Assembly: GCF_006517625.1 (NCBI RefSeq)
Contig: NZ_VHQI01000001.1
Span: forward strand, 316,180 to 380,179
Direction: 5' to 3'
DNA: 64,000 nucleotides
From: Mixta tenebrionis
Lineage (GTDB): Bacteria > Pseudomonadota > Gammaproteobacteria > Enterobacterales > Enterobacteriaceae
Shown here: one piece after another, positions 1-64,000 of the stretch
How positions within the stretch are numbered: position 1 is the stretch's first letter
Layout: every line of letters begins with the position of its first letter
Program-made: the position numbers and the translations under genes
Notes under the pieces: model-generated
Databases searched by the model: none
Told to the model about the DNA's origin: nothing
What the model saw: the letters and a program-made list of their open reading frames with translations, nothing else

Positions 1-320
1 TCTTCATGGATATAGTCCGCCAGCGGCCCGCTTTTACCGGTAGGATGCAGGTTAATGGTGGGAATGCCCCGTTTCGGATAGAGCCCGCAGCGCAGGGTGC
101 CGCCGCAGTCGATCACCATCAGGCCGATCTCCTCCTCCGGCGGCTCGCCGTTTTTAAACACGTCCAGCGCGGGCCAGCCGGTCAGCTCGCACAGGCGTTC
201 AACAACCGAAGGGCAGATGCCCCCGGTGATATAGGCGATTTTTTTCCCTGGCGTTACGGCAATTTTTAACGGGCCGCCCCAGCCTTTACTGCCCCTGCTG
301 ATTAACAGATATTTTTCCAT
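1..320 (-). CDS. PTS glucitol/sorbitol-type EIIB (SrlE-like), N-terminal part only
   Basis: The reading frame runs off the left window edge, leaving about 106 residues. It matches the start of E. coli SrlE (glucitol EIIB/C) as I recall it, with the tracts [44 protein letters not shown] and [17 protein letters not shown]. Cys72 in DCGGTLRCG is the probable phosphorylated cysteine. In this family the protein phosphorylates an incoming polyol at the inner membrane together with EIIC and EIIA, which should lie further left. The start ATG follows AGAGGAAGCGAGAG. It lies 28 bp downstream of pdxA2 on the same strand, so the two are probably cotranscribed. Given the neighbours, sorbitol is an unlikely substrate; a four-carbon compound is more likely (inference). 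Confidence 0.85.
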
Positions 321-348
321 CTCTCGCTTCCTCTTTGCAGCCAACGTC

Positions 349-1362
349 TCAGGCCTGGCCGTGCTTCATCTTCCAGTAGCGCGCGGCTACCAGCGTCGAT
401 TCCAGCATGCTGACCGTGCCCGCCTTGCCGGTGCCGGCAATATCAAACGCGGTGCCGTGATCCACTGAACTGCGCATAAACGGCAGGCCGAAGGTAATGG
501 TGACGGAGCGTTCAAAATCGAGCGTTTTACAGGCGATATGCCCCTGATCGTGATAAAGCGAGAGGATGGCGTCGTAGTTGCCCAGTTTGCCAAGGTGGAA
601 TACCGAATCCGCCGGCACCGGGCCGACGGCGTTGATGCCCATCTCCTGCGCGGCTTTGACCGCCGGAATCAGGTTATCCGCCTCTTCATGACCAAACAGA
701 CCGTTGTCGGAGCCATGCGGATTTAGCGCCGCTACCGCAATACGCGGCCGGGCAATATTCAGCGCGGTAAATTCATGGTGGATCTGCTGGATGCAGGCCA
801 GCACGCGCTCTTTACTGGCGTAATCGCAGGCCGCTTTCAGCGCCATATGGCGGCTGACAAAAAAGACGCGCAGGTTATGTACGTGGAACATGGTCAACCC
901 ATAATCGGAATGGGTTTCCACCTGATAGATTTCGGTATGCCCCGGCAGCTTGCAGCCTGCCAGCTTGATCGCCTCTTTATGTATCGGCGCGGTAGATACC
1001 ACGTCGATATCCCCTGCCAGCCCCAGCTCGATCGATTTCATAACGTAATCAAGCGACATCTTGCCCGCCAGCGGCTGCACTTTGCCCCAGACGATGCTGT
1101 CGCAGTCATACTGCTGCGGCTCCAGCACATCGATGGCGCCCCAGCTAAAGCGCGCCTGGCTGGGATGAGTAATGTTATGGATGGGAAAATGACAGCCCTG
1201 AATTTTCATTGCCCGCTCAATAATCGCTACGGAACCGATCACGAAAGGACGGCATTCCTGATAAACGCTTTTTTCCATCAGGGTGGCGACGACGATCTCC
1301 GGGCCGATGCCGGCCGGATCGCCCAGGGTCAGTGCGACTACAGGTTTTTTCTCATGCGCCAT
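349..1362 (-). CDS. pdxA2: 4-hydroxythreonine-4-phosphate dehydrogenase family protein, PdxA2-type
   Basis: 337 residues, the normal length for the PdxA family. The N-terminal motif [13 protein letters not shown] (12-24) and the metal-site motifs GHTE (141-144), NPHGSDNG (214-221) and YHDQGHI (270-276) are all present, so the enzyme should be active. Biosynthetic PdxA oxidises 4-phosphohydroxy-L-threonine in vitamin B6 synthesis; PdxA2 paralogs oxidise and decarboxylate 4-phospho-threonate or -erythronate to dihydroxyacetone phosphate. Location beside a PTS gene and an EryH-type isomerase, away from ksgA/surA, points to the catabolic paralog. The start at 1362 is chosen because GAGGGAGAAGAT precedes it and the protein homology begins there; an in-frame ATG 33 bp upstream lacks such a site. 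It faces the isomerase gene across a shared promoter region. Confidence 0.9.
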
Positions 1363-1602
1363 ATCTTCTCCCTCACAATAGTTAATTATGTTCATATGTT
1401 CACTTACTTAACATGTGATCAAAAACATATCCGATGAATACCCTGTTTATAGTGACTGATATCACATTTAAAATTTTCACAGCGCTTTCGTGTTAATTTT
1501 GTGATCTAACATATGTTCAATAATAAATAATATGTTCACAGCACAAAGGCGGTGATAAAAGCATTGCCTGACAGGCTGAATTTTTTGCAAAGGAGCAGAG
1601 CA
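1363..1602. promoter_or_regulatory. Divergent promoter region with four ATATGTTCA repeats
   Basis: This 240-bp AT-rich gap separates the pdxA2/EIIB transcript from the isomerase/regulator transcript. The 8-mer TATGTTCA occurs four times in the same orientation: 1387-1394, 1395-1402, 1512-1519 and 1531-1538; the last two are preceded by A, as is the first. Two copies sit just upstream of pdxA2 and two sit upstream of the isomerase gene, an arrangement expected of operators. The adjacent SorC-family regulator is the natural candidate to bind them (inference). A CRP-like site lies midway. Confidence 0.6.
1451..1466. promoter_or_regulatory. CRP-like binding site in the divergent promoter
   Basis: AGTGA-N6-TCACA differs from the CRP consensus TGTGA-N6-TCACA at one position and has AT-rich flanks. 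A central CRP site between two divergent sugar-use transcripts fits catabolite control. Assigned by eye only. Confidence 0.55.
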
Positions 1603-2397
1603 ATGAAAAAAGTGTGGGTAGGCACCAGCTGGAAGATGAATAAACCGCTATCGGAAGCGCAGGCCTGGTGCGAAGCGCTGGCGTACCTGCTGCCGCCGGT
1701 GCTGCATGAGGCAGTGCAGCCCTTTGTGATCCCGCCTTTTACCGCCATTCAGCCGGTTACCCGCTGGCTGGCGGAGCAGCAGCTGCCCTGCCTGACCGGC
1801 GGGCAAAATATGCATGAAGCGGAAAGCGGCGCCTGGACCGGCGAGATTTCCGCCAGCATGCTGCTGGAGGCAGGAGCCTCGCTGGTTGAGCTGGGCCATT
1901 CCGAACGGCGGGCCAGCTTTAATGAGAGCGACGGCGCCATCAACCGCAAAGTTCATACAGCCCTGCGGCACGGCCTGCGCCCGCTGATCTGTATCGGCGA
2001 CAGCGCCGAGGAAAAAGCCTGGGGAGTTTCGCCGGAAACGGTGATCCGCCAGGCGAAAATCGCGCTGCACGGCCTGACGGCGTCCGAGGCGCAGCGATGT
2101 CTCCTCGCCTGGGAACCGATCTGGGCTATCGGCGCGGGCGGCACGCCCGCCGCGCCTGAAGAGGCCGGCGCGATGCACCGTCTGCTGCGCATCGCGCTGC
2201 AGGAAAAATATGGCGCGCAGGCAGGCGCGCGCATCCCGCTGCTGTACGGCGGCAGCGTAAATTTGCAAAACGCGGCGCCTTTGCTGCAACAGGCTGATAT
2301 TGATGGCTTATTTATCGGGCGAGCGGCGTGGGACGCCGCCGGTTACTGCCGCATCGTACAGAGCGTAGTGCAGGATTTTATCCTGAAAGCGCTGTAG
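1603..2397 (+). CDS. EryH/LerI-type phosphoketose isomerase of the triose-phosphate isomerase family
   Basis: 264 residues with a full TIM-barrel signature: Lys11 in GTSWKMNK, His99 in ELGHSERR (96-103), catalytic Glu171 in WEPIWAIG (170-177), the phosphate loop YGGSVN (215-220) and GLFIGR near the C-terminus. Classical triose-phosphate isomerases have GNWK at the first site; here it is TSWK. That change, and the tracts IPPFTA, GQNMH and GAWTGEIS, recall Brucella EryH (TpiA2), an L-erythrulose-1-phosphate isomerase. It may act on a tetrulose phosphate, or pass DHAP made by PdxA2 to glycolysis; sequence alone cannot decide. The start at 1603 follows AAGGAGCAGAGCA; an upstream in-frame GTG at 1552 has no such site. 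The regulator gene follows 33 bp later. Confidence 0.85.
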   Translation: MKKVWVGTSWKMNKPLSEAQAWCEALAYLLPPVLHEAVQPFVIPPFTAIQPVTRWLAEQQLPCLTGGQNMHEAESGAWTGEISASMLLEAGASLVELGHSERRASFNESDGAINRKVHTALRHGLRPLICIGDSAEEKAWGVSPETVIRQAKIALHGLTASEAQRCLLAWEPIWAIGAGGTPAAPEEAGAMHRLLRIALQEKYGAQAGARIPLLYGGSVNLQNAAPLLQQADIDGLFIGRAAWDAAGYCRIVQSVVQDFILKAL

Positions 2398-2430
2398 TAT
2401 GGTGCCTGTTATCTCAGATGGAAAAAGAAT

Positions 2431-3396
2431 GTGATGAGTGAACAAGATGCAGATTATGAACTTCTTACCGAAATTGCCGTAGCCTATTATGAGCGCGAGC
2501 AGACGCAGGAAGAGATTGCCAGACGCTTCGGTATTTCACGCATCAAGGTCGGCAGGCTGCTGAAAAAGGCCCGCAGCGAAGGGATCGTGGAGATTAACGT
2601 AAAATATCATCCGGTATTCAGTTCGCAGATCGAGCAGCAGTTTATTTCTCATTTCGGCATCAAGCGCGCGCTAATCGCGCTGGATCATCATGATGAGGAT
2701 GAACAGCGTCAGCAGGTAGCGGCGCTGGTCAGCAGCTATCTCGCCAGCATTCTGAAAAATGATATGACCGTAACGGTAGGCCAGGGGCGCAACGTCGCCG
2801 CCGTCGCCAACCACGTCGGCATCTTCCCGGAACGCCGCTGCCGTTTTATCTGCGGCATCGGCGGCACCAAGCGCGATAATCAGCTGATAGACGCTGACCA
2901 TATCAGCCGTAATCTGGCGCGCAAGTTCAACGGCTTTAGCGAAACGCTTTACGCGCCCGCCTATGTGGAAAGCTCGGAGCTGCGCACCGCCTTTATGCAG
3001 AATCGCCTGATCAAAGCGACGCTGGAACAGGCGAGCAAGGCGGACGTGGCGCTGATTGGGCTGGGCGATATGAATGAGAACAGCTTTATGGTGCAGCTGG
3101 GCTGGTTTACGCCGCAGGAGATCATCACCGCTCGTCAGGAACAGGGCGTAGTGGGCGATCTGGCGGGCTACAGCTTTTTTAATATTCAGGGCAAGCCCGC
3201 CGATACCGTAATGAACGATCGCGTAATCGGCCTGAGCCTTGAGCAGCTGCGCGCCATCCCCTGCGTTATCGCCATCGCCGCGGAAAGCACCAAGGCCACC
3301 GCCATTCTCGGCGCGCTGCGCACCGGCGTCATTGACGTGCTGGCTACCAGCGCCTCCAATGCCCGCACGGTGATGAATATGCACAAGGCGCTGTAG
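2431..3396 (+). CDS. SorC/DeoR-family sugar-responsive transcriptional regulator
   Basis: 321 residues with a typical SorC layout: an N-terminal helix-turn-helix (about 24-50, reading QTQEEIARRFGISRIKVGRL) and a C-terminal phosphosugar-binding domain of the NagB/RpiA-like fold, seen in tracts such as TVTVGQGRNVAA and IGLGDMNE. Family members are usually encoded next to the sugar operon they control and respond to a phosphorylated intermediate. It is transcribed behind the isomerase gene and faces a promoter region with four copies of a 9-bp repeat, its probable operators. The start may be GTG 2431 or ATG 2434; GGAAAAAGA upstream allows either. Downstream cobB converges on it. Confidence 0.88.
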   Translation: MMSEQDADYELLTEIAVAYYEREQTQEEIARRFGISRIKVGRLLKKARSEGIVEINVKYHPVFSSQIEQQFISHFGIKRALIALDHHDEDEQRQQVAALVSSYLASILKNDMTVTVGQGRNVAAVANHVGIFPERRCRFICGIGGTKRDNQLIDADHISRNLARKFNGFSETLYAPAYVESSELRTAFMQNRLIKATLEQASKADVALIGLGDMNENSFMVQLGWFTPQEIITARQEQGVVGDLAGYSFFNIQGKPADTVMNDRVIGLSLEQLRAIPCVIAIAAESTKATAILGALRTGVIDVLATSASNARTVMNMHKAL

Positions 3397-3443
3397 TCCG
3401 GCCTGCGGCGGCGTTGCCGCTGCGCGCCGCCGCCGAATTTTCG

Positions 3444-4283
3444 CTACACCAGCCGGTAAAGTCCCTTCTGGAATTTTTCCACCCACGCCGGCACCACCGC
3501 GCTGGCGAGGCCATAATGTTTTTCGGCAAACTGGCTGCCGACCTGGCTTGGCTCCAGGTTCAGCTCCACGGTATGCACGCCCTGTAACTTCGCCTCATGC
3601 ACAAAGCCCGCCGCCGGATAAACGTGCCCGGAAGTGCCGATCGCCAGGAAATAGTCCGCTTCAGAAAGCGCCTGATAGATCTCATCCATCCCCAGCGGCA
3701 TCTCGCCGAACCAGACCACGTGCGGGCGCAGAGGCGCCGGGAACTGGCAGCAGTGGCAGCGATCGTCCGCGCTGAGATCGCCGGCCCACTCCAGCACCTG
3801 GCCGCTGACGCTGCAGCGCGCCTTAAGCAGCTCGCCATGCATATGCAGCACGCGCTGGCTGCCCGCGCGTTCGTGCAGGTTATCAATATTCTGCGTCACC
3901 AGCAGGAAGTTATCGCCCAGCACCGCCTCCAGCTCCGCCAGCGCCAGATGGGCGGCATTGGGCTGGATCTCCGGCTGCTGCAGCTGACGACGGCGCGCGT
4001 TGTAGAACGCCTGCACCAGCGCCGGATCGCGGGCGAAGCCTTCCGGCGTGGCGACATCCTCAATGCGGTGCTCTTCCCACAGTCCGTCACCGGCGCGAAA
4101 GGTGCGAATGCCCGATTCGGCGGAAATACCGGCGCCGGTCAGCACCACCACGCGCGGCTGCGGATGGGCCGCCAGCTCAGCGTTGCGATCGCGTTCAAAA
4201 ATACGCTGCCGGAAACGCTGATGCATTTTGTGCCGGGTTTTACGCAGGCGCGCAATGCGTAAACGGCGACGGGGTGTGCGCAT
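3444..4283 (-). CDS. cobB: NAD-dependent protein deacylase (sirtuin) CobB
   Basis: 279 residues, equal to the long E. coli isoform. Visible motifs are the NAD-binding [14 protein letters not shown] (about 50-63), [12 protein letters not shown], the catalytic-His motif HMHGELL, a CHCCQ tract of the small domain, and the deacylase-selectivity segment with Tyr and Arg in FYNARRRQL. The enzyme removes acetyl and succinyl groups from lysines, including that of acetyl-CoA synthetase. The first 40 residues are strongly basic, as in the long isoform; a shorter product could start at an internal Met. AAAGGAGAGTTT precedes the start. It follows nagK by 18 bp, as in E. coli, and converges on the SorC-type regulator gene. 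Confidence 0.96.
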
Positions 4284-4301
4284 AAACTCTCCTTTGATTA
4301 C

Positions 4302-5210
4302 TTACCTGAGATGCAGGAATGCCGCACCGCGCATTCCGCCCGCGTCCCCATGACGCGCACGCGCAAAGCGCGGCGGCTTCGCCGTCGGCAGCAGGTGGGG
4401 TTGCACCAGTTCCGCCAGGCCGTCACAGAGCGCCTCAAACCGGGATAATCCGCCGCCGATCACCACCAGATGCGGATCGATAAGGGTCAGCAGATTGCCC
4501 AGGCAAACCGCCAGCAGGGCGCGAAAGCGTGCAGTATGCGCCCGCGCCTGGGGATCGCCCTGCGCATAGCGTTCGGCGATCGCTTCCGCGCTGAGCCTCT
4601 GCTGATAAAAATGGTAAAACAGCCAGGCGAAACCGCCTCCGGAAAGCACCGTCTCCATACAGCCGCGCTTGCCGCAGCCGCAAGGCAGCAGGGGAACGCC
4701 CTCGCCCAGCACGCTTAACGCGTCCACCGGCAGGCGCATATGCCCCATTTCGCCGCTGACGCCGCTGCGACCGGATACCGGCCTGCCCTCAACCACCAGC
4801 CCGCCGCCGACGCCGGTGCCGAGAATCAGCCCCAGCACCAGCGGGTAGCGCTGAAACTCCTCGTCCCAGGCTTCGGAAAGGGTAAAACAGTTGGCGTCGT
4901 TATCGATGCGCACCTCGCGATCCAGCAGCACGCTCAAATCCTGAGCAAGCGCGCGTCCTCGCGCCGCCGGGACGTTAGCGGTGAACAACGCGCCATCTTC
5001 GGGATTAATCAGGCCCGGCACGCCGATGCCGACGCTGCCGCGCGTTGCGCTCAGCGCATCCGCCTCCGCCGTCAGGCTGACGAAAGCGTCCAGCAGCTGC
5101 GCATAATCATCGCGCGGCGTGGCGACGCGCTTGCTCCAGAGCAGCTGACGCCGCTGGTCATACACGCCGAGCGCAATTTTGCTGCCGCCCATATCGAAGC
5201 CGTAATACAT
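4302..5210 (-). CDS. nagK: N-acetyl-D-glucosamine kinase
   Basis: 302 residues of the ROK kinase family, close to the 303 of E. coli NagK. The phosphate-binding DMGGSK motif stands at 6-11, the ROK catalytic region is LDNDAN-like (RIDNDANCF), GTGVGGG follows, and the zinc-binding cluster CGCGKRGC lies mid-protein. It phosphorylates GlcNAc released during cell-wall recycling; nagZ elsewhere in the window feeds the same pathway. The start at ATG 5210 matches the family start MYYGFD; a GTG 15 bp upstream is possible but adds residues the family lacks. It lies 22 bp after lolE on the same strand and leads into cobB. Confidence 0.95.
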
Positions 5211-5232
5211 CTTGTCACCCGTCACGTCAGAA

Positions 5233-6474
5233 TTACTGTCCGCTTAATACCCGCGCCGGATCGATACGGCTGGCGCGGCGCGCCGGATACCAGCTCGCCA
5301 GCAGGCTCAGCACGATCGCCGTCGCCAGTACCGAGAGCACATCCAGCCAGTGCAGCTCCGACGGCAGAAAATCGATAAAATAGATATCGCCGGAAAGAAA
5401 ATGGTGCCCGGTCAGATGTTCAATGCCCTTGATTAGCGGCGTCAGATTCAGCGCCGCCAGCACGCCCACCGCCACGCCGCTCAGGCTGCCGAGCAGTCCG
5501 GCGCGCAGGCCGTACCAGACGAAGATGGCGCGAATCAGGCCATCCTTCGCCCCCAGCGTACGCAGCACGGCAATATCGCTGCTTTTATCTTTTACCGCCA
5601 TCACCAGCGTGGAAACGATGTTAAAGCAGGCGACGCCGATCACCAGCACCATCGCCAGATACATAATGGCGCGGATCATCTGGATATCGCGATACATATA
5701 GCCGTAGCTGCCGATCCAGCTGCGCAGGTAGACGTAGGATTGCGTTACCTCGCCCGCGTCGCGCACCAGCTTAACGGCGTTAAAGGGATCGTTCATTTTC
5801 AGCGCGATGCCGCTAATGTTGTTCGCCTTATCCAGGTAGCGCTGCGCATCGGCCAGCGGCACCAGCGCCAGGCTGTGATCGAGCATGCCGCTCAGCTGCA
5901 AAATGCCGCTTACCTGCAGGCGAATGCGTTTCGGCTGCAGCAGCTTATTCTGCCCGTCGCTGTTGGGGATCATAATTGTCAGCCAGTCGCCCTGGCGAAG
6001 AGCGAGCGATTTCGCCACGCCGCTGCCGATAATAATCTGCTGTTTTCCGGCGCTAAAGCTGGACCAGGCGCCGTTCTGCACAAACTGCGGCAGCGCGCTC
6101 AGGCGCGTCTCCAGCGCCGGATCGACGCCTTTGACCTGAATCGCCTGCAGCTTCGCTCCGCTCTCCACCAGCCCGGTAAAGTTAATGTAGGGCGCGGCGG
6201 CGGCGATGCCCGGCACCTGTTCGATGCGCGGCAGCATCTGTTGCCAGCCGCTTAGCGCCCCTTCGACCGGCTCGATTTCGCCGTGCGGCACCACCGCCAG
6301 AATGCGGTTATTCAGCTCGCGCTCAAAGCCGTTCATCGCGCTCAGGCCGACAATCAACACCGCCACGCCCAGCGCGATGCCCAGCGTGGAGATCACCGAA
6401 ATCAGCGACACCATGCCGCCGCGCCGCCGTCCGCCGCTGAAACGCGTGGCTAACAGTAAAGAGAGTGAAGCCAT
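5233..6474 (-). CDS. lolE: Lipoprotein-releasing ABC transporter permease LolE
   Basis: 413 residues (E. coli: 414). It has the MacB/LolE topology: one N-terminal membrane helix (about 22-45), a large periplasmic domain (about 50-265), then three C-terminal helices. Conserved tracts include [55 protein letters not shown] and the C-terminal [19 protein letters not shown]. With LolC and LolD it extracts mature lipoproteins from the inner membrane and hands them to LolA. Its start overlaps the lolD stop by one base (TGATG), indicating coupled translation. Confidence 0.97.
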
Positions 6475-7178
6475 TACAGCGCTCCCGTCAGCGTTACCTG
6501 TTCGCTGAGCTGGCCGTCGCGCATTTCGCGCTGCGCCGGCAACCGCCTCGCCAGATGCAAATCGTGGGTGACCACCAGAAACGCGGTGCCCTGACGCACG
6601 TTCAGCTCGCCCAGCAGATCGAAGATGGCGTCGGCGTTGCGCGCGTCAAGGTTGCCGGTCGGCTCATCGGCCATGACCAGCCGTGGGTTATTGACCAGCG
6701 CGCGCGCAATCGCCACGCGCTGCCGCTCGCCGCCGGAAAGCTCGGCGGGACGATGAGCGGCGCGTTTATCAAGACCAACCGCGCTCAGCATCTCCAGCGC
6801 TTTTTCCTGCGCCTCCTGCCGGCTTTTTTTGCCGATCAGGAGCGGCATCGCCACGTTTTCCAGCGCGGTAAAATCGGGCAGCAGGTGGTGGAACTGATAG
6901 ATAAAGCCCAGCTCGCGGTTGCGCAGCTCCGCTTTCTGCGCCGAATTCATGGCGCCGAGCGCGCGCCCGTTGAACAGCACATCGCCGGAGGTCGGCGCGT
7001 CCAGACCGCCCAGCAGATGCAGCAGGGTACTTTTACCGGAGCCGGAGCTGCCGACGATCGCCATCATTTCGCCGGGCCGCATGGTGAAGCTAACGTCGCG
7101 CAATACTTCTGTCTGCACGCTCCCTTCCTGATAGCGTTTGCACAGTTTGTGACACTGTAACAGAATAGATTCACTCAT
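6474..7178 (-). CDS. lolD: Lipoprotein-releasing ABC transporter ATP-binding protein LolD
   Basis: 234 residues. Walker A is [11 protein letters not shown] (about 43-53), the ABC signature is [15 protein letters not shown], Walker B is [12 protein letters not shown], and a switch His sits in VVTHDLHLA. It powers lipoprotein release by the LolCE membrane pair. The start codon lies inside the end of lolC (8-bp overlap) and the stop overlaps lolE by one base, so the three genes form a tightly coupled operon as in E. coli. Confidence 0.97.
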
Positions 7179-8370
7179 AGCGTAAAGCCTCAGCGGGTTG
7201 TACGGCGGCGGCGCGCCACGATGGATAGAGCGTTGACAACAGCGCCAGCGCCATGGCGATCAGCGCGATGGCGCTCACCTGCCAGTAGGAGATGGCTACC
7301 GGCAGCGCGGCGCCGTTAAGAAATATGCCGATAACCGGCATCAGGTTATTCAGCTGGCTGGCCAGCAGCACGCCGAGCAGCGCGCCGAGCAGCGCGCCGA
7401 TAATCCCGGCGCTGGCGCCCTGCACCATAAACACCAGCATGATCTGACGCGGCGTCAGCCCCTGGGTTTGCAGGATCGCCACTTCGCCCTGCTTCTCCAT
7501 AATCAGCAGGCCGAGCGAAGTGATAATGTTAAACGCCGCTACGGCGATAATCAGGCTCAGCAGCAGCCCCATCATATTTTTTTCCATCCGCACCGCCTGG
7601 AAAAGATCGCCCTTGCGGTCGCGCCAGTCTTTCCACACCAGCCCCGGCGGCAGCGGCTGCTGGCTGACGCTGTCCACCTGTAGCGGCTTATCCAGCCACA
7701 GGCGCCAGCCGGTGATATTACCTGCCGGATAGCGCATCAGGCGCGAGGCGTCCTGCTGATTTACCAGCATCTGATAGCCGTCCACCTCGCTGTTGGCGGC
7801 AAAGGTGCCGATAACGTTAAACAGCCGCTGGCTGGGCAGCCGCCCCATCGGCGTAAACTGGCTGGCGGAAGGCACCATCAGGCGCAGCCGATCGCCGCGC
7901 TTGACGCCAAGCTGGGCGGCCAGCTGTTCGCCGAGAATAACGTTGTACTGGCCGGGCTGCAGCGCCTGCTGCCGGACATTGACCAGCCAGGGCGACAGCG
8001 GATCGGCTTCGTTCGGCTCTACGCCAAGCATCACGCCCACCGCCACGCCGTTGGCGCTTTGCAGCACCACATCGCCGGTGGTCAGCGGCGTAATGCGCTT
8101 CACGCCCTGCAGCTGAAGAGCGCTGGCGGGCTGCCGCTGGGGATTGAGCGAGCCATGCTCGCCGGTAATCAGCGCCTGCGGCATCAGGCCGAGAATATTG
8201 CCCTCCAGCTCACGCTCGAAGCCGTTCATCACTGACAGAACGGTGACCAGCGCCAGCACGCCAAGGGTGATGCCGATAGTGGAAAGCCAGGAGACAAACC
8301 GGCCAAAGCGGTCTGCGGCACGTCCGCGCATATAGCGCAGGCCAATAAATAACGCGACAGGTTGATACAT
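7171..8370 (-). CDS. lolC: Lipoprotein-releasing ABC transporter permease LolC
   Basis: 399 residues, the same length as E. coli LolC, starting [17 protein letters not shown]. One N-terminal transmembrane helix (about 25-47), a large periplasmic domain containing the LolA-binding hook region ([19 protein letters not shown]), and three C-terminal helices are visible. It recruits LolA in the periplasm. The start at 8370 is chosen from the family N-terminus; an in-frame upstream start would add ten unmatched residues. lolC is the first gene of lolCDE-nagK-cobB and is divergent from mfd. Confidence 0.97.
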
Positions 8371-8781
8371 GAGATCCGTCTTATGCGTGGCAAAAAGCAA
8401 AGTAGTCAGGATGATAAAGGAGCCGCCTGCTTTATGGAACCTTTACCCGCCAGGGTTAACGCGAAAGATGCGTCAGAATTTTTCAGTCGCCGTCCGCTGC
8501 CGAAAAATAGCGCAGGGGCCGCCGCGCTCCTCGCTCCTGCGCCAAACTGCACTATACTTGCCCTTGATATTTAAAGGGTTAAGGATAAACCAGCCGCATA
8601 ACCGGCGCCGGAGCCGCTTATGAGTAAGTATGCAAAAGGCGCAATTGTCAAACAGCGGTGCGGCGAAAGTCGCGGCGCACGATCGCGGCGGGACAAAAAG
8701 CCGGCCTCAGCAGATGATCCGTAGCGCGTTCTGTGGAATGATTACGCCCCTGAAATAAACAGAGAGAACGTCGAAAAGACT
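8371..8781. other. Intergenic region between lolC and mfd (divergent)
   Basis: 411 bp without a credible gene. Short frames here lack ribosome sites and recognisable products. The interval must hold the promoters of both lolC and mfd; no operator could be assigned with confidence. Confidence 0.7.
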
Positions 8782-11700
8782 ATGCCTGAACAGATTCGCT
8801 ATGCCCTGCCCGCCGCGGCAGCCGATCAACGTCAGCTGGGCCAGCTTACCGGCGCCGCCTGTGCCGTTGAATGCGCGGAAATGGCGGAGCGTCACCCCGG
8901 ACTGGTGATGCTGATTGCGCCGGATATGCAAACCTCGCTGCGGCTGCAGGATGAAATCAGACAGTTCACCCGCCAGCCGGTGCTCAGCCTGGCCGACTGG
9001 GAAACGCTGCCGTTCGACAGCTTCTCTCCCCATCAGGACATTATCTCTTCGCGCCTTTCCACCCTCTACCGCCTGCCGACGCTGGAGCGCGGCGTGCTGA
9101 TTTTGCCGGTCACCACCCTGATGCAGCGCTTCTGCCCGCACGATTTCCTGCATGGGTATGCGCTGGTGATGCAGAAGGGTCAGCAGCTGTCGCGCGATCG
9201 CCTGCGCGACCGGCTGGAACAGGCGGGCTATCGTCACGTCGATCAGGTAATGGAGCATGGCGAATACGCCACGCGCGGCGCGCTGCTGGATCTGTTTCCG
9301 ATGGGCAGCGAGCAGCCCTACCGGATCGACTTTTTCGATGATGAGATCGACAGCCTGCGGCTGTTTGACGTCGACAGCCAGCGCACGCTGGAAGAAGTTG
9401 AGGCGATCAACCTGCTGCCCGCGCACGAATTCCCCACCGATAAAGCGGCGATTGAGCTGTTTCGCAGCCAGTGGCGCGAACATTTTGACGTGCGTCGCGA
9501 GCCGGAACATATCTATCAGCAGGTGAGCAAAGGCACATTGCCCGCAGGCATTGAATACTGGCAGCCGCTGTTTTTCGCCCAGCCGCTGGTGCCGCTATTC
9601 AGCTATCTGCCGCGCGGCACGCTGGTAGTCAGCACCGGCGATCTGGAGGCGAGCGCCGAGCGTTTCTGGCAGGATATTATGGCGCGCTTCGAAAATCGCC
9701 GCGTCGATCCGATGCGCCCGTTGCTGCCGCCGGAAACGCTCTGGCTGCGTACCGATGGGCTTTTCGCCGAGCTGAAAAAGTGGCCGCGCGTACGTATGAG
9801 CGGCGAAACGCTGCCGGATAAAGCGGCCAACAGCAACCTCGATTATCAGTCGCTGCCGGATCTGGCCGTCGAACCGCAGGCGAAAGCGCCGCTGGATAAT
9901 TTGCGCCGCTTTCTGGAAAGTTTTAACGGCGCCGTTATCTTTTCCGTCGAGAGCGAAGGCCGACGCGAAGCGTTACAGGAGCTGCTGGCGCGCATTAAGC
10001 TGCAGCCGAAAGCGATCCAGCGCCTTGAGCAGGCCGACGCGTCGGGCTGCTACCTGATGATTGGCGCCAGCGAGCGCGGCTTTATCGACAATCTGCGCCA
10101 GCGCGCGCTGATTTGCGAAGGCGATCTGCTGGGCGAGCGCGTCAGCCGCCGCCGCCAGGATACGCGCCGCACCATCAACCCGGACGTGCTGATCCGCAAC
10201 CTGGCGGAGCTGCATCCCGGTCAGCCGGTGGTACACCTTGAGCACGGCGTAGGGCGCTATATCGGCCTGACCACGCTGGAAGCGGGCGGCATCAAGGCGG
10301 AATATCTGATGCTGGCCTACGCCAACGACGCCAAACTCTACGTGCCGGTCTCCTCACTGCATCTGATCAGCCGCTACGCCGGCGGCGCGGATGAGAACGC
10401 GCCGCTGCACAAGCTGGGCAGCGACGCCTGGTCGCGCGCGCGTCAAAAGGCGGCGGAAAAGGTGCGCGACGTGGCGGCGGAGCTGCTGGATATTTACGCG
10501 CAGCGCGCCGCCAGGCCGGGCTACGCCTTTACCTACGATCGCGAACAGTACCAGCTGTTCTGCGACAGCTTCCCGTTTGAAACCACGCCGGATCAGGCGC
10601 AGGCGATTAACGCGGTGCTGAACGATATGCGTCAGCCGCTGGCGATGGATCGGCTGGTATGCGGCGATGTCGGCTTCGGTAAAACTGAAGTGGCGATGCG
10701 CGCCGCCTTCCTGGCGGTAGAGAACAACAAGCAGGTGGCGGTGCTGGTGCCAACGACGCTGCTGGCGCAGCAGCACTACGATAACTTCCGCGACCGCTTC
10801 GCCAACTGGCCGGTGCGCATTGAGATGCTCTCCCGCTTCCGCAGCGCCAAAGAGCAGGCGCAGGTGCTGGAGCAGGCAAGCGAAGGCAAGATTGATATTC
10901 TGATCGGCACCCATAAGCTACTGATGAGCGATCTGAAATGGCGCGACCTTGGGCTGCTGATTGTCGATGAGGAGCACCGCTTCGGCGTGCGCCATAAAGA
11001 GCGCATCAAGGCGATGCGCGCCGATGTCGATATTCTGACGCTGACCGCCACGCCGATTCCGCGCACGCTGAATATGGCGATGAGCGGCATGCGCGATCTG
11101 TCGATTATCGCCACGCCGCCCGCCCGACGCCTGGCGGTGAAAACCTTCGTCCGCGAATATGACAGCCTGGTGGTGCGCGAGGCGATCCTGCGTGAAGTGC
11201 TGCGCGGCGGTCAGGTCTATTATCTCTATAACGACGTGGAAAATATTGAAAAGGCGGCGCATCGTCTGGCGGAACTGGTGCCGGAAGCGCGCATCGCGAT
11301 CGGCCACGGGCAGATGCGCGAGCGCGACCTGGAGCGGGTGATGAATGATTTCCATCATCAGCGCTTTAACGTGCTGGTCTGCACCACCATTATCGAAACC
11401 GGTATCGATATTCCCACCGCTAATACCATTATCATCGAGCGCGCCGACCACTTTGGCCTGGCGCAGCTGCATCAGCTGCGCGGACGCGTCGGACGTTCGC
11501 ACCATCAGGCCTACGCCTGGCTGCTGACGCCGCCGCCGAAAGCGATGACTACCGATGCGCACAAGCGCCTGGAGGCAATCGCCTCGCTGGAAGATCTGGG
11601 CGCTGGTTTTGCCCTGGCGACGCACGATCTGGAAATTCGCGGCGCCGGCGAACTGCTGGGCGAAGATCAGAGCGGCCAGATGGAGAGTATCGGCTTTTCG

Positions 11701-12231
11701 CTTTATATGGAGCTGCTGGAGAACGCTGTCGATGCGCTGAAAGAGGGGCGCGAACCGTCGCTGGAGGATCTGACCCGCCACCAGACGGAGATCGAGCTGC
11801 GGATGCCCGCGCTGCTGCCGGACGACTTTATTCCTGACGTTAACACCCGCCTCTCCTTCTACAAGCGCATCGCCAGCGCGGACGATCGCCGCGAACTGGA
11901 TGATTTAAAAGTGGAGCTGATCGATCGTTTCGGCAAGCTGCCGGACGCGGCGCGCAACCTGCTGGATATCGCCGCGCTGCGCCTGTCCGCGCAGCAGCTG
12001 GGCGTGCGTCGGATTGAGGCCAGCGAAAAAGGCGGTTTTATCGAGTTCGCCGAGAAAAACCAGGTCGATCCAGGCTGGCTGATTAGCCTGTTGCAGCAGG
12101 ACCCGCAACAGTGGCGGCTGGATGGCCCGACGCGCCTGAAGTTTACCCGCGATCTGGATGAGCGCAAGCTGCGCATGCGTTGGGTGCGAGAGCTGATGGA
12201 GCAGATGCAGGCGCATACTCTGGCTGGCTGA
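8782..12231 (+). CDS. mfd: Transcription-repair coupling factor Mfd
   Basis: 1149 residues (E. coli: 1148). The N-terminal UvrB-homology region includes ADWETLPFDSFSPHQDIIS; the RNA-polymerase-interacting domain begins near LHPGQPVVHLEHGVGRY; the RecG-like translocase has Walker A GDVGFGKTEVA, DEEH in LLIVDEEHRFG, TATPIPRTL, and the TRG-type segment RGRVGRSHHQAYAWLL; the C-terminal domain carries ELRMPALLPDDFIPDV. The protein removes RNA polymerase stalled at lesions and recruits UvrA. Transcribed alone, divergent from lolC, and ended by a clear hairpin terminator shared with the convergent ycfJ. Confidence 0.98.
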   Translation: MPEQIRYALPAAAADQRQLGQLTGAACAVECAEMAERHPGLVMLIAPDMQTSLRLQDEIRQFTRQPVLSLADWETLPFDSFSPHQDIISSRLSTLYRLPTLERGVLILPVTTLMQRFCPHDFLHGYALVMQKGQQLSRDRLRDRLEQAGYRHVDQVMEHGEYATRGALLDLFPMGSEQPYRIDFFDDEIDSLRLFDVDSQRTLEEVEAINLLPAHEFPTDKAAIELFRSQWREHFDVRREPEHIYQQVSKGTLPAGIEYWQPLFFAQPLVPLFSYLPRGTLVVSTGDLEASAERFWQDIMARFENRRVDPMRPLLPPETLWLRTDGLFAELKKWPRVRMSGETLPDKAANSNLDYQSLPDLAVEPQAKAPLDNLRRFLESFNGAVIFSVESEGRREALQELLARIKLQPKAIQRLEQADASGCYLMIGASERGFIDNLRQRALICEGDLLGERVSRRRQDTRRTINPDVLIRNLAELHPGQPVVHLEHGVGRYIGLTTLEAGGIKAEYLMLAYANDAKLYVPVSSLHLISRYAGGADENAPLHKLGSDAWSRARQKAAEKVRDVAAELLDIYAQRAARPGYAFTYDREQYQLFCDSFPFETTPDQAQAINAVLNDMRQPLAMDRLVCGDVGFGKTEVAMRAAFLAVENNKQVAVLVPTTLLAQQHYDNFRDRFANWPVRIEMLSRFRSAKEQAQVLEQASEGKIDILIGTHKLLMSDLKWRDLGLLIVDEEHRFGVRHKERIKAMRADVDILTLTATPIPRTLNMAMSGMRDLSIIATPPARRLAVKTFVREYDSLVVREAILREVLRGGQVYYLYNDVENIEKAAHRLAELVPEARIAIGHGQMRERDLERVMNDFHHQRFNVLVCTTIIETGIDIPTANTIIIERADHFGLAQLHQLRGRVGRSHHQAYAWLLTPPPKAMTTDAHKRLEAIASLEDLGAGFALATHDLEIRGAGELLGEDQSGQMESIGFSLYMELLENAVDALKEGREPSLEDLTRHQTEIELRMPALLPDDFIPDVNTRLSFYKRIASADDRRELDDLKVELIDRFGKLPDAARNLLDIAALRLSAQQLGVRRIEASEKGGFIEFAEKNQVDPGWLISLLQQDPQQWRLDGPTRLKFTRDLDERKLRMRWVRELMEQMQAHTLAG

Positions 12232-12239
12232 GCGGCGTA

Positions 12240-12266
12240 AAAAAAGGGGCCGCCACGGCCCCTTAA
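12240..12266. terminator. Rho-independent terminator between mfd and ycfJ
   Basis: The stem AAGGGGCCG / CGGCCCCTT around a CCA loop is flanked by A6 on the left and TTAATT on the right. It can stop mfd on the plus strand and, with U6 on the other strand, ycfJ on the minus strand. Confidence 0.85.
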
Positions 12267-12285
12267 TTGCTGATAAGGATATTAT

Positions 12286-12834
12286 TTATGTCCGGCTGTC
12301 GCTATCGTTAAGGATCAGCTGGCCGTTGCGATCCAGCGGAATGCGGGTGCCGGGATCGTTTTCCATGCGGATTTTCCCCTGCCGGTCGCCAATTTTGTAG
12401 GTGACATCATAGCCCAGCATCTTATCCTGCTTGTCGTAAACAGTTTTACAGCGCTGTTCGGTGGTGGTCCAGGTATCGCGATCCTGCAGGTTGCCCTGCA
12501 CGCGATTGCCTGCATAGCCGCCCGCCAGCGCGCCCGCAACGGTGGCGACATCTTTACCACGCCCGCCGCCGAACTGATGGCCCAGCACGCCGCCGGCCAC
12601 GGCGCCCAGCACCGATCCGGCAATGCGGTTTTCATCCTGCACCGGACGACGATGCGTCAGCGTTACGTTACGGCACTCCTGACGTGGATTCTTGATGGTT
12701 TCCTTGATGGGCGTTGCGGAAATAACCTGTGCGTACTGGGGAGCAGGGTTAAACACATTCATGCCGGCAACGGCGGCACAGCCCAGAGCTGCCGCCACAC
12801 CAATACCTATACCCGCTATCATTGATTTATTCAC
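12286..12834 (-). CDS. ycfJ: Glycine-zipper outer-membrane-type protein YcfJ
   Basis: 182 residues, with an N-terminal membrane or signal helix (about 4-25) and a glycine-zipper segment (about 74-108) reading GSVLGAVAGGVLGHQFGGG then VAGALAGGYAGN. The C-terminal half contains the two-Cys YcfJ domain with KMLGYDVTYKIGDRQGKIRM. Function is not established; related glycine-zipper proteins associate with the cell envelope under stress. A GTG start is used: AGGAGG lies 7 bp before it and the E. coli protein begins at the same point (MNKSM). In E. coli bhsA and ldtC separate it from mfd; both are absent here, and ycfJ converges directly on mfd. Confidence 0.9.
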   Translation of the reverse strand: MNKSMIAGIGIGVAAALGCAAVAGMNVFNPAPQYAQVISATPIKETIKNPRQECRNVTLTHRRPVQDENRIAGSVLGAVAGGVLGHQFGGGRGKDVATVAGALAGGYAGNRVQGNLQDRDTWTTTEQRCKTVYDKQDKMLGYDVTYKIGDRQGKIRMENDPGTRIPLDRNGQLILNDSDSRT

Positions 12835-13099
12835 AGGAAATCCTCCTGATAATGTTACCGCGCAATCTTGCCGCTGCTGGTTCCGTTGCAGCCGGGCATC
12901 CTCGGCGTGCGCGCCCCGCCGTGGTAGTAATAAAAATTTTGCAGACGCAGGGGTAAAGCGACAATCAGATAAAGGGAAGAAAAGCGCCAAAGCGCAGTAA
13001 AGACTGGCTTTTCAGACAGTTCCTGGCGCACGCCGGGAAGGGGAAAACAGCCTGCGCCGCCGGGGCGACACAGGCCGAAGGTAAGCCGTCAGATGCGGC

Positions 13100-14404
13100 C
13101 TAGTGCAGCTTCAGACGCGGACGGATCACGCGGTTAATGCTGCCCGCCAGCATCATCAGACCGGTTTTAAAGTAGCCGTGCAGCGCAATCTGGTGCATGC
13201 GGTAGAGCGAAATATAGACGAAACGCGCGATGCGCCCTTCCACCATCATCGACCCGCGCATCAGGTTGCCCATCAGGCTGCCGACGGTACTGAAGCGCGA
13301 GAGCGAAACCAGCGAACCGTGATCCTTATAGACATAGGGCTTCAGCGCCTGGCCGCGCATCTGCGCCAGAATATTATCCAGCGCCTTCGAGGCCATCTGG
13401 TGCGCCGACTGCGCGCGCGGCGGTACAAACCCGCCTGTCGGCAGCGCGCAGGATGCGCAGTCGCCGATGGCGTAAATATCATCATCGCGCGTGGTCTGCA
13501 GCGTCTCTTTTACCACCAGCTGATTGATGCGGTTGGTTTCCAGCCCGCCAATCTCTTTCATAAAGTCCGGCGCTTTGATGCCGGCCGCCCAGACCATCAG
13601 ATCCGCCGCAATAAAATCGCCGCTTTTGGTGTGCAGGCCCTCTTTATCGGCGCTGGTCACCAGGGTCTGCGTCAGCACCTGGACGCCGAGCTTGCTCAGT
13701 TCCTGATGCGCCGCAGCGGAAATCCGCGCCGGCAGCGCCGGCAGAATGCGCTCGCCCGCCTCCACCAGCGTGACGTTCAGCACCTGATTATCCAGCCCTT
13801 TATAGCCATAGCTGTGCAGCTGCCTGACGGCGTTATGCAGCTCGGCGGAAAGCTCCACGCCGGTTGCGCCGCCGCCGACGATGGCGATATTGATTTTTCC
13901 CTGCTTGCCGGCGTTAGCGGAAAATTTCAGGAACAGATTCAGCATTTCGTTATGAAAACGCTGCGCCTGATGCGGATTATCGAGGAAGATGCAGTGATCT
14001 TTCACGCCCGGCGTGCCGAAATCGTTTGAGGTGCTGCCCAGCGCCATCACCAGCGTGTCGTAAGAGAGCGCCCGCGCGGGCACCAGCACTTCGCCCTGCG
14101 CGTCGCGAATCTCCGCCAGCTGCAGCTGCTTATTTTCGCGATCGATATCCACCAGCGAGCCCAGCTGAAACTGGAAATGGTGATTGCGCGCATGAGCCAG
14201 ATAGCTGAGCGCGTCGATTCCCTCATCCAGCGAGCCGGTAGCGACTTCGTGCAGCAGGGGTTTCCACAGGTGGCTGTGGTTACGATCCACCAGAATAATT
14301 TCCGCCTTTTTGCTGCGGCCCAGCTTATGCCCCAGCTGCGTCGCCAGCTCCAGCCCGCCAGCGCCTCCCCCAACAATAACAATCTTTTTCAACGGCATAG
14401 TCAA
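13100..14404 (-). CDS. ndh: NADH:quinone oxidoreductase type II (NDH-2)
   Basis: 434 residues, the same as E. coli Ndh. FAD-binding Rossmann motif [12 protein letters not shown] (9-20), second NADH-binding motif [17 protein letters not shown] (about 173-189), the FAD-contact IYAIGDCA, and the C-terminal amphipathic membrane-anchoring stretch ([16 protein letters not shown]) are all present. It oxidises cytoplasmic NADH and reduces ubiquinone without pumping protons. A perfect FNR box lies upstream, so anaerobic repression is likely as in E. coli. It is the last gene of the nagZ-ycfP group by position but has its own promoter region. Confidence 0.98.
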
Positions 14405-14534
14405 AAGACCCCTTCAAAATGTAAACCAAAAGTTAACTCAAAGTTAATAAAAACTTTAGTTAACATAGGGTTGCGAAATTAAATCGCGAGCTGGGGTGAG
14501 AATAGCATGACGGGGTAAGTTGGTCATACCAAAT

Positions 14535-14548
14535 TTGATGCAGATCAA
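14535..14548. promoter_or_regulatory. FNR box upstream of ndh
   Basis: TTGAT-GCAG-ATCAA is a perfect match to the FNR consensus TTGAT-N4-ATCAA, 131 bp before the ndh start codon. E. coli ndh is repressed by FNR from upstream sites; the same control is inferred here. Confidence 0.8.
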
Positions 14549-14621
14549 TTTTTCTCCAGTCGCGCCGGCAGCAGCGCGCGGGAAGGCGGGATAACTATCG
14601 GCGTGACCCCGCCTGCAGGTT

Positions 14622-15164
14622 TTAGCCCAGCGTTTTGAAGGCCTTGATACGCTGTAAATAAGGGGAAAGCGACGGGAATTTATGCGGCTGTTCTTCGTCC
14701 CAGATAAGCTCATACCAGGGCTGCAGCTCCTGCGCGCTGCGCTGACTGTCGAGCATATCGTCATGGCGCGAGAGCAGAGCCAGACAGCGATCGCGGTTCT
14801 TCTCGCGAAAGTTGCCAACGCACTTGGTGGCGATATCGAGATACTCTTCCGGGCGATCGATTTTGTCGCCCATATTGTCATAAGGCCAGAGATTAGGATT
14901 AATGATCACCTGGCGAATGTCGCAAAGAAAACCGATACGCTCGGCCCAGTAGCCGCCGAGACCGACGCCGCAAATCAGCGGACGATCGTCAACGTTCAGC
15001 ATCAGCATCTTATCGGTTTCTTTTAGCAGATGCTGCATATCATGCTTCGGATGGCGGGTACTGTAGCTCAGCAGCCGCACATCAGGATCGATAAACTGCA
15101 GCTGCAGCACTTTTTCATGGTTGCCCGGACTACTGGAATCAAAACCGTGCAGATAAATAATCAT
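14622..15164 (-). CDS. ycfP: UPF0227 family esterase-like protein YcfP
   Basis: 180 residues, as in E. coli. An alpha/beta-hydrolase-like fold is suggested by [16 protein letters not shown] at the N-terminus and [14 protein letters not shown] mid-protein. The position of the usual nucleophile serine (GxSxG) is Gly, a trait of the family as I recall it, so hydrolase activity is doubtful. Its role is unknown. The start at 15164 has GAGG upstream. It lies 40 bp after nagZ and is probably cotranscribed. Confidence 0.93.
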
Positions 15165-15204
15165 GGTTATCCTCACCTCTGGTTAAGCTGCCGGGCATGG
15201 CGCA

Positions 15205-16242
15205 TTAGCTGCCCGACGCCTTGTGGGCCAGCCAGCGCGCCTGCAGCGCGCTCAGCGCCTGACTGGCCTGCTGCCAGCGCGCCGAATCCAGCAGCTGCTG
15301 GCGGCTGAACGATCCCCGATGATACAGGCGGCTTACCTGCTCCGCCTTGATCGCAGGCAGATTATCCAGCACGCTGATCGCCCCCTGGCGCTGGTTGCAG
15401 ACCAGAATCATATCGCAGCCCGCCTCCAGCGACGCCTGCGCGCGCTCGGCATAGCTGCCCATAATCGCCGCGCCTTCCATAGAAAGATCGTCGGAAAAGA
15501 TGATGCCGTCAAAGTTCAGCTCGCCGCGCAGCACCTGTTGCAGCCAGAAGGCGGAGCCGCTGGCCGGACGCGGATCGAGCTGCGTGTAGATAACGTGCGC
15601 CGGCATAATGGCATCCAGCGCGTTTTCCGCAATCAGCTGCTGGAAAACCGCCATATCGCGCTGGCGTATAGTGGCGGCATCGCGCTCATCGCGCGGCGTT
15701 TCCTTATGGGAGTCGGCGCTGACGGCGCCGTGTCCGGGAAAATGCTTGCCGGTAGTTTTCATCCCCGCCTCACGCATCCCGGCAATAAAGCGCCGCGCTA
15801 CGCGCAGCGCGATCTGCGGATCGTCATGAAAGGCGCGATCGCCAATCGCCGCGCTGATATGACCGATATCCAGTACCGGCGCGAAGCTGATATCAATATC
15901 CATGGCGATCATCTCCGCCGCCATCAGCCAGCCCGCCTGCTGCGCCAGCGCATCGGCCTGCTGCGGGGTATTCAGAGCGGCGAAGGATTGCATGGCGGGC
16001 AGCGTGGTAAATCCGTCGCGAAAACGCTGTACGCGCCCGCCCTCCTGATCGACCGTCACCACCAGCCGCGCACGGGAAGCGGCACGAATCTGCCGCACCA
16101 GCTCGCGCAGCTGAGCGGGATCGTGATAGTTGCGCGCAAATAAAATCAGACCGCCTACCAGCGGATGGGCCAGAATTTCACGCTCTTCGGCGTCCAGCTC
16201 GTAACCTGCCACATCCAGCATCACCGGACCGGGTATCGACAT
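15205..16242 (-). CDS. nagZ: Beta-N-acetylhexosaminidase NagZ
   Basis: 345 residues of glycoside hydrolase family 3. The active-site motif [14 protein letters not shown] holds the catalytic His/Asp dyad, [11 protein letters not shown] lies in the substrate-binding region, and [10 protein letters not shown] carries the nucleophile aspartate. It cleaves GlcNAc from anhydromuropeptides in the cytoplasm during peptidoglycan recycling; the anhydroMurNAc-peptide products influence AmpC induction in species that have AmpR. AGGAGAAATCATC precedes the start. It follows thiK by 57 bp and precedes ycfP. Confidence 0.97.
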
Positions 16243-16299
16243 GATGATTTCTCCTGTAAAAACTGGCGCATATCATAGCGGGAATGCGCCGGCCGCGCG

Positions 16300-17130
16300 C
16301 TAAATTTGTCGCCAGGCTTGCAGCGCATGCTGGCGCAGCGCTTCCTCGCCGCTCTGCTCCCAGCGCAGCTGATACCAGCTGGCGGCCAGCAGCTGAAGCC
16401 AGGGACGCCAGCGCGCCACCTGACGGCGCAGCGCATCAATATCGAGACGACTGGCGCGCGCATAGTCGCTTAACAGCCGCTGCTGCTGCGCAGCGTCCAG
16501 GGCGTTGCCGTCGATAACGGCGGCCAGCTCCAGCGCCACGTCGCCGTCGGCGGCATATTCCCAGTCAATCAGGCGCAGCCCAGCGGGCTGTCGCAGCAGA
16601 TTGCCGGGATGAATATCCATATGCAGCAGCCCCAGACGCAGCGGCGGCGGTTCGCCCTGCTGCGCCAGCCGCCGCAGCCGCCGCAGCCAGCGCGGATGCC
16701 GCTGGCGACAGCGCTGCCAGTAATGCTGCAGCAGCGGCAGCAGCCGGAGCCGATAGCCGCTTAGCGGCTGACGATGCAGCTGCGCCATCAGCGCCACCAG
16801 CTGCGGCTGAAGCGCCGGCAGGTCAGCAGGCGCCGCCGGCTGGCCCGGCAGCCACTCCAGCAGCAGCCAGCGCGCATTGCTTGCCAGCACGCGCGGCGCC
16901 ATGCCGCTCGCCGCAAGATGTCGCAAGATACGCCGCTCGCGTTGGCGACAGATAAAGGGAATCGGGGATAACGGGGTTCGGCGCGCCAGCCACTGCTGCG
17001 AGCCGCAAACAACCCTGCCGGAGAGGCCGGTCAGACCGTTAAGCGGATAAAAACAACCGGCAGACGAAGCTGCCGGTTGTTGCGCGTCGATCAGCGGCTG
17101 TAGCTCGCTGTCAATGCTGTACGCTGCCAT
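16300..17130 (-). CDS. thiK: Thiamine kinase ThiK
   Basis: 276 residues of the choline/aminoglycoside-kinase fold. The catalytic Brenner-type motif is LLHMDIHPGNLL (about 167-178) and the metal-binding motif is LIDWEYAADGD. It phosphorylates salvaged thiamine to thiamine phosphate. The N-terminal half is clearly diverged from E. coli ThiK and unusually rich in Leu, Arg and Gln, but the catalytic core and the position between lpoB and nagZ identify it. The start overlaps the end of lpoB by 20 bp; a later start cannot be excluded. Confidence 0.88.
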   Translation of the reverse strand: MAAYSIDSELQPLIDAQQPAASSAGCFYPLNGLTGLSGRVVCGSQQWLARRTPLSPIPFICRQRERRILRHLAASGMAPRVLASNARWLLLEWLPGQPAAPADLPALQPQLVALMAQLHRQPLSGYRLRLLPLLQHYWQRCRQRHPRWLRRLRRLAQQGEPPPLRLGLLHMDIHPGNLLRQPAGLRLIDWEYAADGDVALELAAVIDGNALDAAQQQRLLSDYARASRLDIDALRRQVARWRPWLQLLAASWYQLRWEQSGEEALRQHALQAWRQI

Positions 17131-17716
17131 TGCCTGACCAGATAATTTCTCCGGTTTGCACCAGCATCAGCTGCATTTGCAGCTCAGGGGATTTAACGTC
17201 GCCCTGCGCATTGCTGTAAAGCACATACTGCGCGCCGACGTAGCGCGCCAGCCCTACCGCTTTGCTGCGCGAGGAGAGGCTATCCTCCGGCGACAGGCCG
17301 AGCGTCTGCTTCGCCTGGGCCAGCTGCTGCGGCGTAACCAGCGTAAAGGTATTATTGTTTGCCAGCGCGTTTTGTAAGGCCGTCGTCGCCTTTGCCGCCT
17401 GCAGGCTGCCGTTGGTGCTGTTTTTAATGCGATCGACCAGCAGTACGCTGCCCGGCGTGATGCCCTGCGCCTGCAGCATCTGTTTTACCAGCGGCTGCAG
17501 GCTGGCATCCCAGTCGATGCTTTTCAACTTCGGCGGCGGCGGCACCGCCTCGCCCGGCTGCGGGCTGGTTATCGGCGGCGGCTGTACCACCACCGGCGGC
17601 GCCGGCTGCGCCGGTTCTATCGGCGCCGGCGGCTGTTGAGACTGTTGGTTGTTAATACAACCCGCCAGCACGAATGCGAGCAGCATAACACCGCAGAGTT
17701 TTAAACCTCTGGACAC
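17111..17716 (-). CDS. lpoB: Outer-membrane lipoprotein activator of PBP1b, LpoB
   Basis: 201 residues. Lipoprotein signal with LAGC lipobox, Cys20 being the lipidated residue. A proline-rich linker (about 28-62, with PAPPVVVQPPPIT) spans the periplasm, followed by the globular domain from about 68 on, with LLVDRIKNSTNGSL. It reaches through the peptidoglycan to activate PBP1b. Slightly shorter than E. coli LpoB (213), mostly in the linker. It follows ycfL by 11 bp. Confidence 0.95.
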   Translation of the reverse strand: MSRGLKLCGVMLLAFVLAGCINNQQSQQPPAPIEPAQPAPPVVVQPPPITSPQPGEAVPPPPKLKSIDWDASLQPLVKQMLQAQGITPGSVLLVDRIKNSTNGSLQAAKATTALQNALANNNTFTLVTPQQLAQAKQTLGLSPEDSLSSRSKAVGLARYVGAQYVLYSNAQGDVKSPELQMQLMLVQTGEIIWSGNGSVQH

Positions 17717-17727
17717 GGCTTTTCCCC

Positions 17728-18096
17728 TTACAGATAAAGATAGAGACGAACTTTACTTGCCATCAGATTGCCCGTTTGCGAGCCGATCTCCACCCGCTGA
17801 TTTCCGGGCACCACTACGGTGCGCGGCGCTTCAAAAGGCTGTATTTCCAGCCCTTTGTCATCATACCAGTAGAAACGATAGTGAACGGTAACCGGCCTGC
17901 TCTGCTGGTTTTCCAGCAGGCTTACCGCCCGCTGCTGTCCGGCTTTTTCCGTCAGTACCGGCTTGCTGGTAAGAATGCCCGCCGACAGGACGGAGGATTC
18001 CATAATCAGCGACTGCGAGGTATCGATCATCGGTTTGTCGCTGCTGCAGGCGGTCAAAAGCAAAGCCAGCGGCAGGCTGGCAAATAAGGCGCGCAT
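17728..18096 (-). CDS. ycfL: DUF1425-type lipoprotein YcfL
   Basis: 122 residues with a lipoprotein signal (LLLTACSS, Cys17) and one YcfL-type beta domain containing VHYRFYWYDDKGLEI. Function is unknown; the position between hinT and lpoB is conserved in enterobacteria, which hints at an envelope role. It lies 20 bp after hinT and is part of the hinT-ycfL-lpoB-thiK-nagZ-ycfP run. Confidence 0.93.
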   Translation of the reverse strand: MRALFASLPLALLLTACSSDKPMIDTSQSLIMESSVLSAGILTSKPVLTEKAGQQRAVSLLENQQSRPVTVHYRFYWYDDKGLEIQPFEAPRTVVVPGNQRVEIGSQTGNLMASKVRLYLYL

Positions 18097-18116
18097 AGTG
18101 GAGTTCCGCTGGCAGA

Positions 18117-18467
18117 TTAAGCGCTGAGCATCGGCCCCAGCGGACAGCCGCCGACCAGGTGCATATGGATATGGTACACTTCCTGGCCGCCATGCTGGTT
18201 GCAGTTAACAATCAGCCGGTAGCCATCTTCGGCAATGCCTTCTTTTTTGGCGATTTTCGCCGCAACGGTAAACATACGTCCCATCGCCTGCTCATGCGCT
18301 TCGCTAACATCATTTGCGGTCGGCACCAGAATGTTCGGTACGATCAGCACGTGGGTTGGCGCCTTCGGTGAAATATCGCGGAAAGCGGTGACCAGTTCAT
18401 CCTGATAGACAATATCCGCAGGGATTTCACGACGAATAATTTTACTGAAAATAGTTTCTTCAGCCAT
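18117..18467 (-). CDS. hinT: Purine nucleoside phosphoramidase HinT
   Basis: 116 residues. The histidine triad is H99-I-H101-M-H103 within [13 protein letters not shown], and the N-terminal half has the HIT substrate pocket ([16 protein letters not shown]). It hydrolyses adenosine 5'-phosphoramidates. The start at 18467 is chosen from the family N-terminus MAEETIF, with AAGGA nine bases upstream. It heads the hinT-ycfL-lpoB-thiK-nagZ-ycfP run. Confidence 0.97.
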
Positions 18468-18833
18468 GAGGCATATCCTTAGCAAAGAGGTAAGTTATGG
18501 CAGTATGAGCGACAATTTCGTTTTCTTTCAACCTTCCCGCCGCTTTTCTTTGCTTTCACCGGCCGTAGTGCCACTTTTTTGTACGCTTTCTGGCGACCAG
18601 CACGTTTTTTTGCGCGGTTTTTCGCAAAACTTCCCGCGCCTGTCATGCAAAATAAAACACCGTTTTATAAATTAGACACACGGCAGGTTTTCCTTTGCTT
18701 TTTTGCCAGTCTGCTGTTGACCGCAGCAAAAATGCGAAGGTTTGCGCGCTCCCGCCACTTTACCTTCTGGGTAATCCCACTGAGCTATTGCAGTTCAGGC
18801 GATTTATCCGTGGTCATAACGAGGAGATAAACA
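18468..18833. other. Intergenic region between hinT and rhiT (divergent)
   Basis: 366 bp without a credible gene. It holds the hinT promoter on one side and the rhiT regulatory region on the other, including the KdgR-like palindrome listed separately. No other operator was assigned. Confidence 0.6.
18651..18670. promoter_or_regulatory. KdgR-like operator upstream of rhiT
   Basis: A perfect 7+7 bp inverted repeat ATAAAAC-ACC-GTTTTAT, within AATAAAACACCGTTTTATAA, fits the KdgR consensus as I recall it (AATRAAAY...RTTTYATT). It lies 164 bp before the rhiT start. In Dickeya the rhiTN genes belong to the pectin regulon controlled by KdgR and RhaS; KdgR control here is inferred. Confidence 0.6.
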
Positions 18834-20426
18834 ATGCCAGCGCGTAAAATCGGTTTACGGCACTATCTGGCTTATGGATCGGGCGACTTTTTAGGCGCCG
18901 GCACCACAGCCCTGACGGCAGCGTGGCTGCTCTATTTCTATACCACTTTCTGCGGCCTGTCGCCGATTGAGGCCACCTTCATTTTCGCCATGGCGCGCGT
19001 GCTTGACGCCATCATCAGCCCGCTAATGGGTTTTCTTACCGATAACTTCGGTTCCACCTGGCTGGGCAAGCGCTTCGGCCGACGCAAGTTTTTTATTCTG
19101 CTCGGCATTCCCTGCGTATTCAGCTATAGCCTGATGTGGGTAGGAGAGATGAGCTATCTCTACTATCTGCTGACCTATCTGCTGTTCGATATCGTCTACA
19201 CCATGATCCTGGTGCCTTATGAAACCCTGGTGCCGGAGATGACCGACGATTTCAAAAAGAAAACCAAGTTTTCCGGCGCGCGTATCGCCCTGGCGCAGCT
19301 TTCCGCCATCCTCGCCGCCTTCCTGCCCGGCGTGCTGATTAACCACTTCGGCAAAGATAACGCCATCTCTTTTTTCTACGCCAGCCTGGTCTTCTCCATT
19401 ATCTGCGCCATCGTGCTGACGCTGGTCTGGTTCTATACCTGGGAGCGCCCGGCAGAGGAGTTTTCCGCGGAATCGCGGCGCGCTGAAGAAGAGAAGCGGC
19501 AGCTGACGCTGGCGCAGAGCCTGAAACGCCTCTACGTCGAGCTGGCCTCAACGCTGCGCGTGCGTATCTTCCGGCAGCATCTGGGCATGTATCTTGGCGG
19601 CTATATTGCGCAGGATGTATTTAACGCCGTGTTCACCTGGTATGTGGTGTTTGTGCTGATGCAGAGCGCGCAGATCGCCTCCAGCCTGATGGGGACGATG
19701 GCGATTCTGCAGTTTATCGCGGTTATGGGCATGATCCCGCTCTGCATCCGTCTTGGGCCGGCGCCCTCTTACCGTCTGGTGGTAACGCTGTTCGCGCTGA
19801 GCGCCCTCTCCTACGCCGGCCTGTGGTACAGCGGCATGAACGATAATATGGCGCTGCTGGTATTTATCTCCGCGCTGGCGGGCCTGGGGCGTGGCGGCAT
19901 CAACTACGTTCCCTGGAATATCTATACCTATATCGCCGACGTCGATGAGGTGATCACCGGGCAGCGTCGCGAAGGCATCTTCGCCGGCATTATGACCCTG
20001 ACGCGTAAGGCGTCGCAGGCGGGCGCCGTGATGCTGGTGGGTATTGTGCTACAGCTTTCCGGCTTTGTTTCCGGCCAGGCGCAGCAGAGCGATACCGTAC
20101 AGCATACCATTCTGCTAATCCTCAGCGTCGGCACGCTGTGCGTTCTCGCGATCGGCTTTCTGATTTCGCTGCGCTTCCGTCTCAACCTGCAGACACACTC
20201 GATACTGCGTGAGGAAACCAGCAAGATGCGCCAGGCGGGCCGTCCGGTACCGGAGCGCATTACGCCTGAAGCGCGCGCGACGGTGGAAACGCTCGCCGGG
20301 CTGCCCTATGAAAACCTGTGGGGCAATAACAATATCGGCTTCCTTAACCGCCATAAATCTCCTGCTCCGGCGCTGCGTCCCGAACAGGCCGCAGATACGG
20401 CGCTGTCACACTCTTTGAAACGATAG
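18834..20426 (+). CDS. rhiT: GPH-family MFS transporter for rhamnogalacturonan oligomers (RhiT-like)
   Basis: 530 residues with about twelve membrane helices and the GPH (glycoside-pentoside-hexuronide:cation) signatures DAIISPLMGFLTDN and GKRFGRRKFFILLGIP at 65-95, and a long hydrophilic C-terminal tail of about 80 residues. Its nearest recalled relative is Dickeya RhiT, which imports unsaturated rhamnogalacturonides. The GH105 hydrolase gene follows 10 bp later, which supports the substrate. CGAGGAGATAAACA gives a strong ribosome site. A KdgR-like palindrome lies upstream. It could also move another uronide-containing disaccharide. Confidence 0.82.
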   Translation: MPARKIGLRHYLAYGSGDFLGAGTTALTAAWLLYFYTTFCGLSPIEATFIFAMARVLDAIISPLMGFLTDNFGSTWLGKRFGRRKFFILLGIPCVFSYSLMWVGEMSYLYYLLTYLLFDIVYTMILVPYETLVPEMTDDFKKKTKFSGARIALAQLSAILAAFLPGVLINHFGKDNAISFFYASLVFSIICAIVLTLVWFYTWERPAEEFSAESRRAEEEKRQLTLAQSLKRLYVELASTLRVRIFRQHLGMYLGGYIAQDVFNAVFTWYVVFVLMQSAQIASSLMGTMAILQFIAVMGMIPLCIRLGPAPSYRLVVTLFALSALSYAGLWYSGMNDNMALLVFISALAGLGRGGINYVPWNIYTYIADVDEVITGQRREGIFAGIMTLTRKASQAGAVMLVGIVLQLSGFVSGQAQQSDTVQHTILLILSVGTLCVLAIGFLISLRFRLNLQTHSILREETSKMRQAGRPVPERITPEARATVETLAGLPYENLWGNNNIGFLNRHKSPAPALRPEQAADTALSHSLKR

Positions 20427-20436
20427 GATCTGAACG

Positions 20437-21576
20437 ATGACTGTATTTCCGGTAAAACATAGTGCCCTGCTACGTCAGCCTGAATTTTTACTGCCCCGCG
20501 CCCAGCTGGTGCAGCTGATTGAAAAACTGACCGATAACTTAGTGGCGATCGTTGATGAGAGCGGCGAGTTCCTGCTGCGGCTGGATGACGGACGCGTTAT
20601 CGATACCAAAGGCTGGGCCGGTTGGGAGTGGACGCACGGCATCGGGCTGTACGGCATGTATCACTACTACCAGCAAACCGGCGATCGAAAAACGCTGTCG
20701 ATTATCGACGACTGGTTTCGTGAACGCCTGGCGGAAGGAACCCCGACCAAAAACGTCAATACCGTTTGCCCGCTGCTGACGCTGGCCTACCGTTATGAAG
20801 AGACGCGCAACCCGGCGCTGCTGCCGGTCCTGGAACGCTGGGCCGACTGGGTAATGTATGAGATGCCGCGCACCGAACGGGGCGGCCTGCAACATATCGT
20901 TTATAACAACGAAAACCACCAGCAGCTGTGGGACGATACGCTGATGATGAGCGTGCTGCCGCTGGCGAAAATCGGCAAGTTGCTCAACCGCCCGGAATAT
21001 GTGGAGGAAGCCAGCTATCAGTTCCTGCTGCACGTACAGTACCTGATGGATCGGGAAACCGGGCTGTGGTTCCACGGCTGGAGCTTCGACGGCAACCATA
21101 ATTTCGCTAAAGCGCGCTGGGCGCGCGGCAACAGCTGGCTGACTATCGTCATCCCGGAATTTATCGAGCTGATGGGCTGGCCGGAACAGCACGCGACGCG
21201 CCGCTTCCTGCAACAGGTGCTGGAAAGCCAGGCGGCGGCGCTTCAGCAGTGGCAGCATGAGAGCGGCCTGTGGCATACGCTGCTGGACGATCGCGACAGC
21301 TACCTGGAGGCATCCGCCACCGCCGGCTTCGCCTACGGTATGTTAAAGGCGGTGCGTAAGCGCTATCTCTCTCGCGACTATCTGCCGATGGCGGAACGGG
21401 CGGTACAGGGCGTGATCGATCATATTAATCACGACGGCGAGCTGACGCAGGTTTCATTCGGCACCGCCATGGGCGCCGATCTGGACTACTATCGCCAGAT
21501 CCCGCTGACCTCAATGCCTTACGGCCAGGCAATGGCGCTGCTGTGCCTGACCGAGTATCTGCGCGTTTATCTCTGA
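20437..21576 (+). CDS. rhiN: Unsaturated rhamnogalacturonyl hydrolase, glycoside hydrolase family 105 (RhiN-like)
   Basis: 379 residues with an (alpha/alpha)6-barrel GH105 pattern: WEWTHGIGLYGMYHYY (63-78), VNTVCPLL, and LWDDTLMMSVLPLAKIG (164-180) with the paired Asp166/Asp167 expected in the active site, followed by WFHGW and RGNSWL. No signal peptide, so it acts in the cytoplasm. The family removes the 4,5-unsaturated galacturonyl residue from rhamnogalacturonan disaccharides by hydration, yielding rhamnose and a keto-uronate. It is cotranscribed with rhiT. No rhamnogalacturonan lyase is encoded in the window. Confidence 0.88.
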   Translation: MTVFPVKHSALLRQPEFLLPRAQLVQLIEKLTDNLVAIVDESGEFLLRLDDGRVIDTKGWAGWEWTHGIGLYGMYHYYQQTGDRKTLSIIDDWFRERLAEGTPTKNVNTVCPLLTLAYRYEETRNPALLPVLERWADWVMYEMPRTERGGLQHIVYNNENHQQLWDDTLMMSVLPLAKIGKLLNRPEYVEEASYQFLLHVQYLMDRETGLWFHGWSFDGNHNFAKARWARGNSWLTIVIPEFIELMGWPEQHATRRFLQQVLESQAAALQQWQHESGLWHTLLDDRDSYLEASATAGFAYGMLKAVRKRYLSRDYLPMAERAVQGVIDHINHDGELTQVSFGTAMGADLDYYRQIPLTSMPYGQAMALLCLTEYLRVYL

Positions 21577-21595
21577 CGCCGCCTCTCTGCTGCCG

Positions 21596-21622
21596 ACGGC
21601 CCCGACTACGGGGCCGTATGCG
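21596..21622 (+). terminator. Possible terminator after rhiN
   Basis: The stem ACGGCCCC / GGGGCCGT closes a GACTAC loop 20 bp after the rhiN stop. The following tract is not a clean T-run, so termination may be partial. Confidence 0.5.
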
Positions 21623-22461
21623 TTCTGTTAGCCGGCGCCGGCACGCTTTAACTGTCACCGACATCCCCTGCCGTAGCGCCTTTTTGCTGCGACGACGCCT
21701 TTTACCTCAGCCGGGCTACGCCAGCGCGGTTGAGGCACAATATGTCGCCGTTCAGCGCGGCATTTGCTGTCTGGTTAGTATGGCGCGCCGTAATAACCGC
21801 AACGCCAGATTTTACTGATTCAGCGCTAATTACTCCCCGCAAAAAAACAGAAAAAATAATAAAGGAATTTTTTAAAACTAAAAATACGCCATTGCCGCCG
21901 CTCTGCTATTTATTACCGACGCGATAAAACTGATTTTTATCGTCCACGGCAAAAGCTGGCGCTAATAATAATGCGGCAGTGAACAGATTCAGAGAAAATT
22001 AAGCGCTGGAAAATAGGGCCGTAAACTACAGCCGCCAGTGGTTCAGCAATAGCGGTTTTTAACTGGCCGACGCGACGCCCGGCTCGCAACATTAATGAAA
22101 TAAACAGTAGCGCCAATAATCTATTGATCAATTATTCACCCATTGCCGCCTGAAAAATAATCTGTATCGCCCCGCATCGCTGACAGTTAAATAACATTAC
22201 ACTATTGCGCCATACGACAGCGCCTTAGCGGCTGTTTGCGCCCTACCGCTTACGAGTGAGAGAAAAGCAGCCGGCGGCATAACGGGTTAATCTGCCGGCG
22301 GCGAATATGACATTTCGGCTGAGCGTTTTTATTTAATGGGCGTCACATTATCATCCAACTGCTATTTTTTCCCTATGTAGTATGACACGTCTCACAATTA
22401 TTCACTCAGTTCCCCCTTATAAATGCTCAGCGGTTGATTGCTTTACGCCTCGGAGAAAATT
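21623..22461. other. AT-rich gap between rhiN and sgcX
   Basis: About 840 bp without a recognisable gene. Base composition shifts to AT-rich from about 21820 (A-runs around 21840-21890), unlike the GC-rich surroundings. A 64-codon minus-strand frame (21937-22131) has a hydrophobic start but no homology I know. The right end must hold the sgcX promoter, with a CRP-like site at 22381-22396. The stretch may be the decayed remains of a lost gene. Confidence 0.5.
22381..22396. promoter_or_regulatory. CRP-like site upstream of sgcX
   Basis: TATGA-N6-TCACA has one mismatch to TGTGA-N6-TCACA, 66 bp before the sgcX start codon. It fits catabolite control of a PTS operon; assigned by eye. Confidence 0.5.
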
Positions 22462-23565
22462 ATGTCGTTTTCAATTAAAGATAGTTTGTTCTGTCTTTTA
22501 CAGCTTAATGCTATATCAGGGTTTGAAAATAGCGTCGCTGATGTGATGCAGCAGGAATTCAGTCGCCATGCAAAAGAAGTCTGGCGCGATCGCTTAGGTA
22601 ATATTGTCGCCCGTTTCGGCAGCGATAAAACCGATGCGTTACGCCTGATGATATTTGCCCATATGGATGAAGTGGGTTTTATGGTGCGCAAAATAGAACC
22701 CTCCGGTTTTTTACGCTTTGAACGCGTCGGCGGCCCGGCGCAAATTACCATGCCAGGCTCGATAGTCACGCTGGCGGGCAGCAACGGCCCGATCACAGGC
22801 TGTATTGGCATTAAGGCCTACCACTTCGCTAAGGGCGATGAGCGTACCCAGTCCCCCTCTATAGATAAACTCTGGATCGATATCGGCGCCAAAGATAAGG
22901 CCGATGCCGAACGTATGGGAATCAAAGTGGGAACGCCCGTCACGCTCTATAACCCGCCGAAAATGCTGGGCAACGATCTGGTTTGCAGCAAGGCGCTTGA
23001 CGATCGTCTGGGCTGTACCGCGCTGCTGGGCGTCGCCGACGCGATAAGTGAAACGCCGCTGGATATCGCGGTCTACCTGGTCGCTTCGGTGCAGGAAGAG
23101 TTTAATATTCGCGGCATCCTGCCGGTGCTGCAGCGCGTGAAGCCCGACCTGGCGATCGGTATCGATATCACTCCCTCCTGCGACACCCCCGACCTGGATG
23201 ATTATTCGGAAGTCAGGGTAAACCAGGGCGTGGGCATTACCTGCCTCAACTACCACGGCCGCGGCACGCTGGCGGGGCTGATTACGCCGCCGCGTCTGAT
23301 TCAGATGCTGGAAACTACCGCCGGTGAACGCAATATTCCGGTACAGCGGGAGGTGGCGCCGGGCGTGATTACCGAAACGGGATATATCCAGGTCGAACAG
23401 GGCGGCATTCCCTGCGCCAGCCTCTCTATTCCCTGCCGTTACACCCACTCCCCGGCTGAGGTGGCCAGCCTGCGCGATTTAGCCAGCTGTATTCAACTCC
23501 TTACCGCGCTTGCCGCGATGCCGTCAGCCCATTTTCCCATCGAGCCTGATACAGGCGTTCTATAA
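22462..23565 (+). CDS. sgcX: M42-family aminopeptidase/deacetylase-like protein SgcX
   Basis: 367 residues of the M42 (FrvX/SgcX) metallohydrolase family. Two-metal ligands are visible: His67 and Asp69 in FAHMDEVGF, Asp180/181 in KALDDRLGC, Glu212/213 in VQEEFNIRG, Asp235 in GIDIT and His329 in RYTHSPAE. It matches E. coli SgcX over its full length as I recall it. Family members are aminopeptidases or deblocking enzymes; in PTS operons the substrate is unknown but may be an aminoacylated or acylated sugar phosphate (inference). CGGAGAAAATT precedes ATG 22462. First gene of sgcXBCQAR. Confidence 0.92.
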   Translation: MSFSIKDSLFCLLQLNAISGFENSVADVMQQEFSRHAKEVWRDRLGNIVARFGSDKTDALRLMIFAHMDEVGFMVRKIEPSGFLRFERVGGPAQITMPGSIVTLAGSNGPITGCIGIKAYHFAKGDERTQSPSIDKLWIDIGAKDKADAERMGIKVGTPVTLYNPPKMLGNDLVCSKALDDRLGCTALLGVADAISETPLDIAVYLVASVQEEFNIRGILPVLQRVKPDLAIGIDITPSCDTPDLDDYSEVRVNQGVGITCLNYHGRGTLAGLITPPRLIQMLETTAGERNIPVQREVAPGVITETGYIQVEQGGIPCASLSIPCRYTHSPAEVASLRDLASCIQLLTALAAMPSAHFPIEPDTGVL

Positions 23566-23579
23566 AAGGCACAACCACT

Positions 23580-23858
23580 ATGAAAAAGATCCTTGTAGCA
23601 TGCGGTACCGGCATGTCGACTTCAACGATGATTGCAACAAAATTACAGGCTTTTCTCGCCGAACAAAATATTGCCGCCACCACCGCCCAGTGCTGCCTGA
23701 GCGAAATACCCTTTAACTGTAACGGCATGGATCTCATTATCACCTCGATGCGCACCAGTACCGATTATGGCATCCCGACGCTTAACGGCGCGCCGCTGCT
23801 GACGGGGATAAATGACGATGCGTTAAAGCAAGAAATCAAGGCGCTGCTAACGCAATAA
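23580..23858 (+). CDS. sgcB: PTS galactitol-type EIIB component SgcB
   Basis: 92 residues, one EIIB domain of the galactitol/lactose-type fold. The P-loop VACGTGMSTSTMI begins with Cys8, the phosphorylated residue. It relays phosphate from SgcA to the sugar bound by SgcC. It starts 14 bp after sgcX and ends 12 bp before sgcC, consistent with cotranscription. The sugar is unknown in E. coli too. Confidence 0.93.
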   Translation: MKKILVACGTGMSTSTMIATKLQAFLAEQNIAATTAQCCLSEIPFNCNGMDLIITSMRTSTDYGIPTLNGAPLLTGINDDALKQEIKALLTQ

Positions 23859-23870
23859 CGAGGAGGCATT

Positions 23871-25184
23871 ATGTTTGACTACATCCTGTCTCTGGGAGGT
23901 ACGGTTTTCGTTCCCATTGTGATGATCGCGATCGGTCTGATCTTTCGTATACCTCTGCTGCAGGCGATTAAAGCCGGGGTAACGATAGGCATCGGCTTTG
24001 TCGGCATGGGTCTGGTCATTGTGATGGCGATCGATAACCTCAGCCCGCCGATCAAGGTGATGATTGAGCGCTTCGGCCTGACCCTGCACGTTTTTGACGT
24101 TGGCGCAGGCCCCGCCTCCGGCGTGGGCTATGCCACCGCCATCGGCGCGATGATCATTCCGGTTATTTTTTTGCTGAACGTCGGCATGCTGGTTACCCGC
24201 CTGACCAAAACCATGAATGTCGATATTTACAACTACTGGCACTACGCAATTACCGGATCGGTCGTCCAGCTGATGACCGGCAGCCTGGCTTATGGCGTGC
24301 TGGGGGCGATCTGTCATGCGGCGCTGTCGCTAAAAATGGCGGACTGGACGGCGAAACGGGTGCAAAGCATCGTCGGGCTGGAGGGTATCTCCATTCCGCA
24401 GGGCTATGGCTCCAGCTCGGTGCCGCTGTTTATCCTGCTGGATGCGGTTTACGAAAAGATCCCGTTGCTGAAAGGCCGCAACGTGGATGCGCAGGAGATC
24501 CAGAAACGCTACGGCATGGTTGGCGATCCGGTGATTATCGGCGTGGTGCTGGGCCTGGTATTTGGCCTGGCGGCCGGCGAAGGTTTTAAAGGCTGCGCCA
24601 GCCTGATGATTACCGTTGCCGCCATTATGGTGCTGTTTCCCCGCATGATTCGTCTTATTGTCGAAGGATTAATGCCCATTTCCGACGGCGCGCGCAAATT
24701 TTTTCAGACCCGTTTTAAAGGGCGTGAGGTCTACATCGGGCTGGATACTGCGGTCACGCTGGGCCATCCCACCACCATCGCCGTCGGCCTGCTGTTGATC
24801 CCGGTGATGCTGATTCTGGCGAGCATTTTACCAGGCAATAAAGTTCTGCCGCTGGCTGACCTGCCCGTTGCCCCGTTCTTTATCTGCATGGCGACGGTTA
24901 TTCACCGCGGCGATCTGATTCGCACCCTGATCAGCGGCGTTATCGTCATGGTTACCGTTCTGCTGATCGCCACGCAGTTCGCCCCCTATTTTACCGCTAT
25001 GGCGCTGAACGGCGGCTTTAGCTTCGCCAGCGACAACGCGCAGATCACCGCCCTGTCCGTCGGGAATATGTTTGGCTGGTCGCTGGCGGAACTTATGCTG
25101 TTCGGCGTTCCGGGCGTCATCGTCGCCGTTGGGCTTGTCTCAGGCGTCGTCTTTTTGTTACGTAAACGTGAACTACCAGAATAA
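23871..25184 (+). CDS. sgcC: PTS galactitol-type EIIC permease SgcC
   Basis: 437 residues, strongly hydrophobic, with about ten to twelve membrane segments. It belongs to the galactitol EIIC family (GatC/SgcC): the N-terminal half contains AGPASGVGYATAIGAM and the C-terminal half GLDTAVTLGHPTTIAVGL. It forms the channel and sugar site of the SgcABC system in the inner membrane. CGAGGAGGCATT precedes the start. sgcQ follows 13 bp later. Confidence 0.93.
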   Translation: MFDYILSLGGTVFVPIVMIAIGLIFRIPLLQAIKAGVTIGIGFVGMGLVIVMAIDNLSPPIKVMIERFGLTLHVFDVGAGPASGVGYATAIGAMIIPVIFLLNVGMLVTRLTKTMNVDIYNYWHYAITGSVVQLMTGSLAYGVLGAICHAALSLKMADWTAKRVQSIVGLEGISIPQGYGSSSVPLFILLDAVYEKIPLLKGRNVDAQEIQKRYGMVGDPVIIGVVLGLVFGLAAGEGFKGCASLMITVAAIMVLFPRMIRLIVEGLMPISDGARKFFQTRFKGREVYIGLDTAVTLGHPTTIAVGLLLIPVMLILASILPGNKVLPLADLPVAPFFICMATVIHRGDLIRTLISGVIVMVTVLLIATQFAPYFTAMALNGGFSFASDNAQITALSVGNMFGWSLAELMLFGVPGVIVAVGLVSGVVFLLRKRELPE

Positions 25185-25197
25185 GGAGCACTCCTGA

Positions 25198-26004
25198 ATG
25201 AGTTGGCTGAAAGAGGTAATTGGAACAGAGAAGGCCGTTATCGCGATGTGTCACCTGCAAGCGCTGCCCGGCGATCCCGGTTTTGACGCCGCAAAAGGCA
25301 TGAACTGGGTAATCGACAGAGCCAGAGATGACCTGCTGGCCTTACAGAACGGCGGGGTTGACGCGGTGATGTTTTCGAATGAGTTCAGTCTGCCCTACTT
25401 AACCAGGGTCAGGCCGGAAACCACGGCGGCCATGGCGCGCATTATCGGGCAGCTGATGGAGGAGATTCGCGTTCCCTTTGGCGTGAACGTGCTGTGGGAT
25501 CCCGTCGCATCCTTTGATTTAGCGATGGCGACCGGGGCGAAGTTTATTCGTGAAATTTTTACCGGCGCCTACGCCAGCGATTTCGGCGTCTGGGATACCA
25601 ACGTGGGGGAAACCATTCGTCATCAGCATCGCATCGGCGCCGGTCAGGTTAAAACCCTGTTTAACATTGTGCCGGAAGCCGCGGTTTATCTGGGTAACCG
25701 TGATATCTGTTCTATCGCCAAATCCACCGTCTTCAACAACAATCCTGACGCGCTGTGCGTTTCCGGTCTGACCGCCGGCGTGCGTACCGACAGCGAACTG
25801 CTAAAGCGCGTGAAGGAAACGGTGCCGAATACGGTAGTGCTGGCTAATACCGGCGTTTGCCTGGAAAATGTTGAGGAACAGCTGAACATCGCCGACGGTT
25901 GCGTCACTGCCACAACGTTTAAGAAGGATGGCGTTTTTGCCAACTTTGTCGATCGGGCGCGGGTGGCGCGCTTTATGGAGAAAGTGCATCAAATTCGCCA
26001 GTAA
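25198..26004 (+). CDS. sgcQ: BtpA-family TIM-barrel protein SgcQ
   Basis: 268 residues, the same as E. coli SgcQ. BtpA-family tracts are CHLQALPGDPGFD near the N-terminus, NGGVDAVMFSNEF, NVLWDPVASFDLA, FIREIFTGAYASDFG and GVFANFVDRARV near the end. The family has a (beta/alpha)8 fold; its enzymatic role in sugar operons is not established. Two hairpins follow it, before sgcA, which may divide the operon. Confidence 0.9.
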   Translation: MSWLKEVIGTEKAVIAMCHLQALPGDPGFDAAKGMNWVIDRARDDLLALQNGGVDAVMFSNEFSLPYLTRVRPETTAAMARIIGQLMEEIRVPFGVNVLWDPVASFDLAMATGAKFIREIFTGAYASDFGVWDTNVGETIRHQHRIGAGQVKTLFNIVPEAAVYLGNRDICSIAKSTVFNNNPDALCVSGLTAGVRTDSELLKRVKETVPNTVVLANTGVCLENVEEQLNIADGCVTATTFKKDGVFANFVDRARVARFMEKVHQIRQ

Positions 26005-26034
26005 AAAAGGGATAAGCATGACGCTTATCCCCTG
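26004..26034 (-). terminator. Hairpin with a U-tract on the minus strand after sgcQ
   Basis: A perfect 9-bp stem GGGATAAGC-ATGAC-GCTTATCCC stands three bases after the sgcQ stop codon, preceded by A6 on the plus strand. Read on the minus strand it is a canonical rho-independent terminator; read on the plus strand it lacks a U-tract and may instead stabilise or process the mRNA. Confidence 0.6.
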
Positions 26035-26041
26035 TAGAGAA

Positions 26042-26101
26042 CGATAACGTTTCTACCGATCCCCGCCGCCTTCGCCAAAAGTACCGGCGGGGATCGTTAT
26101 C
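26042..26101 (+). repeat. Long nested inverted repeat between sgcQ and sgcA
   Basis: GATCCCCGCC (26058-26067) pairs with GGCGGGGATC (26086-26095), and outside it GATAACG (26043-26049) pairs with CGTTATC (26095-26101). The RNA could form a long two-part hairpin just upstream of the sgcA ribosome site. It may be an mRNA-stability element or a decayed repetitive palindrome; no match is known to me. Confidence 0.5.
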
Positions 26102-26136
26102 AAGCGTAACCCAACGCGGCAAGGAGTCAACGACCG

Positions 26137-26568
26137 ATGATTAATGATATGAAGTGGGTTCAGGCGCGGCGCGAAGCGCAGGAGTGGCGACAGGCGCTGG
26201 AGATCGCTACTCGCCCGCTGATCGCCTTTGGCGCCGCAGAGCCCGTTTATCTGCAGGGAATTATCGACAATACCCTTAGCTGGGGACCGTACTATCTGCT
26301 GGCGCCCGGCATCGCCCTGCCGCATGCGCGGCCGGAACAGGGAGCGAACCATAATCAAATTTGCGTAACGACGCTGGCGACGCCGGTCGCTTTTGGTCAT
26401 GAAGAGTGCGATCCGGTGTGGCTCTTAATTAGCGCCAGCGCCACGGACGCCGATGCGCATATCCGCACCATTCAGCGCATCAGCGAGCTGATCGACTCGC
26501 CGGAGCGCGTAGCGGCGCTGCGCCAGGCGCAAACCGATGAGGCGCTGTACCGGCTACTGCGCGCATAG
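26137..26568 (+). CDS. sgcA: PTS galactitol-type EIIA component SgcA
   Basis: 143 residues, the same as E. coli SgcA. The EIIA phosphorylation site is His63 in GIALPHARPEQGA. It accepts phosphate from HPr and passes it to SgcB. AAGGAGTCAACGACCG precedes the start. A 132-bp gap with two hairpins separates it from sgcQ, and sgcR follows 31 bp later; in E. coli the epimerase gene sgcE stands between sgcA and sgcR but is missing here. Confidence 0.92.
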   Translation: MINDMKWVQARREAQEWRQALEIATRPLIAFGAAEPVYLQGIIDNTLSWGPYYLLAPGIALPHARPEQGANHNQICVTTLATPVAFGHEECDPVWLLISASATDADAHIRTIQRISELIDSPERVAALRQAQTDEALYRLLRA

Positions 26569-26599
26569 TCTGCCGCCATACCAGAGGAGCGAGAACAAG

Positions 26600-27370
26600 A
26601 TGGGCCAACCGCGACCTGACCGCATCAAACAGATGCTGCACTATCTGTGGCAGCATCGTCATCTTACCAGCCAGCAGGCCATTGAGCTTTTTGGCTACGC
26701 CGAAGCTACGGTACGTCGGGATTTTCACTATATCGCCAACCGCTATCCCGGCATGGTTCGCGGGCACGGGCGGATCGATTTTGACGACAGCGCCGATAAT
26801 AAAGAGTATGTGTTCGACGTGAAAAAAACGTTGCAGGGCGCAGCCAAGCGAGAAATCGCGGCGTTTGCCCGCACGCTGATTAACGATGGAGACTGCTTCT
26901 TTCTCGATTCCGGTTCAACCTGCCTGGAGCTGGCGAAAAACCTGACCGATGCCAGGGTCAAGGTGATTTGCAACGATATTAAAATCGCCAATGAGCTGGG
27001 CTCCTTTCCGTATGTAGAGAGCTATATCATTGGCGGCCTTATCCGTCCGGGCTATTTTTCCGTCGGCGAGAGCCTGGCGCTGGAGATGATTAACGCTTTC
27101 TCCGTAGCCTGCGCCTTTATCTCCTGCGACGCCCTGTCGCTGGAGACCGGCGTGACCAACGCGACCATGTTTGAGGTCGGGGTGAAAAAACGCCTGATAC
27201 AGCGTTCGCAAAAGGTTATCCTGATGGCCGATCACACGAAATTCGATACGGTGAAACCCCACGCGGTAACCACGCTCTCCTGCATCCATACCATTATCAG
27301 CGACGGCGCCTTGCCTGCCGCTGTTCGCCTGCGCTATCAACAGGCGGGCTGCAATCTTATCATTGTGTGA
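26600..27370 (+). CDS. sgcR: DeoR-family transcriptional regulator SgcR
   Basis: 256 residues. N-terminal DeoR helix-turn-helix (about 22-45: TSQQAIELFGYAEATVRRDF) and a C-terminal phosphosugar-sensing domain with FLDSGSTCLELA and IICNDIKIA-type tracts, DHTKFD near the end. Probably the local regulator of the sgc operon, responding to the phosphorylated product of SgcABC. The start at 26600 is chosen from GAGGAG upstream and from the family N-terminus. Last gene of the operon. Confidence 0.92.
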   Translation: MGQPRPDRIKQMLHYLWQHRHLTSQQAIELFGYAEATVRRDFHYIANRYPGMVRGHGRIDFDDSADNKEYVFDVKKTLQGAAKREIAAFARTLINDGDCFFLDSGSTCLELAKNLTDARVKVICNDIKIANELGSFPYVESYIIGGLIRPGYFSVGESLALEMINAFSVACAFISCDALSLETGVTNATMFEVGVKKRLIQRSQKVILMADHTKFDTVKPHAVTTLSCIHTIISDGALPAAVRLRYQQAGCNLIIV

Positions 27371-27450
27371 CGTTGCTTGTGGTTAACCACAGCGCTGCCT
27401 GCCGGGCTATCTTTTTAGTTTCCTGAACGGCGCGCGGGGCCACATGCCGT

Positions 27451-27472
27451 AAACCACCGTCGCCGGTGGTTT
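27451..27472 (+). terminator. Possible terminator after sgcR
   Basis: A perfect 9-bp stem AAACCACCG-TCGC-CGGTGGTTT lies 81 bp after the sgcR stop. Only a short T-run follows, so strength is uncertain. Confidence 0.45.
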
Positions 27473-27483
27473 AATCTGGGGCA

Positions 27484-27511
27484 TAAAAAAGGCGAGCCGC
27501 AGCTCGCCTTT
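27484..27511 (-). terminator. Rho-independent terminator of ptsG
   Basis: On the minus strand the stem GGCGAGC-TGCG-GCTCGCC is followed by six T residues, about 20 bp after the ptsG stop codon. Confidence 0.88.
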
Positions 27512-27528
27512 GCCGGATACGGCAGTGA

Positions 27529-28962
27529 TTAACTGTTACGGATGTAATCATCCATTTCAGTTTTCAGGTTATCGGACTTGGTGCCGAAAATAGCCTGTAC
27601 GCCGGAACCCGCAACCACCACGCCGGCGGCGCCCAGTTTTTTCAGGCCAGCCTGATCGACTTTAGCAACGTCAGCCACGCTAACGCGCAGGCGGGTAATA
27701 CAGGCATCGAGGTTGGTGATGTTTTCTTTACCGCCAAACGCCGTGACCAGGTTTGCCGCCATTTCGTTGGCTGTGCCGGTGCTCTGTTCGGTCGTCGCAT
27801 CTTCACGGCCAGGCGTTTTCAGATTCAGTTTCGCGATCAGCACGCGGAAAATAGCGTAGTAAATCAGGCCGTAGATGATACCCACAATCGGGAACAGCCA
27901 GATTTTGCTGCTGTTGCCGCTCAGCACGATAAAGTCGATCAAGCCGTGCGAGAAGCTGGTGCCGTCACGCATACCGAGCAGGATACAAATCGGGAAAGCC
28001 AGACCTGCCAGAATCGCGTGGATAACGTACAGGATCGGCGCCACGAACATAAAGGAGAACTCGATCGGCTCGGTAATACCGGTCAGGAACGAGGTCAGCG
28101 CCGCGGAGATCATGATACCGCCCACTTTCGCGCGATTTTCCGGTTTTGCTGAATGCCAGATAGCGATAGCGGCAGCCGGCAGACCATACATTTTGAACAG
28201 GAAGCCGCCGGAGAGTTTGCCCGCGGTCGGGTCGCCCGCCATGTAACGCGGAATATCGCCGTGGAACACCTGACCAGCCGCATTGGTGAATTCGCCGATC
28301 TGCATCTGGAAAGGTACGTTCCAGATATGGTGCAGACCAAACGGCACCAGCGAACGCTCAATCACGCCGTAGATACCAAAGGCGACAACCGGGTTCTGAT
28401 AGGCGGCCCACTGTGAGAAATCCTGAATCGCGCTGCCGATCGGCGGCCAGATAAAGGAGAGCACCACGCCGAGAACAATCGCCGTCATCCCAGAGATGAT
28501 CGGAACGAAACGTTTACCGGCAAAGAAGCCCAGATACTCAGGCAGCTTAATGCGATAGAAGCGGTTAAACATATAGGCGGCGATGGAGCCGGCGATAATA
28601 CCGCCCAGCACCCCGGTATCCGCCAGATGCTTATCGGCAATCTCCTGCCCCGGCAAATGCAGCACCAGAGGCGCGACCACCGCCATGGTTTTCACCATGA
28701 TGCCGTAAGCGACCACGGCCGCCAGCGCCGAGACGCCATCGTTATTAGTAAAGCCCAGCGCCACGCCGATAGCGAAAATCAGCGGCATATTAGCGAACAC
28801 CGAGCCGCCCGCTTCCGCCATGACATGTGAAACAACAGCAGGCAGCCAGGTGAAGTTTGCCGAGCCGACGCCCAATAAAATACCGGCAATCGGCAACACC
28901 GATACCGGTAGCATGAGCGATTTACCGACCTTTTGCAGGTTTGCAAATGCGTTCTTAAACAT
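27529..28962 (-). CDS. ptsG: PTS glucose-specific EIIBC component PtsG
   Basis: 477 residues, identical in length and nearly so in sequence to E. coli PtsG. The EIIC domain (about 1-385) has the sugar-site motif ITEPIEFSF; a linker with LKTPGRED leads to EIIB, whose phosphorylated Cys421 lies in [10 protein letters not shown]. It imports glucose and releases glucose 6-phosphate, taking phosphate from EIIA-Glc. Upstream sequence keeps Mlc- and CRP-type sites and an SgrS-type pairing tract. It ends the conserved block before the accessory sgc/rhi genes; in E. coli fhuE is next. Confidence 0.98.
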
Positions 28963-28965
28963 ATT

Positions 28966-28990
28966 GTGGAACTCCTGAGTATGAGTGCTT
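28966..28990 (-). promoter_or_regulatory. ptsG translation start region with SgrS-type pairing tract
   Basis: The leader reads AGCACTCATACTCAGGAG before the ATG, nearly the same as the E. coli ptsG segment that pairs with the small RNA SgrS during glucose-phosphate stress. Conservation suggests the same control; sgrS itself is not in the window. Confidence 0.6.
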
Positions 28991-29058
28991 TTAGTCGCGT
29001 AGTACGCGGGCGCAAGAGGGAGGATCTTGCGTCATTGGGGCTTATCAGGCCCTCTGGA

Positions 29059-29081
29059 TTTATTACGAAGGGTAAAATAAA
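29059..29081. promoter_or_regulatory. Mlc-type operator in the ptsG promoter
   Basis: On the minus strand TTTATTTTACCCTTCGTAAT followed by AAA resembles the E. coli ptsG Mlc operator (TTATTTTAC...GTAATAAA). Mlc represses ptsG when glucose is absent. Assigned from memory of the operator. Confidence 0.6.
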
Positions 29082-29095
29082 TCCTGCCGTTTTTG

Positions 29096-29111
29096 TTTGA
29101 TACCTGTCACG
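29096..29111. promoter_or_regulatory. CRP-like site in the ptsG promoter
   Basis: On the minus strand CGTGA-CAGGTA-TCAAA matches the position and form of a CRP site of E. coli ptsG (two mismatches to TGTGA-N6-TCACA). Confidence 0.5.
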
Positions 29112-29173
29112 TTTCGTCTATCAGGCGGCTAATCTTTAGAATATTTTTTATTTTTTTGCCAACTTTTATACTG

Positions 29174-29207
29174 AAAAAAGTCGCAGCGCGCCCTTTTCCG
29201 CGCTGCA
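29174..29207 (-). terminator. Rho-independent terminator after the tatD-family gene
   Basis: On the minus strand the stem GCAGCGCG / CGCGCTGC with a GAAAAGGG loop is followed by AC and six T residues. It closes the pabC-mltG-tmk-holB-tatD transcript. Confidence 0.85.
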
Positions 29208-29250
29208 CTTTACGTTTTTCAGGGATTAATTACGAGCAGTAAAATAAAGA

Positions 29251-30051
29251 TCAAACCGCAGTAGCGGTGAGGCGTTCCATCGGAACGTGGAACAGATCGG
29301 AGAAATTCTGCGTGGTGGCCTGCGCCAGCGTCTCAATATCCACCCCTTTCAGCACCGCCATATAGTCGGCCACGTCTCGCGTCCACGCAGGCTGATTCTC
29401 TTTGCCGCGGTGCGGAACCGGCGCCAGGTAAGGCGAATCCGTCTCTACCAGCAGACGATCCAGCGGCACATAGCGCGCCGCCTCACGCAACGCTTCCGCG
29501 TTACGGAAGGTGACGATGCCGGAAAACGAGATATAAAATCCCATATCCAGCAGCTTGCCTGCGGTTTCCCGATCTTCGGTAAAGCAGTGCAGCACGCCGC
29601 CGCACTCTTCAACCCGCTCCTCCCGCAGAATAGCCAGCGTATCTTCCCGCGCGTCACGCGTATGCACGATAACCGGCTTGTTCAGCTCGCGTCCGATGCG
29701 GATATGTTCGCGAAAGGATGCCTGCTGACGCGCCATGGTTTCCCGCTGATAGTAGTAATCCAGCCCGGTTTCCCCTAACGCCACCACGCGCGCATCGGCA
29801 GCCAGCTGACGCAGCTCGGCAAAATCCCACTCTTCCTGCTGATTAAGCGGATGCACGCCGCAGGACCAGGCGATACTGGGCCGATCGCCCAGCAGCTGCG
29901 CCATTGCCCGGAAGCCCGGCAAAGTGGTGGCGACCGCCAGCATAAACCTGACGTCGCGCGCGGCGGCTTTCGCCAGCACATCGTCAACGTCTTTGTGCAG
30001 CGTCTCATAGTCCAGGCCATCAAGATGGCAGTGGGAATCAACTAAAAACAT
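29251..30051 (-). CDS. ycfH: TatD-family metal-dependent hydrolase YcfH
   Basis: 266 residues. Metal-ligand motifs DSHCHLD (5-11), GETGLDYY (about 97-104), HTRDAREDTL, GVLHCFTED and VETDSPYLAP are all present. The family has DNase/exonuclease activity on single strands; the specific role of YcfH is unclear. It lies 15 bp after holB as the last gene of the operon, and has a terminator downstream. Confidence 0.95.
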   Translation of the reverse strand: MFLVDSHCHLDGLDYETLHKDVDDVLAKAAARDVRFMLAVATTLPGFRAMAQLLGDRPSIAWSCGVHPLNQQEEWDFAELRQLAADARVVALGETGLDYYYQRETMARQQASFREHIRIGRELNKPVIVHTRDAREDTLAILREERVEECGGVLHCFTEDRETAGKLLDMGFYISFSGIVTFRNAEALREAARYVPLDRLLVETDSPYLAPVPHRGKENQPAWTRDVADYMAVLKGVDIETLAQATTQNFSDLFHVPMERLTATAV

Positions 30052-30066
30052 AACGACTCTCTTTGG

Positions 30067-31065
30067 TTATTGAACCGACGACGATGTCGCCGGTTTTAGC
30101 AACGTTTCCCAGTTCAGTAACTGTTCAGTCAGCAGCAGCTCGCGATTGACCGCCACGATGCGACTCAGGCGATCCCGGCACAGCAGCCACTGACGCAGGC
30201 TTTTATCCAGCGCCGCCGCCGGCAGGCGCTGCGCCAGCTGCCGCACCAGCTGAGGGCGATCGACATTGGTAATAAAGCGATCGCCGCTCTGCTGCCACTT
30301 CAGCGCGTCCGTCAGTAATGAAGCGAGCCAGCCGATACGCGCGACGACATTATCGTGATTCAGCTGCGGCAGCAGCGTCAGCACATCCTCGTCCAGCGCG
30401 CTGGAGAGCGTCTCGCACAGCGCCTGACGCTGCGCCCAGAGCTGTTGATCGAGCAGCGCCAGCGCCGCCGCCGGCGCGCCGCTGCTTAAGCGTAGCGCGG
30501 CCAGCATCGCCTCAGGCGCGCCGGCCTCCTGCTTCTGCAGCCAGGCCAGGCTTTGCCGCTCATCCGGCGGCGCCAGGTGCAGCCGCAGACAGCGGCTACG
30601 CAGCGTCGGCAGCAGCCGCGACGGCTCCGCGCTGCTGAGAAAGAACCAGCTGTTCTGCGGCGGCTCTTCCAGGGTTTTCAGCAGCGCATTCGCCGCCGCT
30701 TCGGTCAGCTGGCCGGCATCGGGCAGCCAGACCACCTTCGCGCCGCCCTGCTGCGCATGGTGATAGAGTTTTTCATTCACTTCACGCACTGCATCGATGC
30801 CCAGCGCGCTTTTGCCCTTCTCCGCCGCCAGCCGATGCCAGTCAGGGTGCGTTCCGGCGAGCATCAGCTGACAGCCGTGACAGCGGCCGCAGCTTTTCAG
30901 CCCGTCGCGCCGCTGACAGAGCAGCCAGCGGCTAATGGCCCAGATCAGCTCGCTATCGCCCATGCCCGGCAGCGCCTGCACCAGCAGCGCATGATGCGCG
31001 CGCCCGGCCTGATGCTGACCGATAACCTGGCGATACACCGGATTAAGCCATGGATACCAGTTCAT
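30067..31065 (-). CDS. holB: DNA polymerase III delta-prime subunit HolB
   Basis: 332 residues (E. coli: 334). The AAA+-like fold begins with RAHHALLVQALPGMGDSEL, the four-Cys zinc module is CQRRDGLKSCGRCHGC (about 50-65), and the SRC-type motif appears as TLRSRCLRLHL. As delta-prime it has no functional Walker A, consistent with its role as the rigid stator of the clamp loader. It lies two bases after tmk, so the two are probably translationally coupled. Confidence 0.96.
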   Translation of the reverse strand: MNWYPWLNPVYRQVIGQHQAGRAHHALLVQALPGMGDSELIWAISRWLLCQRRDGLKSCGRCHGCQLMLAGTHPDWHRLAAEKGKSALGIDAVREVNEKLYHHAQQGGAKVVWLPDAGQLTEAAANALLKTLEEPPQNSWFFLSSAEPSRLLPTLRSRCLRLHLAPPDERQSLAWLQKQEAGAPEAMLAALRLSSGAPAAALALLDQQLWAQRQALCETLSSALDEDVLTLLPQLNHDNVVARIGWLASLLTDALKWQQSGDRFITNVDRPQLVRQLAQRLPAAALDKSLRQWLLCRDRLSRIVAVNRELLLTEQLLNWETLLKPATSSSVQ

Positions 31066-31067
31066 TA

Positions 31068-31697
31068 TTACTGCTCCGCCAGCCAGCTGTGCAGCGCCCG
31101 TTTAAGTGACAACGTCACCTCTGCCAGCGGCTGCGTCGCATCGATAATCTTAACGGTCGCGTCGTTCGCTGCCAGTTCAAGATAGCGCTGGCGGGTACGT
31201 TCAAAAAACGCCAGCGACTCCTGTTCAATACGATCGAGTTCGCCGCGCGCGCGCGCGCGCTGCAGGCCGATATCAGGCGTGACGTCCAGATAAAGCGTCA
31301 GATGAGGACGAAACGCGCCCAGCACGGTATCGCGCAGCGTCTGCATCAGCCGGGCGTCAATACCGCGTCCGCCGCCCTGATAGGCCTGTGAGGAGAGATC
31401 GTGGCGATCGCCCACCACCCACGCGCCACGCGCCAGCGCGGGCTGAATTATCGTTTCCACCAGCTGTACCCGCGCCGCATAGAGCATCAGCAGCTCCGCC
31501 TTATCGGTAATCTTTTCGCCTTCCAGCCCCTGCTTAATCAGCTGGCGCAGCTTCTCCGCCAGCGGCGTGCCGCCCGGCTCACGAGTAAAAACGATATCGG
31601 TAACGCCTCGCGCGCGCAGCACTTCCACCACGCAGTCGCGCGCGGTGGTTTTGCCTGCGCCCTCCAGGCCTTCAATCACAATAAATTTACCGCTCAT
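31068..31697 (-). CDS. tmk: Thymidylate kinase
   Basis: 209 residues. P-loop [10 protein letters not shown] (9-18), the DRX motif [17 protein letters not shown] and the lid region [12 protein letters not shown] are visible. It phosphorylates dTMP to dTDP. Its start overlaps the end of mltG by 11 bp and holB starts two bases after its stop. A 17-bp alternating CG run near 31244-31260 encodes the conserved RARARG of the lid. Confidence 0.97.
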
Positions 31698-32712
31698 TTT
31701 TTTCCTTCATCGTCATGCGCCAGGCTTTAACCGCCCGGTTATGGCTGGCAAGGTTGGTGGTAAACGTATGCCCGCCCTTGCCATCGGCAACAAAATAGAG
31801 ATAGTTGCTTTTTATCGGCTGCGCTGCCGCCTCCAGCGAGGCCTTGCCCGGCAGAGCGATAGGCCCCGGCGGCAGCCCGTTAATGATATAGGTATTGTAA
31901 GGGCTGGGGGTTTCCAGATCCTTACGCGTCAGCGTGCCGTTGTAGTTCTCCCCCAGGCCATAGATCACCGTGGGATCGGTTTGCAGACGCATTCCGATGC
32001 GCAGACGGTTAATAAATACCGAAGCGATCCTGGTGCGTTCATCGCCGATCGCCGTTTCCTTCTCAATAATAGAGGCCATGGTGACCAGCTCTTGCGGCGA
32101 GCGGTAGGGCAAGTCAGGCTGGCGATGTTGCCAGATAGCGGCAACCTCAGACTTCATGCGCTGATGCGCGCGCTGTAGCAGCGCCACATCGCTGGTATTG
32201 GCGGTATAAAGCCAGGTATCGGGCCAGAGCCATCCTTCCAGGCTTTCACCCTCAGGCAGCTTTAGCGCCGCGGCGGCCGTCGCAGGCCTATCGTCTGCCA
32301 GCGTATGCTTCACCCAGGGCGACTTGCGCAGCTCGCGCAGCACATCCTGCAGGCGCGTACCTTCAGTAAAGCGCACCGGGAACTGCGCCTCTTTGCCGCT
32401 GGCCAGCAGGGCTAACAGCTGGCGCACGCTCATCCCCTTTTCCAGACGATAGGTGCCCGCCTTAAACTTCGCCAGCTCCGGCTTCAGCTTCAGCAGCGCG
32501 CCGAACCAGGGCGAAGGGGCGATAATGTGCTGGCTCTCCAGCCGGGCCTGCAGCGCCACCCGTCCGGTGCCGGCTGGCAGCGTAAAGAGAGTTTGCTGGT
32601 TAATCGTCAACGGCGCAGCGGCAAAGCGCAGCACCTGCCAGTAACAGCCGGCAGCGACGACGACGACGAGCAGCAGCAATGCCGCCGCCGCAATTTTTAT
32701 TTTACCACTCAT
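31687..32712 (-). CDS. mltG: Endolytic murein transglycosylase MltG
   Basis: 341 residues (E. coli YceG: 340). One N-terminal membrane helix (about 5-25), then a LysM-like region and the YceG catalytic domain with the active-site Glu in [15 protein letters not shown] and later [16 protein letters not shown]. It cleaves nascent glycan strands at the inner membrane and may set their length. It follows pabC by 13 bp and overlaps tmk. Confidence 0.96.
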
Positions 32713-32725
32713 GATTGATCCATTT

Positions 32726-33529
32726 TTAACAATCCGGCGCCAGCAGCTGACAGAGCATGCGGGATTGATAGCGCCAGTTATCGATCTGACGTACCGGCAG
32801 CAGCGGCATCAGCGCGTTGGTGATAAATACCTCATCCGCCTCCGCCAGCACTTCCGGCTTTTCCCGCACCTCGTGACAAAAGTAGCCATGCCGCCGCGCC
32901 AGGCTGATAACATGCCGGCGCATAATTCCATTGACTCCCGCCCCGCTTAACGCCGGGGTAAACAGCTGTTTTTGCCGGCGCCAGAATAAATTAGCCGCAC
33001 AGCATTCCACCAGCCTGCCCTCGATGTCAAGCACCAGCGCCTCCTCCGCCCCGCTCTGCTCCAGCTCCGCACGGATCAGTACCTGCTCCAGGCGGTTAAG
33101 GTGTTTGATGCCGGCCAGCAGCGGGTTAATGCCGAGGCGCACCGGGCTGGTCGCCAGACGCACGCCGTTTACGCGCAGCGCGGCATAGTGGCCCGGCGCG
33201 GGCGCCAGCATCATAATGCGCGTCGGCTGTCGGCAATCAACGCCGCTGTAGCCGCGCCCGCCCGCGCCGCGTGAAAGAATAACCTTTAGCACGCCCTCTG
33301 GCTGCGGCCAGCTTTGCGCGGCAGCCAGCATCTCCTGCTTCAGCAGTCGCCAGTCGAGGCCATTAATTTTGAGCACCGAGGTTGCCTCGCGCAGCCGCTG
33401 CAGGTGCGCCTCCAGCCAGTCGATTTTACCCTGGCGCAGGCGCGCGGTGGTAAAACAGCCGTCACCGTACTGCAAAGCGCGATCGCCGATGGCGATCTGC
33501 TGCTGCGGCTCTCCGTTAATCCAAAACAT
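32726..33529 (-). CDS. pabC: Aminodeoxychorismate lyase PabC
   Basis: 267 residues of the fold-type IV PLP enzymes. The N-terminal [25 protein letters not shown]-type region, the PLP lysine in [12 protein letters not shown] (about 145) and the cofactor loop with [21 protein letters not shown] are visible. It splits aminodeoxychorismate to 4-aminobenzoate and pyruvate for folate synthesis. First gene of pabC-mltG-tmk-holB-ycfH, 125 bp after fabF and separated from it by a terminator. Confidence 0.95.
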
Positions 33530-33609
33530 GCTTATACCCAGTGTGAACGCGATGACTGCCGGTTAAGCCCATTCCGCCAGCAAGCGACGAAAGCGCTATT
33601 GGCGGATGT

Positions 33610-33636
33610 AAAAAAGGCCCGCACAGCGGGCCTTTT
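33610..33636 (-). terminator. Rho-independent terminator after fabF
   Basis: On the minus strand GGCCCGC-TGT-GCGGGCC is followed by six T residues, about 20 bp after the fabF stop and before pabC. Confidence 0.88.
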
Positions 33637-33654
33637 AGCGGCAAAGGAACAGAC

Positions 33655-34896
33655 CTAGACGCGCCGGAAAATCAGCGAGCCGTTGGTACCACCAAAGCCA
33701 AAGGAGTTACACAGCGTATACTCCAGATCTTTTACCTGACGCGCGGTATGCGGCACGAAATCGAGATCGCAGCCTTCATCCGGGTTATCGAGATTGATCG
33801 TTGGCGGAATGGCCCGATCGCGCAGCGCAAGGATAGAGTAGATAGACTCCACCGCCCCCGCAGCGCCCAACAGGTGACCGGTCATCGACTTGGTCGAACT
33901 GACCATCACGCTTGACGCCGCGGCGCCGAACACCGATTTCACCGCCTGCGCTTCAGCCTTGTCGCCCGCCGGCGTCGAGGTGCCGTGTGCATTGACGTAG
34001 CCGATCTTCTCTGGCGACAGCTGCGCATCTTTCAACGCGTTAAGCATCGCCTGAGCGGCGCCCGTGCCGTTTTCCGGCGGCGAAGTCATGTGATAGGCGT
34101 CGCTGCTCATGCCAAAGCCTACCAGCTCGGCATAGATTTTCGCGCCGCGTTTTTTGGCATGTTCGTACTCTTCAAGCACGACAATGCCCGCGCCGTCACC
34201 AAGCACGAAACCATCGCGATCTTTATCCCACGGGCGGCTTGCCGCCTGCGGGTTATCGTTACGCGTGGAGAGCGCGCGCGCCGCGCCGAAGCCGCCAATA
34301 CCCAGCGGGGTACTACCTTTTTCCGCGCCGCCCGCCAGCATCACATCCGCATCGCCATAGGCGATGATACGCGCCGCCTGACCGATGTTATGAACGCCGG
34401 TAGTGCAAGCGGTAGAGATGGCAATGCTGGGGCCTTGCATCCCATACATGATAGTTAAATGGCCGGCTATCATGTTAACGATGGTAGAAGGCACAAAGAA
34501 CGGACTGATTTTACGCGGCCCGCCCTGCACCAGCGAGGCATGATTATCTTCAATCAGCCCCAGCCCGCCAATGCCTGAACCAATCGCCGCACCGATACGG
34601 GGCGCGTTTTCTTCGGTAATAACCAGGCCGGAATCCTGCATGGCCTGTACGCCAGCGACAACTCCATATTGAATGAAGGCATCCATCTTACGCTGATCTT
34701 TGCGCGAGATGATTTCTTCACAATTAAAATCCTTTACTAAGCCAGCAAAACGCGTTGCGTAGGCACTAGTATCGAAATGGTCGATCAGGCTGATGCCACT
34801 CTGCCCGGCAAGGAGAGCACTCCAGGTTGACTCTACGGTATTGCCGACAGGAGACAACATGCCAAGACCGGTCACAACTACACGACGCTTAGACAC
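33655..34896 (-). CDS. fabF: 3-oxoacyl-[ACP] synthase II (KASII)
   Basis: 413 residues. Catalytic Cys lies in [12 protein letters not shown], the two His in [11 protein letters not shown] and [12 protein letters not shown], and the gating GFGGTNGS is near the end. It elongates acyl-ACP, including the temperature-dependent palmitoleoyl to cis-vaccenoyl step. GTG 34896 is preferred: GGAGG lies six bases before it, whereas an ATG six bases upstream directly abuts GGAGG with no spacing; the 413-residue length then equals E. coli FabF. Eighty-six bases and a terminator separate it from acpP. Confidence 0.96.
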
Positions 34897-34940
34897 GTTC
34901 ATCCTCCAGGGAGGGAAAGATTGACACTATGTGAAGTGAA

Positions 34941-34972
34941 CAAAAAACTCAGGCGGTCGAATGACCGCCTGA
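34941..34972 (-). terminator. Rho-independent terminator between acpP and fabF
   Basis: On the minus strand CAGGCGGTC-ATTC-GACCGCCTG is followed by AG and six T residues, a few bases after the acpP stop codon. It would allow more acpP than fabF transcript. Confidence 0.85.
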
Positions 34973-34982
34973 TGGGTGTTCA

Positions 34983-35219
34983 TTAGGCCTGATGGTTATT
35001 GATATAATCAATAGCAGCCTGAACAGTAGTAATCTTCTCAGCTTCTTCGTCCGGAATCTCAGTATCAAACTCTTCTTCCAGAGCCATTACCAGCTCAACG
35101 GTATCAAGAGAATCAGCGCCAAGATCTTCAACGAAAGATTTTTCGTTGGTGACTTCTTCCTGCTTAACGCCAAGCTGCTCGGAGATGATTTTCTTAACGC
35201 GTTCTTCGATAGTGCTCAT
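34983..35219 (-). CDS. acpP: Acyl carrier protein
   Basis: 78 residues, highly acidic. The 4'-phosphopantetheine attachment Ser lies in [12 protein letters not shown] (Ser37 counting Met, Ser36 in the mature protein). It carries growing acyl chains through FabD, FabH, FabG and FabF, all encoded beside it. The start at 35219 matches [10 protein letters not shown]; a longer in-frame extension upstream is not protein-like. A 154-bp gap after fabG should hold an additional acpP promoter, as in E. coli. Confidence 0.98.
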
Positions 35220-35373
35220 ACTATTAAATTTCCTATCAAAACTCGCTTTCGCGATGGTTTTCGTAGTGTATAAAAAGTTGGAAAAGATGCAACTCAATCC
35301 CGGCTGGTCCAACCACGATTTGACGTTATTTTGCGGCTATTGCCGCAATTAACGCAAATAGTTTTCGTAATTA

Positions 35374-36108
35374 TCAGACCATGTACATTCCGCCATTGAC
35401 ATGCAGCGTTTCACCGGTGATGTACGCTGCTTCGTCAGAGGCTAAAAATGCGACGGCACTGGCGATTTCCTGCGCGCCGCCAAGACGGCCCGCCGGGACT
35501 TCCGCCAGAATGCCGGCGCGTTGCTCGTCGCTCAACGCGCGCGTCATGTCGGTTTCAATGAAACCCGGCGCCACAACGTTAACGGTAATGCCACGTGACG
35601 CAACTTCGCGCGCCAGTGATTTGCTAAAGCCGATTAAACCCGCTTTGGCAGCCGCGTAGTTCGCCTGACCCGCATTACCCATAGTGCCCACAACGGAGCC
35701 AATGGTAATAATACGGCCCGCGCGTTTTTTCATCATCGCACGCATTACCGCTTTAGACAGGCGGAACACGGAGGTCAGATTGGTATCCAGAATGGAATCC
35801 CACTCATCATCCTTCATGCGCATCAGAAGATTATCACGCGTAATGCCAGCATTATTGACTAAAATGTCCACCTCGCCAAATTCGGCGCGAATATTTTCAA
35901 GGACGCTTTCAATTGACGCCGGATCGGTAACGTTCAGCAGTAAGCCTTTACCCTGATTTCCCAGATAAGCGCCGATCGCATCTGCGCCGTTCTGGCTGGT
36001 AGCGGTACCGATAACTTTCGCGCCGCGCGCCGCCAGCGTTTCGGCGATGGCGCGTCCGATGCCGCGACTCGCGCCGGTCACCAGAGCAATTTTTCCTTCG
36101 AAACTCAT
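35374..36108 (-). CDS. fabG: 3-oxoacyl-[ACP] reductase FabG
   Basis: 244 residues of the short-chain dehydrogenase family. NADPH motif TGASRGIGRA (about 12-21), NNAG in VDILVNNAGITRD, and the Ser-Tyr-Lys triad in GSVVG and NYAAAKAG are visible. It reduces 3-oxoacyl-ACP. The second of two adjacent ATG codons (36108) is preferred because GAGG is then six bases away and the length equals E. coli FabG. It lies 12 bp after fabD. Confidence 0.97.
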   Translation of the reverse strand: MSFEGKIALVTGASRGIGRAIAETLAARGAKVIGTATSQNGADAIGAYLGNQGKGLLLNVTDPASIESVLENIRAEFGEVDILVNNAGITRDNLLMRMKDDEWDSILDTNLTSVFRLSKAVMRAMMKKRAGRIITIGSVVGTMGNAGQANYAAAKAGLIGFSKSLAREVASRGITVNVVAPGFIETDMTRALSDEQRAGILAEVPAGRLGGAQEIASAVAFLASDEAAYITGETLHVNGGMYMV

Positions 36109-36120
36109 CATTATCCTCGT

Positions 36121-37050
36121 TTATTGTTCAAGCGCCGCTGCCAGGCTGGCGGCATCGTTTACCGCCGAGGCTGTCAGAGTGTCGACAATACGCTTCGTCA
36201 GACCGGTAAGCACTTTACCCGGTCCAACTTCCAGCAGCGCGCTAACGCCCTGCGCCGCCATAAATTCTACGCTTTCTGTCCAGCGTACCGGGCTATAGAG
36301 CTGACGAACCAGCGCGCTGCGAATAGCTTCCGGTGAGGTTTCGCATTTTACATCAACATTGTTTACAACCGGTAAGGTTGGTGCGTTAAAAATAATATTT
36401 TCCAGCGCTACCGCCAGTTTTTCCGCCGCCGGCTTCATCAGCGCGCAGTGAGAGGGCACGCTGACCGGCAGCGGCAGCGCACGTTTTGCGCCCGCCGCTT
36501 TACAGGCGGCGCCCGCACGCTCTACGGCCTCTTTATGGCCGGCTATCACCACCTGACCCGGCGAATTAAAGTTGACCGGCGAAACCACCTGGCCCTGCGC
36601 CGCCTCTTCACACGCCCGCGCGATTGCCGCATCGTCAAGGCCGATAATCGCCTGCATGGCGCCGGTGCCCGCCGGAACGGCTTCCTGCATCAGCCTGCCG
36701 CGCAGCTCGACCAGTTTGATCGCATCGGCAAAGTTCATAACGCCCGCGCACACCAGTGCAGAATATTCGCCCAGGCTATGGCCCGCCATCATCGACGGCA
36801 TCTGACCGCCCTGCTGCTGCCATAAACGATAGATGGCTACCGAGGCGGCCAGCAGCGCAGGCTGCGTCTGCCAGGTTTTATTCAGCTCTTCGGCCGGTCC
36901 CTGCTGGGTCAGCTGCCACAGATCGTAACCCAGCGCATCGGAAGCCTCTTTAAAGGTGGCTTCAATAATCGGGTGATTTGCAGCCAGACCGGCCAGCATG
37001 CCAACGGTTTGCGAACCCTGGCCTGGGAAAACCATTGCAAATTGCGTCAT
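36121..37050 (-). CDS. fabD: Malonyl-CoA:ACP transacylase FabD
   Basis: 309 residues, as in E. coli. Oxyanion motif FPGQGSQ (about 9-15), nucleophile Ser in GHSLGEYSAL (about 90-99), and catalytic His in PSHCALM. It loads malonate onto ACP for chain elongation. It lies 15 bp after fabH and 12 bp before fabG. Confidence 0.97.
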   Translation of the reverse strand: MTQFAMVFPGQGSQTVGMLAGLAANHPIIEATFKEASDALGYDLWQLTQQGPAEELNKTWQTQPALLAASVAIYRLWQQQGGQMPSMMAGHSLGEYSALVCAGVMNFADAIKLVELRGRLMQEAVPAGTGAMQAIIGLDDAAIARACEEAAQGQVVSPVNFNSPGQVVIAGHKEAVERAGAACKAAGAKRALPLPVSVPSHCALMKPAAEKLAVALENIIFNAPTLPVVNNVDVKCETSPEAIRSALVRQLYSPVRWTESVEFMAAQGVSALLEVGPGKVLTGLTKRIVDTLTASAVNDAASLAAALEQ

Positions 37051-37065
37051 CTTTTGTTCCTTCGA

Positions 37066-38019
37066 TTAAAAACGAACCAGCGCCGAGCCCCAGGTGAAAC
37101 CACCGCCAAAGGCTTCCAGCAGTACCAGCTGACCGGGCTTAATCCGCCCGTCGCGCACCGCCTCGTCCAGCGCCGCCGGTACGGAAGCGGCAGAGGTATT
37201 GCCGTGACGATCCAGCGTCACCACCACCTTATCCATGCCCATACCCAGTTTTTTCGCCGTGGCGCTGATAATACGCAGGTTGGCCTGATGCGGAACCAGC
37301 CAGTCGATTTGCGTGCGCTCAAGGTTATTGGCCGCCAGCGTCTCATCAACGATATGCGCCAGTTCGGTAACCGCCACCTTGAACACTTCATTGCCGGACA
37401 TAGTAAGATAAGCCGGCCGATCCTGCGTCGCGCGATCCTGATAGGGCAGCGTCAGCAGCTGGCCATAGCGGCCATCGGCGTGCAGATGGGTAGAGATGAT
37501 GCCCGGCTCTTCGCTGGCGGAAAGCACCGCGGCGCCGGCGCCGTCGCCAAACAGAATAAGGGTGCCGCGATCGTCTGGATCGAGGGTGCGGGCCAGCACG
37601 TCGGCGCCCACCACCAGCGCATGTTTCACCGCGCCGTTTTTGATGTATTGATCGGCCACGCTCAGGGCGTAGGTGAAGCCTGCGCAGGCTGCCGCCAGGT
37701 CAAACGCCGCGCAGTCTTTGATTTCCAGCATATTCTGGATCATGCAGGCTGAGCTGGGGAACGCATGGCTGCCTGAGGTAGTGGCGACAATAATCAGCCC
37801 GATATCATTTTTGTCGACGCCCGCCATTTCCAGCGCGCGCCCGGCGGCGGCGAAGCCCATGGTCGCCACGGTTTCATCCGGGGCGGCGATACGACGTTCG
37901 CGAATGCCGGTACGGGTAACAATCCACTCATCGGTAGTTTCTACCATTTTTTCCAGATCGGCGTTGGTCCGTACCTGAGCGGGCAGATAACTGCCCGTAC
38001 CGATTATTTTGCTATACAT
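37066..38019 (-). CDS. fabH: 3-oxoacyl-[ACP] synthase III (KASIII)
   Basis: 317 residues, as in E. coli. Catalytic Cys in [11 protein letters not shown] (about 112), His in VPHQANLRI, Asn in RHGNTSAAS-type tract, and the closing [13 protein letters not shown]. It condenses acetyl-CoA with malonyl-ACP to start each fatty acid. It lies six bases after plsX. Confidence 0.97.
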
Positions 38020-38025
38020 GTCCGC

Positions 38026-39060
38026 TCAATCACTCCTGGCTAATACAGCCTCAAGGCGCGCGGCAATCCGCTCCGGGACTTGCCGCCGCACCGCCTGCTC
38101 TGCCTGTTCGATTGCTGCGGCAAACGCGCGTTGATTCGCCGCGCCGTGGCTTTTAATCACCGTGCCGCGCAATCCTAACAGACAGGCGCCATTGTACTGG
38201 TCGGGATTGAGATGGCCGAAGCGTTGCGCCAGACGACGCTTAATCCAGCGCTCCAGCAGCTTCATCCACCACGCCCGCTTTTTCCCTTCGCCTGAAGATT
38301 TCAGTAGCGACAGGAACATCCTTACCACGCCTTCCAGGGTCTTCAGCGTGACGTTGCCGACGAAACCATCGCAAACCAGCACGTCAGCCTTGCCGGTCAG
38401 CAGATCGTTGCCCTCAAGGTAGCCGATATAATTGATCTGCGGCGATGCCCTGAGCTGCTCCGCCGCTTCACGGATCGACTGCAGCCCTTTGGTCTCTTCG
38501 TGGCCAATATTCAGCAGCGCCACGCGCGGTTGCCCGATAGCCAACACCTCCTCGGCCATCACCGCTCCCATAATGGCAAACTGCACCAGCATGGCGCTGT
38601 CGGATTCGACGTTGGCGCCTAAATCAAGCACCACCGTATTGCCGCGCTGCTGATGCGGCAGCACGGTCATTAACGCCGGGCGTTCAATGCCGTCCAGCGG
38701 TTTTAACAATAATTTCGCCAGCCCCATCAACGCTCCGGTATTTCCGGCGCTGACGCAGGCCTGGGCCTTGCCTTCTTTCACCATCTCCAGCGCGACGCGC
38801 ATCGAACTACCGCGGCTGTGGCGGATAGCCTGAGAGGGTTTGGCATCACTGGCGATAACCGATTCGGCAGGGATAACCTGCAGACGCCCCTTTACAGCGG
38901 AATCAGCTTTAGCGAGTAATGGCGTGATAGCGGCGGGATCGCCGACCAGAAGAAGCTGAAGTTGCGAGTGTAAGGCCAGTGCCTGCAAAGCTGCAGGCAC
39001 TGTCACGCAGGGACCGAAATCCCCGCCCATAGCATCAATGGCCAGGGTCAAACGTGTCAA
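38026..39060 (-). CDS. plsX: Phosphate acyltransferase PlsX
   Basis: 344 residues. The PlsX family start [11 protein letters not shown], the central [12 protein letters not shown] and the motif [14 protein letters not shown] are present. It makes acyl-phosphate from acyl-ACP for PlsY-dependent phospholipid synthesis. It lies 26 bp after rpmF and leads the fab genes, coupling ribosomal protein and lipid synthesis in one transcript. Confidence 0.96.
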
Positions 39061-39086
39061 AGTAGCGCCTTGCGTTGCCGCAAGAA

Positions 39087-39257
39087 TTACTTAACGATGA
39101 CCTTGCGACCGCGGTAGTAGCCATCCGCAGTGATGTGGTGACGCAGATGCGTTTCGCCAGAAACTTTATCTACGGACAGAGTGGAAGTGGTCAGCGCATC
39201 GTGAGAACGACGCATGCCACGTTTGGAACGGGTTGGTTTATTCTGTTGTACGGCCAT
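39087..39257 (-). CDS. rpmF: 50S ribosomal protein L32
   Basis: 56 residues, one shorter than E. coli L32, the change being in the stretch [10 protein letters not shown]. The basic N-terminus [20 protein letters not shown] and the C-terminal [17 protein letters not shown] are diagnostic. A part of the large ribosomal subunit. It lies 14 bp after yceD and 26 bp before plsX, the conserved yceD-rpmF-plsX-fab order. Confidence 0.97.
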
Positions 39258-39271
39258 GGACCTTACTCCTA

Positions 39272-39793
39272 TTACTTACGCTTTAAACTGGCTAATACGG
39301 CGAATGGGTTTGGTTTTTCCGCCTCTTCAGGCAGTTTGCCAAAGACCATGTCCGCGTCGGACACTTCACAGTGTTCAGAATCATGCACCGGAACTACAGG
39401 CAGGGCGAGGATAATTTCATCCTCCACCAGCGCCAGCAGATCGATTTCACCGAAATCGTTGACGTCGACCGGCTCGTAGGCCTCCGGTAACGCTTCCGCC
39501 TGCGCATCATCTGCAACAGGGCTGAAGCAATATGTTACGTGAACCTGATGTGCAAATGGCTTGTTGCAGCGCTGGCAATTCAACGTGACGCTAACGTCCG
39601 CCGTGCCTTTCAAAACGGCTAAACGCTGGTTATCAACGGCAAACGACATAACGCATTGCACATCACTGTCCACACTGGCTACAGAATCGGCTACGCGCTC
39701 CACCTGTTCAGGTGTGTAGACGCCCGCATAATCAAGGCGCTTTTGCGCGGCGCGAACCGCATCGATAGTCAGGGGTAATTTTACCTTTTGCAT
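39272..39793 (-). CDS. yceD: DUF177 protein YceD, large-subunit rRNA accumulation protein
   Basis: 173 residues. The two-Cys motif [12 protein letters not shown] (about 93-104) and the acidic C-terminal part with [19 protein letters not shown] are typical of the family. Homologs are needed for proper 23S rRNA accumulation in some bacteria. First gene of the rpmF-plsX-fab transcript; divergent from yceF with a 142-bp promoter region between them. Confidence 0.93.
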
Positions 39794-39935
39794 AGGGCGC
39801 GCATATTAACTTTGTAACGACAGAGAGTCAAAGAAAAAGGCCGTTAAACAGCATCTTTCACCTGATATTCGCATCCAGTGCGGCGCACAGTTTAAAATGT
39901 CTGCTTCCGATCCGCTATATTTTAACTGAAAATTT

Positions 39936-40529
39936 ATGCCACAGCTTATTTTAGCTTCGACTTCATTATTTCGTCAGGCGCTGCTTAATAAATTAGGCCT
40001 GCCTTTTATTAGCATTGCGCCGGAGGTGGATGAAACGCCTTACGCAGGCGAAACGGCGCCGCAGCTGGTTGAGCGGCTGGCGCGCGCCAAGGCGCAGGCG
40101 CTGGGCGAGCGCTATCCGAACAGCTGGATTATCGGTTCCGATCAGGTATGCGTGCTGGAGGGGAAAATAACCGGTAAGCCGCACACCGAGGAAAACGCCC
40201 GCGCTCAGCTGCGCGCCGCCAGCGGTAAAACCATCACCTTTTATACCGGCCTGGCGCTCTGTTGCGCGGCGCAGAAGCGCGCCTTATCGCTGGTGGAGCC
40301 TTTCAACGTCGGTTTTCGTAAGTTAAGCGCAGCGGAAATCAGCGCCTACGTTGCTTTAGAGCAGCCGCTGCAGTGCGCAGGCAGCTTTAAAAGCGAAGGC
40401 CTGGGGATTACGCTCTTTACGCACCTGGAGGGGCGCGATCCTAATACGCTGGTAGGACTGCCGCTGATCGCTCTTGGCGAGCTGCTGCGTGAGGTGGGCA
40501 TCAATCCTTTAACGGCGGCGCGAAACTAA
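39936..40529 (+). CDS. yceF: 7-methyl-GTP pyrophosphatase YceF (Maf family)
   Basis: 197 residues. Maf/HAM1-type motifs [20 protein letters not shown] at the N-terminus, [15 protein letters not shown] (about 68-82) and [10 protein letters not shown] are present. The family hydrolyses modified nucleotides, YceF preferring m7GTP. Transcribed alone, divergent from yceD and convergent with rluC. Confidence 0.94.
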
Positions 40530-40540
40530 ACCCGCAAGCC

Positions 40541-40573
40541 CCAAAAGCGTGCGCCCCACTTTGGTGAGGCGCC
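40541..40573 (-). terminator. Probable terminator between yceF and rluC
   Basis: On the minus strand GCGCCTCA-CCAAAG-TGGGGCGC (one G-U pair) is followed by ACGC and TTTT, shortly after the rluC stop codon. Confidence 0.55.
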
Positions 40574-40581
40574 TGACGGGA

Positions 40582-41535
40582 TTATTTCTGCTGGCGCAGG
40601 ACGGCCAGGCAGCGTTTAAGCTCATCATCCAGCGGCGCTTCCAGACGCATTCTGTCGCCGCTGTGCGGATGGGTGAAGGCCAGAGCCGCCGCGTGCAGGA
40701 ACAGGCGACGCAGGCCGGTAGCGGCAAGCTGCCGGTCAAATTCGCGTTCGCCGTAGCGATCGTCAAAGGCGATGGGATGTCCGGCGTGCAGCGTATGGAC
40801 GCGAATCTGATGGGTGCGCCCGGTTACCGGACTGGCCTTCACCAGCGTCGCCTGCGCATAGCGCTCTTCCACCTTAAAGCGCGTTTCAGAGGGCTTGCCT
40901 TCGCTGCTGACGCGTACCACGCGCTCGCCGCTCTGGAGGATATTTTTCAGCAGCGGCGCCTGCACCGATTTCAGATGCGACGGCCACTGCCCGCGCACCA
41001 GCGCCAGGTAATCCTTCTGCATTCCCTTCTCGCGCAGCTGCTCATGCAGCGAGCGCAGCGCGGAGCGTTTTTTCGCCACCAGCAAAATGCCGGAGGTATC
41101 GCGATCGAGACGATGCACCAGTTCAAGGAAGCGCGCTTCCGGGCGCAGCGCCCGCAGCCCTTCAATTACGCCAAAGCTCAATCCGCTGCCGCCGTGTACG
41201 GCGGTGCCGGAAGGCTTGTTCAGCACCAGAATATAGTCATCCTCATACAGGATGGCGTCCGTCAGGCTGGCGACGCGCTCAAGCTTCGGCGAAATCGCCT
41301 CTTCTTCACGCTCCGCCACGCGCACCGGCGGAATGCGCACTTCGTCGCCGGCGGCCAGCTTGTACTCAGGTTTAATGCGTTTTTTGTTCACTCGCACTTC
41401 ACCCTTACGCAAAATGCGATAAATCATGCTTTTCGGCACGCCTTTAAGCTGCGTGCGAAGAAAATTATCGATGCGCTGCCCCGCTTCATCGGCGGAGATG
41501 GCGACAATTCGTACTGCTGGCGTGTTCATATTCAT
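40582..41535 (-). CDS. rluC: 23S rRNA pseudouridine(955/2504/2580) synthase RluC
   Basis: 317 residues (E. coli: 319). An S4-like N-terminal RNA-binding domain ([21 protein letters not shown]-type region, about 14-75) precedes the RluA-type catalytic domain, with the catalytic Asp in [13 protein letters not shown] (about 140-152). It modifies three uridines near the peptidyl-transferase centre. Divergent from rne, as in E. coli. Confidence 0.96.
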
Positions 41536-42107
41536 GGGTGGCGATTCTAATGAGTGGCAGATAATAGCGCCACCTCTTTTTCTGTGCTTAACTGACAGCG
41601 TATCGCTAATTTCAGCGTCTGTTTTATACTTTTAAACCGGGCTGGTGAAAAAGCCTGCAAAATGAAGGCCTAAAACAGCAAGAAAGTTTATCAGTAATGA
41701 AAAGTCACCTTGCTATAACAAGGTTAGCAATGGAATAATGGCGCGGTTTCCTGGCGGCTCACCAACAGGAAATCATAATTAGCGAATTAAGAAATTTTGC
41801 CGGATAGCACATACACGCAGCAATGGCGTAAGACGTATTGTGGCATCAGGCATTTAGCGGGCTGCGGGTTGCAGCCTGGACGATAAGACGGGATTGACTC
41901 TCTCTGGTAAATTCAGTGGCGGTTCCCTCATCCGAGCGCTGTTTTTCCTCATAAAAACAGGCTGCCGAGATTTTTGCGCCCCTTGAGCGACCGACAACCG
42001 TGAGGTTGACGCTGACGCGATAAGACACGGGGCCGTCGGTTATTCTTCGTCCAGTGTTACTTAGCCCGTAGCTTAGTCACTCACGTAAGAATAACGAGTA
42101 CGTTACG
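41536..42107 (+). promoter_or_regulatory. rluC-rne intergenic region and rne 5' leader
   Basis: 572 bp with no gene. In E. coli rne has several promoters and a leader of about 360 nt whose hairpins let RNase E limit its own mRNA. Here the last 70 bases include GTTATTCTT (42039-42047) pairing with AAGAATAAC (42087-42095), just before the ribosome site; the final GAATAACGAGTACGTTACG resembles the E. coli leader end. Autoregulation is inferred. Confidence 0.6.
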
Positions 42108-45100
42108 ATGAAGAGAATGTTAATAAACGCAACTCAACAGGAGGAGTTGCGTGTTGCGCTTGTGGATGGACAGCGTCTGTACGATCTGGATATCGAAAGC
42201 CCCGGACACGAGCAGAAAAAGGCCAACATCTATAAAGGAAAGATCACCCGCATAGAACCCAGCCTGGAAGCGGCTTTTGTTGATTACGGCGCCGAACGAC
42301 ACGGTTTCCTTCCGTTAAAAGAAATTTCCCGCGAGTATTTCCCCGCCAGCTACAGCGCGCACGGCCGTCCCAACATTAAAGATGTTCTGCGCGAAGGCCA
42401 GGAAGTTATTGTTCAGATCGATAAAGAAGAGCGCGGCAACAAAGGCGCGGCCCTGACCACCTTTATCAGCCTGGCCGGCAGCTATCTGGTGCTGATGCCG
42501 AACAACCCGCGCGCTGGCGGTATCTCCCGCCGTATCGAAGGCGACGATCGCACCGAGCTGAAAGAGGCGCTCTCCTCGCTTGAGCTGCCGGAAGGCATGG
42601 GCTTAATCGTACGTACCGCTGGCGTCGGTAAATCCGCCGAGGCGCTGCAGTGGGATCTCAGCTTCCGCCTGAAGCACTGGGAGGCGATTAAAAAAGCGGC
42701 GGAAAACCGCCCCGCGCCCTTCCTGATCCATCAGGAAAGTAACGTGATCGTACGCGCCTTCCGCGACTATCTGCGCCCCGATATCGGCGAAATCCTGATT
42801 GATAACCCTAAAGTGCTGGAGCTGGCGCGTCAGCATATCGCCGCGCTGGGCCGTCCCGACTTCAGCAGCAAAATTAAGCTCTACACCGGCGAGATCCCGC
42901 TGTTCAGCCATTATCAGATCGAATCGCAGATCGAATCCGCCTTCCAGCGCGAAGTGCGCCTGCCGTCCGGCGGCTCCATTGTTATCGACTCTACCGAGGC
43001 CCTGACCGCTATCGATATCAACTCGGCGCGCGCCACGCGCGGCGGCGATATCGAAGAGACGGCGTTTAACACCAACCTCGAAGCGGCCGATGAGATTGCG
43101 CGCCAGCTGCGCCTGCGCGATCTCGGCGGCCTGATCGTTATCGACTTTATCGATATGACGCCGGTACGTCACCAGCGCGCGGTAGAAAACCGCCTGCGCG
43201 AGGCGGTGCGTCAGGATCGCGCCCGTATTCAGATTAGCCATATTTCGCGCTTCGGCCTGCTGGAGATGTCGCGTCAGCGCCTCAGCCCGTCGCTGGGCGA
43301 ATCCAGTCATCACGTCTGCCCGCGCTGTAGCGGCACCGGCACCGTACGCGATAACGAATCGCTGTCGCTCTCTATTCTGCGTTTGATTGAAGAAGAAGCG
43401 CTGAAAGAGAATACCAAAGAAGTCCATGCTATCGTGCCGGTGCCGATCGCCTCCTATCTGCTTAACGAAAAACGTGACGCCGTCAGCGCCATCGAAAAAC
43501 GTCAGGGCGGCGTAAAAGCGATTATCGTACCGAACGATCAGATGGAAACCCCGCACTACTCGGTGCTGCGCGTACGCAGCGGCGAAGAGACGCAGACCCT
43601 GAGCTACCATCTGCCGAAACTGCACGAAGCGGAAATGGCGCTGCCGTCGGAAGATGAGCACGCCGAACGCCGTCGCCCTGAGCAGCCGGCCCTCGCCGCT
43701 TTTGTGATGCCGGATACGCCGCCGGCGCCGCAGGAAAGCCCTGCCGTCAGCGAGCCGAAAGCGAAAGCTCCGGCCCAGCAGCCGGTCGCCGCGCAAGCCG
43801 CCGCGCCTGCCGCCGCCGGCGGTATTATCGGGCGCCTGCTTGGCGGCCTGAAAAAACTGTTTGCCGGGGAATCCGCCGCGCCTGCCGCTGCGGAAAAACC
43901 GCAGGAAGCGAAGCAGAACGACGAAACAGCCACGCAGCAGCGTGAGCGTCGCAACGCCAACAATAACCGTCGCGGCAACAATAATCGTCGTGACCGCAAC
44001 CGCGATCGTAACGCTGAAGCGGCAGCGCCGCAGCAGGCGCGCGAAACGCGCGAAGAGCCGCGTCGCAATAAGCGCCAGCAGCCGAACGCCGAAGTACGCG
44101 ACGAGCGTCAAACCACTCTGACCGACGAAGCGCGCGCGCAGCGCGAAGAGCAGCAGCAACAGCGCCGCGAACAGCGCGCCGAACGCCAGCGTCGCCGTCA
44201 GGAAGAGCGTCGTCAACAGCAGGAAGCCGCGAAAGCCGCCGCTCAGCAGGAACAAGAGCAGCTGGCCGCCGCGCCGACGGAAAGCGAAGAGAGCGTAGCG
44301 GAAGAGCGCGTTCAGGTAATGCCGCGCCGTAAGCCGCGTCAGCTGGCGCAGAAAGTGCGTATCGAAAGCGCGGAAACCGCGCCGGCGGAAGAGATCGCGC
44401 CGGCTGTCGCACAGCCCGCCGCTGAGGATGCGAAAGCTGCCGCCGCGCCGGTTGAAGCGCCGCAGCCGACTGAGGCACAGGCAGACGAATCGGAAGAGCA
44501 GGAAAATCGCGATAGCGGCAATATGCCGCGCCGTTCACGCCGTTCTCCGCGTCATCTGCGCGTCAGCGGTCAGCGCCGCCGTCGCTACCGCGACGAACGC
44601 TATCCGTCACAGTCGCCGATGCCGCTCGCCTCTGGCGCCGCGTCGCCGGAAATGGCCTCCGGTAAAGTCTGGGTGCGTTATCCGGTCGCCCAGGCTAACC
44701 ACCTCAATAACGAGGAGCTGAAAGAGGCGTCGGAACAGAGCCGCGAAGAGCACGTCGCCGTCGCGCTGCCGATTGCCGCCAGCGAAGCCGTTATCGAGCC
44801 GGCAGCGGAACAGGTAGTGCAGCAGGCTGAGCCGCAGCAGTTCAGTGCGCCGGTTACGCCAGTGGATACGCATGACGCTTCCGCCATCGAGGTGCCGGTT
44901 AATCAACAGCCTTCGGTCATTCCTGCCGCTGCAGAAGCCCGCGCAGAGCATGTCGCCGCGCAGGCTGAACCGGCTAAGGCGGTCGACGAAGATGTTGAAA
45001 CCCAGCCGAAACCGGCCGCCGTTTCGCAGATTGTGGAGCCGCAGCCTGTAGCTGAAGCTGAGGCGCGCACCGCTGTACCAGAGGCGCAGCAGGCCGCAGA

Positions 45101-45518
45101 GATTGCTGTTCAAAGCGCCGCCGACGTTAGCGCCGAAACCGCCGCTCAGGTTGAGCAGGTACTGAACGCGCCGGCGATCGAACCGCAGGCGACGCTGCCG
45201 GTCAGCGAACCGCATGCGCCGGTTGCCGCTCGTGACGAAGCGCCTGCCGCAGTTGAGGTTGAACAACCGCAGCCTGCGCCGGTAGCAGAAGCAGCAAGCC
45301 GGCAGCCTGTCGCATCACAGGACGAGGCACGCGCTTCGGTGATGTCCGGCAAGCACCACGCCAGCGCGCCGATGACCAAAGCGCCGGCTCCGGCATGGCA
45401 GCCTGAAGCGCCGCGCCACAGCAGCTGGGAGCGCCCGCCGTTCCACTTTGAAGGCAAAGGCGCCGCCGGTGGACACAGCGCCACTCATCAGGCGACGGCT
45501 CCGGCTACCCGCCCCTGA
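42108..45518 (+). CDS. rne: Ribonuclease E
   Basis: 1136 residues. The catalytic half (about 1-530) has the S1 domain, the 5'-sensor region, the DNase-I-like site with Asp in [12 protein letters not shown] and IVIDFIDM, and the zinc link CPRCSGTG. The C-terminal half is disordered: a membrane-binding amphipathic helix [17 protein letters not shown] (about 570-586), Arg-rich RNA- and RhlB-binding segments (about 610-720 and 805-830), an enolase-type segment with [10 protein letters not shown], and a terminal PNPase-type segment [16 protein letters not shown]. It starts mRNA decay and rRNA/tRNA processing. The tail between about 890 and 1080 is an Ala/Glu/Pro-rich low-complexity stretch. Confidence 0.98.
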
Positions 45519-45538
45519 GCCTCTCGCAGTACAGCATC

Positions 45539-45563
45539 AACCCCGGCCTGGCCGGGGTTTTTT
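45539..45563 (+). terminator. Rho-independent terminator of rne
   Basis: AACCCCGGC-CTG-GCCGGGGTT followed by TTTT, 20 bp after the rne stop codon. Confidence 0.9.
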
Positions 45564-45754
45564 ATTGCCTGCTGAAAACCATTTCCTGTGGCTATCAACC
45601 GTCAGATCCCGCCTTATTGTCTTTAGATTGACCGCTTACAGCAGTCACAGAACGTTCTTTTCCGAAGGGCGGCGATCCTTACCGCGCAATCAATGCCGAC
45701 GTCCAGCAGGGCTGGATTTTTACCGTTCCGGCTAACCTGCGCCGCATAGCGGGC

Positions 45755-45795
45755 AAAAAAAACCCGCCAGCGACGATAAGCCATCGCGGCGGGTA
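45755..45795 (-). terminator. Rho-independent terminator of flgL
   Basis: On the minus strand ACCCGCCGCGA ... TCGCTGGCGGGT forms a long stem followed by eight T residues, closing the flgKL transcript. In E. coli the flgL 3' end is also a source of a small RNA (FlgO); whether that holds here is not visible. Confidence 0.8.
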
Positions 45796-45837
45796 AAACT
45801 GAACGCGCCCGGTTAAGCACGTTCAAAAAAGAAAGAA

Positions 45838-46803
45838 TTAACGGTTCATCTGAAACAATGACATCTGCGACATATCGCTGAAGGTCTTATAGGAAGCCTG
45901 CAGCGCCGACTGCTGCATCACATAGCTGGAGATGGCGCGGGCATAGTCGACATCTACCAGCGAACTCATTTTAGAGGCCTGTAGCGTGCTGCGATCTTCG
46001 CCCAGGCTATCGAGCTTATCCAGTTCATCCAGCTGGGTGCCCAGCTCGGAGCGCACCGCAAGAATGTTGTTCAGCGAATTGCTCAGGCCGCGCGTGGTTT
46101 TATCCAGCGCATCCTTTGAGGCGGCTTTCGCCGCGTCGTCGCCGTTCTGAATCGGCTGTTTCAGCGCATCGATCGCCGTATCCAGGGTGGTAAAAATATT
46201 CTTCTCGCTGATGCCGTTATTCGGCTCTTTTACCGCGTTGCCGGTCAGCGAGAGGAAAACCTGCTCGCCGGTATGGCTGGTGGTCATGGTGCGGCTGGTA
46301 TCCACCTTCTGCGTAATAGCGTTAGCGCCGCCGTTATAAACCACGCTGCCGTTAGCATCTTCGGTAAAAGGCGCTCTGTCGCTCTGGTAGCCGGCGAAAA
46401 TATAGCGCCCGTTGCCGTCGGTGCTGTTCGCCAGGTTCATCAGCTGGGCGCGCACGCCTTCCAGCTGCGTCGCATAGGAAGCGCGGTCATCGTCGGAAAG
46501 CGAGCCGTTGCCCGCCGCCACGATCAGCGATTGCGCGCTCTGTACGGTGGTGGTCACGTTCTGTAAAACGCTCTCTTCCAGCGAGACGCTCTGGTTGGCG
46601 AAAGTGCGCGCCAGCTTGTACTGGCTGTTTTCCGCCTGCGCCTGAGAGAGCACCACCGCCTGCGCCGCCGCCAGCGGATCGTCTGACGGATTAATGACCC
46701 GTTTGCCGGTGGAGAGCTGCTCGCCCGCCTTCAGCCAGCCCGACTGCGCGTTGGTAACGCCGCGCAGCTGCTGGTCATACATCATGCTGGTGCTGAGTCG
46801 CAT
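45838..46803 (-). CDS. flgL: Flagellar hook-filament junction protein FlgL (HAP3)
   Basis: 321 residues. The flagellin-like N-terminus MRLSTSMMYDQQLRGV and helical C-terminus with VDYARAISSYVMQQSALQASY bracket a variable centre. It joins FlgK to the filament. Last gene of the flagellar cluster, 25 bp after flgK. Confidence 0.95.
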   Translation of the reverse strand: MRLSTSMMYDQQLRGVTNAQSGWLKAGEQLSTGKRVINPSDDPLAAAQAVVLSQAQAENSQYKLARTFANQSVSLEESVLQNVTTTVQSAQSLIVAAGNGSLSDDDRASYATQLEGVRAQLMNLANSTDGNGRYIFAGYQSDRAPFTEDANGSVVYNGGANAITQKVDTSRTMTTSHTGEQVFLSLTGNAVKEPNNGISEKNIFTTLDTAIDALKQPIQNGDDAAKAASKDALDKTTRGLSNSLNNILAVRSELGTQLDELDKLDSLGEDRSTLQASKMSSLVDVDYARAISSYVMQQSALQASYKTFSDMSQMSLFQMNR

Positions 46804-46828
46804 GGTGATTATTCCTTTATCAGTTCAG

Positions 46829-48466
46829 TTAGCCACGAATGCCGATCAGGGCGTCAAAGATCGCCGACGCCGTCTGTAAAACCTGGGCGTTTGCCATGTA
46901 ATACTGCTGGTAACGCTGCAGGTTGACATACTCTTCATCAAGGTTGACGCCGGAAACCGACTGCTGGCGCTCGGTAAGCTGTTTCACCACATTGCTTTGC
47001 GTGTCGCTGGTGGTTTTCAGCGTACTGGTTTTGTTACCGATATCGCTGACCAGGCTGGCATAAGCCTGCGCCAGGGTGGCATTGCCGTTCACCAGATCCT
47101 TGCTCTGCAAATCGAGCAGGCTCTGGGCGTTGCGGTTATCGCTTGCGCCATCCGGCGCCGAGGCGGCGGCAATCTGCGTTTCACTGCTAATCGCCACGCC
47201 CATATTAACGATGGCGTTGCTGACCGGCTTCACCACGAAACTGTCGTTGGCGGCAGGCGTGCCGGAGGGCGTCAGCTGCAGACCATCGAAATTGAGCCTG
47301 CCGTTGCCGTCCAGCGTCGCGCTGACGCTGGTATTGTCCGCCAGCCGTTTCACATTCCAGCTGTTGCCGTCCCAGGTCACTTTATAGTCGGTGGCCTGCG
47401 CTTTGCTGGCATCGCTCCAGCTGGCGGCCAGGGTAACGGCAGAGCCGTTTTTACCGTTGCCGACCACCGCCGGGCCGCCAACCGAGAAGAAATCGACGCC
47501 CGCCTTGCCTTCGCTGTCATAGCCCGCTTTATGCTGGGTATTGAAGCTGTCGGCAAAGTTGAGCGCCAGCTGGTTCAGCTTGTTGCGCGCCGCATCGAGA
47601 TCTTCATTGCGGAACTTCAGCAGGCCGCCCAGCGAGCCATTGCTAATCAGGCTCTCCGGGATCTCGACGTTGCCGGCGGTTTTATCGACATAGCCGATAG
47701 TGGTGCGCGCCGGATCGCTGCTGGAGGCCATCGCTACCAGCTGATTACTGTCGGAGCCGTTGACCAGCGTCAGACCGTTGGACATTGAGACGATGTAGCT
47801 GCCGTCCTGCTTTGAGACATTCACGCCCACCAGATCGTTTAACTGGTTAACCAGCGCATCGCGCTGATCCAGCAGGCTGTTGGGATCGGCGCCCGCGCCC
47901 GCCGCCTGCAGCTTGCCGATCTGGGTATTCAGATTAGCGATCTGGCTGCTGTAGCTGTTGATCTGCTGAACGGAAGAGGCCAGGCTGCCGTTGACGCTGG
48001 CGTCCATATTGCGCAGATATTGATCGGTCACCTTAAACTGGTTAACCAGGCCTGCCGCTTTACCCAGCAGCGTCTGACGCGCGGAGGGATCGTCCGCGTT
48101 GCTTACCACGTTCTGCACGGTGGTGAAGAAGCCTGACAGCGTGCCCGACAGGCTATTGGATGCGCCGGACATCAGATCGTCAATATTGGAGATCTGGTTA
48201 TACTGCGAGGTTATCCCGCTGTTAAGCGCGGAGGCGCTGCGCAGCTGGCCGGTAATAAACTCATCATATTCGCGATGGACGCCGCTGATAGTAACGCCAT
48301 TGCCATAGTAGCTGCCGCCGCGCAGGGTGCTGGGCAGCGAGGCGATCTCCGCCGTCTGACGCGAATAGCCCGCCACGTTGTAATTGTTGATGTTATTACT
48401 GGTGGTATTCAGCGCAGCCTGCGCGGCGCTCAGTCCGCTCGTTGCGGAGTTAATTAAGCTGGACAT
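46829..48466 (-). CDS. flgK: Flagellar hook-associated protein FlgK (HAP1)
   Basis: 545 residues (E. coli: 547). The rod/hook-family N-terminus has SLINSATSGLSAAQAALN and SNNINNYNVAGYSRQ; the C-terminus has GVNLDEEYVNLQRYQQYYMA. It forms the first ring between hook and filament. The start at 48466 follows AAAGGAACCGAC and matches the family. A perfect sigma-28 promoter lies upstream, so flgKL can be expressed late, after FlgM export. Confidence 0.96.
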   Translation of the reverse strand: MSSLINSATSGLSAAQAALNTTSNNINNYNVAGYSRQTAEIASLPSTLRGGSYYGNGVTISGVHREYDEFITGQLRSASALNSGITSQYNQISNIDDLMSGASNSLSGTLSGFFTTVQNVVSNADDPSARQTLLGKAAGLVNQFKVTDQYLRNMDASVNGSLASSVQQINSYSSQIANLNTQIGKLQAAGAGADPNSLLDQRDALVNQLNDLVGVNVSKQDGSYIVSMSNGLTLVNGSDSNQLVAMASSSDPARTTIGYVDKTAGNVEIPESLISNGSLGGLLKFRNEDLDAARNKLNQLALNFADSFNTQHKAGYDSEGKAGVDFFSVGGPAVVGNGKNGSAVTLAASWSDASKAQATDYKVTWDGNSWNVKRLADNTSVSATLDGNGRLNFDGLQLTPSGTPAANDSFVVKPVSNAIVNMGVAISSETQIAAASAPDGASDNRNAQSLLDLQSKDLVNGNATLAQAYASLVSDIGNKTSTLKTTSDTQSNVVKQLTERQQSVSGVNLDEEYVNLQRYQQYYMANAQVLQTASAIFDALIGIRG

Positions 48467-48556
48467 GTCGGTTCCTTTTGCCCCGGTCACGCGCCGGGCG
48501 GCAGTCAACGAATCAGGCGCCAGAGGCGCGCTTACGCGCTCTCTGGCCTGCTGTGG

Positions 48557-48583
48557 TTATCGGCGTGCTTAAGTGAAACTTGA
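48557..48583 (-). promoter_or_regulatory. Sigma-28 (FliA) promoter of flgKL
   Basis: On the minus strand TCAAGTTT-N11-GCCGATAA matches the FliA consensus TAAAGTTT-N11-GCCGATAA with one mismatch, about 90 bp before the flgK start. Confidence 0.88.
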
Positions 48584-48591
48584 GTAAAAAA

Positions 48592-49560
48592 TCAGAACAG
48601 ATCGCCCATATCCTTGCCGTAGGCTTTAACGACTTTTTCACCGAGGTGTTTAAACTGCTGGATCATTCCCACCAGCTTTTTGGCGTATTTAGGATCGGTG
48701 GCGTAGCCCGCCGCCTGTAAGGCGTGCGCGCCCTCTTCCGCGCTTCTCGCACCCTTCACCGCCGCATAGCGGGGATTCTTGCTCAGCAGGCTGACGTAGT
48801 CGGTTAGCGCATCGAGGTAAGAGTCATAGACGCGAAACGCCGCCTTCACCTTTTTCGCCACGCCGTTTTCATATTCGGTGGTGGTGATTTCAGTGGTTTT
48901 GCCCTGCCAGCTGCCGGTGGCCTTGATGCCAAACAGGTTGTAGCTCGGCTTGCCCTCCGGCGTCAGGATCTGGCGTTGTCCCCAGCCCGACTCCAGCGCC
49001 GCCTGGGCGAGGATCAGCTGATGCGGAATGCCGCTCTGCGCGCTCGCCTGCTGCGCGGGCTGCATCAGTTGAGCGATAAAATCGCCGCTGTCGCCGCTGA
49101 GCGGCGCGCTTTCGGTAGGCTGCGGCAGTTTCGGCAGCGCGCGCTGCACCAGCTGCACCATTTGCGTCTGCATCTGCTCCCGCTGCTTCGGCGCCAGGGT
49201 ATTGATAATCACCGCGCGATCGAGCGGCATCGGCACGCTGCCGGCGCGCTCGTCGGGCGCCTGGGCGGGCATCATCTGTTTGACGATGGTATCCGCCAGC
49301 CCCAGCCCTTTATTGCCTATCTCCTGCGCAATTTGCTGGTCATACATTGAGGTAAACATGCGCGACTGTTCGGTGCTTAACAGGCCATCCTGCGGCAGCG
49401 CCTGACGCATGCTTTTCAGCATCATCTGCACGAACATGCCTTCCACCTGTTTCGCCACCTGCAGCGCCTTGCCCTGCGGATCGCCGCCCGCCTGGCGTTT
49501 CAGGTCGTTGAGCGCCTGGCTGTCCCAGGCGGCGCCCGTTACCGATCGCGTCTCGTTCAT
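48592..49560 (-). CDS. flgJ: Rod assembly protein and peptidoglycan hydrolase FlgJ
   Basis: 322 residues (E. coli: 313). The N-terminal half is the rod-capping domain (VEGMFVQMMLKSMRQALPQDGLL-type tract); the C-terminal half is a glucosaminidase with catalytic Glu in LAQAALESGWGQRQ and YNLFGIKATGSW. It opens the wall for the rod. Its start overlaps the flgI stop by one base (TGATG). Confidence 0.95.
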   Translation of the reverse strand: MNETRSVTGAAWDSQALNDLKRQAGGDPQGKALQVAKQVEGMFVQMMLKSMRQALPQDGLLSTEQSRMFTSMYDQQIAQEIGNKGLGLADTIVKQMMPAQAPDERAGSVPMPLDRAVIINTLAPKQREQMQTQMVQLVQRALPKLPQPTESAPLSGDSGDFIAQLMQPAQQASAQSGIPHQLILAQAALESGWGQRQILTPEGKPSYNLFGIKATGSWQGKTTEITTTEYENGVAKKVKAAFRVYDSYLDALTDYVSLLSKNPRYAAVKGARSAEEGAHALQAAGYATDPKYAKKLVGMIQQFKHLGEKVVKAYGKDMGDLF

Positions 49561-50669
49561 CAGATGATTTCCAGTTTGGCGCGCAGGCAGCCGGCGCTCT
49601 GCATTGACTGAAGAATGGACATCAGATCCATCGGCGTCGCGCCGAGCGCGTTCAGCGCCCGCACCACGCTGTTCAGGTTGGCGCTGGCGTTGACGCGTTG
49701 CAGCGCGCCGCCCTCCTGACGCAGATCGATCTGGGTTTGCGGCGTCACCACCGTCTGTCCGCCCGCCAGCGGCGTGTTCGGCTGGCTGACGTTCTGCTGC
49801 TGGTTAACCGTGACCGACAGGTTGCCCTGCGCCACCGCACAGGAGCTGAGCGACACTTCACGGTTCATTACCACCGAGCCGGTACGTGAGTTGATAATCA
49901 CTTTGGCATCCTGCACCGGCACCGCGACATCGATATTCTGGATATCGGCCAGCAGACGCACCTGCGAGCTGTTATTCATCGGCACGCGCACCTGAACGGT
50001 AAGGGCATCAAGCGGCATTGCCGAGCCGTAGCCGCGCCCGTTAATCGCATCGCTGATACGCTGCGCCATGCTGAAATCTTCCTCGTTCAGCTGCAGGTTC
50101 AGCGTGCCCTGGCTGCCGAAGTTACTCTGAATTTCGCGTTCGATAGTGGCGCCGCCGGTAATGCGTCCGCCGTTCAGCTGGTTAACCTGCACGCTGGAGC
50201 CGCCTGCCGACGCGCCCGCGCCGCCGACTAAAATATTGCCCTGCGCCAGCGCATAGACCTGGTTATCGACGCCCTTCAGCGGCGTCATCAGCAGCGTACC
50301 GCCGCGCAGGCTTTTGGCGTTGCCCAGCGAGGAAACCACTATGTCGATCTGCTGTCCCTGGCGGCCAAAGGCGGGCAGGTTGGCGGTCACCATCACCGCC
50401 GCTACATTTTTCAGCTGCATATTGGTGCCGGTCGGCACGGTAATGCCGAGCTGCGACAGCATGTTGTTCAACGACTGGGTGGTAAAAGGCGTCTGCGCCG
50501 TCTGGTCGCCGGTACCGTCGAGGCCCACTACCAGACCGTAGCCGATCAGCTGGTTATCGCGCACGCCCTGAACCGTGGTGAGATCGCGGATGCGGTCGGC
50601 GCTGGCAAAGGCGCTGACGCCTGACAGCAGCAGCGCGAGCGCGAAGTGAATAATGCGTGACTGTGACAT
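49560..50669 (-). CDS. flgI: Flagellar P-ring protein FlgI
   Basis: 369 residues. A Sec signal peptide ends near SAFASA (about 24), and the mature start [17 protein letters not shown] is typical. Other tracts are [15 protein letters not shown] and the C-terminal [15 protein letters not shown]. It forms the periplasmic P ring around the rod. It lies nine bases after flgH. Confidence 0.96.
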
Positions 50670-50678
50670 AAAAGCCTC

Positions 50679-51401
50679 TTACATCGGTGAGATGTTCAGG
50701 AAGAAGCGCTGCAGCCAACCCATGTTCTGCGCTTCATTAATATAACCGTTGCCGACATACTCAATGCGGGCATCGGCCACCTGGGTTGACACCACGGTGT
50801 TGCTGCCGCTGATGGTGCGCGGGTTGACCACGCCAGAGAAGCGAATAAATTCGGTGCCCTGGTTAATCTCGATCTGTTTCTCACCGACCACGTTCAGGTT
50901 GCCGTTCGGCAGCACCTGATTAACGGTAACCGTAATGGTGCCGGTAAAGGTGTTGTTGGCGGAGGCGCCGCCTTTGCCGGCGAAATCATTTTTGCCGGAG
51001 GCATCCAGCGCGGTTTTATCGCCGCCGAGCAGCCCTTCCAGCGCGCGCGGTACGGCATTGAGGCCGATGCTGGCGCTGCCGTCGCGGCTGGCGTTGGCGG
51101 AAGAACTCTTGCTGGCGCTGACGTTTTCCTGCAATACGATAGTCAGGGTGTCGCCGATATTGCGCGGACGACGATCTTCAAACAGCGGTTGATAGCCGTA
51201 GTTCATCGGCATCACCCCCTGAAAAATAGAGCCGTTTACCACCGGCGGCATGGCTGGCATCGGCTGGGCCGTTGTCGGGCCATCGACCAGCGGTTTACGG
51301 GGGACCAGCGCGCAACCGTTAAGGGCGATCGCCAGCGCGACGATCGTCCAGTGTCGAGGCTTCAATAGGTACTGCTTCGCCATGACCTGTATACCTTTCA
51401 T
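50679..51401 (-). CDS. flgH: Flagellar L-ring lipoprotein FlgH
   Basis: 240 residues. Lipoprotein signal with Cys29 in ALNGC (a slightly unusual lipobox), then [20 protein letters not shown] and [20 protein letters not shown]. It forms the outer-membrane L ring. The start may be ATG 51401 or the in-frame ATG 18 bp later; neither has a strong ribosome site. It lies 59 bp after flgG. Confidence 0.94.
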
Positions 51402-51460
51402 TATTTCACTCTGAGTTGGCGGAGCCTGCGCCCCGCCGCTGCGCTGGCGCGCGTTTACCC

Positions 51461-52243
51461 TTATACCTGCGTCAGTTTTTGCAGCATCTGATCGGAGGTG
51501 GTAATGGCTTTACTGTTGATCTCATAGGCGCGCTGCGTCTGGATCATGCTGACCAGCTCTTCCGCCACGTTAACGTTGGAGGTTTCCACATAGCCCTGAT
51601 ACAGCAGCCCCGCGCCGTTCAGGCCCGGCGTGCTGTCGGTAGGGGCGCCGGAAGCCTGGGTTTCGCGATAAAGGTTCTCGCCGACGCTCTCCAGCCCGGT
51701 ATCGTTGATAAAGGTGCTCAGCGTTAGCTGTCCAACCTGTACCGGCTGCGTCTGGCCCTGCTGAGTGACGCTAACCACCCCGTCGCGCCCGACAGAGATG
51801 TTCAGGGCGTTGGCGGGAATGGTGATGCCCGGCTGTACCGGAAAACCGGCGTTGGTAACCAGCTGACCGTTCTGGTCTACCTGGAAAGAGCCGTCGCGGG
51901 TATAGGCCAGGGTGCCGTCCGGCATCTGCACCTGGAAAAAGCCCTGGCCGTTAATCGCCACATCTTTCGAGTTGTCGGTTTTCGACAGGTTGCCCTGGGT
52001 ATGCAGACGTTCGGTCGCTACCGGACGCACGCCGGTACCGATCTGTAAACCGGACGGCAGCGTGGTCTGCTCGGAAGACTGCGCGCCCGGCTGGCGCATG
52101 GTTTGATACATCAGATCTTCAAACACCGCGCGCGAACGCTTAAAGCCGTTGGTACTGACGTTAGCCAGGTTGTTGGCGATGACGTCCATATTAGTTTGCT
52201 GGGCGTCAAGGCCGGTTTTGGCGATCCATAAGGAGCTGATCAT
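51461..52243 (-). CDS. flgG: Flagellar distal rod protein FlgG
   Basis: 260 residues, as in E. coli. N-terminal [20 protein letters not shown] and [21 protein letters not shown]-terminal [20 protein letters not shown]. It builds the outer half of the rod. Flagellar axial-protein N- and C-terminal helices are intact. It lies 17 bp after flgF. Confidence 0.96.
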
Positions 52244-52260
52244 GCTGTTTTCCTCTCGCC

Positions 52261-53019
52261 TTAGCTGCTCATATTGAGCAATTGATTGGCGCGTTGTTCG
52301 TTTTCATCGACGCTGGAGATCACTTTCATCTGCATCTCGAAGCGGCGGGCGTTGGCGATCATATCGACCATGGTTTCTACCGGCTTAACGTTGCTGCCCT
52401 CCAGCACGCCGGGCATCACCTGCACCGTCGGGTCGTTTTGCAGCACCGCGCCTAAGCGCGCCTGCGCCGCCGGCGTCAGACGGAACATGCCGTCATCGCC
52501 GCGCGTCACTTCCTGCCCGGTCGCCTTCACCAGTTTCAGGCGCCCCAGCTGCACCGTGGCGTTGGGCGCGTCGCCCGGATTCAGCGCGGTCAGCGTGCCG
52601 TCAGAGGCGATAGTGATCTCCGCCCCCTGCGGCACGGCAATCGGCCCGCCGTCGCCCATGACCGGATTGCCCTGAATAGTCAGCTGTCCGGTGGGGCTGA
52701 TCTGCATGTTGCCGTTGCGGGTGTAGGCCTCGCTGCCGTCAGCGGTCTGCACCGCCAGCCAGCCATCCTGCTGCACCGCCACGTCAAGCGGGCGCTGGGT
52801 ATAATCAAGCGCCCCCTGCGACATATCGGCGCCGGGCGTCGAGGCGGTCACCAGCGTGCGCGTCGGCAGCGAAAGCCCCTCTACCGGCACCGCGCGCAGC
52901 GCATTAAGCTGGGCGCGAAAGCCCGGCGTGGAAGCATTAGCCAGGTTGTTGGCCGTTACCGCCTGCATATTGAGCGTCTGGCTTGCCGCGCCCATGGCGG
53001 TGTAAATCGCGTGATCCAT
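52261..53019 (-). CDS. flgF: Flagellar proximal rod protein FlgF
   Basis: 252 residues (E. coli: 251). N-terminal [20 protein letters not shown] with the rod motif [15 protein letters not shown]-terminal [20 protein letters not shown]. Part of the proximal rod with FlgB and FlgC. It lies 21 bp after flgE. Confidence 0.95.
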
Positions 53020-53040
53020 AGCGCTATCCCGTCAGGCGTA

Positions 53041-54240
53041 TTAACGCAGGTTAACCAGCGTGTTGAGGATCTGATCCTGGGTTTTGATGGTCTGCGCGTT
53101 GGACTGATAGTTACGCTGCGCGACGATCATATTGACCAGCTCTTTGCTCAGATCGACGTTAGAAGATTCCAGCGCGCCGGCGGTGAGGGTGCCGAGGTTG
53201 CCGGTCCCGGCAAGGCCAACCAGCGGCTGGCCAGAGGAGGCGGTGGATGACCAGACGTTGTCGCCTTCCGATTTCAGCCCCTCGGCGTTGGCGAAGTTCG
53301 CCAGCACGATCTGGCCCAGCACCTGCGATTTCTCGTTGGAATAGTTGCCGACCACGGTGCCGTCGTTATTGATCTGATAGCTCACCAGGTCGCCCGGCTT
53401 GTAGCCATCCTGCGTCGGGTTGCCGAAGGTGTTGCTGCCGGTGTTCTGCTGCATGCTGTTAGTAAAATCGAGCGTAAAGGTCTGCGCGTTGGAGCCGTTC
53501 AGCGCGCCCATGGCGATGGTCTGGCTGGCGGCGCTGGTCATAATGCCGTCCGGGTTAAAGCTCATGGCGAACGGCGCGGTCGCGGTGCCGGTGCTGGAAT
53601 CAAGCGGATGCACGCTCCAGCTGTTGTCCGCCGTCTTCACGAAGTAGAGATCGATGGTGTGGGCGTTGCCCAGCGAATCGAAGGTGGTCATGGAAGACTT
53701 GGCGTTATAGCTGGCGGGATCGGTAGCGGCGAAGCCGGCGTCGGATTTGGCGCTGTCTGAAGAGTTCAGGTTGGCGACCAGATTGCCTTTGCTGGTGGCG
53801 CTGGCGGTCATCTGGGTGGTCGGCACGCTGAGCGCAACCGGGTTGGCGCCGGTCTGCACGGTCGGCGGCGTACCCGCTACCGGATAGCCGGTCAGCTTCA
53901 TGCCCTGCATGTTTACGATATTGCGGTTCTCGTCCAGCATAAACTGGCCGTTGCGGCTGTAGTAAACCGAACCGTTATCGTTCGCCATGCGGAAAAAGCC
54001 CTGCTGGCTGATCGCCACGTCCAGCCCGCGGCTGGTAGTGGTGGTGGTGCCGTCGTTAAAGTCCTGGATTACGCCTGCGACTTTTACCCCCATGCCCACT
54101 TTTGAACCGGCGAACATATCGGCGAAGGAGACGGTGCTTGATTTAAAGCCCGCCGTCGCCGAGTTGGAGATGTTGTTGCCGATAACGTCGAGATTGCTGG
54201 AAGCCGCGTTTAAGCCGCTGACCGCTTGTGAAAAGCCCAT
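53041..54240 (-). CDS. flgE: Flagellar hook protein FlgE
   Basis: 399 residues (E. coli: 402). N-terminal SQAVSGLNAASSNLDVIGNN and SATAGFKSSTVSFADMF; C-terminal ESSNVDLSKELVNMIVAQRN. The middle holds the hook domains D1-D2, more variable. It polymerises into the hook under the FlgD cap. It lies 30 bp after flgD. Confidence 0.96.
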   Translation of the reverse strand: MGFSQAVSGLNAASSNLDVIGNNISNSATAGFKSSTVSFADMFAGSKVGMGVKVAGVIQDFNDGTTTTTSRGLDVAISQQGFFRMANDNGSVYYSRNGQFMLDENRNIVNMQGMKLTGYPVAGTPPTVQTGANPVALSVPTTQMTASATSKGNLVANLNSSDSAKSDAGFAATDPASYNAKSSMTTFDSLGNAHTIDLYFVKTADNSWSVHPLDSSTGTATAPFAMSFNPDGIMTSAASQTIAMGALNGSNAQTFTLDFTNSMQQNTGSNTFGNPTQDGYKPGDLVSYQINNDGTVVGNYSNEKSQVLGQIVLANFANAEGLKSEGDNVWSSTASSGQPLVGLAGTGNLGTLTAGALESSNVDLSKELVNMIVAQRNYQSNAQTIKTQDQILNTLVNLR

Positions 54241-54270
54241 GTGTCACTCCTGAATAAATTGGTGTCGTTT

Positions 54271-54945
54271 TTAGAGAATCTGACGAATTTTATCGAGCGT
54301 GGTGTTGCCCATCGTCCCAAGGTCAAGAATTGCCCCGCTGGAATCGGTGGTAACACCGTTCACTAAGGCGTAGTTCAGTGGCTGCGCCACCAGCTGTTCT
54401 GTCCCGTCGCTGGCGGCGATCGAGACGTTATATTTGCCGTCCGGGGCGGTGGTGCCGTCGCTCAGGACGCCATCCCATGAGAAACTATGAACGCCGGCGG
54501 TCAGGCCGCCCAGATCGAGGGTGCGCACCACTTTGCCGCTGCCGTCGGTAATAGTGGCGGTGGTGCTGGTGGAAGCGCGCGTCAGATCGACGCCGAACGG
54601 CGTGGTCTGCCCCTTGCCCGCCAGGATCTGCGTACCGGGCACCATTACGCCGTGGCCGATCAGGGTGGACGCCTGCATCGACTGATTGCTGTTGATCTGA
54701 CCGGATATCGAGCCCAGCGTAGTGTTCAGCTTCTCAATACCGCTGACGGTATTGATCTGCGCCAGCTGCGTGGTCAGCTCGTTGTTCTCCATCGGATTGG
54801 TGGGATCCTGGTTTTTCAACTGCGTTACCAGCAGGGTCAAAAAGTTACTTTGCAGATCGGATGCGCTGCTGCTGGCTGAGGCGCCCGTACTGTTGGTTAA
54901 TACGCTGGGATTGATCTTTTCATTAACGCCAACGGCTATGCCCAT
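54271..54945 (-). CDS. flgD: Flagellar hook cap protein FlgD
   Basis: 224 residues (E. coli: 231). N-terminal scaffold tract FLTLLVTQLKNQDPTNPMEN and a C-terminal FlgD Ig-like domain with DGSGKVVRTLDLG and GKYNVSIAASDG. It caps the growing hook and is shed on completion. It lies 12 bp after flgC. Confidence 0.95.
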   Translation of the reverse strand: MGIAVGVNEKINPSVLTNSTGASASSSASDLQSNFLTLLVTQLKNQDPTNPMENNELTTQLAQINTVSGIEKLNTTLGSISGQINSNQSMQASTLIGHGVMVPGTQILAGKGQTTPFGVDLTRASTSTTATITDGSGKVVRTLDLGGLTAGVHSFSWDGVLSDGTTAPDGKYNVSIAASDGTEQLVAQPLNYALVNGVTTDSSGAILDLGTMGNTTLDKIRQIL

Positions 54946-54957
54946 GATTGTTCTCCG

Positions 54958-55362
54958 TTATTGGCCCATAGTCAGGGTTTTCATCATCATTGACTTGACG
55001 GTGTTCAGCACCTCGACGTTCGCCTGATAGCTGCGCGACGCCGCCATACTGTTGACCGTCTCGCTGACCACGTCGACGTTGGGCATCCTGACGTAGCCTT
55101 TAGCGTCCGCCAGCGGGTTGCCGGGATCGAACACCAGCTTCGCCGGGCTTTGATCCTCCACTACCTGCGCCACGCGCACGCCGCCGGTCGCCTGGCCGGG
55201 CGCGGCATCCACCTGGAATACCACCTGTTTCGCTACGTAAGGCTGACCGTCTGGCCCGGTCACGCTGTCGGCGTTCGCCAGGTTGCTGGCGGCCACGTTT
55301 AATCGCTGAGACTGTGCCGTCATCGCCGAACCGGCGATATCAAAAATATTAAGCAGTGCCAT
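54958..55362 (-). CDS. flgC: Flagellar proximal rod protein FlgC
   Basis: 134 residues, as in E. coli. N-terminal [20 protein letters not shown] and NLANADSV; central [21 protein letters not shown]-terminal [20 protein letters not shown]. Rod subunit. Three bases after flgB. Confidence 0.96.
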
Positions 55363-55365
55363 CGG

Positions 55366-55779
55366 TTATTGTCCCTGCAGCACGGTCATCATGCCTTTTA
55401 TCTGGCTGCTGATGAGCGTGAGGTCGGTTTGATATTTCAGGCTGTTATCCGCGAACTGCGTGCGCTCGCGATCCATATCCACCGTGTTGCCATCCATCGA
55501 CGGCTGATCGGGAATGCGGTAAAGCAGATCCAGCGCTGGCGGCGTGGCGGTTTGCGCAGGAATATGGCGTGCCGACGTCACCGCAAGCTCCAGGCCGGTA
55601 CCCTGCGCACGCCCCTTCTCCAGCGCGCGGTTAAGCTCGCTGGCGAAATCGATATCCCGCGCCTGATAGCCCGGCGTATCGGCGTTAGCGATGTTGGATG
55701 CCAGGATCTCCTGACGCTGAGCCCGCAGATTCAGCGCCTCGGTGCCGAACTGCAACGCTGCATCCAGTTTGTCGAGCAT
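55366..55779 (-). CDS. flgB: Flagellar proximal rod protein FlgB
   Basis: 137 residues (E. coli: 138). N-terminal [38 protein letters not shown], and C-terminal [19 protein letters not shown]. Rod subunit nearest the MS ring. First gene of flgBCDEFGHIJ, divergent from flgA; an FlhDC-type box lies in the shared promoter. Confidence 0.96.
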
Positions 55780-55835
55780 GCTCCCTCCGGAAATGAAAAT
55801 TTTGAGCTGTCAGCTTAATCGGGCGCGTGCAAAGC

Positions 55836-55878
55836 TATCGCCGGAATAGCGCTAAAAAGCGGCGCTATTTTTTGCCTT
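55836..55878. promoter_or_regulatory. FlhD4C2-type box between flgB and flgA
   Basis: AATAGCG-N11-CGCTATT (55845-55869) with longer flanks, the right arm reading AAGGCAAAAAATAGCG on the minus strand, fits the inverted-repeat FlhDC consensus (AATGGCANAAATAGCG-type arms, 10-12 bp spacer) as I recall it. It would activate both divergent class II operons. Confidence 0.7.
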
Positions 55879-55933
55879 GAATATGGCGCCAGGCGGGTAG
55901 AATCTGCGGCAGATAAAAGTATGGGGTAAACCG

Positions 55934-56593
55934 ATGCGGACAATAAAAGGATGGCTGGCGGCGACGCTGCTGCTGCTGGCGCTGCCGGTGTGGGCAGAAG
56001 ATCTCAGCGCGCAGCTGAACCAGTTTTTTAAAGCCCGCGATCCGCTGCATGCGGCAGGCATCAATGTCGTGGTGCGCACGCCGCAGGCGCAGTGGCCCGC
56101 CTGCGCCGCGCCGCAGTTCAGCCTGCCGGGCAACAGCCGTCTGTGGGGATTGATCAGCGTGGCGGCCAGCTGCGAGCGCGATCGTCGCTATTTACAGGTG
56201 GAGGTGCAGGTCAGCGGCGATTACGTGGTGGTTAACCGCCCAATTGCACGCGGCAGCGCGCTGAGCGCCGCCGACCTCGGCATCAAACAGGGGCGGCTCG
56301 ATACCCTGCCCGCCCGCGCGGTGCTCGATGCGCAGCAGATTGTCGCGGCGGTCAGCGTGCGCGACCTGCTGCCGGATCAGCCGCTGACGCTGTCGATGGT
56401 GCGCCAGCCGTGGCGGGTCAAGGCGGGCCAGCAGGTTATGGTTATCGCCCAGGGCGACGGTTTTAACGCCAGCGGCGAAGGACGGGCGCTGAATAACGCC
56501 ACGGCGACGCAGCGGGTCAGAGTGAGAATGGGCAACGGGCAAATCGTCAGCGGCAGCGTAGATGCGGATGGGAATATTCTGATATCGCTATAA
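55934..56593 (+). CDS. flgA: Flagellar P-ring chaperone FlgA
   Basis: 219 residues. A Sec signal peptide ends near LPVWA (about 21). The SAF-type region reads VNRPIARGSALSAADLGIKQ and the C-terminal WRVKAGQQVMVIAQGDGFNA is typical. It helps FlgI assemble in the periplasm. First gene of flgAMN. Confidence 0.95.
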   Translation: MRTIKGWLAATLLLLALPVWAEDLSAQLNQFFKARDPLHAAGINVVVRTPQAQWPACAAPQFSLPGNSRLWGLISVAASCERDRRYLQVEVQVSGDYVVVNRPIARGSALSAADLGIKQGRLDTLPARAVLDAQQIVAAVSVRDLLPDQPLTLSMVRQPWRVKAGQQVMVIAQGDGFNASGEGRALNNATATQRVRVRMGNGQIVSGSVDADGNILISL

Positions 56594-56598
56594 AGCGC

Positions 56599-56625
56599 TA
56601 AAGATAGATGTTGTTCTGCCGATAG
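56599..56625 (+). promoter_or_regulatory. Sigma-28 (FliA) promoter of flgMN
   Basis: TAAAGATA-N11-GCCGATAG matches the FliA consensus TAAAGTTT-N11-GCCGATAA at 13 of 16 positions, immediately after flgA and about 70 bp before flgM. Confidence 0.82.
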
Positions 56626-56695
56626 TGGGATCAACAGACATTGTACTCTTTGCCCATCAGGCAGCCTCAGCGCCTGAACCCACAGGAGCCAGACC

Positions 56696-56995
56696 ATGAG
56701 CATCGACAAAACCAAAGCTATGCAGCCCGTCAGCACCGTTCAGCCGCGCGAAAGCAGCGAGGGCGGCAGCGCGAAAGCGCGTCAGGCCAGCGACACTGCC
56801 GCGCCGGCCAGAGCGGCCCAGGTCAGCCTGAGCGGCGCCCAGTCCCAGCTGATGAAGCCAGGCAGCCAGGATATCAACAGCGCGCGCGTCGAGCAGCTGA
56901 AGGCCGCCATCCGCAACGGCGAGCTGAAAATGGATACCGGTAAAATCGCTGACGCCCTGATTCAGGAAGCGAAATCGTACTTGCAGGATAAATAA
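56696..56995 (+). CDS. flgM: Anti-sigma-28 factor FlgM
   Basis: 99 residues. The N-terminal half is disordered and Ala/Ser-rich (export region); the C-terminal half carries the sigma-28-binding helices with [31 protein letters not shown] and [14 protein letters not shown]. It holds FliA inactive until exported through the finished hook. It precedes flgN by five bases. Confidence 0.96.
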
Positions 56996-57000
56996 TCGCG

Positions 57001-57432
57001 ATGAATAGCCTGATTACCGCGCTGGATAAAATGCAGGACGTTCTCAGCTCGCTGAGTAATATCATTAAAGAAGAACATGAGCAGCTTGCGGCCGGCCTGA
57101 TTAACAGCAGCCTGCTGCAGCGTATTACTGAAGACAAAAGTTCGCTGTTGACCACGCTGAACTATCTTGACGGGATGCGGCGGGAATCGGAAACAGAGCA
57201 TCGCCTGCAGGCGCCCTACCGCAGCCAGCCGGAGCTGGCGCGGCGCTGGCAGGGAATTGAGCAGCGCTCGCGCGAACTGCGCGATCGCAACAGTCATAAC
57301 GGCATGCTGCTGAATCAGCAGATGGCGCTGAACAGCGAAGCGCTGGCGCTGTTGAAGCCGCATCAAACTCAGGCCTTTTACGGCCCCGACGGTCAGGCTG
57401 CCTCAGCCGGCTTCGGCTCGCGCCGCGTCTGA
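57001..57432 (+). CDS. flgN: Flagellar export chaperone FlgN
   Basis: 143 residues, mostly helical. Core tracts are LSNIIKEEHEQLAAGLINSS-type and NSHNGMLLNQQMALNSEALA. It binds the hook-associated proteins FlgK and FlgL and brings them to the export gate. Last gene of flgAMN, convergent with murJ. Confidence 0.94.
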   Translation: MNSLITALDKMQDVLSSLSNIIKEEHEQLAAGLINSSLLQRITEDKSSLLTTLNYLDGMRRESETEHRLQAPYRSQPELARRWQGIEQRSRELRDRNSHNGMLLNQQMALNSEALALLKPHQTQAFYGPDGQAASAGFGSRRV

Positions 57433-57470
57433 CCGGTTTCGCCGCCGAATCGCTTCCGGCGGCGAGCCGA

Positions 57471-59009
57471 TCAGGCAACCGAGCGGCGGGCGAAATCACG
57501 CGGACGAAAGCCCAGCAGCGCCAGTACCAGAAAATAGGCGCCGCCGCCGGCCGCGCAGACCGCCGTCAGCTTAACCAGACGATACGGCATCGCGCCGCTA
57601 TCCCAGGCGGGCATCACCATCAGCAGCCCCACCAGCACCGCCGCCATTACCAGCACCGCCGCCGCCAGGCGCAGCAGGAAGCCGCACCAGCCCGGCTGCG
57701 GCTGGAAAATTTGCTTCTTACGCAGCTGCCAGTAAAGCAGCGCGCCGTTGAGACAGGCGGCCAGCCCGATGGAAAGCGACAGCCCGGCGTGCTTCAGCGG
57801 CCCGATAAAGGCCAGGTTCATCAGCTGGGTCATAATCAGCGTCACGATAGCGATTTTTACCGGCGTTTTGATGTCCTGACGCGAATAGAAGCCCGGCGCC
57901 AGCACCTTCACCACGATTAATCCCATCAGCCCCACCGAATAGGCGATCAGCGCACGCTGCGTCATTGCCGCATCAAAGGCGGTAAACTTGCCGTACTGAA
58001 ACAGCGCCACGGTCAGCGGGCCGGAAAGAATGCCCAGCGCCACCGCGCTCGGCAGCGCCAGCAGAAAGCAGAGGCGCAGCCCCCAGTCCATCAGGCGCGA
58101 ATACTCATCCTGGTTGCCGCTGGCGAAGCTGCGCGACAGCGACGGCAGCAGGATGGTGCCCAGCGCCACGCCGAGCACGCCGGAAGGAAACTCCATCAGA
58201 CGATCGGCGTAGTACATCCAGGAGACCGAGCCGGAGACGAGAAACGAGGCGAAAATGGTATTAATAATCAGCGAGATCTGACTGACGGAGACGCCGAGGA
58301 TCGCCGGCCCCATCTGCCGCAGCACGCGCCAGACGCCCGCGTCGCGCAGATTCAGGCGCGGCAGTACCAGCATGCCGATTTTTTTCAGGTGCGGCAGCTG
58401 ATAGCCCAGCTGTAACACGCCGCCCACCACTACCGCCCACGCCAGCGCCAGCACCGGCGGATGGAAGTGCGGCGCGCCGAACAGCGCGAAGCCGATCATG
58501 CTGATATTCAGCAGCGTCGGCGCAAAAGCGGGCACCGAAAAGCGGTTCCAGGTGTTGAGGATCGCGCCCGCCAGCGACGCCAGCGAAATCAACAGGATAT
58601 AGGGAAAGGTGATGCGCAGCAGATTACTGGTCAGGACAAACTTATCTGCGGTATCGGCGAAGCCCGGCGCGGTAATCATAATCACCCAGGGCGCGGCGAT
58701 CATGCCGATAAAGGTCACCAGCGCCAATGCCAGCGTCAGCAGGCCCGATACATAGGCGACGAATACCCGCGTCGCCTCTTCGCCCTGCTTGCTTTTATAC
58801 TCCGCCAGAATAGGCACGAACGCCTGAGAAAAGGCGCCCTCGGCGAAAATACGACGCAGCAGGTTGGGAAGTTTAAAGGCGACGAAAAAGGCGTCGGTGG
58901 CCATCCCGGCGCCGAACACCCTCGCCACAATCGCGTCGCGCGCAAAGCCGAGCACGCGGGAAAACAGCGTCATGGAGCTGACCGCCGCCAGGGATTTCAA
59001 CAAGTTCAT
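57471..59009 (-). CDS. murJ: Lipid II flippase MurJ
   Basis: 512 residues (E. coli: 511), about fourteen membrane helices of the MOP superfamily. N-terminal [20 protein letters not shown], key cavity residues in [17 protein letters not shown] (Arg and Asp positions conserved) and the tract [20 protein letters not shown] are visible. It flips lipid II to the periplasmic side. The start at 59009 matches the family; a longer in-frame start adds 13 unmatched residues. 119 bp lie between it and mviM. Confidence 0.97.
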
Positions 59010-59128
59010 GGTTAACTGCGCATCCTGAAAATTCCGGTTAACAGACAATAGCGGATCGGCAGCGGGCCGATCCGGCGGTTAGTCTACCGATACGCAGCGA
59101 AATAACCACAATGGATTGTTACAGCAGG

Positions 59129-60049
59129 TTATTCCCGATCGAGATCGCGCCAGATTTTCTCCACGATGCACTGCGCCCTGAGCGCCTGCTCGCCGCTGGT
59201 TTCCGGCATTGTCTGATTTTGTACGCAGGCGATAAAATGACGCGCCGCGCCGTCAAAACCGCGCTGTACCAGCGTGGTTTGCCAGGCGGGCGGCGGTTCA
59301 ATGGTACATCGCCCTGCCGCTTCATGACGCCAGTCGCGCATCTCATCCAGCTGCCAGACGCCGCCGTCGGCAATCGCCGCAACGGATTCGCGCTGCGTGC
59401 CGGCGCGTCGGTGCATTGCGGTGGTGACCTGAGTAGCGCCGACGCTGAAATGATGCTCGCCGTAGAGCATTTCTCCGGCCTCGGTGGTTTGAATATAACC
59501 GTGCTGCACTTTAACCGGCCCTTCGGCCAGCCACAGCGCGGTATCCACCACGTGCAGATAATCATCCAGCAGGGTAAAGCGCAGGTCGTGCGGGCCAACG
59601 CTGTCGCTACGGTGCTTCTCCATGCGAACAGACGCCGGCTGGTGCAGCGCCGCTTTTAGCTGCTGATAGCGCGGCGCGAAGCGGCGATTAAACGCCACCA
59701 TCAGCTTGCGTCCGCGTTTATGCGCCAAATCAACCAGCGCCTCCGCTTCGCCGAGGGTTTCCGCCAGCGGCTTATCGACGCAGACATCCACGCCCAGCTC
59801 CAGCAGCGCGCGCACTACGCGATAGTGGCTGGCGGTGCTGCTGTGAACAAAAACCGCATCGCAGTCGGCGGCCAGCGCATCGAGCTGGCTATAGCAGCGC
59901 ATACGATAGCTGTCGCACACCCGCTGCGCCTTGTGCTGGTCAGGCGAAAAGCCGCCCGTCAGCGTCCAGTCGTCGGCACGCGCCAGCACCGGCAGCCACG
60001 CCTTTTGTGCAATGCTGCCTAAACCCACCACCCCAATTTTTACTCTCAT
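59129..60049 (-). CDS. mviM: Gfo/Idh/MocA-family oxidoreductase MviM
   Basis: 306 residues (E. coli: 307). The NAD(P)-binding motif GVVGLGSIAQKAWLPVL is at 7-23, the catalytic-type motif DKPLAE at about 93-98, and FNRRFAPRYQQLK follows. The substrate is unknown. Next to murJ in enterobacteria, but it is not needed for the flippase as far as known. It follows rimJ by 30 bp. Confidence 0.94.
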   Translation of the reverse strand: MRVKIGVVGLGSIAQKAWLPVLARADDWTLTGGFSPDQHKAQRVCDSYRMRCYSQLDALAADCDAVFVHSSTASHYRVVRALLELGVDVCVDKPLAETLGEAEALVDLAHKRGRKLMVAFNRRFAPRYQQLKAALHQPASVRMEKHRSDSVGPHDLRFTLLDDYLHVVDTALWLAEGPVKVQHGYIQTTEAGEMLYGEHHFSVGATQVTTAMHRRAGTQRESVAAIADGGVWQLDEMRDWRHEAAGRCTIEPPPAWQTTLVQRGFDGAARHFIACVQNQTMPETSGEQALRAQCIVEKIWRDLDRE

Positions 60050-60079
60050 AGCGCCCTCTGTCGCGAAAAGCTGCCTCAG

Positions 60080-60670
60080 CTATCCGCGCCGCTCCGGCGT
60101 CCATTCACGCCAGGTCAACGCGGTCAGCACGTGATCCTGCCACTGACCATCAATCAGCAGATAGTCTTTGGCATAGCCCTCTTTTTCAAAGCCCAGCCGC
60201 GCCAGCAAATTGCCGCTGCGCTGATTATGCGGCATATAGTTCGCCATAATGCGATGCATGCGCTGCTGCCGCTGCATATAGCGAATCGCCGACTGCAACG
60301 CCTCGAACATGACTCCCTGCCCCTGCCACTTTTCGCCAAGCGAATAGCCCAGGTAACAGGCGTGAAACGAGCCGCGCAGCACGTTGCTGAAATTAGCGAC
60401 GCCGCGTACTTCTTTTTCTTCGGGATCCATCACGATAAAATAGAAAGCGCTGCCCTGCTTATGCATATCGGTAATCATGCTGAGGCGCGCCTGCCAGCCG
60501 GAAGGATAGCAGTGGCTTTCATCGCGCACCGGTTCCCAGGGCTTGAGGAAAGCGCGATTTTCAGCATAATAATCAGCCAGCCGCCATGCATCGCGTTCAT
60601 GAACAAGACGTACCACCAGACGATCGGTGGTCAGCCGCACCCTGGGCGCGGCGGAACGATAGCCAAACAT
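60080..60670 (-). CDS. rimJ: Ribosomal protein S5 N-acetyltransferase RimJ
   Basis: 196 residues (E. coli: 194). GNAT fold with [20 protein letters not shown], the acetyl-CoA-loop region [18 protein letters not shown] and [20 protein letters not shown]. It acetylates the N-terminal Ala of S5 and helps ribosome assembly. It is divergent from mdtH across a 292-bp gap in which no operator was recognised. Confidence 0.95.
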
Positions 60671-60962
60671 CTTTTCTCCTGAAAGCCATGGCTGATAAAC
60701 GAAATTGATTGATGCCCGCCGCTCAGCATCCGGACGCGGCGCGCTTACCTGACGCTGCCTCCCCTGGCTTCATCGCCGGTTCAGCATCGGGGACGCCAGG
60801 GATAATGGCGAGACAGCCCGCATTACTCCACTGAAATTACAGCACATTTTGTCAAAGATCGATAAAAAAATATCATTTTGCGTTTGCTGTTAAAACCAAC
60901 AGGCAGCACGCAGAATAGAGTCTTCAAAAAACAGATTTGTTTACGGTTACTAAGGAATCAGC

Positions 60963-62168
60963 ATGGCTGATATGGCGCGGGCCCGACGTCGCGGGCGGGT
61001 TTTTCTGCTGGTGGATAATATGCTGGTGGTGCTGGGATTTTTTGTCGTCTTCCCGCTGATCTCTATCCGCTTCGTTGACGATCTCGGCTGGGCGGCGATT
61101 GTGGTGGGCATTGCGCTGGGCCTGCGCCAGCTGGTGCAGCAGGGGCTGGGCGTGTTCGGCGGCGCGATTGCCGACCGCTTTGGCGCCAGACCGATGATCG
61201 TCAGCGGCATGCTGCTGCGCGCCGCCGGCTTCGCCGCCATGGCGATGGCGAGCGAACCCTGGATTCTCTGGCTCTCCTGTCTGCTTTCCGGCATCGGCGG
61301 CACGCTGTTCGATCCGCCGCGTACCGCGCTGGTAGTCAAGCTTATTCGCCCGCAGGCGCGCGGTCGCTTCTTCTCGCTGCTAATGATGCAGGACAGCGCC
61401 GGTGCGGTGCTGGGCGCGCTGATCGGCAGCTGGCTGCTGGCCTGGGATTTCCGCCTGGTCTGCTGGGCCGGCGCGCTGGTCTTTGTGCTGGCCGCGCTGT
61501 TTAACGCCCTGCTGCTGCCCGCCTGGCGTATCTCCAGCGTGCCGACTCCGCTGCGTGAAGGACTGGGACGCGTAATGAAGGATCGCCGCTTTTGCGCCTA
61601 CGTGCTGACGCTGACCGGCTACTACGTGCTGGCGGTACAGGTGATGCTGATGCTGCCGATTATGGTTAACCAGATCGCCGGCAGCCCCAGCGCGGTAAAA
61701 TGGATGTACGCCATTGAGGCCACGCTGTCGCTGACGCTGCTCTACCCTATCGCCCGCTGGAGCGAAAAACGCTTTCGCCTGCAGCATCGCCTGATGGCGG
61801 GCCTGCTGCTGATGACGCTCAGCCTGCTGCCCATCGGCCTGACCGGCTCGCTACAGCAGCTGTTTGTGCTGATCTGCCTGTTTTATATCGGCTCGATTAT
61901 CGCCGAACCGGCGCGTGAAACGCTCAGCGCCGAGCTGGCCAGCCCGCGCGCGCGCGGCAGCTATCTCGGTTTCAGCCGGCTGGGGCTGGCGCTGGGCGGC
62001 GCGCTCGGCTATACCGGCGGCGGCTGGATGTTCGATACCGGGCGGAAGCTCGGCATGCCGGAACTGCCCTGGCTGATGCTCGGCAGCGTCGGCTTCGTCA
62101 CCCTGCTGGCGCTGTGGTGGCAGTTTCAGCCGCGCAGCGCGGCTCCGGCGATGCTCAGCGGCGGCTAA
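60963..62168 (+). CDS. mdtH: Multidrug efflux MFS transporter MdtH
   Basis: 401 residues (E. coli: 402), twelve membrane helices. Motif A-type loop [19 protein letters not shown] (about 71-89), [15 protein letters not shown] and [15 protein letters not shown] are conserved in MdtH. In E. coli it gives low-level quinolone efflux. It starts at ATG 60963, after AAGGAATCAGC. Confidence 0.95.
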
Positions 62169-62278
62169 GACTGCCGCCGCGGTTTGCCCTTCCCCTGAAT
62201 CTCCACCATACTTTTTAAGACTATTCAAAAGATTGCCGCAGGTTAGCGCCATCGGCAATCGCCTTAAGGAGATGTGTG

Positions 62279-62926
62279 GTGAAACTTTATATCTACGATC
62301 ATTGTCCCTACTGCGTTAAGGCCCGTATGATTTTCGGCCTGAAAAACCTGCCAATTGAGCTGGTGGTGATGCTTAATGACGATGAAGACACGCCGAAGCG
62401 CCTGATTGGACAGAAAATAGCGCCGATTCTGCAAAAGAAGGACGGTAGCTGCATGCCGGAAAGCATGGATATTGTGCGCTATGTGGATAAGCTGGATGGC
62501 GAACCGCTGCTGACCGGAAAAACTAATCCCGCCATCAGCGACTGGCTGCGCAACGTTAACGGCTACGTCAATAAACTGCTGCTGCCGCGCGTTGCAGAGG
62601 CCGCCTTCGCCGAATTCGCCACGCCGGAAGCGCGCGCCTGGTTTAAACAGAAAAAAGAAGCGAGCCTCGGCGACTTCAGCGAACTGAAGCAGCATGCAAA
62701 CGGGCTGATAAAAAAAATCAGCAACGATCTGCAGGATCTCGATAAGCTGATCGTCAAGCCGAACGCGGTGAACGGCGAACTCTCCGACGATGATATACAT
62801 CTGTTTCCCCTGCTGCGCTCGCTGACGCTGGTCGCGGGCGTTAACTATCCCAGCCGGGTAGCGGAGTATCGCGACAATATGGCGAAGCAGACACAGGTCA
62901 ATTTGCTTAGCTCTATCGCTATTTAA
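62279..62926 (+). CDS. grxB: Glutaredoxin 2 (GrxB)
   Basis: 215 residues, as in E. coli. The dithiol active site is CPYC (Cys9 and Cys12), then a GST-like helical domain with PESMDIVRYVDKLDGEPLL and the C-terminal YRDNMAKQTQVNLLSSIAI. It reduces protein disulfides and mixed glutathione disulfides. GTG 62279 is preferred because AAGGAG is then seven bases away and the product begins MKLYIYDH; a GTG three bases earlier is too close. Confidence 0.95.
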   Translation: MKLYIYDHCPYCVKARMIFGLKNLPIELVVMLNDDEDTPKRLIGQKIAPILQKKDGSCMPESMDIVRYVDKLDGEPLLTGKTNPAISDWLRNVNGYVNKLLLPRVAEAAFAEFATPEARAWFKQKKEASLGDFSELKQHANGLIKKISNDLQDLDKLIVKPNAVNGELSDDDIHLFPLLRSLTLVAGVNYPSRVAEYRDNMAKQTQVNLLSSIAI

Positions 62927-63067
62927 CCCTTCCGGGCGGCCGCGCGCCGCTTTTTCCCCCGGTTTTTTCTGCGCTTTGCGTATTCTCCTGGTGACTCGCG
63001 GCGGTGATTGCGGCAAGCTTTGGCTGGTTAAAAGGAGACTATTTCCGCATTACTTTCGAGGATTGTC

Positions 63068-63634
63068 ATGAACAAGGCGTTTCTGGCGCTCTGCGCCCTT
63101 CTGATGGCCGGTCTGTTGACCGCCTGCAACCAAATCACCCAGTACACCATTAGCGAGCAGGAGATCAACCAGGCCCTGCAAAAACATAACAACTACGAAA
63201 AAAATATTGGCATTTCCGGTTTGGTCAACGCACATATCGTGCTGAGCGATCTCAGCAGCCAGATTGGCCGCGAAGAGCCAAATAAGGTCACGCTCTCCGG
63301 CAAGGCGAAGGTTAATATCACCTCGCTGCTCGGCCCGCAGCAGGCCGATATGCTGCTGAAGATGAAAGCGCAGCCGTTTTTCAATAAGGAAAAAGGCGCC
63401 ATCTACCTGAAGGATCTGGAGATCGTACAGGCCGATGTGCAGCCGGAGAAGATGCAGTCGATGCTGCAAACGCTGACGCCCTATCTTAACCAGTCGCTGA
63501 AAAGCTACTTCGATCGCGAGCCGGCCTGGGTGCTGAGCGAAGATCGCAGCAAGGCGGAAGCGCTGGCGAAGAAGCTGGCGAAAGGTATTGAAGTTAAACC
63601 CGGCGAGCTGGTGATTCCCTTTACCGACAGGTAA
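63068..63634 (+). CDS. yceB: DUF1439 lipoprotein YceB
   Basis: 188 residues. Lipoprotein signal with LLTACNQ (Cys20) and a single DUF1439 domain, a tubular lipid-binding-type fold, with VTLSGKAKVNITSLLG and GAIYLKDLEIVQADVQP. Its ligand is unknown. Transcribed after grxB, with a strong terminator downstream. Confidence 0.93.
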   Translation: MNKAFLALCALLMAGLLTACNQITQYTISEQEINQALQKHNNYEKNIGISGLVNAHIVLSDLSSQIGREEPNKVTLSGKAKVNITSLLGPQQADMLLKMKAQPFFNKEKGAIYLKDLEIVQADVQPEKMQSMLQTLTPYLNQSLKSYFDREPAWVLSEDRSKAEALAKKLAKGIEVKPGELVIPFTDR

Positions 63635-63640
63635 CGATGC

Positions 63641-63668
63641 AACGCCCCGCCTGGCGGGGCTTTTTTTG
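63641..63668 (+). terminator. Rho-independent terminator of yceB
   Basis: GCCCCGC-CTG-GCGGGGC followed by seven T residues, ten bases after the yceB stop. Confidence 0.92.
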
Positions 63669-63689
63669 CCGTTAGCGCATAAAGCAAGT

Positions 63690-63701
63690 GCAATCGGTTG
63701 C
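63690..63701. promoter_or_regulatory. PurR-like site upstream of pyrC
   Basis: GCAATCGGTTGC matches the PurR core GCAAACGTTTGC at 10 of 12 positions, with symmetric changes. PurR represses pyrC in E. coli. It lies 66 bp before the pyrC start. Confidence 0.5.
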
Positions 63702-63767
63702 CTTTATCCTTATGCTTAGTACCCGGCTAAAAACTGTCTTTCCCTTTCTTACGCCGGAGCATAACCG

Positions 63768-64000
63768 ATGACTGCCCAACCCCAGCAACTGATCATTCGC
63801 CGCCCTGACGACTGGCATATCCATCTGCGTGACGATGAGATGCTGCGCGCCGTACTTCCCTATACCAGCGCCGTGTGCGGCCGTGCCATCGTTATGCCCA
63901 ACCTGGCGCCGCCGGTGACCAGCGTTGAGGCGGCCAGCGCCTATCGCGCGCGCATCCTGGCCGCGCTGCCGGCAGAGCACCGCTTTCAGCCGCTGATGAC
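63768..64000 (+). CDS. pyrC: Dihydroorotase PyrC, N-terminal part only
   Basis: 77 residues are visible before the window edge. Zinc ligands His17 and His19 lie in [12 protein letters not shown], and [17 protein letters not shown] follows, as in E. coli PyrC. It closes carbamoyl-aspartate to dihydroorotate in pyrimidine synthesis. GCCGGAGC precedes the ATG by a few bases. E. coli controls pyrC translation through a leader hairpin; such a structure could not be drawn convincingly here. Confidence 0.95.

Follow-up and report, generated by a model that had tools for sequence, protein, structure and literature searches.

A sugar-acid kinase fused to a PTS domain, in a genome in which the membrane uptake part was not found, suggests a relay that controls the kinase and not sugar import

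Four-carbon acids are reportedly degraded by the DUF1537/PdxA2 pathways (DtnK, DenK, OtnK) of Zhang et al. 2016. An EIIB domain of the phosphotransferase system (PTS) is usually the final soluble stop before the membrane-bound EIIC; in DhaKLM, the PEP-dependent dihydroxyacetone kinase, the PTS relay acts on a soluble kinase and serves no transport. According to two published accounts, E. coli was able to utilize D-threonate when given KdgT of R. eutropha (PMC10079672), and EryH (TpiA2) together with EryI (RpiB) leads to D-erythrose 4-phosphate in the erythritol pathway of Brucella (PMC5992420). Here, we describe a locus of Mixta tenebrionis at the left edge of the window, by which we mean the whole stretch of 64,000 nucleotides that was analyzed. 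The window cuts the locus, and reading of contig C1 revealed that the gene cluster runs on past the left edge.

Gene content of the locus

Positions 1 to 344 of the window (minus strand) encode an N-terminal EIIB-Gut domain, but the ORF extends to C1:314787 and comprises 578 amino acids in all (C1:314787-316523). The EIIB domain is followed by SBD_N and NBD_C, the two domains of a DUF1537 four-carbon acid sugar kinase, which make up the remainder of the protein. The first-pass annotation had seen an SrlE-like EIIB at positions 3 to 344; the domain is indeed EIIB-Gut, but it opens a kinase fusion and is not a subunit of a PTS permease. The likely start is the ATG at position 320, as judged from a GGA-rich stretch upstream and from the alignment to relatives, and the first Cys of the DCGGTLRC motif is encoded by codon 107-105 (minus strand). 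The EIIB domain is mostly 55 to 66% identical to N-terminal parts of SrlE-type ORFs of other Enterobacterales. Foldseek and VIA-align matches fall on the kinase part; no rows were returned for the EIIB part, which is no argument against an EIIB fold. Against the NCBIfam model of D-threonate kinase, the kinase scored 201, below the cut-off of 450.

The neighboring ORF on the minus strand (349-1395; likely start ATG at 1362) encodes a PdxA-family dehydrogenase (PF04166, E 7e-95), as had been annotated. Closer inspection of its proposed PdxA2 identity gave a divided picture. Judged by the scores against solved structures, the protein is nearer to the PdxA2-type enzymes 2hi1 (251 bits) and 6e85 (D-threonate 4-phosphate dehydrogenase; 235 bits) than to PdxA of E. 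coli (1ps7; 167 bits); on the other hand, it exceeds the cut-offs of two NCBIfam models that bear the name PdxA (PRK03743 and TIGR00557) and reaches only 277.6 against the model of D-threonate 4-phosphate dehydrogenase (cut-off 583).

A single divergent intergenic stretch of 240 bp (1363-1602), read previously as a shared promoter, separates the likely starts of the PdxA-family gene and of the gene for a TIM-family isomerase (plus strand, ORF 1552-2397, likely start ATG at 1603; PF00121, E 2.6e-68). By consensus resemblance, it contains putative ATATGTTCA repeats at 1394, 1511, and 1530 and a candidate CRP-like site, AGTGA-N6-TCACA, at 1451-1466. The SorC-type transcriptional regulator that had been read on the plus strand follows at 2431-3396 (PF04198, E 1e-77).

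To the left of the window, the locus (L001) continues on the minus strand with genes for a KdgT-type permease (C1:313625-314659), which scores below its own NCBIfam cut-off, an EIIA-Gut (C1:313255-313623), RpiB (C1:312724-313182), and a transaldolase (C1:311755-312705). The EIIA and the RpiB-like isomerase had been expected there, and so had an EIIC and a polyol dehydrogenase, which were not found; a complete srl operon, which would have spoken against the earlier reading, is absent, and these four genes are present instead. The proposed link of the PTS to a short-chain sugar-acid locus stands, and the whole cluster is probably a sugar-acid catabolic operon.

PTS components in fusion-bearing genomes

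The genome encodes one EIIA-Gut and one EIIB-Gut, both at this locus, as well as HPr. The EIIA belongs to the PF03829 family, although its score is below both NCBIfam cut-offs for glucitol EIIA. Of the components of a glucitol PTS permease, EIIA and EIIB are present with His and Cys, respectively, which we take to be the phosphorylated residues, whereas a search of the same genome for EIIC-Gut (PF03608) gave no match, with a positive E. coli control in that search. The first-pass annotation had suggested that the PTS replaces a kinase and that import and phosphorylation occur in one step. Both the kinase and the importer thought to be replaced are present, the former as a DUF1537 domain in the fusion and the latter as a KdgT-type permease. 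Because the kinase is part of the same protein, a KdgT-type permease is encoded, and EIIC-Gut is missing, one-step PTS import is excluded as far as PF03608 detects EIIC.

The combination is widespread. A pair of EIIA and EIIB::kinase was also found in Klebsiella, Raoultella, Kosakonia, Pantoea, Pectobacterium, Tolumonas, Gilliamella, and others, and this recurrence in many genera rules out that the fusion arose by chance or by misassembly. EIIA-Gut is encoded in all 23 fusion genomes scanned and adjoins the fusion in 20; in the remaining three, EIIA is located elsewhere and EIIC-Gut is present. Ten of the 23 have no EIIC, and in each of these ten EIIA adjoins the fusion. The association of an absent cluster EIIA with the presence of EIIC is not significant (Fisher p 0.23), and the genomes compared are related. 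A His-bearing EIIA is found in 22 of the 23 genomes, and His is kept in 18 of the 20 cluster EIIAs. The cluster EIIA of G615 has no His, but a His-bearing EIIA is encoded elsewhere in that genome; Pantoea sp. A4 retains the fusion, yet its sole EIIA has no His. The EIIB Cys is present in all fusions listed. Median dN/dS values of 0.08 for EIIB and 0.09 for the kinase indicate that EIIB is constrained like the kinase. In three of the 23 genomes (G316, G396, and G576), the fusion gene is disrupted in the assembly.

A scan of named genomes yielded 24 loci, 16 of them with EIIB and kinase (two disrupted: L073 and L080), seven without EIIB, and one cut; no EIIA was found in any of the seven EIIB-less relatives scanned. 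The TGGDT and KGG motifs of the kinase are common to the fusion and the EIIB-less relatives, and the nucleotide domain NBD_C is present. In one relative (G315), the kinase ORF begins with MEKHSLMGKGSK, which resembles the start of EIIB, and then passes into the kinase; the kinase is under purifying selection (dN/dS 0.05 to 0.19), and neither EIIA nor EIIC was found in this genome. Here, the PTS parts are lost and the enzyme is retained.

Spread of the fusion by plasmids was rejected: only one of 72,556 plasmid records contains the protein (tblastn, E 1e-60), a Klebsiella record with chromosomal-type genes, and megablast of 2,501 bases against E. coli genomes gave no match. Of 391 Clostridia genomes, eight match at E 1e-50, with only the query genome being close. 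Full-text literature searches, judged by title or start of the abstract, revealed no paper on an EIIB::DUF1537 fusion.

Isomerases and predicted products

The best solved relative of the TIM-family protein is an L-erythrulose-1-phosphate isomerase (11ef; 203 bits), ahead of the best triose-phosphate isomerase (TPI) (1yya; 170 bits). Its motifs GTSWKMNK, WAIGxGG.PA, and GLFIGRAAW stand against NWKM, WAIGTGK, and VGGAS in the TPIs compared. The protein is thus nearer to the named EryH/LerI member than to TPI and has motifs in common with it, with 11ef as the one named member, and the assignment to the EryH/LerI type made earlier holds as a predicted activity, although NCBIfam NF000722 names the protein a triose-phosphate isomerase with a score above the cut-off. 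Among the distinct cluster TIMs, GLF[IV]GR[SA]AW occurs in 24 of 24 and WAIGxxGxP in 23 of 24; in Pasteurellaceae and Clostridiales, the first motif is GTN.KM, which is TPI-like. RpiB passes the general RpiB cut-offs but reaches 173.6 of the 240 required by NF051858 (D-erythrulose-4-phosphate isomerase, EryI/DerI).

TIM and RpiB are both encoded near this kinase subfamily in 22 of 33 neighborhoods (one or both are absent from the other 11), compared to none of 20 neighborhoods of other DUF1537 genes, and in a Clostridiales MAG and in Actinobaculum the two genes adjoin. From this co-occurrence, erythrulose phosphate and erythrose 4-phosphate are the predicted pathway products.

A model for a kinase under PTS control

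From gene content and sequence comparison, we favor control of the kinase by the PTS over transport by the PTS, and a sugar-acid catabolic operon with a PTS-controlled kinase is a reading to which we give roughly even weight. The model predicts the phosphorelay and the sense in which it regulates, as well as the substrate and all of the reactions. The acid would enter via the KdgT-type permease and be phosphorylated by the DUF1537 domain with ATP. Oxidation of the 3-hydroxyl and decarboxylation by the PdxA-family enzyme would produce a ketose phosphate. Erythrulose phosphate may then be converted to D-erythrose 4-phosphate by the isomerases of the EryH/LerI and RpiB types, and transaldolase would feed the latter product into central metabolism. 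Phosphate would flow from HPr via the operon's own EIIA-Gut to the EIIB-Gut domain on the kinase and, because there is no EIIC, the relay would stop there. Most likely, the activity of the kinase is switched by the phosphorylation state of the PTS, and the acid would not be consumed as long as preferred PTS sugars are available.

A more specific version, which we put forward tentatively, is a transporter-less PTS branch (HPr, EIIA-Gut, and EIIB-Gut) in which the EIIB domain would gate or drive the sugar-acid kinase in cis. The pathway around it, an undescribed one, would start from a C5 acid, which may be branched and isoapionate-like, and proceed via erythrulose phosphate to erythrose 4-phosphate. 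The idea of an isoapionate-type substrate is a retro-biosynthesis from the chemistry of apionate. A linear pentonate was rejected: it would yield D-erythrulose 4-phosphate but leave the TIM idle.

It is imaginable that the PTS is the phosphate donor: again without transport, phosphate originating from PEP would pass from EIIB to the substrate or to a kinase-bound nucleotide. A full EIIA-EIIB relay that lies in cis to the kinase, the missing EIIC, the conserved phosphosites, and the parallel of DhaKLM are consistent with such a catalytic role. However, NBD_C is present, EIIB-less relatives have the TGGDT and KGG motifs too, and the kinase occurs without EIIB in G315 and at seven loci in the scan of named genomes, so that we consider this improbable. 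We find it just as improbable that EIIB carries no phosphate and is either a passenger or a part with a structural or scaffolding role only. The gene content of relatives whose kinase lacks the domain, and the loss of His from two cluster EIIAs, could be taken that way, but EIIB has a dN/dS as low as that of the kinase, its Cys is invariant among the fusions listed, and EIIA is retained in 23 of 23 genomes.

A possible, though less probable, alternative to PTS control is an ordinary tetronate pathway, in which kinase and PdxA2 convert a C4 acid (threonate or erythronate) to DHAP, the TIM functions as a TPI, and accessory roles are left to RpiB, transaldolase, and the PTS domains. In R. eutropha, KdgT, DUF1537 kinase, and PdxA2 take D-threonate to DHAP (PMC10079672). 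Consistent with this pathway, the PdxA is nearer to PdxA2-type structures, and minimal clusters (L052, L063, and L064) contain PdxA, the fusion, KdgT, and EIIA only. Contrary to it, kinase and PdxA alike score far below the cut-offs of the D-threonate models, and the TIM is EryH/LerI-like and accompanies RpiB as described above.

If the relay to the kinase works, a catabolic kinase would respond directly to PTS status. We did not find such a point of control described in the literature searched. In many Enterobacterales, Klebsiella included, an EIIB is built into a kinase that has its own EIIA, and ten of the 23 scanned genomes have no EIIC; the labels "four-carbon acid sugar kinase" and "PTS glucitol IIA" conceal this link. 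The predicted sugar-acid route would join metabolism at erythrose 4-phosphate.

The DUF1537/PdxA2 pathways reportedly share with this locus a KdgT-type importer, a DUF1537 kinase, and a PdxA-family oxidative decarboxylase, but the kinase here carries an EIIB-Gut domain, and the cluster adds EIIA-Gut, an EryH/LerI-type TIM, RpiB, and transaldolase; the D-threonate models, moreover, are missed by this kinase and PdxA. The glucitol PTS (SrlA-SrlE-SrlB) resembles it in the mostly 55 to 66% identity of EIIB to SrlE-type N-terminal parts and in an EIIA of PF03829, but PF03608 has no match in this genome, and EIIB is fused to a kinase instead of the membrane part of SrlE. With DhaKLM, the locus would share a PTS relay onto a soluble kinase without transport, as proposed here, although the domains are unrelated and the DUF1537 kinase, which brings a nucleotide domain of its own, occurs in relatives without any PTS part. 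The erythritol pathway of Brucella likewise uses TIM-type and RpiB-type isomerases toward D-erythrose 4-phosphate; there, the feed is erythritol kinase and a dehydrogenase, whereas here it would be a sugar-acid kinase and PdxA.

A sugar-acid kinase carrying an EIIB-Gut domain

The gene calls at the left end of the window, made in the first-pass annotation, are real by ORF and domain search, but the proposed EIIB is not a gene by itself: the window start falls inside the first gene, and on the contig itself the ORF at window 3-344 (minus strand) extends leftward to 578 residues. It encodes a DUF1537 kinase preceded by an EIIB-Gut domain, and consists of EIIBC-GUT_N (PF03612; residues 14-129; E 2.3e-47; matched only at model positions 3-118 of 184), SBD_N (PF07005; residues 138-363; E 3.5e-58) and NBD_C (PF17042; residues 391-565; E 5e-29). 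Going left, it is followed by a KdgT-type permease (PF03812; E 5.8e-109), EIIA-Gut (PF03829; E 8.3e-36), RpiB (PF02502), a transaldolase (PF00923) and potD. The cluster has no transketolase; one is present in 14 of 33 distinct related neighbourhoods, some of whose contigs end early.

EIIA and an RpiB-like isomerase had thus been correctly anticipated on this side. The EIIC expected with them is absent: PF03608 gave no match in the genome, with E. coli as a control that gave matches, and therefore there is no glucitol permease for EIIA and EIIB to serve. Both are the only copies in the genome and lie in this cluster; HPr-family matches number three. The idea that the PTS serves as importer and replaces the kinase has to be given up, since a kinase domain is part of the same ORF, a KdgT-type permease lies beside it and EIIC-Gut is missing. 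It is supplanted by a less expected reading, in which the genes are predicted to encode a transporter-less PTS relay that ends on a sugar-acid kinase.

Elsewhere in the genome, a second DUF1537 match (C12:525692-526948) contains one TAA and has a PdxA-like match close by, and window 27531-28037 is a 60% match to part of Klebsiella ptsG. Left of the window, a 303-aa Mig-14/GNAT-like ORF (C1:308411-309322; L001:6412-7323 in the left-hand locus) separates potB- and potC-like genes (named by eye), unlike in the Klebsiella record L002, where the two are adjacent.

Distribution and conservation of the PTS parts

In an order sample of 295 genomes, 84 matched the fusion at E 0.001, over both parts only in the Mixta genome itself. 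A family sample of 295 genomes gave 11 matches at E 1e-70. Nine were full-length fusions, one of them (G396) interrupted by an in-frame stop; in G316 the fusion is broken, and in G315 EIIB is missing. In the family of Gilliamella wkB108, 3 of 44 genomes matched. A scan of named genomes yielded 24 loci, 16 with EIIB and kinase (Klebsiella, Raoultella, Kosakonia, Pantoea, Intestinirhabdus, Pectobacterium, Tolumonas, Zophobihabitans, Gilliamella, Mixta and Enterobacter sp. EA-1), seven without EIIB (Actinobacillus, Actinotignum, Actinobaculum and Clostridiales) and one cut. Most cluster genes of EA-1 (CP025776.1; L055/L080) are split in the assembly, which looks like sequencing error.

Genome-wide searches with PF03829 and PF03608 covered 23 fusion genomes (Mixta, nine of the family sample, G615 of the Gilliamella wkB108 family sample and twelve from the named scan); the fusion gene is disrupted in the assembly of three (G316, G396 and G576). 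A Tolumonas MAG (G624; one EIIA, no EIIC) was excluded, as its locus breaks off before EIIB would be reached, and K. pneumoniae ATCC 13883 (L059), outside the 23, has the cluster EIIA. EIIA-Gut was found in all 23 genomes and beside the fusion in 20; the other three (Tolumonas osonensis, Zophobihabitans and Gilliamella wkB108) have EIIC-Gut, and EIIA elsewhere. EIIC-Gut occurs in 13 of the 23, and all ten EIIC-less genomes have a cluster EIIA. EIIC presence, 3/3 without versus 10/20 with cluster EIIA, does not differ significantly (p 0.23).

The first Cys of [DE]CGGTLRC is kept by every fusion listed, and a diverged EIIB paralogue (L098) retains it with the second Cys altered. The phosphorylatable EIIA His, which we take to be His43 of SrlB, is present in 18 of 20 cluster EIIAs. 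It is absent in Pantoea sp. A4 (L064:11826-12164) and in G615 (L125:1504-1851), where the EIIA gene adjoins that of the TIM isomerase; counting other copies, 22 of 23 fusion genomes have a His-bearing EIIA, the exception being Pantoea sp. A4. Among 11 genomes (55 pairs, less those with zero or saturated dS), median dN/dS was 0.08 over 41 pairs for EIIB, 0.09 over 45 pairs for the kinase and 0.17 over 17 pairs for EIIA.

Neither EIIA nor EIIC was found in the seven EIIB-less kinase relatives scanned (G315, G577 and G625-G629). Five of these come from other phyla, and therefore G315 is the informative case. Its kinase ORF begins MEKHSLMGKGSK, resembling the EIIB start of its relatives, MEKHLLISKGSK, and then runs into the kinase domain; reading this as an EIIB remnant is based on position and likeness, the BLAST match being not significant (E 0.47). 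In the 19 kb of this locus, EIIA, RpiB, TIM and SorC gave no worthwhile match. The kinase has a dN/dS of 0.05-0.19 against five relatives, and the simplest account would be that both PTS parts were lost while the kinase stayed functional.

Divergent control region

Between the opposed gene starts (window 1363-1602) lies a CRP-like AGTGA-N6-TCACA (window 1451-1466), whose TCACA half is present in all 14 aligned sequences, Mixta included; none of the 14 has an exact TGTGA-N6-TCACA. On the strength of this resemblance, CRP may regulate the region, which would tie it to the PTS a second time. The region also contains ATATGTTCA repeats, and TATGTTCA or its complement occurs in 11 of the 14.

Isomerases, product and substrate

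PdxA enzymes oxidize the 3-hydroxyl, followed by decarboxylation. A C4 acid 4-phosphate would thus give DHAP, a linear C5 acid 5-phosphate erythrulose 4-phosphate, and 2-hydroxymethyl-tetronate (isoapionate) 4-phosphate erythrulose 1-phosphate; of these three cases, only the isoapionate type would use TIM, RpiB and transaldolase. The kinase itself fell below the D-threonate, 3-oxo-tetronate and 3-oxo-isoapionate models.

The EryH-type assignment of the TIM gene holds. Its closest solved relative is 11ef, an L-erythrulose-1-phosphate isomerase, and among 24 distinct cluster TIMs, GLF[IV]GR[SA]AW is present in all, WAIGxxGxP in 23 (the remaining one is frame-disrupted) and GTSWKMN in 21; two Pasteurellaceae-type loci and the Clostridiales locus have GTN.KM instead, with Asn as in TPI. 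Of 33 neighbourhoods of this kinase subfamily (36 loci minus three second loci of one genome; two on contigs under 4 kb), 22 have both TIM and RpiB close to the kinase, versus none of 20 other DUF1537 neighbourhoods, picked by hand (Fisher 4e-7, relatedness ignored); the latter include PdxA matches in 11, KdgT in two and transaldolase in two. In the Clostridiales MAG and Actinobaculum, the TIM and RpiB genes are adjacent. Three minimal clusters (L052, L063 and L064) have only PdxA, fusion, KdgT and EIIA, which counts against erythrulose phosphate as an obligatory product. The kinase subfamily of the fusion probably yields an erythrulose phosphate, since its TIM is 11ef-like, TIM and RpiB travel with the kinase, and there is a precedent in Brucella, where EryH (TpiA2) and EryI (RpiB) work en route to erythrose 4-phosphate (PMC5992420).
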